DNA of 37,060 nt from an uncultured Methylococcaceae bacterium (GTDB lineage Bacteria; Pseudomonadota; Gammaproteobacteria; Methylococcales; Methylococcaceae), in NCBI GenBank assembly GCA_903911305.1, contig CAIWDB010000357.1:1-37060 (forward strand). The letters run 5' to 3'. Under the pieces are notes generated by a model. That model was not told where the DNA came from, did no database searches, and saw only the letters and a list, made by a program, of their open reading frames with translations. Below, one piece after another: positions 1-37,060 of the stretch (positions are counted from its first letter, which is position 1; each line of letters begins with the position of its first letter). Both the position numbers and the translations under genes were made by a program.

Positions 1-2
1 TC

Positions 3-65
3 CCCACTTTGCCAAAACGGGCAGGTGAACATGGACAGGTGCAGAAGCTGGCGAATATGGGTTAA
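3..65 (+). CDS. C-terminal tail of an unidentified protein (partial)
   Basis: An open frame enters from the window edge and reads 20 residues, ending ...VQKLANMG before a TAA. The composition looks like coding sequence, and the stop lies 65 bases before the start of the membrane protein gene downstream. The fragment is too short to assign to a family, and it could be a chance open frame. Confidence 0.3.
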   Translation, partial: PTLPKRAGEHGQVQKLANMG

Positions 66-130
66 TTTACCATGCCGCTTTGTTGTAATATGACAGTCCG
101 AGCATAAAAAAATAACATTTGGAGGCAATG

Positions 131-1216
131 ATGCAAACAGTCCGTGAATGGGCGAGCGATTGGTTCAGGCGGGTTTTGCCCAATGGCCAAGCTGTATCCT
201 TCGCCATCATGCTGATTGTAGGCTTTGTCACCGTTGTCAGTCTCGGACGTATTTTGATGCCCGTGTTTGCCGCCGGGGTCATCGCTTATCTGCTTGAAGG
301 CTTTGTCGATTTGGGGGAAAGGCAAAGATTGCCTAGGCTCATCTCGGTCATTATTGTGTTCACTTTGTTCATGGCATTTTTGGTTTTCGACTTTGTTGCC
401 CTTCTGCCCTTGCTGTACCAACAGAGTGCGCAATTGATCCAACAGTTGCCAACCTGGGTGAACAAGGCCCAAGTGTTGGTCATGCAATTGCCGGAGCGCT
501 ATCCGATGCTAATCAATGAGGCGCAGATTTACGAGATCGTCGCTGTCGTCCGGCAAGAACTCCTCAATTATGGGCAATCCATGCTGACCTACTCGTATGC
601 CTCGCTGCTAAGCCTGATCAGCTTTATCGTCTATGCCATCCTAGTGCCATTGCTAGTCTTTTTCTTCCTCAAGGACAAAACCGTGATTATTGATTGGTTT
701 ACCCAGTTTTTACCGCGTGACCGTTATTTGACCACGCGGGTATGGCGCGAGGTGGACATGCAGATTGGGAATTACGTCCGTGGCAAATTTTTCGAGGTGG
801 CAATATTGCTAGTGGTAAGCTTTGCGACCTTCACCCTGATGGGATTGAATTACGCCCTATTGCTGGCTGTGTTGATGGGACTGTCGGTAATCATCCCGTA
901 TGTCGGTGCAACCTTAGTGACCTTTCCGGTGATGTTGGTGGCATTTTTTCAGTGGGGTGCCACCGATGATTTCTGGTATTTAATGTTGGCGTATGGAATT
1001 ATTCAAATGTTGGACGGTGTGGTGCTTGTGCCGCTGTTATTTTCCGAAGTGGTGAACCTTCACCCCGTCGCTATCATGGTGGCGATTCTATTTTTTGGCG
1101 GCATTTGGGGTTTTTGGGGCGTTTTTTTCGCCATTCCCTTGGCGACACTCGTGAAAGCCGTGCTGCGGGCGTGGCCTAGGCTAGGTGAAGCCCCACAAAA
1201 TCAATCCATCGCTTGA
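131..1216 (+). CDS. PerM / AI-2E transporter family membrane protein
   Basis: A polytopic inner-membrane protein of the PerM/YdiK/TqsA (AI-2E transporter) family, about 361 residues and close to the usual 350-370. Hydrophobic segments occur near residues 20-55, 75-100, 150-180 and in several helices from 210 to 350. A typical polar stretch, LLVFFFLKDKTVI, sits in the middle, and the C-terminal part is rich in Gly and Phe (FFGGIWGFWGVFFAIP). GGAGG at 121-125 lies five bases before the ATG at 131, which is better placed than the ATG at 128 or the TTG at 119. Family members export small molecules or act as ion antiporters. The substrate cannot be read from sequence, so no symbol is given. Confidence 0.88.
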   Translation: MQTVREWASDWFRRVLPNGQAVSFAIMLIVGFVTVVSLGRILMPVFAAGVIAYLLEGFVDLGERQRLPRLISVIIVFTLFMAFLVFDFVALLPLLYQQSAQLIQQLPTWVNKAQVLVMQLPERYPMLINEAQIYEIVAVVRQELLNYGQSMLTYSYASLLSLISFIVYAILVPLLVFFFLKDKTVIIDWFTQFLPRDRYLTTRVWREVDMQIGNYVRGKFFEVAILLVVSFATFTLMGLNYALLLAVLMGLSVIIPYVGATLVTFPVMLVAFFQWGATDDFWYLMLAYGIIQMLDGVVLVPLLFSEVVNLHPVAIMVAILFFGGIWGFWGVFFAIPLATLVKAVLRAWPRLGEAPQNQSIA

Positions 1217-1340
1217 AAATAGTTAGAATATGTTAATTTTACCCCTATCTTTGGCCTTGTCATTTATCCTAGAATGGATTAAGTACTGAGTTGGTGGCAA
1301 TGCTTTTCAAGATGGAAACTCGATCATAAGGTAATATTCA

Positions 1341-2567
1341 ATGAACTATCAAATGAATTATCTCCCCGGTGCAACCATCCTAATGGAAGGAGAAACGGGA
1401 GATTGTGCCTTTATTATCGACAAGGGAGTGGTGGAGGTTTCCGTACAACGCGAGGACGAAAAAATTGTACTGGCGATCCTGAAGGATGGGGATATTTTTG
1501 GTGAAATGGCACTGGTCAGCGGGGATGTCAGGTCGGCAAGCGTTCATGCGCTTACCCCTACCACAGTCAGTGTGATCTGCCGCCCTTATTTCCAAGAAAA
1601 ACTGGCGCAAACTGATCCCATCATTGCGATGTTGATGAGATTGTTACTCGCACGATTTCATGAGGCTCGCAGCAAACTATTATCCATGCCCAAGACATGC
1701 TTGATTAATATCGATGGAAAAAACCAAGAAGGCAACCCGGTCACTGAAAAGGAGGCGCAACGGGAGGTTTTGGTGCGGTTCAAATTCATCAATGACCTTC
1801 AGTCTGCCTTGGCTAAGCATCAGTTTTTGCTTCATTATCAGCCGATTTATGTATTAGCCAATGGCAAATTGGCTGGTTTTGAAGCCTTGATCCGTTGGCA
1901 ACATTCTGAAAAAGGCATGATTACGCCTAACCATTTTATTAATATTGCAGAGGACACCAAGGAAATCATTCCCATCGGGTATTGGGTATTTGAAACGGCT
2001 TGTCGAAACCTAAAATTAATGCGTGACACATTGGGCATAGACCAACACTCCGCTGAACCTTGGATGAGCGTGAATGTTTCCCCTACTCAAATCAAAGACA
2101 CCGCTCTGCTTGAACGATTTGGTCAAATCCTTGACATGACAGGGATTGACCCGCATGTGATTAAAATCGAATTGACTGAAAGCGTATTAGTTGAAAATCC
2201 ACAACTGGCATTGACCTTCATTCGCGAAGTCAAGCAATTGGGTATGAAAGTGGCTGTTGATGATTTTGGAACGGGTTATTCGAGCCTCAGCTACCTGCAT
2301 CTGTTCCCCATTGACATACTTAAAATTGACCGCACTTTTGTGGCAAATATGTTCAGCGATTTCCGATGCAGGGAAATCATCAATGCCATTGTTGCCCTAT
2401 CGAAAAGCCTAAATATCGAGATCGTCGCCGAAGGGGTCGAAACCAAGGAATTAGAGGCGGTTTTGCACGAACTAAACTGTCGATATGCGCAGGGCTTCCT
2501 ATATTCCAGACCTGTTGCCATTGATAAAGCAATGGCGCTTTTAGAGAACCGCCTGAGTGAATATTAA
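1341..2567 (+). CDS. Cyclic-nucleotide-binding domain / EAL phosphodiesterase fusion
   Basis: A 408-residue cytoplasmic two-domain regulator. Residues about 5-115 form a CRP-like cyclic-nucleotide-binding fold, with GDIFGEMALVSGDVRSASV as the phosphate-binding cassette. Residues about 155-400 form an EAL domain, which hydrolyses c-di-GMP. The EAL motif is present as FEALIRW, followed by VNVSPTQ, DDFGTGYSSLSYL, LKIDRTFV, EIVAEGVET and QGFLYSRP, so the metal- and substrate-binding residues look intact. There is no GGDEF domain, so the protein should only degrade c-di-GMP. AAGGT lies eight bases before the ATG. It is flanked by unrelated genes and appears monocistronic. Which nucleotide, if any, the N-terminal domain binds is unknown. 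Confidence 0.9.
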   Translation: MNYQMNYLPGATILMEGETGDCAFIIDKGVVEVSVQREDEKIVLAILKDGDIFGEMALVSGDVRSASVHALTPTTVSVICRPYFQEKLAQTDPIIAMLMRLLLARFHEARSKLLSMPKTCLINIDGKNQEGNPVTEKEAQREVLVRFKFINDLQSALAKHQFLLHYQPIYVLANGKLAGFEALIRWQHSEKGMITPNHFINIAEDTKEIIPIGYWVFETACRNLKLMRDTLGIDQHSAEPWMSVNVSPTQIKDTALLERFGQILDMTGIDPHVIKIELTESVLVENPQLALTFIREVKQLGMKVAVDDFGTGYSSLSYLHLFPIDILKIDRTFVANMFSDFRCREIINAIVALSKSLNIEIVAEGVETKELEAVLHELNCRYAQGFLYSRPVAIDKAMALLENRLSEY

Positions 2568-2665
2568 CTGATCTTACGCGGCTATCTAGGCTTTGACGCT
2601 CCCTTCAGGTTGGAGATTAAGCATTGCTTGCATCCGTGGGTGACATTAGATGTCAAGCTGGCTAA

Positions 2666-3667
2666 TCAACTCCTCGAAACCGGGAATGCCAACACCTGTT
2701 CGATGTGGCTGCAACCCGTCATCAACATCAGTAGCCGATCCAAACCGATTGCCATACCGGAACAGTCAGGCAGGCCCTTAGCCAAAGCGCCAAGCAATCG
2801 TTGGTCTTTAGGCGGTAATGGCAACCCCAATTGGCGGCGAACTACCAAATCGCCATCAAATCGCATGTCCTGTTCGACAGGGTCGGCCAACTCATGGAAT
2901 CCATTGCCCAATTCCAAACCATCTAAGAATATTTCGACTCGTTCCACCACCGCCTCGCCCCCTGGCTTTTTGCGCGCCAAGGAGGGCAGGCAAGCGGGGT
3001 AGTCATAAACGAAATATACTCGGCCCAGTTCCAATTGAGGTTGGACAATATGGCTGAACAACAAATCGAGCCAAATCATCCTATCCTCACCACAGATTGC
3101 GGTAGCCTCTGACAAATCACACCGTCTTGCACATTCTGCAAACTCGCTCCAATCTGCATGAATAGGATCGACTCCGACCCATTGCTCAAACAGTTTTCGG
3201 TAAGGAACTCGCTTAGACGAGCCAAGATCGCGCTTTCCGTCAAACAAAACGACGAATAAGGCTTCAATTTCGTCCATAAGCTGATCCAGCCCAAACCCTA
3301 TCCTGTACCACTCTAGCAAGGTAAACTCTGGATTGTGGTGGCGACCAGACTCTTCGTTGCGGAATGCCTTGCATATCTGATAGATGGAGCCTGAACCCGA
3401 TGCCAGAAGGCGTTTCATGGCAAATTCCGGGGAGGTTTGCAGATAATAATCGACTCCCACGGTTTGCCCCGGCCGCCGATACTGGGAGACAAAGGGATAT
3501 AGATGGGGATCGGTTCCCGCTGACTGGCCCAGCAGAGGGGTTTCGACTTCCAATACGCCGCGTTCATCAAAGAAGCGGCGTATCCGTTTGAGAGTCAACG
3601 CCCTAGCGCGCAGGGCGGTTTGATCGCAGCTTGGTCGCCAACTGGCTTCTGGGCTACTCTTTGACAC
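2666..3667 (-). CDS. epmA: EF-P--(R)-beta-lysine ligase EpmA (PoxA/GenX)
   Basis: A class II lysyl-tRNA-synthetase-like enzyme without an anticodon-binding domain; it attaches (R)-beta-lysine to Lys34 of EF-P. At 333 residues it matches the family (about 325). Motifs follow the expected order: [19 protein letters not shown], the class II motif 2 region [20 protein letters not shown], and the motif 3 region [18 protein letters not shown] near the C-terminus. The gene overlaps the 3' end of efp by 14 bases, so enzyme and substrate are translationally coupled. It lies opposite epmB, which makes the beta-lysine. The C-terminus (AFPVSRS) is normal, and nothing appears missing. Confidence 0.96.
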
Positions 3668-4223
3668 GCGAAATGTATTCGCCTGTGCGGGTGTCGACCT
3701 TGATCAATTCATCCGTCTGCACAAACAAGGGTACACGCACAACAGCACCCGTTTCCAAGGTGGCCGGCTTGCCGCCACCGCCCGATGTGTCACCGCGAAC
3801 GCCCGGGTCAGTTTCCACTATTTTTAACACGACAGAATTGGGCGGGGTGACTGACAAGGGCGAACCATTGTACAAGGTGATTATGCAGACATCCTGTTCC
3901 TTCAGCCATTTTTTTGCGTCGCCAACGACGTTGATGTCTGCGGTATACTGTTCAAAAGATTCGGGCTGCATGAAATGCCACTCGACTCCGTCGTTATACA
4001 GGTATTGCATATCCATATCGGCAACGTCGGCGGGTTCCAATGTTTCGTTTTGCTTAAAGGTACGCTCGATAACCCGCCCGGTTTTCAAGTTGCGAAGTTT
4101 GACACGGTTGAATGCCTGCCCCTTGCCTGGCTTGACAAACTCGTTTTCAATCATGACGGCAGGGTCGCCGTCTAGCATGACCTTCAACCCGTTTTTGAAA
4201 TCGCTGGTGCTAAAATCTGCCAT
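3654..4223 (-). CDS. efp: Elongation factor P
   Basis: A 189-residue translation factor that relieves ribosome stalling at polyproline stretches. It has the KOW-like N-terminal domain and two OB folds of normal length. The modified lysine is Lys34 in [14 protein letters not shown], which is the context recognised by EpmA rather than the arginine used by the EarP system. The C-terminal signature runs [21 protein letters not shown] good ribosome site (AGAGGAT on the minus strand) precedes the ATG. The gene is divergent from epmB and upstream of epmA, so the whole modification pathway sits within 2.7 kb. Confidence 0.97.
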
Positions 4224-4275
4224 TCTATCCTCTTAGTATAAATTTTAAGAAATCAAAAAAATGCCGGTCATTATA
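4224..4275. promoter_or_regulatory. Short divergent efp/epmB control region
   Basis: Only 37 bases separate the efp ATG from the first epmB start, or 52 from the second possible start. The stretch is very AT-rich and contains TATACT on the efp strand, a possible -10. The efp Shine-Dalgarno sequence is clear. No Shine-Dalgarno is visible for epmB, whose promoter may lie inside efp or whose transcript may be nearly leaderless. Confidence 0.35.
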
Positions 4276-5328
4276 ATGGAGACCCCTGTTAATACCAATG
4301 TTAAGCTTCATAAATTGCCCGAAACCGATTCGCAGTCCTGTTGGAAAGCCGAGATGGCAGAGTCGTTTACCCGTGTCGAGGACTTGCTGGACTACCTTGA
4401 GTTGCCCACTGACTCACTAGCCAATTACTATGAACCGGCAAGGCGGTTCCCTTTTCGCGTAACCCGCGCCTACGCCAGTCGGATGAAAAAGGGCGAACTG
4501 AATGATCCGTTACTGCTACAAGCCCTGCCGACAATCGATGAACTATTCGATAGGCTTGGTTATACTGCCGACCCGGTGGGTGATTTACAGGCGATTGCTT
4601 TGCCTGGACTCTTGCATAAGTATCATGGACGGGTCTTGCTGATTGTCACGGGTGCTTGCGCCATCAATTGCCGGTACTGTTTTCGGCGTGAATTCCCCTA
4701 TTCGGATGGTCAGTTGACTCATAGCCGTCAGGCAGAAGCGCTTGCCTATATCGCACAGGATGACAGTATTGCGGAAGTCATCCTCAGCGGTGGCGATCCG
4801 TTAATGCTAGACGACAATCGTTTAGCCTTGCTATACGATGGCATCGCCGACATCCCGCATGTGCGCCGGGTACGCATTCACACCCGACTCCCGGTTGTGC
4901 TACCCTCCAGAATCACTTCGGGATTGGTTAAGGCCGTCACCAGCACTAGGCTTAATACGGTTGTGACCATCCATGCCAACCATGCCAATGAGTTGGATGC
5001 TGAAGTGGGGCTAGCCTTGCAACGATTGCGTAATGTCGGGCTGACACTGCTTAACCAATCGGTTCTGCTAAAAGGGGTGAATGACACGGTGGAGGCATTG
5101 ACGACATTAAGCGAAATTTTATTTGAACAAGGTGTCTTGCCTTATTACCTACATTTGCTGGACAAGGCTAATGGAACAGGCCATTTCGATGTTAACAACC
5201 CAGCGGCAAGCGCCCTCCACGATGACTTACAACGGCTGCTCCCCGGTTATCTGGTCCCTCGTTTGGTTCGGGAAACGGCAGGCGCACCCTACAAACTCAA
5301 TATATTAAAAGAGAAATACTTGCCATGA
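4261..5328 (+). CDS. epmB: EF-P-specific lysine 2,3-aminomutase EpmB
   Basis: A radical SAM and PLP enzyme that converts (S)-alpha-lysine to (R)-beta-lysine for EF-P modification. The radical SAM motif CAINCRYC (Cys133, Cys137 and Cys140 counted from this start) is intact, followed by RREFPY and the glycine-rich SGGDPLML. The PLP lysine region lies near the C-terminal GAPYKLNILKEKYL. Length is 355 residues, or 350 if the second ATG (4276) is used; the E. coli enzyme has 342. Neither start has a convincing ribosome site. Its position divergent from efp-epmA supports the EF-P-specific assignment over a catabolic lysine aminomutase. Confidence 0.94.
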   Translation: MPVIIMETPVNTNVKLHKLPETDSQSCWKAEMAESFTRVEDLLDYLELPTDSLANYYEPARRFPFRVTRAYASRMKKGELNDPLLLQALPTIDELFDRLGYTADPVGDLQAIALPGLLHKYHGRVLLIVTGACAINCRYCFRREFPYSDGQLTHSRQAEALAYIAQDDSIAEVILSGGDPLMLDDNRLALLYDGIADIPHVRRVRIHTRLPVVLPSRITSGLVKAVTSTRLNTVVTIHANHANELDAEVGLALQRLRNVGLTLLNQSVLLKGVNDTVEALTTLSEILFEQGVLPYYLHLLDKANGTGHFDVNNPAASALHDDLQRLLPGYLVPRLVRETAGAPYKLNILKEKYLP

Positions 5329-5378
5329 GGTTAATTATGCGGCAAACTTTAGAAAGTTAGGGTTGGAGTGTATGCAAC

Positions 5379-6791
5379 ATGAGCAAACGCATGAAAAAAA
5401 ATGAACCCGCAAATTTCAAGCGGAATAAAAATAGCCTTGCCAGATTAGTAAGAAGCCTAAGTACTCTTACCATTCCCGCGATTTTAGTCGCTTGCGCACC
5501 GGCGCCTCACATTGGCTCCGGGTCTAGCCAAGCTTCCGGCAAGACCATACTCTATGTAGGCTCTGGTAACAAACCGTCAGATGCGGCAGAAAACACTGGT
5601 GCAGAAAGAAAAGATAGCCCATCCTCCACCCAACAAAGTCTCAGCCAGCCCGAACAATTCGGACCTCCCGCGCCAAGTTCCTTGGACTTGACTAAAGCCG
5701 CCTCTAAATTCCGCAATTCCCATGGCTCATCTTGGCTGGCCAAAGTGCAAAATTCCTCTTTCGCCAAGCTCCAAGCGTCTCAGGCTGCACTCCTTAGCCG
5801 CCCATCGCCGGTTGCGGCAAAAATCTCAAAAGACGGCATTTGGGATCGTGTGCGTCGGCGTTTGATGCTAACGGGCTACGAGCATGAAAACATCCAAGCG
5901 GAAGTCGATAAAATCAAACGCTCCCCAGGAAGCCTGAACAATTTGTCGAAACGGGCAGAACCGTTTATGTTTTATGTGGTGGATGAAATTGACCGGCGTG
6001 GCTTGCCTATGGACCTTGCCATGGTGCCTATGGTGGAAAGCGGCTTCGAACCCACGGCAGTGTCCCCCAAACAAGCCGCGGGCATATGGCAATTCATTCC
6101 GGGTACGGCAACCAACAACGGATTGCGATTGGTTGAAGGCTATGACGGGCGCTATGACCTGTATGCCGCAACCAAAGCCGCTTTGAAATACCTATCCCAT
6201 CTGCAAGCTTTGTTTGGGGGCGATTGGCTATTGGCGTTGGCTGCTTACAATGCGGGCGAGGGGGCCGTGCAAAGGGCGATCCAAGCCAACCAAAAAGCGG
6301 GGCTTGGAACCACTTTCTGGGACTTGAATCTGCCAGCCGAAACCAAGGCTTATGTGCCGAAGATATTGGCTTTCTCCCGCGTGATTGCCGATCCAGCTTC
6401 TCATGGCGTGTCTTTGCACAAAATCAGCCCATTCCCGTACTTGGCCAGGGTCGAGGTGCAAGGTGCCACGGTGACAATGGCAGAAACTGTGGCCGGCATG
6501 GGCATGAGTTGGGAAGAGTTTAACAGCACGAACCCGGCGTTCAAACCGGATGTGGTGCCGGCCGCCACCTTCAACTTACTATTACCTTTGGATAAAGCTC
6601 AACTGTTAGTGGCGAACTTACAAGGCACCAAATTGGTCGCAGCCAGGAAGTACGTCGTCAAGAAGGGCGAAACGCTGACCGTGATCGCCAAACAACAAGG
6701 AGTCCCCACTTTGAAACTAGCGGAGTGGAACGGATTGCAAACTAACAGCCGAGTCAAACCGGGGCAAGAGTTGATTATTTACCCGGTCTGA
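5379..6791 (+). CDS. mltD: MltD-like membrane-bound lytic murein transglycosylase (SLT + LysM)
   Basis: A 470-residue lipoprotein that cleaves glycan strands of peptidoglycan. The N-terminus is a long basic stretch followed by a hydrophobic segment ending at a lipobox (ILVAC, Cys39 from this start), so it should be anchored in the outer membrane. Residues about 50-150 form a Ser/Pro-rich linker. The SLT catalytic domain (about 185-330) has catalytic Glu220 in MVESGFEPTAVS, then AAGIWQFIPGTA and ALAAYNAGEGAV. A single LysM repeat lies at the C-terminus (YVVKKGETLTVIAKQQG...). E. coli MltD has two LysM repeats. A further in-frame ATG at 5391 is possible. It is followed by a strong terminator. 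Confidence 0.92.
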   Translation: MSKRMKKNEPANFKRNKNSLARLVRSLSTLTIPAILVACAPAPHIGSGSSQASGKTILYVGSGNKPSDAAENTGAERKDSPSSTQQSLSQPEQFGPPAPSSLDLTKAASKFRNSHGSSWLAKVQNSSFAKLQASQAALLSRPSPVAAKISKDGIWDRVRRRLMLTGYEHENIQAEVDKIKRSPGSLNNLSKRAEPFMFYVVDEIDRRGLPMDLAMVPMVESGFEPTAVSPKQAAGIWQFIPGTATNNGLRLVEGYDGRYDLYAATKAALKYLSHLQALFGGDWLLALAAYNAGEGAVQRAIQANQKAGLGTTFWDLNLPAETKAYVPKILAFSRVIADPASHGVSLHKISPFPYLARVEVQGATVTMAETVAGMGMSWEEFNSTNPAFKPDVVPAATFNLLLPLDKAQLLVANLQGTKLVAARKYVVKKGETLTVIAKQQGVPTLKLAEWNGLQTNSRVKPGQELIIYPV

Positions 6792-6814
6792 TCCAACAAA
6801 ACTTTATTTTTGAT

Positions 6815-6846
6815 AAAAAAAACCGCCAAATGGCGGTTTTTTTTCG
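6815..6846. terminator. Rho-independent terminator, probably bidirectional
   Basis: The stem CCGCCA/TGGCGG has a tight AA loop, a run of A on its left and nine T on its right. It sits 24 bases after the mltD stop and before the 3' end of the convergent DUF2058 gene. The remaining stretch to 7022 shows no gene or clear motif. Confidence 0.9.
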
Positions 6847-7022
6847 GTGAAATCACCATTCACTATCATCAGATTTTGATCCATATCAAAAACAGTGCAG
6901 GAACCAAGCACATCCAGCCCATTCACGATTGCTGCATGTGCATGGCTGCTGGCACGTAGAAGGCGATTTAGCTGGAATTGTTAGGCCAATTTGTATAGGG
7001 AAATCGGCTAAGCCGTTTACCC

Positions 7023-7577
7023 TCACCAGATTAAATCGTCCGGGATTTGGAATTTTGCGTAAGGATCGTCTGGGCTTGTTTCTGTTGCTGCTTGCCGTTT
7101 AGGTTCATTCTGAACGACCACGCAATCCGCCATGCGGGATTTTATCTTTTCGGCGGTTTCCGGCGGGACAAGCTCATAGCCTTTCTCCAATCGGACAATG
7201 GCCAATTGACCTGCCACTATGCGCTGCCTTACCGGTTCGGATACATACATGCGCTTGACTTTGCCTTGATCGACAAAGTTATAGGGCGTATCACCTTCCC
7301 CTTTTTCGTGCTTATGTTGCTCCACCAGTTGGCGGATTTGAGCCAGTAGCGCCTTTTTTTCAGCCTCCAACTGACGTTGCCGGTTTATCTGACGGTCACG
7401 CTCAATCTTTTCTTCCTTCGCCCGCTGTATGCGCAATGCTTCTGCGTCAGGCACTTCGGATTTTACCTGCCCATGCTGGCGTTTAGCTTCCTTCTGCTTT
7501 TCCTTGGTGGCTTGCTTGACCTGTTTCTCGTTGACAAGCCCGGCTTTTAGTAGTTGATCTCGTAATGCATTGCCCAT
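7023..7577 (-). CDS. DUF2058 (YaiL-type) nucleoprotein-like protein
   Basis: A 184-residue, highly charged protein of the DUF2058 family. It begins MGNALRDQLLKAGLVNEKQV, the typical family start, followed by a Lys/Glu/Gln-rich helical or coiled-coil stretch (about residues 20-95). A conserved C-terminal segment follows, with YNFVDQGKVKRMYVS and GQLAIVRLEKGYELVP. The open frame extends 33 residues further upstream, but that part looks non-coding, so the ATG at 7577 is preferred. Function is unknown. It is convergent with mltD and divergent from the YcgN-like gene. Confidence 0.85.
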   Translation of the reverse strand: MGNALRDQLLKAGLVNEKQVKQATKEKQKEAKRQHGQVKSEVPDAEALRIQRAKEEKIERDRQINRQRQLEAEKKALLAQIRQLVEQHKHEKGEGDTPYNFVDQGKVKRMYVSEPVRQRIVAGQLAIVRLEKGYELVPPETAEKIKSRMADCVVVQNEPKRQAATETSPDDPYAKFQIPDDLIW

Positions 7578-7745
7578 AATTCGTCTGGCCTCAGTGTCGT
7601 TGGTTTGGGTGGCGCAATCGCCTACCCTGCCTTGATGGCGAGGGATTATTCGTAAATGATGCATCAGGCCGTACAATATTCAAAGCCACATCGTTGGGAT
7701 AAATATCCAGCCTAATCCTGATTCTGTCAATGGCTTTGACTTCAA

Positions 7746-7757
7746 ACAATTAATTGT
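7746..7757. promoter_or_regulatory. 12-base perfect palindrome upstream of the YcgN-like gene
   Basis: ACAATTAATTGT is a perfect palindrome 16 bases before the ATG, in the 196-base divergent gap. It could be an operator. With AT-rich sequence and no second copy seen, chance is also possible. Confidence 0.2.
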
Positions 7758-7773
7758 ATCGGTTCGAAAACCT

Positions 7774-8208
7774 ATGTCGCAAAATAAATTTTGGCAAGAT
7801 AAATCTCTTACGCAGATGTCCACTGCCGAATGGGAGTCGCTTTGTGACGGTTGCGCACGTTGCTGCCTGCACAAGCTGGAAGATGAAGACACTGGTGAAA
7901 TTTTTTTTACCAAGATAGCTTGCCGATTGCTGGACATCTCTGCTTGCCGCTGCACTGATTACGCTGAAAGATGCGCAAAAGTGGAGGGATGCCTCGATTT
8001 AAGATCGGGCTTCACCCAGTTCCACTGGTTGCCTTCCACCTGCGCCTATCGATTATTGGCGGAAGGGAAAAACTTACCCGATTGGCACCCCCTTGTCTGC
8101 GGCAACCTCAACAGGGTTAAAGAAGTCGGGATCGCCATCAACAAGTTTGCCATTGCCGAGAACCCCTCCTTAGACCCAGTCGAACATGTGATCGAATGGC
8201 TAGTTTAA
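7774..8208 (+). CDS. YcgN / UPF0260 family cysteine-cluster protein
   Basis: A 144-residue protein of the YcgN/UPF0260 family (zinc/iron-chelating CxxCxxCC type), close to the usual 148. Near the start is CDGCARCCLHKLEDEDTG, then FTKIACRLLDISACRCTDY, a cysteine-rich middle (ERCAKVEGC) and STCAYRLL. In total there are 11 cysteines, as expected for a metal- or cluster-binding protein. The biochemical role is not established. It is transcribed toward rimP, but 250 bases of structured leader separate them. Confidence 0.9.
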   Translation: MSQNKFWQDKSLTQMSTAEWESLCDGCARCCLHKLEDEDTGEIFFTKIACRLLDISACRCTDYAERCAKVEGCLDLRSGFTQFHWLPSTCAYRLLAEGKNLPDWHPLVCGNLNRVKEVGIAINKFAIAENPSLDPVEHVIEWLV

Positions 8209-8371
8209 ATAGCGCCCCGCTGTTTATTTTGGAGCAATCACTTAGTCGCTTCCAGTTTTTCTTCGCTAGGGGTTTAATTTCTTCTCACTATTTGATAATA
8301 TGCTCATTAGAGTAATGGGGTAACCGCAAGGCGAATGGCACGTAAAGGCAATGTGCCCCATGATTGAAGCT

Positions 8372-8390
8372 GGCCCTTTTGGGCTTTTTT
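8372..8390 (+). terminator. First terminator-like hairpin of the rimP leader
   Basis: GCCC-TTTT-GGGC is followed by six T. It may end the ycgN-like transcript or attenuate the rimP operon. Confidence 0.55.
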
Positions 8391-8417
8391 CATTTTTAAC
8401 GGGATAACAACAACATT

Positions 8418-8437
8418 GGGCCTTGAGCCCTTTTTTT
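8418..8437 (+). terminator. Second terminator-like hairpin of the rimP leader
   Basis: GGGC-CTTGA-GCCC is followed by seven T and ends 24 bases before the rimP ATG. Because it lies in front of rimP rather than after a gene, it is best read as a premature terminator that must be passed for expression of rimP-nusA-infB. Confidence 0.6.
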
Positions 8438-8460
8438 GTGGCTGCAATTTAGGTGAAAAC

Positions 8461-8943
8461 ATGAAAATGCCGGATAGACTGACCCGTCTGGTCGAGCCGG
8501 TTGTGGTCGGTATGGATTATGAGTTGGTTGGGGTCGAATTTGATTCCCACCAACGCACTTTGCGGGTCTATATTGATTGTGAAAGGGGTATCCAAGTTGA
8601 CGATTGCTCCAAGGTGAGCCATCAGCTCAGCGGGCTTTTGGACGTGGAAGACCCGATTCCGGGAAACTACAACCTAGAGGTTTCCTCGCCTGGCTTGGAC
8701 CGACCATTGTTTACACTCGCAAACTTTGAACGTTTCAAGGGAGCCTTGGTGCGCATTCAACTGATTGGCCCAATTGATGGGCGCAGACGCTTCAAGGCAC
8801 GGTTGCAGGGTGTCGAGGGGAACAGGGTATTGCTCCAAGACGGTGACAGTCAATTCGATATCCCGTTTGAATCCATTGACAGGGCACGTATTGTGCCTGA
8901 GTTCGACAATATAAAACCAAAAGGATCAGGCGATGGCGAATAA
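8461..8943 (+). CDS. rimP: Ribosome maturation factor RimP
   Basis: A 160-residue assembly factor for the 30S subunit (E. coli 150). It shows the two-domain RimP pattern: LVEPVVVGMDYELVGVEF, RVYIDCERGIQVDDC, the signature LEVSSPGLDRPLF, and a C-terminal SH3-like part ending FESIDRARIVPEF. AGGTGA lies four bases before the ATG at 8461; an upstream in-frame start at 8416 would run through the terminator hairpin and is rejected. The 3' end overlaps nusA by 11 bases. Confidence 0.96.
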   Translation: MKMPDRLTRLVEPVVVGMDYELVGVEFDSHQRTLRVYIDCERGIQVDDCSKVSHQLSGLLDVEDPIPGNYNLEVSSPGLDRPLFTLANFERFKGALVRIQLIGPIDGRRRFKARLQGVEGNRVLLQDGDSQFDIPFESIDRARIVPEFDNIKPKGSGDGE

Positions 8944-10438
8944 AGAAATATTGCTAGTAGTGGATGTCGTTTCCAACGAAAAGGAGATCGAAAAAGAGGT
9001 GATTTTTTGCGCCATTGAAGATGCGCTGAGGACGGCCACAATCAAGCGCCACGATAATCGAATAGACGTGCGCGTTTCCATTGATCGCAAAAACGGCAAC
9101 TACGAAACTTACCGCCGGTGGCTGGTTATCGAAGATGATCAGTTATCGGACACTGGCACTGAGTCACCCGACACGGAAATGCCACTAAAACAAGCTCATC
9201 AGATTAGCCCTGATGTGGCGGTGGGCGAATTTTTGGAGTTGCCCATGGACTCCATTGAGTTTGGACGCATCGCGGCACAAACAGCCAAGCAAGTGATCGT
9301 CCAGAAAGTGCGCGAGGCCGAGCGTCGCAAAGTCGTCGAAGCCTATCAAGACCGAATCGGTGAACTGGTGACAGGCATTGTCAAACGGGTGGAGCGCGGC
9401 AATGTATTTCTTGACTTGGGGGGCAATGTCGAGGCATTAGTCCCTAAAGAGGAAATGATCCCACGTGAAGCAGTGCGAAATGGTGACCGCTTACGTGGAT
9501 ATCTCAAATCCGTCCGCCCCGAAGCGAGAGGGCCACAGTTGTTTGTCAGCCGCACTGCACCGGAATTGCTAGTTGCGTTATTTCGCTTGGAAGTTCCCGA
9601 AGTAGGCGAGAATGTCATCGAAATCATGGGTGCCGCCCGTGATCCTGGGGTGCGCGCCAAAGTGGCTGTAAAAAGCAACGACGCCCGACTGGATGCCGTG
9701 GGTGCCTGTGTCGGCATGAGAGGTTCGCGTGTGCAAGCCGTGTCCAATGAGCTCGCGGGGGAGCGTGTAGACATCATCTTATGGAACGAAAATGAAGCCC
9801 AATACGTGATAAACGCGATGTCACCCGCTGAAATTGTGTCCATCGTGGTCGATGAGGATACGCACAGCATGGATGTTGCTGTCGCCGATGAGAACCTATC
9901 CCAAGCGATAGGGCGCGGCGGGCAAAACGTGCGCCTCGCCTCAGAGTTGACGGGGTGGGAATTAAACGTAATGAGTGCAACCCAAGCCGAGGAGAAGAAC
10001 GAGCAAGAGGCACGGAACCTGCTCCAGTCTTTCGTCGATCTATTAAGCATAGACGAAAAGGTGGCAGAAATACTCGTTAAAGAAGGCTTTTCCAGTGTTG
10101 AGGAAATGGCTTATGTGCCCGCAAAGGAGATGCTTGAAATTGCCGGATTCACCGAGCAGATGGTTGAAGACATACGAAACCGGGCTAGGGATGCACTATT
10201 GATCAAGGCAATTGCCAGTGAGGAAAAACTTGAAGCGACAGAGCCAGCACAGGATTTGCTGGAAATGCAGGGCATGGATCGAGAATTGGCCCATTTATTG
10301 GCTAAGCATGGGGTCTGTAACATGGATCAACTTGCCGAGCAATCTGTGGATGAATTAATGGAAGTTGAAGGAATGGATGAGAAAAGGGCCGCTAGCTTGA
10401 TAATGAAGGCGCGCGAGTCTTGGTTTGCGGAAGGTTAG
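8933..10438 (+). CDS. nusA: Transcription termination/antitermination factor NusA
   Basis: A 501-residue RNA-polymerase-associated factor governing pausing, termination and antitermination (E. coli 495). Domains in order: N-terminal polymerase-binding domain (1 to about 125), S1 (about 135-200, VTGIVKRVERGNVFLDLGG), KH1 (about 230-280, GACVGMRGSRVQAV) and KH2 (about 300-345, AIGRGGQNVRLASEL). Two C-terminal acidic repeat domains with helix-hairpin-helix character follow (about 365-430 and 440-495). Two acidic repeats are typical of gammaproteobacteria. The start overlaps rimP, and infB follows after 27 bases. Confidence 0.97.
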   Translation: MANKEILLVVDVVSNEKEIEKEVIFCAIEDALRTATIKRHDNRIDVRVSIDRKNGNYETYRRWLVIEDDQLSDTGTESPDTEMPLKQAHQISPDVAVGEFLELPMDSIEFGRIAAQTAKQVIVQKVREAERRKVVEAYQDRIGELVTGIVKRVERGNVFLDLGGNVEALVPKEEMIPREAVRNGDRLRGYLKSVRPEARGPQLFVSRTAPELLVALFRLEVPEVGENVIEIMGAARDPGVRAKVAVKSNDARLDAVGACVGMRGSRVQAVSNELAGERVDIILWNENEAQYVINAMSPAEIVSIVVDEDTHSMDVAVADENLSQAIGRGGQNVRLASELTGWELNVMSATQAEEKNEQEARNLLQSFVDLLSIDEKVAEILVKEGFSSVEEMAYVPAKEMLEIAGFTEQMVEDIRNRARDALLIKAIASEEKLEATEPAQDLLEMQGMDRELAHLLAKHGVCNMDQLAEQSVDELMEVEGMDEKRAASLIMKARESWFAEG

Positions 10439-10465
10439 GGATTTGATTGACAGCGGGGCGAAAAA

Positions 10466-13330
10466 ATGAGTGATGTGACAGTAAGGCAATTGGCTGAAGT
10501 AGTGGGGATTCCCCTTGATCGACTGATAACACAGTTGGGCGAAGCGGGAGTGGAGGTAAACAGTGCGAGTGACATGGTGAGCGATGCAGAGAAATCAAAA
10601 CTGCTTAGCTATCTGCGTCAAAGTCACGGCAAGGAACAACCTGCCGGGACTGAACCGAAGAAGGTGACACTTCAGCGGAGGACGGTCAGCGAACTAAAAC
10701 AGGGCAAGGTGACTGGTAAGAATGTGAAGACAGTCAGTGTTGAGGTGCGTAAAAAGCGCACTTACATCAAGCGCAGCGAACTTCCCGAAACTGACGAGAG
10801 GCGTTTGGAAGCGGAAAAGACAAAACAAACCTTGGAATCGGCGGAGGAAGCGGAGCATACTCGGCATGAAGAGGTGTTGAAAAATCAAATTGAGGCAGAA
10901 GCACTCAAGTTGCACCAGTCCGCAGAACAGGAATTACCAATAGATGACGATTTAGTCGTTCCCCAGGCTTCCGAACTGGAAAATCTGCCCCCAATTGAAG
11001 CACAAACATCGCCCATTGAACCTGGCAAGCTCACTCCAGCCAAACCAATCACGGAACTGCAAGCCGAAGTGACACCAGTTCCAATCCAAGAGCCACAACC
11101 CAAAGTGACAGCAGTTAAAACCGAGGAACTCAAGCCAACAGAAGAAAAGTCGGTGGACGACAATCTGTCCGACATTAAGCCCACCGAAACCAAGTCAAAA
11201 GAGGTCGAGCCAGTCAAACCCATCATCGAACCCGCTTTTGCGGAACTGCCAAAGCAACAACCCGTAACTAGCAACAAGCCAGTTCCCGAAAGGCCCACTA
11301 CCAAACCAAGCAGTGGACCCAAGCCATCGGGTGCGCCTAGGCCCATCGTAAGTTCTGGTCGGCCAATTGCCACTCCGGCAGTCTTGGCAGTGACTAAAGG
11401 CATGGACGACATTAAACGCGGAAAGAAAAAAGGCATCGGCGGCAGGCGTGGTGACGATGAACGCGAACCGACCATAGACGACATCAGGCGTGGAAAGTCC
11501 AAAAAATCCAAACAACGTGGAGCTGTGGTAATGCCCGAACAACGTCATGGCTTTGAGCGACCAACCTCGCCCATTGTGCATGAAGTGCAAGTGCCAGAAA
11601 CCATCACGGCAGCCGATCTAGCTCAGCGCATGTCGGTTAAAGGGGCTGAAGTCATCAAAGCCCTTATGAAAATAGGCGTCATGGCCACCATCAATCAGGC
11701 ACTTGACCAAGAAACCGCTATATTGCTGGTTGAAGAAATGGGGCACAAAGCCATCGCCCAAGCCGAGGATAGCTTGGAAGCCGAAATCATGGCCACGATG
11801 GCCTTGGAAGAGAACGTCGAACAATTACCCAGGCCCCCCGTCGTGACTATCATGGGTCACGTTGACCATGGCAAGACATCGCTGCTGGATTACATTCGTA
11901 AAAGTCGGGTCGCAGCCGGGGAAGCGGGCGGCATAACCCAGCACATAGGCGCCTATCAGGTTAAGACTCCCAATGGCACAGTGACCTTCTTGGACACACC
12001 GGGCCATGCTGCTTTCACCGCCATGCGTGCGCGTGGGGCCAAAGTCACTGATATTGTGGTGTTGGTCGTGGCCGCCGATGACGGGGTCATGCCACAGACT
12101 CGCGAGGCCGTTGATCATTCCCGAGCTGCCGCTGTACCCTTAGTGGTTGCCATCAATAAAATTGACAAATCAGGCTCCGACCCGGATCGGGTCAAGCAGG
12201 AGTTGGTCACGCTCAACGTCGTGCCGGAAGAATGGGGCGGCGACACTCAGTTTGTCAACGTGTCGGCTAAAACGGGCGAGGGCATCGACAGTCTGTTGGA
12301 TGCCATTTTGGTGCAAGCCGAAGTCCTTGAACTTAAAGCCCCGGTTAAACTACCCGCTGCCGGGGTCGTACTGGAATCGAAGCTGGACAAGGGGCGCGGA
12401 CCCGTGGCCGATATTTTGGTCGAGAAAGGAATGCTAAGAAAGGGCGACTTTATCCTTTGCGGACAGGAATTTGGCCGTATTCGCGCCATGTTCAATGAAA
12501 ACGGCAAACCCATCAAGGAAGCTGGGCCTTCATCTCCAGTGGAAATTTTGGGTCTTTCCGGCGCACCCGGAGCGGGTGACGATTTCATTGTCGTCGCCGA
12601 CGAGCGAAAGGCGCGTGAAATCGCCTTGCAGCGCGAGGAAAAATCCCGTTCCACCAAGTTGGCGGCACAACAGGCCACCAAGTTGGAAGATGTGTTCTCT
12701 CGCATGGAAACGGCTGGCGACTCGATTGATTTGAACATCATCATCAAGGCCGATGTGCAAGGCAGTTTGGAGGCATTGCGTTCATCGTTGACCGATCTGT
12801 CCACCGACAAGGTCAAAGTGAAGATTGTCGCCGGTGGCGTGGGTGGCATCAACGAATCGGACACCAACCTTGCCTTGGCTTCAGGCGCGATCATGATCGG
12901 TTTCAATGTACGAGCCGATGCCAGCGCCCGCAAGCTGATTGAGGAACGCGGCATAGACCTGCACTACTACAGCATCATCTACGAGGTGATCGACGAGGTC
13001 AAAAAATCCATCCTCGGTATGTTGGCACCGGAATACAAAGAACAAATCGTTGGCGTGGCCGAGGTGCGTGATGTGTTCCGCTCGCCCAAGTTCGGTGCGA
13101 TTGCCGGTTGTATGGTCATTGAAGGCTTCGTCAAGCGCAATCTGCCGATCCGTGTGCTGCGCGAAAACGTGGTGATTTACGAAGGTCAACTTGAATCCTT
13201 GCGCCGCATTAAAGACGATGTGACCGAAGTGAAGATGGGCATTGAATGCGGCATCGGTGTGAAAAACTATAACGATGTGAAGAAGGGCGATCATATCGAA
13301 GTGTTTGAAAAGGTGTTGGTGACACGATGA
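10466..13330 (+). CDS. infB: Translation initiation factor IF-2
   Basis: A 954-residue GTPase that delivers fMet-tRNA to the ribosome (E. coli alpha form 890). Residues 1-53 form the first IF2N domain ([18 protein letters not shown]). Residues about 65-380 form a long Pro/Glu/Lys-rich linker with two echoing segments ([10 protein letters not shown] and [11 protein letters not shown]). A second IF2N domain (about 375-430) precedes the G domain, which has G1 GHVDHGKT at 464-471, then DTPGHAAF and NKIDKSG. Domains II, III and C2 are complete. Internal in-frame starts could produce shorter isoforms, as in E. coli, but none stands out. Unusually, rbfA does not follow directly. Confidence 0.97.
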
Positions 13331-13339
13331 TTTGAATGT

Positions 13340-13363
13340 AAGGCGGGCTTTCAGTCCGCTTTT
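13340..13363 (+). terminator. Weak intrinsic terminator after infB
   Basis: The stem GCGGGC/GTCCGC (one G-T pair) has a five-base loop, is extendable by A-T pairs, and is followed by four T. It could separate the core operon from the accessory cassette or partly attenuate rbfA. Confidence 0.5.
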
Positions 13364-13412
13364 ACTTTGGCGAATTCTTGGAGAGGTTAATTTTGCCAAC
13401 TATTTGTGAATA

Positions 13413-13898
13413 ATGGCAATTTCAAAACCGCTTGTTTACATAGAAACTTCTGTCGTTTCGTATCTGACAGCTAGACCTAGCCGTGATTTGTTGACGGCGG
13501 CGAGACAAGCTTGGACACGGGATTGGTGGGAAATCGCCCCCACTTTTTGGGAAATGGCAATTTCAGAACTTGTCATTGAAGAAGCGGGCCGAGGAGATCC
13601 GCAAGCCGCCGCGCTTCGACTGAATGCTCTACACGGTATACCTATTTTATCAGCCAATGTAGAAGTAGAGATTCTTGCCGATGCAATTCTCAACGCAGGC
13701 GCGTTGCCGCTAACTGAGCCTGAAGATGCTTTGCATATTGCAATTGCCACCGTTACAGGGGCGCATTACCTTGTTAGTTGGAACTTTGCTCATTTAGTGG
13801 GACCTGATGCAAAATTAAAATTGCTCGATACCATCAGAAGCCTAGGCCATACTCCAGCCCTCTTGACTACCCCCGAAGAACTTTTGGAGATCATCTAA
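13413..13898 (+). CDS. PIN-domain protein, probable type II toxin (VapC-like RNase)
   Basis: A 161-residue PIN-domain protein. The N-terminal strand reads VYIETSVVSYLTARPSRD, with Glu in place of the usual first Asp. Acidic residues continue in ISELVIEEAGRGD and EPEDALHIAIA, and the final motif is YLVSWNFAHLVG, with Asn where many PIN proteins have Asp. These substitutions recur in a PIN subfamily, so activity as an RNase is inferred, not assured. Its stop overlaps the ATG of a 59-residue protein (TAATG). No strong ribosome site precedes the ATG. It is the first gene of a cassette inserted between infB and rbfA. Confidence 0.8.
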   Translation: MAISKPLVYIETSVVSYLTARPSRDLLTAARQAWTRDWWEIAPTFWEMAISELVIEEAGRGDPQAAALRLNALHGIPILSANVEVEILADAILNAGALPLTEPEDALHIAIATVTGAHYLVSWNFAHLVGPDAKLKLLDTIRSLGHTPALLTTPEELLEII

Positions 13899-14077
13899 TG
13901 AATCCCGACAAACACAATAAAACGACCAAGATACCTGTTCGCGCTCCTGATCCAATTCTTGCGGAACTTTGGGAAGTGAAGCGTCAAATCAATCAGGAAG
14001 CAGGTTATCGATTTGATGAATTGCTGCGGATGGCGCATGATGCGGCGATGCGTTTTCAGCAAGATAAAGTGCAATGA
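13898..14077 (+). CDS. Small PIN-partner protein, probable antitoxin
   Basis: A 59-residue basic protein starting MNPDKHNKTTKIPVRAPDP and continuing ILAELWEVKRQINQEAGYRF then DELLRMAHDAAMRF. The pattern DPI..EL..VK..I....GYR.DELL recalls short proteins paired with PIN toxins, where a helical segment binds the toxin. It overlaps the PIN gene by one base and is probably translated by reinitiation. The order is toxin then partner, the reverse of many vapBC loci. The antitoxin role is inferred from context. Confidence 0.65.
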   Translation: MNPDKHNKTTKIPVRAPDPILAELWEVKRQINQEAGYRFDELLRMAHDAAMRFQQDKVQ

Positions 14078-14178
14078 AGTAAATGATGTAAAAAAACAAA
14101 TTGAGATCATGGGCGTATGTATAGATGGAGCCTTCTACTCTAGCTAGTCAATAAATTTTTCATAGTTTGTATTTTCTT

Positions 14179-15297
14179 ATGTTGCAAAGACTCTATATAA
14201 ATAACTTCAGATGCTTGAAAAACTTTGACTTGTCTGTAAAGGAAATGTCTTCAGTATTATTGATTGGAAAAAATGGTTCGGGCAAGTCAGCCATCCGTTT
14301 CGCTTTAGAGGTTTTTCAGAAAATCGGGCGAGGCATCAATCGTGTAAAAGATTTGGTTCAGCATAAGGATTTCGGTTGGGGACAATCTAAATCTCCGATT
14401 CGCCTTGAAATTGAGGTATTACTAACTGGTCAGATGTACCGGTATGTACTGGCTTTGGAGTTGCCTGAAAAATTCAAAGAGCTTAGAGTCTTGGAAGAGC
14501 AACTGCTCATTGCTGGCATTCCACACTATACCCGTGAAGGTGCCCAAGTAACGCTTTCTAAAACTTCGCGAGATGTAGAGGCAAAATTTTTAGTTGATTG
14601 GCATTTGATAGCTTTGCCGGTTATTCAAGCAGAGTCGGGTACTGATCCATTAAATATATTTAAAACCTGGCTGTCGCACATGCTGCTTCTAGCCCCAATT
14701 CCAAGTCTGATGAAAGGCGACTCAATTGGCGAGACACTCGAACCTGAATCTGCCGGTGGAAATTTTGGAGAATGGCTATCAGGCGTGTTGGTGCGCTATC
14801 CATCTGCATATTCGGTAATTGACAAATATCTTCGTGAAGTCATACCTGATATTCAAGACATTCAAAATGAAGTAATGAGCAAGGACTCAAAAAGCCTGAG
14901 CGTGGGCTTTGAAGCTAACCAAGCGACCATGAGAGTTTATTTTGAGGATCTATCGGATGGCGAAAAGTGCTTCTTTATTTGTGCTATCGTGTTGGCCGCT
15001 AACAAATTCTATGGGCCGTTGTTTTGCTTCTGGGATGAGCCAGACAATTATCTCTCATTGCATGAAGTTGGGCATTTAATAATTGCATTGCGGCGTGTCT
15101 TTAGGAATGGTGCCCAAATCTTTATGACCTCCCATAATCCAGAGGCTATCCGCAAGTTCTCGGATGAAAATACCTTGGTGCTTTTTCGGGACAGCCATTT
15201 GGAACCTACCCGGTGCAAATCGCTCAGTGAGTTTGTTGCAAGTGGCGAATTGCAGGGTGATCTTGTGAATGCCTTGATTCTAGGCGATATACTATGA
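14179..15297 (+). CDS. SMC/OLD-like AAA ATPase (AAA_21/AAA_15 type)
   Basis: A 372-residue ABC/SMC-like ATPase. It begins MLQRLYINNFRCLKNFDLSV, typical of RecF/OLD-like ATPases. Walker A is LLIGKNGSGKS (about residue 30), the signature is DLSDGEKCFF (about 255), Walker B is FCFWDEPDNYLS (about 285), and the switch histidine is in IFMTSHNPEAIRKF (about 315). There is no long coiled coil and no fused Toprim domain. The ATG at 14179 is preferred over a TTG at 14167; no ribosome site is clear. It overlaps the next gene by four bases (ATGA), so the two form a translational unit. Codon use is more AT-rich than in flanking infB and rbfA. I infer a defence or genome-maintenance role. Confidence 0.85.
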   Translation: MLQRLYINNFRCLKNFDLSVKEMSSVLLIGKNGSGKSAIRFALEVFQKIGRGINRVKDLVQHKDFGWGQSKSPIRLEIEVLLTGQMYRYVLALELPEKFKELRVLEEQLLIAGIPHYTREGAQVTLSKTSRDVEAKFLVDWHLIALPVIQAESGTDPLNIFKTWLSHMLLLAPIPSLMKGDSIGETLEPESAGGNFGEWLSGVLVRYPSAYSVIDKYLREVIPDIQDIQNEVMSKDSKSLSVGFEANQATMRVYFEDLSDGEKCFFICAIVLAANKFYGPLFCFWDEPDNYLSLHEVGHLIIALRRVFRNGAQIFMTSHNPEAIRKFSDENTLVLFRDSHLEPTRCKSLSEFVASGELQGDLVNALILGDIL

Positions 15298-15779
15298 ACA
15301 CAAACAGATATAAGCCACATCTTCTTGTATTGCCGGAAGACGATGACAACCGACAGATTGTCAATGGATTTCTTATTGAGGCAAGAGTCAATCAGCGAAG
15401 TTTACAAGTTTTGCAGTTAGCGGGTGGATGGGACAATGCTTTTGATAGTATTAAGGAACAGTATGCTACGCAAATGCGAAAATATCCAGAGTGTAGAATA
15501 GTTTTGCTTATCGATTTTGATCACGACCAAGATCGCTTAGAGAAAAACAAGAATAGGATTCCACCGGACTTAAGCGATAGAGTTTTTGTAATAGGCATTT
15601 TATCTAAGAAGCCTAAAGATATATGTAAGGAAACTGGTATGAATTTAGAGAAAATAGGCGAAGAACTAGCAAAAAACTGTGCGGAGAACAAAACTGGGTT
15701 GTGGGATCATAAATTGCTTAGTCATAACAAACCAGAGTTAGAGCGCATGATTCAGTTGGTCAAACCATTCCTATTTTAA
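15294..15779 (+). CDS. Small Toprim-like partner of the ATPase (uncharacterised)
   Basis: A 161-residue protein with features of a minimal Toprim fold. Near the N-terminus, HLLVLPEDDDNRQIVNGFL resembles the Toprim glutamate strand and helix. Around residue 70, RIVLLIDFDHDQDRLEKN supplies a DxD motif. Further on, RVFVIGILSKKPKDI resembles the next strand. The C-terminal part (KTGLWDHKLLSHNKPELERM) is helical. Toprim domains paired with OLD- or AriA-like ATPases are nucleases or effectors. The fold call rests on motifs only, and I know no characterised member. It overlaps the ATPase gene by four bases and precedes rbfA by 27. Confidence 0.75.
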   Translation: MNTNRYKPHLLVLPEDDDNRQIVNGFLIEARVNQRSLQVLQLAGGWDNAFDSIKEQYATQMRKYPECRIVLLIDFDHDQDRLEKNKNRIPPDLSDRVFVIGILSKKPKDICKETGMNLEKIGEELAKNCAENKTGLWDHKLLSHNKPELERMIQLVKPFLF

Positions 15780-15806
15780 ATAATTTCTTAAAATGTATCG
15801 TTAAAC

Positions 15807-16199
15807 ATGCCTAGAGAATTTTTCCGCAGCGACCGCGTCGCCGCACAAGTCAAACGCGAATTGGCCGAATTGCTAAGAACCGATTTCAAAGACCCGCAAC
15901 TGGGCATGGTGACACTCAGCGATGTCGAAGCCACCCGGGACATGTCGTTGATCAAAGCCTATGTCAGTTTCTTAGGGTCTGCCGAAACCCCGCAAAAGTG
16001 CGTGAAAGCCCTCAACCTTCATGCGCCCAAGATTCGCTATGCACTCAGCAGTCGCATCCGTCTTCGAGTCATGCCGGAATTGCGCTTCATCTATGACGAT
16101 TCGATTGAACGCGGCATGAAGATGGAAGAGTTGCTGGGGGGCATTAAAGCATCCCAGGCAACGCCCGATGACGGTGAGGCCAAGGAAGAAACCCCGTGA
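15807..16199 (+). CDS. rbfA: Ribosome-binding factor A
   Basis: A 130-residue KH-fold 30S maturation and cold-adaptation factor (E. coli 133). It starts MPREFFRSDRVAAQVKREL and includes DPQLGMVTLSDVEATRDMS and RLRVMPELRFIYDDSIERG, all typical. No Shine-Dalgarno sequence is evident before its ATG, whereas GGAGAGG stands unused at the left edge of the cassette (13380-13386). This suggests the gene lost its original leader. The stop overlaps the truB GTG by four bases. Confidence 0.95.
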   Translation: MPREFFRSDRVAAQVKRELAELLRTDFKDPQLGMVTLSDVEATRDMSLIKAYVSFLGSAETPQKCVKALNLHAPKIRYALSSRIRLRVMPELRFIYDDSIERGMKMEELLGGIKASQATPDDGEAKEETP

Positions 16200-17134
16200 G
16201 CCGACGCAAAACGGGTCGCGACATCGACGGCATGTTGCTCTTGGACAAAAGCCCTGGCATGTCGTCCAATGGCGCTGTGCAACGGGTCAAGCGCCTGTTT
16301 CAAGCCAACAAAGCGGGTCATACCGGCAGTCTTGACCCAATCGCCACTGGCCTGTTGCCGGTTTGCTTAGGCGAAGCCACCAAGTTGTCCGGTTTTATAT
16401 TAAACAGTGATAAGCGCTATACCGTGCGAGTCCGCTTAGGCCAAACGACCACCACAGCGGACATTGAAGGCGAAATCGTGGAGGAAAAGCCTGTTCCCAA
16501 GCTAGACACTGATGCTTTGGAAACCGTTTTGCAGCCTTTCCGGGGCGAGATCGACCAGATTCCACCCATGTATTCCGCCATCAAGCGTGGGGGCCAAAAG
16601 CTATACGAACTCGCCCGTAAGGGTGTGGAAGTGGAACGGGAACCCCGCAGGGTCAGTATCTACGAATTGCGGCTGGTTGAATTGGGCACGGACTTTCTAG
16701 ACCTTGATGTGCATTGCTCAAAGGGAACCTATATACGCAGCCTGGCTGTTGACATCGGTGAATCCATGGGTTGCGGGGGTCATGTGGAACAATTGCGACG
16801 CACGGCAGTGGGTGGCTCGTTTGACTTGCAACACGCCGTCACCCTTGCTGACTTGGAATCACTCTCGGACGAACAAAGAATGTCTTTGTTGCTACCCATT
16901 TCCGCGATTGCCGAAGAACTGCCATTATTCAAGATTTCCAGCGAATTGGCATTTTTTTTACGCAGAGGCCAACCGGTATTCGCCCCTAACGGCCCTACAC
17001 AAGGTTTGTTAAGGCTTTTCACCCATGAAGGCGCTTTCATAGGGGTTGGTGAAGTCACCGATGACGGTATGATCGCACCAAAACGACTGGTAAAAGATGC
17101 CAATTTACTGGCAAATTGCCCCGCGCACGGATAA
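16196..17134 (+). CDS. truB: tRNA pseudouridine-55 synthase TruB
   Basis: A 312-residue enzyme that makes pseudouridine 55 in the tRNA T-loop (E. coli 314). Catalytic Asp47 lies in AGHTGSLDPIATGLLP. Other family segments are YTVRVRLGQTTTTADIEGE, PPMYSAIKRGGQKLYELAR and CSKGTYIRSLAVDIGE. A C-terminal PUA-like part carries LRRGQPVF. The start is GTG and overlaps the rbfA stop (GTGA), giving translational coupling. Confidence 0.96.
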   Translation: MSRRKTGRDIDGMLLLDKSPGMSSNGAVQRVKRLFQANKAGHTGSLDPIATGLLPVCLGEATKLSGFILNSDKRYTVRVRLGQTTTTADIEGEIVEEKPVPKLDTDALETVLQPFRGEIDQIPPMYSAIKRGGQKLYELARKGVEVEREPRRVSIYELRLVELGTDFLDLDVHCSKGTYIRSLAVDIGESMGCGGHVEQLRRTAVGGSFDLQHAVTLADLESLSDEQRMSLLLPISAIAEELPLFKISSELAFFLRRGQPVFAPNGPTQGLLRLFTHEGAFIGVGEVTDDGMIAPKRLVKDANLLANCPAHG

Positions 17135-17159
17135 ATGATTGCCAAAAGTCGAATTCACC

Positions 17160-17189
17160 TTGTTTCCAAACCCCCTTAAACGTTAGAAT
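17160..17189 (+). promoter_or_regulatory. Candidate sigma-70 promoter for rpsO-pnp
   Basis: TTGTTT (17160-17165), an 18-base spacer and TAGAAT (17184-17189) lie 39 bases before the rpsO ATG. An internal promoter before rpsO is known in E. coli; here the match is only visual. Confidence 0.45.
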
Positions 17190-17228
17190 ACACTGTTTTG
17201 ATAGACCGATTTTTTTGGAGTTTAAGAT

Positions 17229-17498
17229 ATGCCCTATACCACTGTTGAAAAACAGGCCGTTTTAAAGGATTACCAGCGTGCCCCTAGCGACACGGGTTCC
17301 CCCGAAGTCCAAGTTGCCTTGATTACTGCACGCATCAATCATTTGGCCCCCCACTTTCAAACACACAAGAAAGACCATCATTCCCGTCAAGGTCTGTTGC
17401 GTTTGGTCAATCAACGCCGCAAATTGCTGGACTACCTAAAGCGCAAGGATAATGATCGCTACCGCAGCCTAATTGAACGCCTAGGCTTACGCAAATAA
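17229..17498 (+). CDS. rpsO: 30S ribosomal protein S15
   Basis: An 89-residue ribosomal protein of exactly the usual length that binds 16S rRNA and helps bridge the subunits. Hallmarks are [39 protein letters not shown] and the C-terminal [16 protein letters not shown] lies nine bases before the ATG. It sits between truB and pnp as in E. coli. Confidence 0.98.
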
Positions 17499-17544
17499 TA
17501 ACAATACCCCCTGTATTCGGCTTGTAAACGAAAGGAAAAAAATA

Positions 17545-19641
17545 GTGAACCCGATTCGGAAAGAATTTAACTACGGCGACCATCTCGTCACCTTGGAAAC
17601 CGGCGAAATAGCGCGCCAAGCAGATGCCGCTGTTATGGTAAGTATGGACGGCACCGTAGTGCTTGTCACCGTGGTCGGACTCAAGGAAATTGTCAGGGAG
17701 GGTGACTTTTTCCCCCTCACCGTCAATTACCAAGAAAAGACTTACGCGGCGGGCAGGATTCCCGGCGGGTTTTTCAAACGTGAAGGGCGTCCAAGCGAAA
17801 AGGAAACTCTCACCTCGCGACTGATTGACCGACCTATCCGACCATTATTTCCTGAAGGATTCACTCACGAAGTACAAGTTGTTGCGACTGTGCTTTCCCT
17901 TAATCCAGACATTGACCCTGACATCCCATCCATCATTGGCGCTTCGGCGGCAATGAGTCTTTCGGGTATGCCGTTCCAAGGGCCTATCGCCGCAGCGCGG
18001 GTAGGCTATCAGGACGGTAAATATCTGCTCAACCCAACCAAAACCCAAATCTTGGACTCTGCTTTGGATTTGGTGGTGGCTGGCACCGAAAAGGCAGTGT
18101 TGATGGTTGAATCGGAAGCCAAGATGCTGTCGGAAGAGGTCATGCTTGGCGCGGTGCTGTTTGGTCATGAGCAAATGCAAACAGCCATTGCCGCGATTCA
18201 AGAACTGGTTAAAGAAGTTGGGGTGACCGCTTGGAATTGGGTTCCTCCGGCAGCGGATGAAGCCTTGCAACAGGCTGTTGCAGATACTTGTAAAGATCAG
18301 GTAGCCGAAGCCTATCGAATAGCCGACAAGATGGTTCGCCAGCAGACATTAAAAGACATCCGTGGCAAAGTAGTGGCCGGGTTGACCAGTGAAGGTCAGT
18401 TCTTGGAAAAGAACGTGCGGGGCTATTTAGAACATTTGGAATATGAAACGGTTCGCAACAACATCCTTAATGACGGCAAACGCATAGACGGTCGTGACGT
18501 GCGGACAGTTCGTCCTATCACCATTCGCACGGGCGTATTGCCGCGTACCCATGGTTCTGCATTGTTCACACGCGGTGAAACTCAAGCCCTAGTCGTCGCC
18601 ACCTTAGGCACAGGCCGTGACGCTCAATTGATTGATGCGATAGACGGGGAATACAAAGATTCATTTATGTTGCACTATAACTTCCCTCCTTATTGTGTAG
18701 GGGAAGTGGGACAGATCGGTTCGCCCAAACGGCGTGAAATCGGTCATGGGCGCTTGGCTAAGCGTGGCGTGCAGGCAGTCATGCCCAATCAGGAAGAATT
18801 TCCCTATGTGGTGCGAGTAGTTTCTGAAATCACCGAATCCAACGGTTCCAGTTCAATGGCTTCCGTGTGCGGTTCTAGCTTGGCCTTGATGGATGCAGGC
18901 GTTCCAACCAAGGCCCCAGTGGCCGGCATTGCAATGGGTTTGATCAAGGAAGGTGACAAATTCGCCATTCTCTCGGACATCATGGGCGACGAAGACCACC
19001 TAGGCGACATGGACTTCAAAGTGGCGGGGACTGACAGTGGCGTAACTGCCTTGCAAATGGACATCAAGATTGATGGTATCACCCCGGAAATCATGCGGAT
19101 TGCGTTGGATCAGGCAAAAGAAGGGCGTTTACATATCCTTGGCAAAATGGCAGAGGCGATTTCCACACCACGTAACGAAATGTCGGATTATGCCCCTCGC
19201 ATAATCAGCTTCACCATAGATCCCAGCAAGATTCGCGAAGTGATCGGCAAAGGAGGAGCCACCATTCGCGCTATCACCGAGGAAACTGGGGCAAGCATTG
19301 ATATCACCGATGATGGCCTAGTCAAAGTGGCTTCCGTTGACCGTGCGGCAGGTGCCGAGGCTCGCCGTCGGATCGAAGCCATCACGGCGGAAGTCGAAGT
19401 TGGGAAAATCTATGAAGGCAAGGTTGTCAGGCTGATGGATTTTGGGGCTTTTGTCACTGTATTGCCCGGCAAAGACGGCTTGGTTCATATTTCTCAAATT
19501 TCCGACGAACATGTCGAGAAAGTCAGCGACAAATTGGCGGAAGGCGATGTCGTCCGTGTCAAAGTATTGGAAATTGACCGCCAAGGGCGTGTTCGCCTAA
19601 GCATGAAAGCCGTGGCTTTGGAAGAACAATCCTCGGAATAA
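17545..19641 (+). CDS. pnp: Polyribonucleotide nucleotidyltransferase (PNPase)
   Basis: A 698-residue 3'-5' phosphorolytic exoribonuclease (E. coli 711). Two RNase PH cores (about 10-215 and 310-545) flank the alpha-helical domain. [11 protein letters not shown] and [14 protein letters not shown] are present, as are the second-core catalytic residues around [19 protein letters not shown] domain (about 550-610, [16 protein letters not shown]) and an S1 domain (about 620-690) close the protein. The start is GTG with AAGGA seven bases upstream. The 46-base gap after rpsO has only a weak 5-bp stem, not the strong RNase III hairpin known from E. coli. Confidence 0.97.
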
Positions 19642-19661
19642 AAATCCATAAACACGCCATC

Positions 19662-19699
19662 AAAAAAACCGGCACCTATGAAAATAGGGCCGGTTTTTT
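19662..19699 (+). terminator. Rho-independent terminator of the rpsO-pnp transcript
   Basis: Stem CCGGC-CCTAT/ATAGG-GCCGG has one bulged A, a GAAA loop, seven A on the left and six T on the right, 21 bases after the pnp stop. Confidence 0.9.
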
Positions 19700-19734
19700 G
19701 TTGGGCTGAATGGATCGTTTTATTGACTGTCAAT

Positions 19735-19764
19735 AAAAAAGGGCGGGGTTAAACCCGCCCTTTT
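19735..19764. terminator. Terminator of the YccA-like gene, bidirectional
   Basis: GGGCGGG(GTTAAA)CCCGCCC is flanked by A6 on the left and T4 on the right. Read on the minus strand it ends in U6 just after the Bax-inhibitor-family gene, and it also backs up the pnp terminator. Confidence 0.85.
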
Positions 19765-19787
19765 GATTTTCCCTTAGTTAAGTGTTC

Positions 19788-20456
19788 TTAATCATCTCCG
19801 CTGAATATCCCCAATAATTGCAGCAGACTGATGAACAGGTTGAAGATCGAGACATACAGGCTAACCGTGGCGAGGATGTAATTGGTTTCTCCGCCATGGA
19901 TAATCTCACTGGTTTGGAACAAGATCATACCTGACATGAGCAGGATGAACATGGCCGAAACCGCAATCTGCAAACCCGGCATGGGGAAAAACAAGGAAGC
20001 GATGCTGGCAAGAAAAGCAACTAGGATACCCGCCATCAACATGCCGCCCATGAAGCTGAAATCTTTGCGGCTGGTCAGTGCATAAGCTGAAAGCCCGAGG
20101 AAGATTATTCCCGTTCCAGCAAGCGCGGTCATTACCAACTGTCCGCCATTATTCAGGCTGTGGATGTAGAAATTCAAGATTGGGCCTAGCGTTATCCCCA
20201 TGAATCCAGTCAGGGCGAACACAAACACAATCCCCCAAGCGCTATTGCTGAATTTACTAGTTAAGAATAGCAGGCCAAAATAACCTACCATCGTGATAAT
20301 AGGCCCTGGGTAAGGCAGGTTTAAAGCCATGGACAGCCCGGCAGTGCCTGCACTAAACAGAAGTGTCATCGACAATAAGGCATAAGTGTTGCGTAACACC
20401 TTGTTGGTTTCAAGAATACCCGGTTCAGTGCGGGCAATGTTTTGGTATCGACTCAT
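19788..20456 (-). CDS. Bax inhibitor-1 / YccA family membrane protein
   Basis: A 222-residue inner-membrane protein with about seven transmembrane segments, of the BI-1/YccA (UPF0005) type. Family hallmarks are LRNTYALLSMTLLFSAGTAG near the N-terminus, a central ALTGFMGITLGPIL and the C-terminal SLYVSIFNLFISLLQLLGIF. E. coli YccA (219 residues) modulates FtsH, and BI-1 homologues act as pH-dependent calcium leaks; which applies here is unknown. CGGAG lies nine bases before the ATG. Confidence 0.92.
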   Translation of the reverse strand: MSRYQNIARTEPGILETNKVLRNTYALLSMTLLFSAGTAGLSMALNLPYPGPIITMVGYFGLLFLTSKFSNSAWGIVFVFALTGFMGITLGPILNFYIHSLNNGGQLVMTALAGTGIIFLGLSAYALTSRKDFSFMGGMLMAGILVAFLASIASLFFPMPGLQIAVSAMFILLMSGMILFQTSEIIHGGETNYILATVSLYVSIFNLFISLLQLLGIFSGDD

Positions 20457-20584
20457 GATTGAAGCTCCGTTAGTAAAGTGGTTAAACTATCGTGTATGAC
20501 ATCAAAATGGTACAGCAGTTTCCCGATCATTGCCATCATCTCTCTTTGCCGTGCTTTGAAAACCTCCAATTGAACAGTATTGCC

Positions 20585-20612
20585 TTGAATTATCGAGATT
20601 TCATAGTAAAAT
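20585..20612 (+). promoter_or_regulatory. Candidate sigma-70 promoter for the aquaporin gene
   Basis: TTGAAT (20585-20590), a 16-base spacer and TAAAAT (20607-20612) lie about 105 bases before the aquaporin ATG. The leader contains a run of seven G (20632-20638). Moderate visual match only. Confidence 0.35.
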
Positions 20613-20716
20613 GATTTCACCCAACACAAAGGGGGGGCGGTCTCATTAACCCACTGGCAGCATTACTTTGAAGAGGAATGTGGGGCAATAATTAATCAAT
20701 CATAGAGGTAGACTAG

Positions 20717-21346
20717 ATGCAAAAATATGTTGTTGAATTGATCGGTACGTTTTTCTTGGTTCTGACTGTAGGGTGTACGGTTCTCACTGGTGGTACAGGT
20801 ATGATCCCGCCTTTGGCAATTGGTTCAGCGTTGATGGTCATGATCTATGCGGGTGGGCATATTTCAGGCGGACACTTCAATCCCGCCGTAACCTTGGGCG
20901 TGACGTTGAGAGGCGGATGCACTTGGGCGGATGCCCCCATTTACATGGCTGCACAATTTTTTGGCGGCGCACTGGCGGCGATCACAACCTGTTACCTAGT
21001 GCATCCTGACAAAGCCCCAGTTCCCATGGCTTTAAATATTGGGCCGCAGTTTTTGGCTGAATTCTTGTTTACTTTTGCATTGGTTTGGGTTGTTCTCAAC
21101 ACTGCAACCTCCAAAGACACGGCTGGCAATTCCAATTACGGCCTTGCCATCGGTTTTACGGTGCTAACCGGCGCATTCGCAGTCGGCGGCATTTCTGGCG
21201 GCGCATTTAATCCCGCTGTTGCTTTAGGGATTGCCATTCTCCATTTGACTGACATTGCCAACATCTGGCTTTATCTGATTGCTAATTTTGCGGGCGGTGC
21301 GGTAGCCGCTTACTTGTTCAAGTGGGCAAGTGTGAACGATCAATAA
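20717..21346 (+). CDS. Aquaporin-family (MIP) channel with atypical second NPA loop
   Basis: A 209-residue six-helix channel, shorter than AqpZ (231). The first pore loop is canonical (SGGHFNPAVTLG). The second reads SGGAFNPAVALG, so the Asn-Pro-Ala is kept but the Arg that follows it in AqpZ and GlpF (NPAR) is Val. That Arg forms the selectivity filter, so substrate range may differ from a water-only pore. AGAGGTAG precedes the ATG. It appears to be a single-gene unit; no symbol is given because the subfamily is uncertain. Confidence 0.88.
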   Translation: MQKYVVELIGTFFLVLTVGCTVLTGGTGMIPPLAIGSALMVMIYAGGHISGGHFNPAVTLGVTLRGGCTWADAPIYMAAQFFGGALAAITTCYLVHPDKAPVPMALNIGPQFLAEFLFTFALVWVVLNTATSKDTAGNSNYGLAIGFTVLTGAFAVGGISGGAFNPAVALGIAILHLTDIANIWLYLIANFAGGAVAAYLFKWASVNDQ

Positions 21347-21361
21347 GATCACCGCAAGCGG

Positions 21362-21385
21362 GTGGGTAGGGGTTTCCCTGCCCAC
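21362..21385. terminator. Strong GC-rich stem between convergent genes
   Basis: GTGGGTAGGG pairs with CCCTGCCCAC (one G-T pair) around a GTTT loop. It fills the 41-base gap between the aquaporin and Hsp70 stops. No U-tract follows on either strand, so termination is plausible but unproven. Confidence 0.4.
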
Positions 21386-21387
21386 TA

Positions 21388-24174
21388 TTACCCAAGCAAT
21401 TTCAATCCCGGCGGCAACGCCTCACCGAATATTCTTTTTTCATCCGCTTCATCCAATTCCTTTACTTCACTGACCATGTTCACCCATGATTCGGGTGCCT
21501 TGGTCATGCGTAGCCGTTCGATGGCTTTCACCCTTGTTTCCGGGCTTACATCCCTCTCCCTGTCACCCGTCATACGAGCAAGCAAGGTTGTCGCAAAACC
21601 AGCCGTTGTCACTCTTTTCCAATCCATATCCAAAATCACTGTGAGCCATGCCTCAACTGTTTCACGGGGCACCACTCCCTCTATGCCGCCATGAAATGGT
21701 ATGCGAGCACCCACACGACCAAGCGCCCAACCCACTTCCGCTGGTTCGCCAGGTTTGCTCAGGCGGGTCAACAGCCAGCCGCCAAGAACAATCTTATCGG
21801 TTAAAGGAAGGCGCTCCAGCACGGCGGACAGGCGCAACATGTCCTCATAACCACGCTTTTTAGCCAATATTGGTAGATTGCCACGTTTGGCTTTTTCGGG
21901 GTTTATATAATCTGCCAATGCGGCAAAAAGCTTGCTTTGTGCCTCGGCATTCAAACCACCCGCGATGCGCCGCCAAAGCGTCCACCACTCTGTCCAATTT
22001 TGGCTTTCGGTTTGATGTTGTATTCCCAAATCATAAATAGACCATATTTGTTCCACCCGCCAGTCGTCCAAGGGAAAGCCAAAACCGGGACGGAGGCAAT
22101 AGCCGACAAGGCTTAGCCAAACACGTTCGTGCGCATCACTACGGCGGCGGTGAGGCAAGCCTTCCAACAAAGCGGCAAACAATTCACGCAAGAGCGGCGT
22201 TTCCCATGTCTCGCGCTTGCCCAACAATTTTTCCATCTCGGCACGCAATCCTTTGACTTGCTTAGGGTCAAGCAAACGGGATTTTTTTCCGAATACCACA
22301 CGAATTAAATCCATGGCTTCCGTGGTTTTCGCCGGGAGTCCGTTTTGGGTCATCATTTGCGGGGCGGCATGATATTTACGCAATTGGAATTCAACATTCC
22401 AACGCCGTTCTGAATCAGTCGTATCGACACATTGGATTTGCAATGCCCCCATTTCAGTCAGGGAGGCGACCAACCGAACGATGACTTCCTCCCGACCTTG
22501 GCTTGTCTCCCTGTCTAAAGCCGCAGCCAAGGGCGGTAAGGGCGTGAAGTGTTCCTCGTCAATATTAACTATGTCGCCCGGTTTCCAATGCGTGTCGGCA
22601 ACCGAAGCCACTAAATGGAAGCGCACGGGAACACCTAAGGTGAGAGAAAAACTGCGCTCGGCAAGGATGATTTCAAGACCTTCATCACTTCCTCGCGGCA
22701 ATAGGCAAATACCTCGTCTGAACTCATCGTTTTCCGATTCAACCAGCAAGAAGTAAGACCGAGCCGAGCCACCGCCAATTTTGCGCACAATCAAGCCACG
22801 CCTTGCTAATCCATACGCAACCGCACCATGGGCAACTGCTTGGTCGGGACGGTCGTTGTCAAGCTGCTTTAAGGGGCGGGCATTCCGCCATGAACCCAAC
22901 AAATTCAGTAAACGCTGAGTAATGACGGGGCTCATAAACATCCCGCCGTTGAGCAAAACCGCATCAGGCAAGGGCATGCCTTCATCGTCCAATGCTTCAG
23001 CCATCACCAAGCGATGTTGCTGGAAAAAAGCGGCGATATGCTTGCTGATTGCCGGGTCCGGGGCATAAGGAAGTCCGAATTCCACTACAGCGCTGCGCTT
23101 GCGATCAGGAAGTTCGCTCAAACCAGTCATTGGGAAAAATCCGTCGAGGACGACATCTCGCACAGCCTTGATTCCAAACTCGGTGGATCGTGCCCCACCA
23201 ATCAATTTGGCGCCTGAACCCAATAAGGTTACGGACGCATTAGTGGGAGGATTTTGGCCTAGCAGGGTCTCTTTAACCTGGCGACATTGATCGACGACTT
23301 GGGAAAGCTCCGCCGCCCGAAGCCTGTGGTCAGGTGACAGGCGTTGCTCGACAATATGCGCCAGGGTCAAATCCAAATTGTCGCCGCCTAACATTAAATG
23401 TTCACCCACGCCAATGCGGATCAGTTTTGGTTCTTTTTTCCCCTGCTCCACTTTGATCAGCGTCAGGTCAGTCGTGCCGCCACCTACATCGACGACAAGC
23501 AACAATCGCACACCCGATAAATCATCGGACAGGGTTTTCCGATGACGCCAAACCCAATCGTAACAAGCCGCTTGCGGTTCTTCCAGCAAACGAATGTCAG
23601 CCAAGCCAGCCTTGTTAGCGGCATCAATGGTCAAGCTTCGTGCCGCTTCGTCAAACGAGGCAGGCACAGTGACCACAACTTCTTGATGTTCCAATGGATA
23701 ATTTGGAAAAGCTCGATTCCATGCTGCTCGAACATAATCGAGATAAGAAGCGCTGGACTCCACGGGTGAAATTTTGACGATGCCTTCCGCACCCCCCCAA
23801 GGCAAAATAGGCGCACTACGATCTACGGCTCCGTGGGACAACCAGCTTTTTGCACTGGTGATAGTGCGTCCATGGGTTTTAGAACCCAGCACTCGCGCCA
23901 ACTCACCGATGATAGGGCGGGTTTCATCGCTGTCTTCGCTCCAAGGCAATCGGGTGTCCACTTCCGCCATCTCTCCCGCTGCCGGATGATAGCGCACCGA
24001 GGGCAACAACGGCAGAGCGACAATTTCTCCGGGCGAGGTTAATTGTTCAATATTGAAAATCTCAATATTGATTTTCCCGCTTTGAGACGTATCAGTGAAG
24101 GCCACCACGGTGTGAGTCGTACCCAAATCAATACCGACTAGATAGCGGGCTTGAGGCTTTAATTCTTCGGGCAT
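21388..24174 (-). CDS. Large Hsp70-family protein with a C-terminal DUF3731-like region
   Basis: A 928-residue DnaK-like ATPase from the ATG at 24174; an in-frame TTG at 24186 would add four residues. The nucleotide-binding domain (about 10-440) has phosphate loop 1 VGIDLGTTHTVVAF, phosphate loop 2 LLVVDVGGGTTDLTLI and LLNGGMFMSPVI. A reduced beta-sandwich-like region follows (about 500-600). The remaining 330 residues are helical and unlike the DnaK lid; they resemble the DUF3731 domain of this Hsp70 subgroup. It probably belongs with the DUF2760 protein and the second Hsp70 upstream, from which 3.6 kb now separates it. Substrate is unknown. Confidence 0.88.
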   Translation of the reverse strand: MPEELKPQARYLVGIDLGTTHTVVAFTDTSQSGKINIEIFNIEQLTSPGEIVALPLLPSVRYHPAAGEMAEVDTRLPWSEDSDETRPIIGELARVLGSKTHGRTITSAKSWLSHGAVDRSAPILPWGGAEGIVKISPVESSASYLDYVRAAWNRAFPNYPLEHQEVVVTVPASFDEAARSLTIDAANKAGLADIRLLEEPQAACYDWVWRHRKTLSDDLSGVRLLLVVDVGGGTTDLTLIKVEQGKKEPKLIRIGVGEHLMLGGDNLDLTLAHIVEQRLSPDHRLRAAELSQVVDQCRQVKETLLGQNPPTNASVTLLGSGAKLIGGARSTEFGIKAVRDVVLDGFFPMTGLSELPDRKRSAVVEFGLPYAPDPAISKHIAAFFQQHRLVMAEALDDEGMPLPDAVLLNGGMFMSPVITQRLLNLLGSWRNARPLKQLDNDRPDQAVAHGAVAYGLARRGLIVRKIGGGSARSYFLLVESENDEFRRGICLLPRGSDEGLEIILAERSFSLTLGVPVRFHLVASVADTHWKPGDIVNIDEEHFTPLPPLAAALDRETSQGREEVIVRLVASLTEMGALQIQCVDTTDSERRWNVEFQLRKYHAAPQMMTQNGLPAKTTEAMDLIRVVFGKKSRLLDPKQVKGLRAEMEKLLGKRETWETPLLRELFAALLEGLPHRRRSDAHERVWLSLVGYCLRPGFGFPLDDWRVEQIWSIYDLGIQHQTESQNWTEWWTLWRRIAGGLNAEAQSKLFAALADYINPEKAKRGNLPILAKKRGYEDMLRLSAVLERLPLTDKIVLGGWLLTRLSKPGEPAEVGWALGRVGARIPFHGGIEGVVPRETVEAWLTVILDMDWKRVTTAGFATTLLARMTGDRERDVSPETRVKAIERLRMTKAPESWVNMVSEVKELDEADEKRIFGEALPPGLKLLG

Positions 24175-24226
24175 AGTGGTAGGCAAAGATATGATTGGAG
24201 TGACAGTATAAACGGCTTAGTGGGTA

Positions 24227-25117
24227 TTACATGCTTTTAAGAAACTCCAACAGAGCCTTCTCCTTTTCCGAGTCAATGCGCTCCGAATTACGGAGAAAAC
24301 GGATCAATCGCTTGAAACTGACCCGGTTGGCTTTTTTTCTATGCATATTGAAGTATGCGCTCAATAAATCCACATTAATGTTCAACAAGGAACAGGCTGG
24401 AAGCGATTGTAATAAATAAGTTTTTACGAAGTTCTCCACAGCTTCAAAATGCTCTTCCAGTTTCTTATCCCCCAAACCAGAGGCTGCCAATTCCTTGCGA
24501 AAGGCTAGTAGAATCTTTTGGTTTCCTTTGGCAACCGCATCCATTTTTTCTTCAACGGTATCTTCTGCTTTCAGAGCGGCTTTAACCCCGCAAAGTTCCT
24601 GGGCTGTGCGGTAGGCATGATTGAAACGGTTGCGCAGACCTGGGCCAAAGCTCACCGAATACGGAGAGATAAGGCTGTCGTAGATAATTTTGCCCTCAAA
24701 CGGGAGCAAAACAGCCTCAACCATGACCGGAACAGAACAACCCACGATTTCTTGCAAGGGACTCATAATACCCAGCACACCAAATGCGACGGGCTGTTCA
24801 TCGCAACGGAGAAAAACGGAATATTTTTTTAGATTGCGAATGATGACAAATTGGCCAGAAAACCTAGCCTTCCAACTGGCAGCCAGTTCCAAATCCTTTT
24901 CTACTAGCTTGGCTGGATTATATTGAATAAACTTATCCAATAAATCGGGTGAATTCCATAGAACATTGCGAATTTTTATCGCATCGTTTGGATCGACGTT
25001 TGCCACCAAAGGTTCTTCTGGAAAATCCTCAACGATATTTTGTTGAGAATTGACATATTTAAGCAAAGGCCACCAGATTTGGTAAAATCTCTTACTGTCT
25101 GCCTCAGATAACATCAT
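24227..25117 (-). CDS. Uncharacterised conserved protein, 296 residues
   Basis: I cannot assign a function. The N-terminus reads RFYQIWWPLLKYVNSQQNIV; further on come SWKARFSGQFVIIRNLKKYS, then VMVEAVLLPFEGKIIYDSLI, then PYSVSFGPGLRNRFNHAYRT. These aromatic, well-spaced blocks suggest a real, conserved soluble protein, and I have a weak recollection of similar uncharacterised proteins elsewhere. The C-terminal third is helical and Lys-rich (FNMHRKKANRVSFKRLIRFL). AGGT lies six bases before the ATG at 25117. It is co-directional with its neighbours (34 bases after the methyltransferase, about 50 before Hsp70) and more AT-rich than the core genes. Confidence 0.75.
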   Translation of the reverse strand: MMLSEADSKRFYQIWWPLLKYVNSQQNIVEDFPEEPLVANVDPNDAIKIRNVLWNSPDLLDKFIQYNPAKLVEKDLELAASWKARFSGQFVIIRNLKKYSVFLRCDEQPVAFGVLGIMSPLQEIVGCSVPVMVEAVLLPFEGKIIYDSLISPYSVSFGPGLRNRFNHAYRTAQELCGVKAALKAEDTVEEKMDAVAKGNQKILLAFRKELAASGLGDKKLEEHFEAVENFVKTYLLQSLPACSLLNINVDLLSAYFNMHRKKANRVSFKRLIRFLRNSERIDSEKEKALLEFLKSM

Positions 25118-25151
25118 AACAATACCTATGTATAATTAAATAAAACTTTTG

Positions 25152-25847
25152 TCATGGGCTGGATTGTGTACTCCGTTTGGCCCGCTGTAGAACCATTAAC
25201 ACCGATTGTTTTTTGATATAGTTTTTATACGGGTATGATTCATCCACCACAGAATGAAGATTATTGATTTCCAATTCCTTAAGGACAATCAATGCAGAAT
25301 GGGCAATCGCCTGTACGATCTCGCTACGGGGTTTAATTAGATTGTTTATTAGTACCGAGCCGTGGCTATGCTGCAAGCGGATGGGCATCGCTTGATTGTA
25401 TAAATGCTCAAAACCTTCCTCTACATCGGTGAGATTGAAGGTTCCTATAAAATAGCCATCATCTTTCAAAAGACGGGAGATTTCATTAAAAATATGGACG
25501 GCTTGTGGGAAATAATGAATCACATAATTCGACACCACTACATCCATGGTTTTGCTGGCGATGGGCAGTTTGCTGCCATCGGCCAGTAAAAAATTCACAT
25601 TGGCCTGTTGGCTGGCTTTTTCTTTAGCCAGCGCTATCATGGGTTCATTCAGATCTGCGCCTATGACTTGGCATGCCCCTTTTTCAGCCAGCCATAGTGC
25701 ATGACTGCCGTCGCCACAACCCATGTCAATAATCCGTTTGCCCACCAAACCGACTGCCTCCAATTCAGCGAATAGAACCGGATCAGTGTCATTATATTCA
25801 GACCGATTGGCAGAATAGTTATGGGCGAGTTCTTGGGAGTATTTCAA
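25152..25847 (-). CDS. Class I SAM-dependent methyltransferase
   Basis: A 231-residue Rossmann-fold methyltransferase. Motif I is RIIDMGCGDGSHALWLAEKG, motif II is VIGADLNEPMIALAKEKA, and the motif IV region is MDVVVSNYVIHYFPQ. The start is TTG, four bases after the UPF0158 stop, with no clear ribosome site; coupling to the upstream gene is likely. The N-terminal block YSANRSEYNDTDPVLFAELE looks conserved, supporting this start. The substrate cannot be inferred; it resembles UbiE/BioC-like small-molecule methyltransferases. Confidence 0.87.
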   Translation of the reverse strand: MKYSQELAHNYSANRSEYNDTDPVLFAELEAVGLVGKRIIDMGCGDGSHALWLAEKGACQVIGADLNEPMIALAKEKASQQANVNFLLADGSKLPIASKTMDVVVSNYVIHYFPQAVHIFNEISRLLKDDGYFIGTFNLTDVEEGFEHLYNQAMPIRLQHSHGSVLINNLIKPRSEIVQAIAHSALIVLKELEINNLHSVVDESYPYKNYIKKQSVLMVLQRAKRSTQSSP

Positions 25848-25851
25848 GGGT

Positions 25852-26310
25852 TTAGGGTTGCTTTTTTGTAAGAGTACCTTTCCAAATTGGTTGAATATTA
25901 TTTACTTTGCACCATTCCTCAGCCATACGGGTCAAAGCGATATGTTCAAATTCAAACCATCGGTCAGGCAGATCAGGATATTCATCTAAAGCGTCTTTAA
26001 AAAGTCGGAAGGGTTTCTTTCCCTTTAATGCTTTTGTCAGGCGCTCAGTCATGGCATTCGATCCAAGGGTATCGATGAAATCTTCCATGATGGTGAAGGT
26101 ATCATGCGAACAAAACGGGATGATTTGTAAATAGCGAGGGTTGTCTTCGATATCTTCAGGAATTCCGTAGCTAGGGTCTTCCATGAATTCCTCACTAAAT
26201 AAAATGAGTTCGCCAGTTGCTGTGTCTAGGAAATAAGAACCCCCAACCGAGTCCAAGTCGGAAGTGAGGGCTATAATGAGTTCTTCAAGGTCGATGGTTA
26301 TTTTGTTCAT
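25852..26310 (-). CDS. UPF0158 family protein
   Basis: A 152-residue acidic protein starting MNKITIDLEELIIALTSDLD, with the UPF0158 pattern: GSYFLDTATGELILFSEE, RYLQIIPFCSHDTFTIMEDF, LTKALKGKKPFRLFKDALDE and the C-terminal WFEFEHIALTRMAEEWC. Function is unknown. The open frame extends ten residues upstream into the preceding gene, but the ATG at 26310 lies one base after that gene's stop and gives the usual family start. It is part of a minus-strand accessory run. Confidence 0.82.
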   Translation of the reverse strand: MNKITIDLEELIIALTSDLDSVGGSYFLDTATGELILFSEEFMEDPSYGIPEDIEDNPRYLQIIPFCSHDTFTIMEDFIDTLGSNAMTERLTKALKGKKPFRLFKDALDEYPDLPDRWFEFEHIALTRMAEEWCKVNNIQPIWKGTLTKKQP

Positions 26311-26311
26311 G

Positions 26312-27264
26312 TCAATTGTTTTTTGCTGAACCCTTTCCAATAATTGCTATGATGAAATGATAACGCTTATCTGCTAAATCCTTTTCATTTTCCCATACAA
26401 TATGGTTATATTGTTTTGTGTCGAAGTGGACGCAACTTACTTCTTTCTTGTGAACACTCCAAAACACCGGAATGCCTAAGCCTAAAGCATAGCCCGCCTC
26501 GAAATAGACGCCCTGTGATTGCTTGGTCACATCAGGACCAAGAATCGAGAGTTTTTAATTTCGTTCATGATCTTCAAGTCGATTCGCTCGTTATGCGGTT
26601 CCATATCTGTTCGGCATGGATTGAATCCTGCTGTCTTGATGGCTGGATAAAAGCCATCTTCCCAAGCGGATTTAAGTTTCGGCGAAAAAGACATTGCCAC
26701 AAATGCCTGATTGCTGATGACGGAAGCACGAGCATGTTCCTCAAGATACTCCCATCCTTTTGCAGTGATCATTCCTTTAATTTGTCCTCCTGTAAGACGA
26801 AGAGCGTTCATACCTTCTTCTGGACTCAGTTTTAGTAAATCACGTTGAAGGAGTGATTGGAGGAGATATTCAAGTTCGTCTAAACCTGTTGCCCAAACAA
26901 GCGGATAATCGTGTTCAACATTAATACTGGCACGATGCCCAGGATATTCCGTTCTACTTTCAAAGACATTCATCAGTAGTAATTGTTTTTCAAGCACCCG
27001 ATAGTTTGGAAAACTCCTTTCTATATCTTCCAAACTGTTTTCGGTAATTTTTGGAATTACTACAGCAGATTCCGTTTGTTTCCTAATCCAAGCAGACAGT
27101 TTATAACTAATTTTTAGTTTCTCAGCCTTTTTGGTGGCAAGCTTAGTAATTTTAAACTCTCCACAACATTTACAAATAACTGAAAAAGCGTTTCGATGAT
27201 CTTTCTCTTCAACGACTTGTTTATCTAAACTACATATTGGGCAGCTTTGTTGATTATTAGACAT
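26312..27264 (-). pseudogene. Frameshifted zinc-ribbon / nucleoside 2-deoxyribosyltransferase-like protein
   Basis: Two frames make one protein. The first (27264-26527) starts MSNNQQSCPICSLDKQVVEE and has a CxxC...CxxC zinc ribbon (residues 8-36). A helical middle follows, then AFVAMSFSPKLKSAWEDGFY and IDLKIMNEIKNSRFLVL, where it stops. The second continues DVTKQSQGVYFEAGYALGLG and IPVFWSVHKKEV to 26312. The last strand and the glutamate in GVYFEAGYALG are hallmarks of the nucleoside 2-deoxyribosyltransferase-like fold. The break lies near 26533-26540, and one missing base (for instance in a GCT codon giving FLVADVT) would restore the frame. It could be a recent mutation or an assembly error. 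Confidence 0.8.
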
Positions 27265-27307
27265 TTAATGACCCATAGATTGCCATCCGTGGACGCTGGA
27301 TTGGCTT

Positions 27308-27392
27308 ACCACATAGTTGTGGTTCGGGCTTCGCCCCACACTCCTCCGTGCGTCCAAATCAGCTCCCGGCTGATTTGTCGGCATCCTTGCCG
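27308..27392. repeat. Cluster of four short hairpins
   Basis: ACCACA/TGTGGT (27308-27323), GGGC/GCCC (27326-27336), AAATCAGC/GCTGATTT (27356-27376) and CGGCA/TGCCG (27379-27392) follow one another with loops of 3-5 bases. Confidence 0.75.
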
Positions 27393-27463
27393 AAATGACA
27401 GCCTTTTGCCAATTTGTATAGCTTGACATGCGCCTGTACGTGGGTGCGATGGAATTTGATTTA

Positions 27464-27555
27464 CAACCCGAAGGGTTGCCAGACATTAGCCGGGGATTGA
27501 GCGTAGCGATATCCCCGGACAACGCAAAATTATAGCCACGAACCCGAAGGGTTCG
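27464..27555 (+). repeat. Three-hairpin element, copy 1
   Basis: H1 is CAACCC-GAA-GGGTTG (27464-27478). An 11-base spacer ends CATTAG. H2 has the 8-bp stem CCGGGGAT/ATCCCCGG around a 13-base loop (27490-27518). After a 21-base spacer, H3 is GAACCC-GAA-GGGTTC (27540-27554), extended by one C-G pair. Confidence 0.85.
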
Positions 27556-27645
27556 CAGAGTATGTCCTAGGAGTAAAGACGTTATGCTAAATGGGTTCGA
27601 CATCGGTTGTCGGTTGCTAATCTTGTATTACAAAGGAAGGGCTAC

Positions 27646-27736
27646 GACCCCTCCGGGGTCCATTCTTCATTTTCATAGTTACCGGGGGTGTCGCTTCGCT
27701 TAACCCCCGGCTAATGGCTAGAACCCTTTCGGGTTC
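27646..27736 (-). repeat. Three-hairpin element, copy 2 (inverted)
   Basis: Read on the minus strand: H1 GAACCC-GAAA-GGGTTC (27736-27721); a 10-base spacer ending CATTAG; H2 with stem CCGGGGGT/ACCCCCGG (27710-27682, 24 of 29 bases equal to copy 1); a 21-base spacer; and H3 GACCCC-GGA-GGGGTC (27660-27646). Each hairpin differs from copy 1 by a compensated base pair. Confidence 0.85.
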
Positions 27737-27791
27737 ATTAGTCATTTCACATCCCCTGCCATTTGACGCTATGGCACTTTCAACAACTGAA

Positions 27792-29828
27792 CTACTTAAA
27801 CGGCCACAGTGATTTTTTTGCCGGTTGGTCTTCTTGGGCTTGCTCGGTATATTGCTCAGACCCGCCTTCTGAAACTTCCTCCAGCCCCTCTTCAGATTCC
27901 TCTTCGGTTTCAGACGCATCCTCCTCCAAAAACTCGACGGGGTTCTCCGGCATTTCCTCAAAACTGGCTGGATCGTCGTAAGAGAGCGATTCACCCGTGC
28001 CGCGCACGTCGAATTCGACTTTCCAACGCTCGCCGTTGCCGGTGGCGACCGCTTCCAGTTGCAAAGTACCCACCTCGGTCACTTGGGCGGCAAGATGGAC
28101 CGGTACGACTTCACCGGAACGACGATTTTCTGCGGACAGTAGCACTTCGATTTCATTGAGTTCTTGCAACTCGCCCTCATCCCAGTAATCCAAGCGAGCG
28201 CCGACCACGTCATCGCGACGCACATTGGAACCAAAGAAGCGGAACCGCACAGGTTCACCCACCACTAGCCCAAATTCGTCGTGAGGCAATTCCGCACCCG
28301 TGCCCTCTTCCATGCCGAATGGGGCAATGCACAGGGCTTCCAGTGGCGGAGGGAATCCCGGCACCGATGGCATTGCGCTTTCCACTCCCACATAATAAGC
28401 CGCTGCCGTGCCTCCACGGATGCGCACCCCCTTGCCTTTGCGCACATAACCATAATAAGCCGCGCCTCTGGCCACAGCCAAATCTAGGTCTGCGCCTGCC
28501 AATAAGCGAGCTTCGGGAGCGCTTTCTTCTGCAAGCCAATGATTAAGGACTTCCAGCAAACGATGGGCAAGCGACTCTGATTTGAACACGCCACCATTGA
28601 GCAATAACGCGGTGGGATGAAGAAACGACGCATCAGAAGGAGGGCTGAAACCGGCAAGTTCCTCGGTTGCATTGATCTGACGGGCAAGGAAGGCGGCCAA
28701 ATGGCAAGTAATCCTTGCATCTTTGGCATAGGGCAAACCCAAGGTGGTCAAACCGGCTCGCGCCTGTGCCGCCGGACGGTCGGAGGATTTGACCTTGGGG
28801 AAGAAGCCTTCCACCAAGGTGCGGCTGACTTCTTCACGAGTCAGCGAGGTTCTCAGGGTTCCGCCAATCAGCGAAGAACCACGGCTAGGCACTACGACAA
28901 CAACTTCTTCTGCGTCATCATCAACGAGTAAGGTTTCCTTGGCGTCGCGGCAACTGTGCATCAAGGCATGAAGTTGCCAAGGTTCCAGCCGTTTGCCTTC
29001 CTTTTCCAGTTTCATTTTCAGCACATAGGCCAAAGCCAAGTCCATGTTGTCGCCACCTAACAAGATATGGTCGCCGATGGCTATGCGATTAAGCTGTAAA
29101 TTGCCTTCTTCCTCGGTGACGGCGATCAGTGACAGGTCAGTGGTGCCACCGCCAACATCGACGACTAAGATCACATCGCCTGGCTTGGCTTGCTTGCGCC
29201 AACCGCCTTCACTGGTTTGAATCCAGCTATACAAGGCGGCTTGCGGCTCTTCAAGCAGGATGGCTTGGCGTAGCCCTAAGGAATGGGCCGCTTCCACCGT
29301 CAGTTCACGGGCCGCAGGGTCAAATGAAGCCGGAACCGTGATGACCAGTTCTTGCTCACTCAAGGGTTCATCGGGGAATTTCTCATTCCACGCATCGCGC
29401 ATATGCTTCAGGTAATCGGCTGATGCCTGAAACGGCGAGATGCGAGGCACTTCTTCGGGCGATTGCACCGGAAGAATGGCCGAACGACAATCCACACCGC
29501 TGTGGCACAACCAACTCTTCGCGCTGGACACCAGCCGGATGGGGGTTTTGCCACCCATTTGACGGGCGATTTCACCCACGATAGTGTCTGGGCTGTCATC
29601 CCAAGGCAAGGCTATTTCACCTTCGGCCAATTCGTCTTCATGGGCTTGATAGACAAAAGATGGCAATTGTTTCTTTTCACCCAACACACCGGGGCTGGTC
29701 AATTGGGGAATGGGCAATACTTCCAATGGGGCATGTTCACCGTCACACTGGCCCAATTCCAAGTAGGATACGACGCTGTTAGTGGTTCCAAGGTCAATGC
29801 CAACCGAAAAACGGGGATTCTCGCTCAT
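27792..29828 (-). CDS. DnaK-like Hsp70-family protein
   Basis: A 678-residue Hsp70-like ATPase. Phosphate loop 1 is FSVGIDLGTTNSVVSYLE, loop 2 is ILVVDVGGGTTDLSLIAV, and the adenosine-side motif is LLLNGGVFKSESL. The substrate-binding part is divergent (about 500-610). The C-terminus is a very acidic tail (Glu/Ser-rich, about 620-665) ending AKKSLWPFK. GGTGGAG immediately precedes the ATG, which overlaps the DUF2760 gene by four bases (ATGA). Pairing with DUF2760 marks it as part of a non-canonical chaperone module rather than dnaK itself. No DnaJ or GrpE gene is nearby. Confidence 0.92.
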   Translation of the reverse strand: MSENPRFSVGIDLGTTNSVVSYLELGQCDGEHAPLEVLPIPQLTSPGVLGEKKQLPSFVYQAHEDELAEGEIALPWDDSPDTIVGEIARQMGGKTPIRLVSSAKSWLCHSGVDCRSAILPVQSPEEVPRISPFQASADYLKHMRDAWNEKFPDEPLSEQELVITVPASFDPAARELTVEAAHSLGLRQAILLEEPQAALYSWIQTSEGGWRKQAKPGDVILVVDVGGGTTDLSLIAVTEEEGNLQLNRIAIGDHILLGGDNMDLALAYVLKMKLEKEGKRLEPWQLHALMHSCRDAKETLLVDDDAEEVVVVVPSRGSSLIGGTLRTSLTREEVSRTLVEGFFPKVKSSDRPAAQARAGLTTLGLPYAKDARITCHLAAFLARQINATEELAGFSPPSDASFLHPTALLLNGGVFKSESLAHRLLEVLNHWLAEESAPEARLLAGADLDLAVARGAAYYGYVRKGKGVRIRGGTAAAYYVGVESAMPSVPGFPPPLEALCIAPFGMEEGTGAELPHDEFGLVVGEPVRFRFFGSNVRRDDVVGARLDYWDEGELQELNEIEVLLSAENRRSGEVVPVHLAAQVTEVGTLQLEAVATGNGERWKVEFDVRGTGESLSYDDPASFEEMPENPVEFLEEDASETEEESEEGLEEVSEGGSEQYTEQAQEDQPAKKSLWPFK

Positions 29829-30502
29829 AGCTCCACCTCTGCCGGGGCAACTACTTTCACATCATGGCCTTCGGTGATTTTTGGCAGCTTAACATCAGTT
29901 GCTTTCCAACCGCGATGCACCAAGGTGCCAGTGAACGGGGCATGCCCCACGATATTGCCAGTAATTCGGATGCTGCCCGCATCGAATCCCTTCGGCAGGG
30001 TGAGACGCTTGCCTTCCGCCTCGGTGCGAACCGGTTCCATCTCAAAATATTGACGCAAAACTTTGCGACAGCCTTCGTGAACCACTCGCGCCGCCGCCCC
30101 AATGTCGGCATCGCTGTATTTGCTAACATCTTCTTGGGTAAAGTCGATGAAGCGGGCCTCTTGTTGCAGCAATCCCAATAATTGCAGCGCCGCATCTGGG
30201 GTATATTCTTTGATGACTACGGTTTCCGGTTTGACCCTTGCCGGTTCTGGCTTGGGTTCTGGCTTGGCTTCTTGAACGACTGCTGTTGGAACGACGGGCG
30301 CTGGCGCAGGCGTAGGCACAGGCTTTTCGACAATTTTCTCGATAATTTTGGTTTCGGCTACAGTTTCGCGCCGTCTAAACATCGCGATGAAAGCAAAGCT
30401 AAGGAAAAGGATTTGCAATACCAGCAACCCTGCCACGGTGGCAAGCAATCCGGCGTGGACTGCGTCGAAAGTACTGGGAATTAGGGTAAGATCAATATTC
30501 AT
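29825..30502 (-). CDS. DUF2760 family protein
   Basis: A 225-residue protein with one N-terminal transmembrane helix (about residues 18-40, LLATVAGLLVLQILFLSFAF). A Pro/Ala/Lys-rich linker follows (about 60-100), then a conserved C-terminal domain (AALQLLGLLQQEARFIDFTQ, RKVLRQYFEMEPV, GNIVGHAPFTGTLVHRGW) typical of DUF2760. GAGGAG lies just before the ATG at 30502; a start four codons upstream is less likely. It overlaps Hsp70 by four bases. The anchor suggests it could recruit the cytosolic Hsp70 partners to the membrane, which is inference. Confidence 0.88.
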   Translation of the reverse strand: MNIDLTLIPSTFDAVHAGLLATVAGLLVLQILFLSFAFIAMFRRRETVAETKIIEKIVEKPVPTPAPAPVVPTAVVQEAKPEPKPEPARVKPETVVIKEYTPDAALQLLGLLQQEARFIDFTQEDVSKYSDADIGAAARVVHEGCRKVLRQYFEMEPVRTEAEGKRLTLPKGFDAGSIRITGNIVGHAPFTGTLVHRGWKATDVKLPKITEGHDVKVVAPAEVEL

Positions 30503-30538
30503 TCGGCTCCTCAATCGGTTGAGCGTGTTGATTCGGGG

Positions 30539-31009
30539 TTAGTTTTTTGCGCCTTTGGCGGCGGCTTCTGCTTCATTGCCTGACCGCTCGGCATGGACAC
30601 CCATGACGGTTCGCAAGACTGCTTGAGTGCCATGGCTGCGAGTTTTGCGCATGTAACGCTCGCTGATGACGGCAGGAACCTTTTCTGCGTCAAAAGCAGT
30701 TTTAATCGCCGGTAACATACTCTCGCAATTTTTCAATATCATGTTGGTAATGTTACGAGGGTCTCCTGTTTCAGATGCCTTTGCTTTAGTTTGCGCAGTC
30801 AAGCATTTGTTATATTCCTTTACAGCGTCATTGGCTTTTGCAATGGTTGCATCTGACAGTGTGGATGGCTTCCATTCCTGATCAATTGGAGTCGATTCCG
30901 CTTGGCTAGTCTGAGTCGGGTTGATGGTTGGGCTGTCTTTTTCCGGTTTGGACTGGCAACCCAAAAAAATCAGGCCCACAAAAATGGCAAGCGATAGAGT
31001 CTTAAACAA
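30539..31009 (-). CDS. Putative lipoprotein of unknown function
   Basis: A 156-residue predicted lipoprotein. Signal peptide MFKTLSLAIFVGLIFLGC ends at a lipobox (FLGC, Cys18), followed by a Ser/Thr/Pro-rich spacer. The mature domain contains two cysteines (YNKCLTAQ and LKNCESML) that could form a disulfide, and SERYMRKTRSHGTQAVLRT. The start is TTG, supported by GGAG eight bases upstream. It precedes the DUF2760 gene by 36 bases on the same strand, so it may be co-transcribed with the chaperone module. I recognise no family. Confidence 0.75.
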   Translation of the reverse strand: MFKTLSLAIFVGLIFLGCQSKPEKDSPTINPTQTSQAESTPIDQEWKPSTLSDATIAKANDAVKEYNKCLTAQTKAKASETGDPRNITNMILKNCESMLPAIKTAFDAEKVPAVISERYMRKTRSHGTQAVLRTVMGVHAERSGNEAEAAAKGAKN

Positions 31010-31074
31010 TGGAATGTCTCCAGTTTGTCTGGGTTGGTCAATATAAGTGTTGATTTTACGCTATATTCTATGGT

Positions 31075-31090
31075 TGCAAGAAATCTTGCA
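31075..31090. promoter_or_regulatory. Inverted repeat in the lipoprotein/PP2C divergent region
   Basis: TGCAAG-AAAT-CTTGCA is a perfect 6-bp inverted repeat followed by TATAAA. It lies in the 260-base gap between the divergent lipoprotein and phosphatase genes and could be an operator. No well-spaced promoter is clear on either strand. Confidence 0.3.
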
Positions 31091-31269
31091 GTATAAACTA
31101 CGCTAGAATGCTAAGCTGGCTTGAAACTGATAGTTGCATATTTTACTTTGAAGCGTCTAATCTGGCGTGCCACTCTCGTCAAGATCGGAAAATCAATGCT
31201 TAAGCTTACAAATATGGCGCTGATTTAGACAAATTCAAGTGTTAGTAAGCAATCCAAATCCCTCGGCGT

Positions 31270-32022
31270 ATGGGTATATCGAGAAAAGAAATGCAGAATT
31301 CAAAAATAAACATCAACGTAGCCTATGAAACCCACACTGGATTGGTGCGTGAAGCTAATGAAGACGCGGTTTTCGCTGACTCATCAATAGGCTTATGGAT
31401 CGTGGCAGACGGAATGGGCGGACATCATGCGGGAGAGGTTGCCAGCGCCATCGCCATAGAAGAAATTTCAAAAAGCATAAGCCAAGGCAAACATTTGGCC
31501 GACGCTATTCAAATAGCACATCAGGCTATTCGTGACGCGACCGAACAGGACGAAGTCGGCCGAAACATGGGTTCCACAGTGGTGGCTATGAAGTTGGAAG
31601 TTTGCCATTATCAAATCGGTTGGGTGGGCGATAGCCGTGCCTATTCATGGGACGGGTCCGAATTGCGACGATTGACCAAGGATCATTCCTATGTCCAAAT
31701 GTTATTGGACAACGGCTTGATTACGGAAGCCGAGATTTCCACACACCCTTCACGCAATCTGATTTCGCAAGGGCTAGGCGTGGGCGGCGTGGACAGCAAG
31801 ACCATCAAAGTGGATAGGGTGGAAGGTGATTTGTCTGTAGGCCAAACCGTATTGCTGTGTAGCGATGGGTTGACAGGCGAGGTGACGGACGATGCCATTA
31901 GCCATATCCTGTCCGCAACAACGGATAATCCCGGACGATTGGAGCAGTTGATTTCTGCCGCGCTTGAGGCAGGTGGGTCGGATAACGTGACGGTCATTTT
32001 GGTCACGCCGGAAGCGTTATAG
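31270..32022 (+). CDS. PP2C-family serine/threonine phosphatase
   Basis: A 250-residue cytoplasmic PP2C/PppA-like phosphatase consisting of the catalytic domain alone. The metal-binding motifs are all present: LVREANEDAVF, WIVADGMGGHHAGEVAS, NMGSTVVAMKL, WVGDSRAYSWDG, LTKDHSYVQMLLDNG, LLCSDGLTGEVTDD and GGSDNVTVILV. An in-frame ATG at 31291, after GAGAAAAGA, may be the true start. Such phosphatases often reverse Ser/Thr kinases of signalling or type VI secretion systems, but no kinase or FHA gene is in the window. It is divergent from the lipoprotein-DUF2760-Hsp70 run. Confidence 0.93.
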   Translation: MGISRKEMQNSKININVAYETHTGLVREANEDAVFADSSIGLWIVADGMGGHHAGEVASAIAIEEISKSISQGKHLADAIQIAHQAIRDATEQDEVGRNMGSTVVAMKLEVCHYQIGWVGDSRAYSWDGSELRRLTKDHSYVQMLLDNGLITEAEISTHPSRNLISQGLGVGGVDSKTIKVDRVEGDLSVGQTVLLCSDGLTGEVTDDAISHILSATTDNPGRLEQLISAALEAGGSDNVTVILVTPEAL

Positions 32023-32365
32023 ACTGCGTGCTCCAATGGGTGGTGTGCTAACCGCAATGCGAATTCCACTTCATTATTGCTTTACGTTTGGCGGGGATGA
32101 ATTGGTTTGATGCAATCTGTCATGCGTTTTCCGCGATGAGCTTGGGCGGATTTTCTACGCACGATAACAGTATCGGCTTTTTTAATTCACTATTGAGATA
32201 TTGATAACCATCTTTCAACTTTTAGCCGCTATTAATTCGCGACCCATTTCATAGCCCTTAGAAAGCAATCATTTAACCATTATTTTAATGAAGCAGGCGC
32301 ACTTGGAGATGTTTAAATTCTTTCATCCCTATTTTATTTGTGCCTGAATTTTGGAGAAAATAGCT
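32023..32365. other. Intergenic region without recognised features
   Basis: These 343 bases carry no credible gene, RNA, strong hairpin or clear promoter. The only notable site is GGAG ahead of the hydrolase ATG at the right end. Confidence 0.6.
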
Positions 32366-33202
32366 ATGCCAGACATGAACTGGATGACTCTGTCGATCGA
32401 GGCACGTAACTTGGCGTTCAATAATGTGGCGCATGTCGGATCCGAATTCGCTCGGAATAAAACTGAAGGCTGGGCCGCCGCCTCGAAGACCTTGCGCCGA
32501 CAACGCTCGGAGCACCTCGATTTGGCTTATGCTCGAGGTGAGCGGACTAAATGGGATATGTTTCCCGCTACCGATCCGAACGCGCCATGCTATGTTCACG
32601 TTCATGGCGGTTACTGGCAGCGTGGCAGTAAGGAGATATTTGCGTGTATGGCTGAGGGTGTTCTCGCACGCGGCTGGTCGGCGGCGTTGCCCGGTTACAC
32701 TTTAGCGCCTGATGCGAGTCTGACCCAGATCACGAAAGAACTGCTAACTGCGCTGGACTGGTTTGCCGAGGAGGCTGGTAACCATGGGATTGCGGGCCCC
32801 GTCGTTCTCTCGGGTTGGTCGGCCGGAGGGCATCTAACGGCATTCCTGTTGGGGCATCCACGGGTGTCGGCTGGGTTGGCGATTTCTGGCTTATTTGAAC
32901 TCGCTCCGCTACGCGATTCCACTCATGTGAACGACAAGGTCAAGTTGACCGAAGTCGAGATCGAAACCCTCTCTCCAATGCGTTTGCCGGGTGTGGACAA
33001 GCCACTTTCCATAGTCTATGGAACGGGCGAATTGCCCGCGATGATTGCTAGCAGTCGGGAATTCCATGCTTACCGTTCTCAGGCTCATCTCCCAGGGGAC
33101 TTGATTCCAGTCGTGAAAAAAAATCACTTCACGATTTTGGATGAACTTAGATTACCTAACAGTCAGGTGACACGCGCGATCCTGCAATTGGCGGGAACGT
33201 AG
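32366..33202 (+). CDS. Alpha/beta hydrolase, kynurenine formamidase-like
   Basis: A 278-residue alpha/beta hydrolase. The oxyanion-hole motif VHVHGGYWQRGSKE is the HGG(Y)W signature of the arylformamidase (BNA7/Afmid) group. The nucleophile lies in LSGWSAGGHLTAFLLGH (GxSxG), and a C-terminal VKKNHFTILDEL provides the histidine. The acid is less clear (YGTGELPAM). GGAG lies about ten bases before the ATG at 32366; an upstream TTG would overlap the ribosome site. No other kynurenine-pathway gene is nearby, so the substrate may be another formamide or ester. Confidence 0.82.
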   Translation: MPDMNWMTLSIEARNLAFNNVAHVGSEFARNKTEGWAAASKTLRRQRSEHLDLAYARGERTKWDMFPATDPNAPCYVHVHGGYWQRGSKEIFACMAEGVLARGWSAALPGYTLAPDASLTQITKELLTALDWFAEEAGNHGIAGPVVLSGWSAGGHLTAFLLGHPRVSAGLAISGLFELAPLRDSTHVNDKVKLTEVEIETLSPMRLPGVDKPLSIVYGTGELPAMIASSREFHAYRSQAHLPGDLIPVVKKNHFTILDELRLPNSQVTRAILQLAGT

Positions 33203-33392
33203 ACAGACCAAAGCGGTTTAACGCTTTAGGAAATCGGAAAGTGAGAAGCAGGGTTTGTATTTTAAAGAAATCCAAAAATGCATGACTTGACGCTCAGAGT
33301 TTTGGCACGATACCATCCCCATCCATCCATGCACGTTTCTTTGCGAAAGTTCGTGTATCTAAATTCATCCACTCATGAAAAGGTTTAAGCAC

Positions 33393-33857
33393 ATGAAAAT
33401 GAAGCTGGGCATCGCGGTTGTTGCTGTTCTACTGACACACACTCCCGCCCATGCGATTAGCGCAAAATACAGGCAACAACTTGAGCGCTCCGGCTGTACG
33501 GAAGTCAGCGAGGGTCAGGGATGCGACATAAAGAAGACGAAGGCAGAAAATGCCAAGGCCGGTTTCGTCAATGAAGCCGCCGCATCCCAAGGCAGTGCTG
33601 CCAAGAGCCAGACCCCTTATGCGGGACAATGGGTTGCCAAAAGCACAGCCGGGGCAACAGTCGCCACCATCCGAATCGACAAGAAAGAGCATGTCTGGGT
33701 CAACGGAAAGCGAGTGAATGCCAAACGCAGTGACGGTGCGCTTGTGTTCCACCAAGGCAAGATTACCTTCACCATCCAAGGCGACCGTAGCTTGAAAAGT
33801 GAGGATGCTTGGGTCGATTCCGATGCCGGAACCAAGGGCCCCATCGTCGTCGAGTAA
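33393..33857 (+). CDS. Small exported protein of unknown function
   Basis: A 154-residue protein with a clear Sec signal peptide (MKMKLGIAVVAVLLTHTPAH then A, cleavage likely after AHA). The mature part starts ISAKYRQQLERSGCTEVSEG with two cysteines, has an Ala/Lys-rich linker, and ends in a beta-rich domain (YAGQWVAKSTAGATVATIRI, HVWVNGKRVNAKRSDGALVF). AAAAGG is nine bases before this ATG; an ATG at 33375 would add six residues. I do not recognise a family. Location is periplasmic by inference. Confidence 0.72.
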   Translation: MKMKLGIAVVAVLLTHTPAHAISAKYRQQLERSGCTEVSEGQGCDIKKTKAENAKAGFVNEAAASQGSAAKSQTPYAGQWVAKSTAGATVATIRIDKKEHVWVNGKRVNAKRSDGALVFHQGKITFTIQGDRSLKSEDAWVDSDAGTKGPIVVE

Positions 33858-33979
33858 TTGGAAAGTAAGTGGGCGATGCCTATCGTCAGGTAGTTAAATG
33901 ATTTCAAGTCAGCGCATCACGGCTGGCTTGATTCTCATGCCTTAACGCGATTAGCTGATCGTACCAAGGCTTTTACACA

Positions 33980-35056
33980 TCAAGGCAAGCCTTGACACCC
34001 CAGCGCCCATCGCACATGCTCCCTGACCGATTCGGAAGGATGGCTTTCCCTCGCCAGCAAAGCCGCGCAAACTGCCTCACTATAAGGCGCATTCCCCAAA
34101 GCCACCGCCAAGTTCCGCAGCCAACGCTCATGACCGATACGCCGAATGGCCGAGCCTTCGGTTTTACGCAAAAATGTTTCCTCCTCCCAAGCAAATAATT
34201 CGATCAATTGTGCAGTATCCAGCCCCTGCCTAGGCAAGAAATCGGATTCAACTGTCAACTTGGCAAAGCGGTTCCACGGGCAAACCATTTGGCAATCGTC
34301 ACAGCCATAGATCCGATTACCTAATAAGGGGCGAAATTCCATAGGGATAGGCCCATGAAGTTCAATCGTGAGATAAGATATGCAGCGACGGGCATCCACT
34401 TGATAAGGTGCGACGATGGCCCGAGTGGGGCAGATGTCCAAGCAAGCGGTGCAAGTGCCGCAATTTTCCTTGACGGGGGTATCAACAGGAAGCGGCAAGT
34501 CGGTATAGATTTCACCCAAGAAAAACCAAGAACCCGATTGCCGGTGAATCAGGTTGGAATGCTTGCCTATCCATCCCAAACCCGCTTTGGCGGCCAAGGC
34601 TTTTTCCAGCACGGGTGCGCTATCGCTGAATACCCGATAACCAAAAGGCCCAATCTCTGCCTCAATACGGGAAGCCAGTTGTTGCAGCCGACCGCGCATT
34701 ACTTTGTGGTAATCCCGCCCCAAGGCGTAACGGGAAATGTAGGCATCCAGCGGGGAATCCAACTGTTCTTGCATCGACGTGCGTTGTTCAGGCGAATAGT
34801 CCATGCGAACGCTAATGACACGAATCGTACCGGGAACCAATTCCTCCGGGTGGCTACGTTTGCTGCCATGGCGTTGCATATAGTCCATTTCGCCATGAAA
34901 ACCCGCTTTCAACCAGTGTTTCAGATGGCCCTCCGCTTCGGTAAGATCGACATCGGCAATCCCGGTTTGCTGGAAGCCTAGCGCACTGCCCCAATGTTTG
35001 ATTTTTTCCGCTAGTTTAAACGCTGCCTTTGGCTGATCTTTTTCTGAAATGCTCAT
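33980..35056 (-). CDS. queG: Epoxyqueuosine reductase QueG
   Basis: A 358-residue cobalamin- and iron-sulfur-dependent enzyme that makes the last step of queuosine biosynthesis in tRNA (E. coli 379). The cobalamin-binding domain includes YISRYALGRDYHKVMRGRL and RVFSDSAPVLEKALAAKAGL (catalytic-type Asp145). The 4Fe-4S ligands are C199GTCTACLDICP (Cys199, 202, 205, 209) and C252DDCQMVCPWN (Cys252, 255, 259), with Cys225 nearby. The C-terminal helical repeat reads IGHERWLRNLAVALGNAPYS. It is divergent from nnr, as in many gammaproteobacteria. Confidence 0.96.
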   Translation of the reverse strand: MSISEKDQPKAAFKLAEKIKHWGSALGFQQTGIADVDLTEAEGHLKHWLKAGFHGEMDYMQRHGSKRSHPEELVPGTIRVISVRMDYSPEQRTSMQEQLDSPLDAYISRYALGRDYHKVMRGRLQQLASRIEAEIGPFGYRVFSDSAPVLEKALAAKAGLGWIGKHSNLIHRQSGSWFFLGEIYTDLPLPVDTPVKENCGTCTACLDICPTRAIVAPYQVDARRCISYLTIELHGPIPMEFRPLLGNRIYGCDDCQMVCPWNRFAKLTVESDFLPRQGLDTAQLIELFAWEEETFLRKTEGSAIRRIGHERWLRNLAVALGNAPYSEAVCAALLARESHPSESVREHVRWALGCQGLP

Positions 35057-35104
35057 GACACATTTGCGATAAAATAAAAAAATTTATGGTTGAGATTACA
35101 TGCT

Positions 35105-36601
35105 GTGAACACATCAAACAAACCCCAAGCCACTGACCGCCTTTATCGTGCCGAACAAGTCCGTGCCATGGACCGTTTTGCCATCGACACCTTGGGCATT
35201 CCCGGCATTGAATTGATGAATCAGGCGGGTTCCGCCGCCTTTACCGCCTTGCGGCAACGCTGGCCCAATGCCCGGGTTGTGTCAGTCGTTTGCGGCTCAG
35301 GCAATAACGGCGGTGATGGGTATGTGCTGGCCCGCCTCGCCTTGCAAGCAGGCATGGATGTGCGGGTTTACCCGCTCTCCCCACCTGACAAGTTACAAGG
35401 CGATGCCTTGACAGCATTTTTAGACTATAACGAGTCCGGCGGTTCGGCGCTAGAGTTTGTCCCTGCCAACTTTGAAGGGGCACAGGTATTGGTGGATGGT
35501 TTGCTCGGCACCGGACTGGATCGCGAAGTGACTGGGCTTTATGCCGATGTCATCAGAGCCATGAATCAATTCAATGGTGGGGTGCTGGCGCTGGACATAC
35601 CCTCCGGCCTTCATGCTGACACGGGTCGAAGACTGGGAGAAGCTGTCAAAGCCGATTTGACGGTGACGTTCATCGGACTCAAACAAGGCTTGTTCACTGG
35701 CGAAGGGCCGGAACACTGTGGGCAAGTGGTGTTTGACGATCTTGACACTTCGCACTCGGTGCAAGCCAGCCAAACGCCTTCGGCATGGTTGTTGCCTCCG
35801 TGGCATACGGGGCTGCCACGCCGTTCTCGCGGAGCGCACAAAGGCAACTTCGGCCGTGTATTGGTGGTTGGTGGTGCGCCAGGATTTTGCGGGGCAGCCC
35901 GGATGGCAGCAGAATCCGCTGCCCGCGTCGGCGCGGGCTTGATTAGTTTAGCCACACACCCGGACCATGCCGCATTGATGAATATCAATCGACCTGAACT
36001 GATGAGTCATGGCGTTGCCACGGCTGAGGAATTACGCCCGTTATTGGCGAGGGCCAGTGTGGTGGCAGTCGGGCCGGGGTTAGGCTTAGGGCAGGCTGGT
36101 TGGGGGCGTGTGTTATTTGAAGCCGTGCTGGATTCCGGCTTGCCACTCGTGGTCGATGCGGATGCGCTTAACCTGTTGGCACTCGCACCGCTCAAACGTG
36201 ACGATTGGGTGCTGACTCCCCATCCCGGCGAGGCGGCACGTCTGTTGAAAACCACCTCAGCCACTATTCAAGGCGACCGTTTTGCCGCAATTACCGCCTT
36301 AAGGGAAAAATATGGCGGCACTATCGTCTTGAAGGGATCAGGCACATTAGTCCTTGGTGATTCCAAACCCGAGCCATCCATTTGCACCCAAGGCAACCCC
36401 GGAATGGCATCAGGCGGCATGGGCGATGTTTTAACCGGCGTCATTTCCGGGTTGTTGGCACAGGGTTTGGGTTACCATGAGGCCGCCGAAATCGGTGTCC
36501 GCCTACACGGCACGGCAGGAGACAAGGCGGCAGAGGAAGGTGAAAGAGGTTTGTTGGCAGGGGATTTGATGCCATGGCTACGCAAGCTGGTAAACCTGTG
36601 A
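35105..36601 (+). CDS. nnr: Bifunctional NAD(P)HX epimerase/dehydratase
   Basis: A 498-residue metabolite-repair enzyme (E. coli YjeF, 515). The N-terminal epimerase (about 1-215) has CGSGNNGGDGYVLARLAL and LLGTGLDREVTG. The C-terminal ADP-dependent dehydratase (about 225-498) has VGPGLGLGQAGWGRVL, WVLTPHPGEAARLL, GTIVLKGSGTLV and GNPGMASGGMGDVLTGVISG. The start is uncertain: GTG at 35105 (weak GAGA upstream) or TTG at 35090, both without a good ribosome site. It lies between queG and tsaE, the usual gammaproteobacterial arrangement, and overlaps tsaE by 28 bases. Confidence 0.94.
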   Translation: MNTSNKPQATDRLYRAEQVRAMDRFAIDTLGIPGIELMNQAGSAAFTALRQRWPNARVVSVVCGSGNNGGDGYVLARLALQAGMDVRVYPLSPPDKLQGDALTAFLDYNESGGSALEFVPANFEGAQVLVDGLLGTGLDREVTGLYADVIRAMNQFNGGVLALDIPSGLHADTGRRLGEAVKADLTVTFIGLKQGLFTGEGPEHCGQVVFDDLDTSHSVQASQTPSAWLLPPWHTGLPRRSRGAHKGNFGRVLVVGGAPGFCGAARMAAESAARVGAGLISLATHPDHAALMNINRPELMSHGVATAEELRPLLARASVVAVGPGLGLGQAGWGRVLFEAVLDSGLPLVVDADALNLLALAPLKRDDWVLTPHPGEAARLLKTTSATIQGDRFAAITALREKYGGTIVLKGSGTLVLGDSKPEPSICTQGNPGMASGGMGDVLTGVISGLLAQGLGYHEAAEIGVRLHGTAGDKAAEEGERGLLAGDLMPWLRKLVNL

Positions 36602-37047
36602 AGACGCATCTTCCTGACGAACCGTCCACGCTGGAAATTGCCGACCGATTTTACCGGGCCTTGCCATCGGGTTGTTTGGTGTTTTTACGGGGTAATCTAG
36701 GCGCTGGCAAGACGACTTTCGTGCGCGGCTGTTTGCGGGCGGCGGGTTATCAAGGCAAGGTCAAAAGCCCTACCTTCACTTTAGTTGAAGAGTATTCCCT
36801 GCAAAACCGTCCCGTTTACCATTTTGACCTGTATCGCCTGACGGACCCGGAAGAATTGGAATGGATGGGAATGCGTGACTATCTGCGACCTGATGCTTTG
36901 TGTTTCATCGAATGGCCGGAACGCGGCGAAGGTGTTTTGCCGAAAGCCGATGTGGAAGTGGTCATAGACATTGAAGGTTCCACCCGAAACCTCACTATCG
37001 TGGCGATTTCTAGTATAGGGGCTAAGGTCATGGAAGCCATCAAATAG
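36574..37047 (+). CDS. tsaE: tRNA threonylcarbamoyladenosine biosynthesis ATPase TsaE
   Basis: A 157-residue P-loop ATPase needed with TsaB and TsaD for t6A37 formation in tRNA (E. coli 153). Walker A is LRGNLGAGKTTFVRG, then KSPTFTLVEEYS, YHFDLYRLTDPEELEWMG and CFIEWPERGEGVLP. A GTG at 36598 (GTGA overlap with nnr) would give MKTHLPDEPSTLEIADRF, a very typical N-terminus, and may be the true start. GGAGAG at 37051-37056 points to another gene starting just beyond the window. Confidence 0.94.
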   Translation: MATQAGKPVKTHLPDEPSTLEIADRFYRALPSGCLVFLRGNLGAGKTTFVRGCLRAAGYQGKVKSPTFTLVEEYSLQNRPVYHFDLYRLTDPEELEWMGMRDYLRPDALCFIEWPERGEGVLPKADVEVVIDIEGSTRNLTIVAISSIGAKVMEAIK

Positions 37048-37060
37048 GTCGGAGAGTCAA

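What the first reader, a model, noticed from the sequence alone, without database searches (positions are those of the whole stretch)
27464..27736. Inverted pair of three-hairpin elements with compensatory base changes
Seen: two elements of 92 and 91 bases, in opposite orientation and 90 bases apart, share the order H1, spacer ending CATTAG, H2 (29 bases), 21-base spacer, H3 (15 bases). H2 copies match at 24 of 29 positions. Each hairpin carries one compensated pair: H1 C-G versus G-C at the base, H2 A-T versus G-C, H3 A-T versus C-G. Covariation in all three stems suggests the fold, not the bases, is maintained. Inference: a mobile, structured DNA or RNA element of the REP/MITE kind.
Basis: seen in the sequence. 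Interest (0 to 1): 0.76.

Follow-up and report, generated by a model that had tools for sequence, protein, structure and literature searches.

The report
Three-hairpin ends of an orphan transposase
The paired triple hairpins are the two ends of a small jumping-gene family whose enzyme was thought to have no matching DNA ends; the copy here has lost the enzyme gene and is probably an old leftover, but the family links an orphan enzyme to its DNA.

Summary
The two elements are the left and right ends of one ~273-bp unit: 22 half-copies in the genome, folds kept by compensatory change over 115 distinct copies. One genome copy, on contig C34, carries a gene between two such ends: a 147-aa HUH/Y1 transposase. 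Its Y motif (YISNQEEHH) fits TnpAY1 'subclass 1.2', which Quentin et al. 2018 describe as having no REP and no IS properties. Relatives in MAGs labelled to several phyla have inward-facing ends of this kind in 25 of 30 loci; a model-free test finds inverted ends around 17 of 21 subclass-1.2 genes and 0 of 5 other IS200-like genes. So 'mobile REP/MITE kind' is right in outline, but the enzyme is not a RAYT by NCBIfam's cut-off. Most likely: a non-autonomous relative of a subclass-1.2 transposon, processed as folded ssDNA (inferred). Many dispersed copies also ride inside a Tn5/IS50-like miniature element; the window copy does not. New variant of a known kind.

The parts
27464..27478 (+). H1 of the B-type end (stem with GAA loop)
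   Evidence: a B-type end also lies right of tnpA on C34
27486..27489 (+). TTAG tetranucleotide at the 5' foot of H2 (within CATTAG 27484-27489)
   Evidence: TTAG in 105 and GTAG in 6 of 111 distinct halves (whose search required [TG]TAG, so other feet could not appear)
27490..27518 (+). H2, 29-nt imperfect hairpin, GTA loop in a GC-GNA-GC tip
27540..27554 (+). H3 of the B-type end
27556..27645 (.). centre of the unit, 90 nt, no gene recognised; the tnpA-bearing relative on contig C34 holds its gene between the ends
27646..27660 (-). H3 of the A-type end
27682..27710 (-). H2 of the A-type end, GAA loop
27711..27714 (-). TTAG foot of the A-type end (within CATTAG 27711-27716)
27721..27736 (-). 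H1 of the A-type end
27464..27736 (.). whole non-autonomous unit, in the gap between an hsp70-like ORF (27792-29828, minus) and ORF 26527-27264 (minus)
   Evidence: the orthologous site keeps a whole unit in G005, only the A half in G001 and G002, none in G003, G004, G006 (read by eye)

Best explanation
The window holds a non-autonomous (gene-less) member of a transposon family whose complete form is: three-hairpin end, tnpA gene, three-hairpin end in inverted orientation. tnpA encodes a single-domain HUH/tyrosine transposase of TnpAY1 subclass 1.2. Shown: the ends, their inverted order, the gene between them, gene-less relatives with the same ends in the same genomes, and conserved folds. Inferred: when the region is single-stranded (replication fork), each end folds as H1-TTAG-H2-H3; TnpA binds the H2 hairpin with its TTAG foot, as TnpA-REP does with GTAG plus hairpin, nicks nearby, and strand transfer moves the unit; gene-less units are moved in trans. 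The window copy is old and probably inactive. In several genomes the gene-less unit also sits inside a Tn5/IS50-like miniature element, which probably spread many of the copies.
For: Gene between two ends in the own genome. Inward-facing halves around 25 of 30 relatives' tnpA (22 of 30 at 24 bits or more on both sides), commonly 27 nt before the start and 12 nt after the stop. Model-free inverted-end test: 17 of 21 against 0 of 5 controls. Five further subclass-1.2 genes from three other genomes of the same class, and one from a Persicobacter plasmid at 36.5% identity, have hairpins of other sequence in much the same order (read by eye). Co-occurrence: all 5 of 61 relatives with a close TnpA have the element, against 4 of 56 without (P = 2e-5, not corrected for kinship). 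Compensatory change. Loops mostly GNA on the TTAG strand: H1 73, H2 87, H3 56 of 111.
Against: No precise empty site and no excision or insertion event was seen; in the one comparison made for a tnpA copy (G049 C27 against its genus) the orthologous sites were too diverged and the copy lay among other repeats. Many gene-less copies have a Tn5-like TIR outside, so their spread need not be TnpA's work; by eye the G049 C27 tnpA copy too lies between degenerate TIR-like stretches further out. G001, G002, G003, G006 and G313 have elements without a close TnpA. Four of 21 genes (L092, L093, L100, L214) show no inverted ends, and L220 passes only narrowly (33 against a shuffle maximum of 30). The tree does not resolve the subclass-1.2 rows as one clade. 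Loops AAC and AGC, not GNA, are frequent in H1 and occur in H3 (seen in Methylobacter loci). L222 reads CAAG rather than TTAG at one end. In L214 the [DN]HuH pattern found no HUH motif.
Confidence: 0.68

Rival explanations
1. A conventional REP/BIME or REPIN system driven by a RAYT (TnpA-REP).
For: Tetranucleotide TTAG/GTAG at the foot of an imperfect hairpin, inverted pairs, association with a Y1 gene; a RAYT by NCBIfam's cut-off is present in the genome (C510, 97.6 bits, cut-off 80).
Against: The gene between the ends fails the RAYT cut-off and has the Y---Q--HH motif instead of Y---NP; in the tree it falls with the IS200-like proteins, not with the two Y---NP proteins of the genome (long branches); three hairpins per end; 22 halves (67 in G005) rather than hundreds.
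Confidence: 0.12
2. Passive passenger: the three-hairpin unit was captured by a Tn5/IS50-like miniature element and spread only by that element's DDE transposase.
For: 24 of 36 G005 halves, 7 of 18 own halves, 6 of 11 G049 halves have the 19-bp TIR just outside (chance 3 of 5000 shuffled windows); the TIR borders a Tn5-type transposase gene in G001 and G005; target duplications of about 9 bp read by eye at two sites.
Against: The window copy and C34 have no TIR just outside, and only 1 of 22 halves in ten tnpA loci has one (the window looked at was about 20-90 nt before TTAG); tnpA with its ends occurs in MAGs labelled to several phyla; it does not explain the conserved inverted ends around the gene.
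Confidence: 0.17
3. An RNA-level element: terminator or 3' mRNA stabiliser downstream of the hsp70-like gene.
For: Lies 55 nt beyond the hsp70-like stop; 4 terminator-like sites against 0.9 expected; strong RNA fold, z = -8.0.
Against: No Rfam match at gathering score in the window; copies occur at many sites and bracket tnpA genes on both sides; inverted ends favour DNA-level processing (inference). A secondary effect on mRNA remains possible.
Confidence: 0.05

Closest known systems
TnpAY1 subclass 1.2 (Quentin et al. 2018, PMC6006769)
   Same: Protein length (147 vs median 148), DH[VI]H, Y---Q--HH motif, few gene copies per genome (1 in the own genome, up to 3 matches in the relatives with a close TnpA).
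   Different: They report no REP and generally no IS200 end structures, and mostly Cyanobacteria/Bacteroidetes; here the genes have inverted three-hairpin ends and gene-less relatives, and occur in Methylococcales and in MAGs labelled Verrucomicrobia and others.
REPtron / REPIN with TnpA-REP (RAYT)
   Same: Tetranucleotide-plus-hairpin units in inverted pairs around a Y1 gene; dispersed pairs without the gene.
   Different: Other protein class; TTAG more than GTAG; three hairpins per end; fewer copies.
IS200/IS605 (IS608, ISDra2)
   Same: Closest named family and solved structures of the protein (PF01797, NF033573; 2xm3 and ISHp608 2a6m among six weak hits; that 2xm3 is ISDra2 is recalled); hairpin near each end.
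   Different: IS200-type ends are not inverted copies of each other (recalled; 0 of 5 IS200-like controls); here they are.
PATEs (Haloquadratum, PMC3119063)
   Same: Gene-less relatives of a Y1 transposon with palindromes near the ends.
   Different: PATEs are described as devoid of inverted terminal repeats (passages read); these have them.
TIRtron/TIRYT (Di Nocera et al. 2013, PMC3733652)
   Same: Y1 gene between inverted repeats, some self-complementary, with dispersed relatives (abstract and one section read).
   Different: Its 26 proteins were placed in subclasses 2.1, 2.2 and 2.5 by Quentin et al., none in 1.2.

Membership tests
TnpAY1 subclass 1.2 | Y motif Y---Q--HH with DH[VI]H and ~148 aa | tested here: met
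   own protein DHVH, YISNQEEHH, 147 aa; exact motif in 24 of 30 relatives as translated; the other six (L087, L091, L092, L096, L098, L099) are truncated, frame-broken or altered there
TnpAY1 subclass 1.2 | separate branch from subclass 1.1 | tested here: inconclusive
   the six IS200-like rows form one starred group (95/95); the 1.2 rows stay outside it but are not resolved as one clade
TnpAY1 subclass 1.2 | no REP or IS end structures (published description, not a definition by sequence) | tested here: not met
   end structures present
RAYT / REPtron | RAYT protein (NF047646 cut-off, Y---NP) | tested here: not met
   23.3 bits, cut-off 80; motif YISNQ
RAYT / REPtron | GT[AG]G at the foot of a hairpin | tested here: inconclusive
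   TTAG in 105, GTAG in 6 of 111 halves (search required [TG]TAG)
RAYT / REPtron | inverted units flanking the gene | tested here: met
   25 of 30
IS200/IS605 subclass 1.1 | NF033573 cut-off | tested here: met
   69.3 bits, cut-off 55
IS200/IS605 subclass 1.1 | ends that are not inverted repeats (recalled) | tested here: not met
IS200/IS605 subclass 1.1 | insertion 3' of a short target without duplication (recalled) | tested here: inconclusive
   no clean empty site
PATE | no terminal inverted repeats | tested here: not met
   arms 81% complementary in the window
MITE of a DDE transposon | TIR of a DDE transposon and target duplication of its own | tested here: not met
   no Tn5-like TIR outside either window end; where present, TIR and target duplication belong to an outer element; no other DDE family was searched for
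Rfam family | score at gathering threshold | tested here: not met
   0 matches in the window
subclass 1.2 transposon | TnpA cleaves and transfers these ends | not testable with these tools
   needs biochemistry

The most novel reading that the evidence does not exclude
Subclass 1.2 is not an orphan, domesticated branch of IS200 enzymes but a transposon type of its own: a Y1 HUH transposase with symmetric, inverted, triple-hairpin ends (H1-[T/G]TAG-H2-H3). Its two ends therefore present their substrate on opposite strands, unlike IS608, so it must move by a route different from IS608 single-strand peel-and-paste, and it may be the missing link between IS200 elements and REPtrons.
Probability: 0.45. 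Interest if true: 0.8.

Novelty: new variant of a known kind. Interest (0 to 1): 0.62.

Why it matters
A class of HUH transposases was described without any cognate DNA. Naming its ends makes the class testable with short oligonucleotides, and gives an intermediate between IS200/IS605 elements (no inverted ends) and RAYT/REP systems (inverted REPs). It also shows nested mobility: an HUH element carried inside a Tn5-like miniature element.

Tried and rejected
Rejected: an attC/integron reading of the outer CGTTATACACAAGT motif (considered, not tested by a search for an integrase); the motif is part of a 19-bp terminal repeat beside a Tn5-type transposase. Rejected: a plain RAYT. Rejected: a known RNA family. 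Led nowhere: viral contigs (no relative); Tn5-type transposase in the own genome (PF14706, none); a transposase between the two C15 TIRs (ORFs, none recognised by eye); clean empty sites; literature on GNA loops (listing only). The first regular expression was wrong and found nothing, corrected. AlphaFold and fold searches were not used.

Dropped or chosen rows: L102 and L103 (fragments of 23 and 21 aa) were left out of the 30 loci. One search used 13 of those 30 loci, picked by hand for variety, plus own, L214, L215 and L220-L224; controls L138 and L141 were dropped because no frame was found, and the control L140 is doubtful (an 88-aa frame without the motifs). One search used only halves with at least 60 nt outside, in the loci held.

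Full report
The observation. Every stated feature is in the sequence: elements at 27464-27555 (+) and 27646-27736 (-), 92 and 91 nt, 90 nt apart, CATTAG, H2 of 29 nt with 24 of 29 identical, 21-nt spacer, H3 of 15 nt, and one compensated pair in each hairpin. Folding is far beyond shuffles and the arms are 81% complementary. The window is the whole of contig C357 of a 5.84-Mb genome in 661 contigs.

Copies. The 273-bp stretch recurs in the genome at about 69-91% identity; a covariance model of 17 halves finds 22 halves on 14 contigs. Two kinds of end exist: A (H1 about GAACCCCGAAGGGGTTC) and B (H1 about GCAACCCGGAGGGTTGC), in inverted order within a unit; so the two 'elements' are two ends of one unit. 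Four other copies also resemble each other in the centre. Across 115 distinct halves from own, same-family and Methylobacter loci the pairs are kept in 97.8% of 2747 cells and 15 of 24 pairs change on both sides; slid controls reach 63.7% and 5 (alignment fitted to the structure, related sequences).

The enzyme. Four Y1_Tnp matches lie in the genome, one with a stop inside. The one on C34 (147 aa) stands between an A end and a B end, with an extra degenerate half before it. NCBIfam places it as IS200/IS605 (69.3 bits, cut-off 55), not RAYT (23.3, cut-off 80); six solved sequences match weakly, E 5e-5 to 0.004, among them ISHp608 transposase. Its DHVH and YISNQEEHH motifs fit subclass 1.2 of Quentin et al. 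(abstract, section 12, the first part of section 15, and passages read; [quoted passage not shown]

Relatives. One scan of named genomes gave 32 loci: Methylococcaceae, Methylobacter, Crenothrix, and MAGs labelled Verrucomicrobia, Prosthecobacter, Flavobacteriales, Balneolia, Geobacter and others (MAG labels may be wrong). Of 30 with usable gene coordinates, 25 have inward-facing halves on both sides within 310 nt (22 with at least 24 bits on both sides). The start-side gap is 27 nt in 10 loci and the stop-side gap 12 nt in 11. The exact Y---Q--HH motif is in 24 of 30 as translated. In the more distant loci the hairpin sequences differ but the order H1, TTAG or GTAG, H2, H3 can often be read, except that H2 is weak or absent in most Flavobacteriales rows (by eye).

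A test that uses no model aligned 250 nt before each gene with the reverse complement of 250 nt after it. Of 21 subclass-1.2 genes, 17 beat all 200 shuffles (L220 narrowly); L092, L093, L100 and L214 did not. Of 5 other IS200-like genes none did (one of them, L140, is a doubtful frame). Both Y---NP genes of the genome did. The 21 include five genes from three genomes drawn from 369 of the class and a Persicobacter plasmid gene, 36.5% identical; their flanks read by eye as hairpin, TAG-like foot, hairpin, hairpin, with different letters; L222 has CAAG at one end and the divergent L224 shows the order only in part. Bernardetia (L214) has hairpins and GTAG in an inverted pair upstream of the gene only.

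Co-occurrence. Among 61 relatives the close TnpA is in 5 (G000, G005, G025, G027, G049; best E 9e-50 or lower, the best match of every other genome E 3.7e-7 or higher) and the element in 9, all 5 included; G001, G002, G003 and G006 have 3 to 10 halves without it (stricter filters above 40 genomes). In the class sample the model matches G000, G160 and G313 at E 1e-6; G160 has a TnpA, G313 none at E 1e-20; G177 and G247 have TnpA but no model match. Unit length differs by genome (about 280 nt in G000 and G005, 221 in G025, 232 in G049; examples), as expected if gene-less units arose more than once (inference).

Nesting. Outside many copies stands CTCATCGTTATACACAAGT. Its core occurs at 26 places in the own genome (up to 2 mismatches), some as inverted pairs with other contents, and it stands next to a Tn5-type transposase start in G001 and G005. 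It resembles the Tn5 outside end (recalled letters, 15 of 19; the five papers listed of 25 did not print that sequence). Target duplications of about 9 bp in GTTCCCAAGC...GCTTGGGAAC-like palindromes were read by eye at two sites. It borders 7 of 18 own halves, 24 of 36 in G005, 6 of 11 in G001/G002/G003/G006, 2 of 7 in G025, 6 of 11 in G049, but 1 of 22 in ten tnpA loci; shuffled windows 3 of 5000. The G049 C27 tnpA copy seems to lie between degenerate TIR-like stretches further out (by eye). So spread has two possible drivers; the window copy lacks the TIR.

The window copy. It lies 55 nt beyond the stop of an hsp70-like gene. The same place holds a full unit in G005, only the A half in G001 and G002, and none in G003, G004 and G006: an old insertion, decayed in some species.

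Mechanism. TnpA-REP acts on one strand only, on a hairpin with a GTAG foot; E. coli's enzyme tolerates no change of GTAG while two other REPtrons are looser (PMC8266576, abstract and first part of the discussion read). By analogy TnpA here probably binds TTAG-H2 on single-stranded DNA. The GNA loops are on the TTAG strand; that such loops make very stable DNA minihairpins is recalled. Because the ends are inverted, the substrate strand differs between the two ends; how one enzyme handles that is open.

Novelty. Searches for RAYT/BIME, TnpAY1/REPtron, PATE, Methylobacter with repeat terms, and HUH/Y1 terms listed 20 of 58, 4 of 4, 6 of 6, 12 of 111 and 9 of 9 papers; none of the listed titles or abstract starts describes ends for subclass 1.2. 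Only open-licence papers are held.

Noticed in passing
window 27258-27407: A second dispersed repeat (GTCATTTCGGC type), about 76-90% identical to places on many contigs of the own genome and its genus; the same kind of sequence fills some Tn5-like TIR pairs.
   Followed up: partly
L216 (G001 C42) and L217 (G005 C389): Tn5/IS50-type transposase gene beginning beside CTCATCGTTATACACAAGT: the probable parent of a miniature element inserted into GTTCCCAAGC palindromes.
   Followed up: partly
L015 1998-2492 and L022 1447-1923: Two Y1 genes of the own genome with Y---NP motifs (the first passes the RAYT cut-off; the second judged by motif only) and inverted flanks of their own (29 of 32 and 126 of 163 identical).
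   Followed up: no
L014 about 1986-2100: A fragment resembling ruvB next to the B end of the tnpA copy, duplicating part of the ruvB-like ORF at 2678-3706 (by eye).
   Followed up: no
G005 C356 and C137 (L179, L180): Two tnpA copies in one genome, one intact and one broken in frame, with an extra degenerate half or pair of halves before the gene.
   Followed up: partly
paper PMC4853749: The hupL MITE of Thiomargarita (19-bp inverted repeat, 10-bp direct repeat, no parent found) may belong to the same Tn5-like kind; letters not compared (passages read).
   Followed up: no
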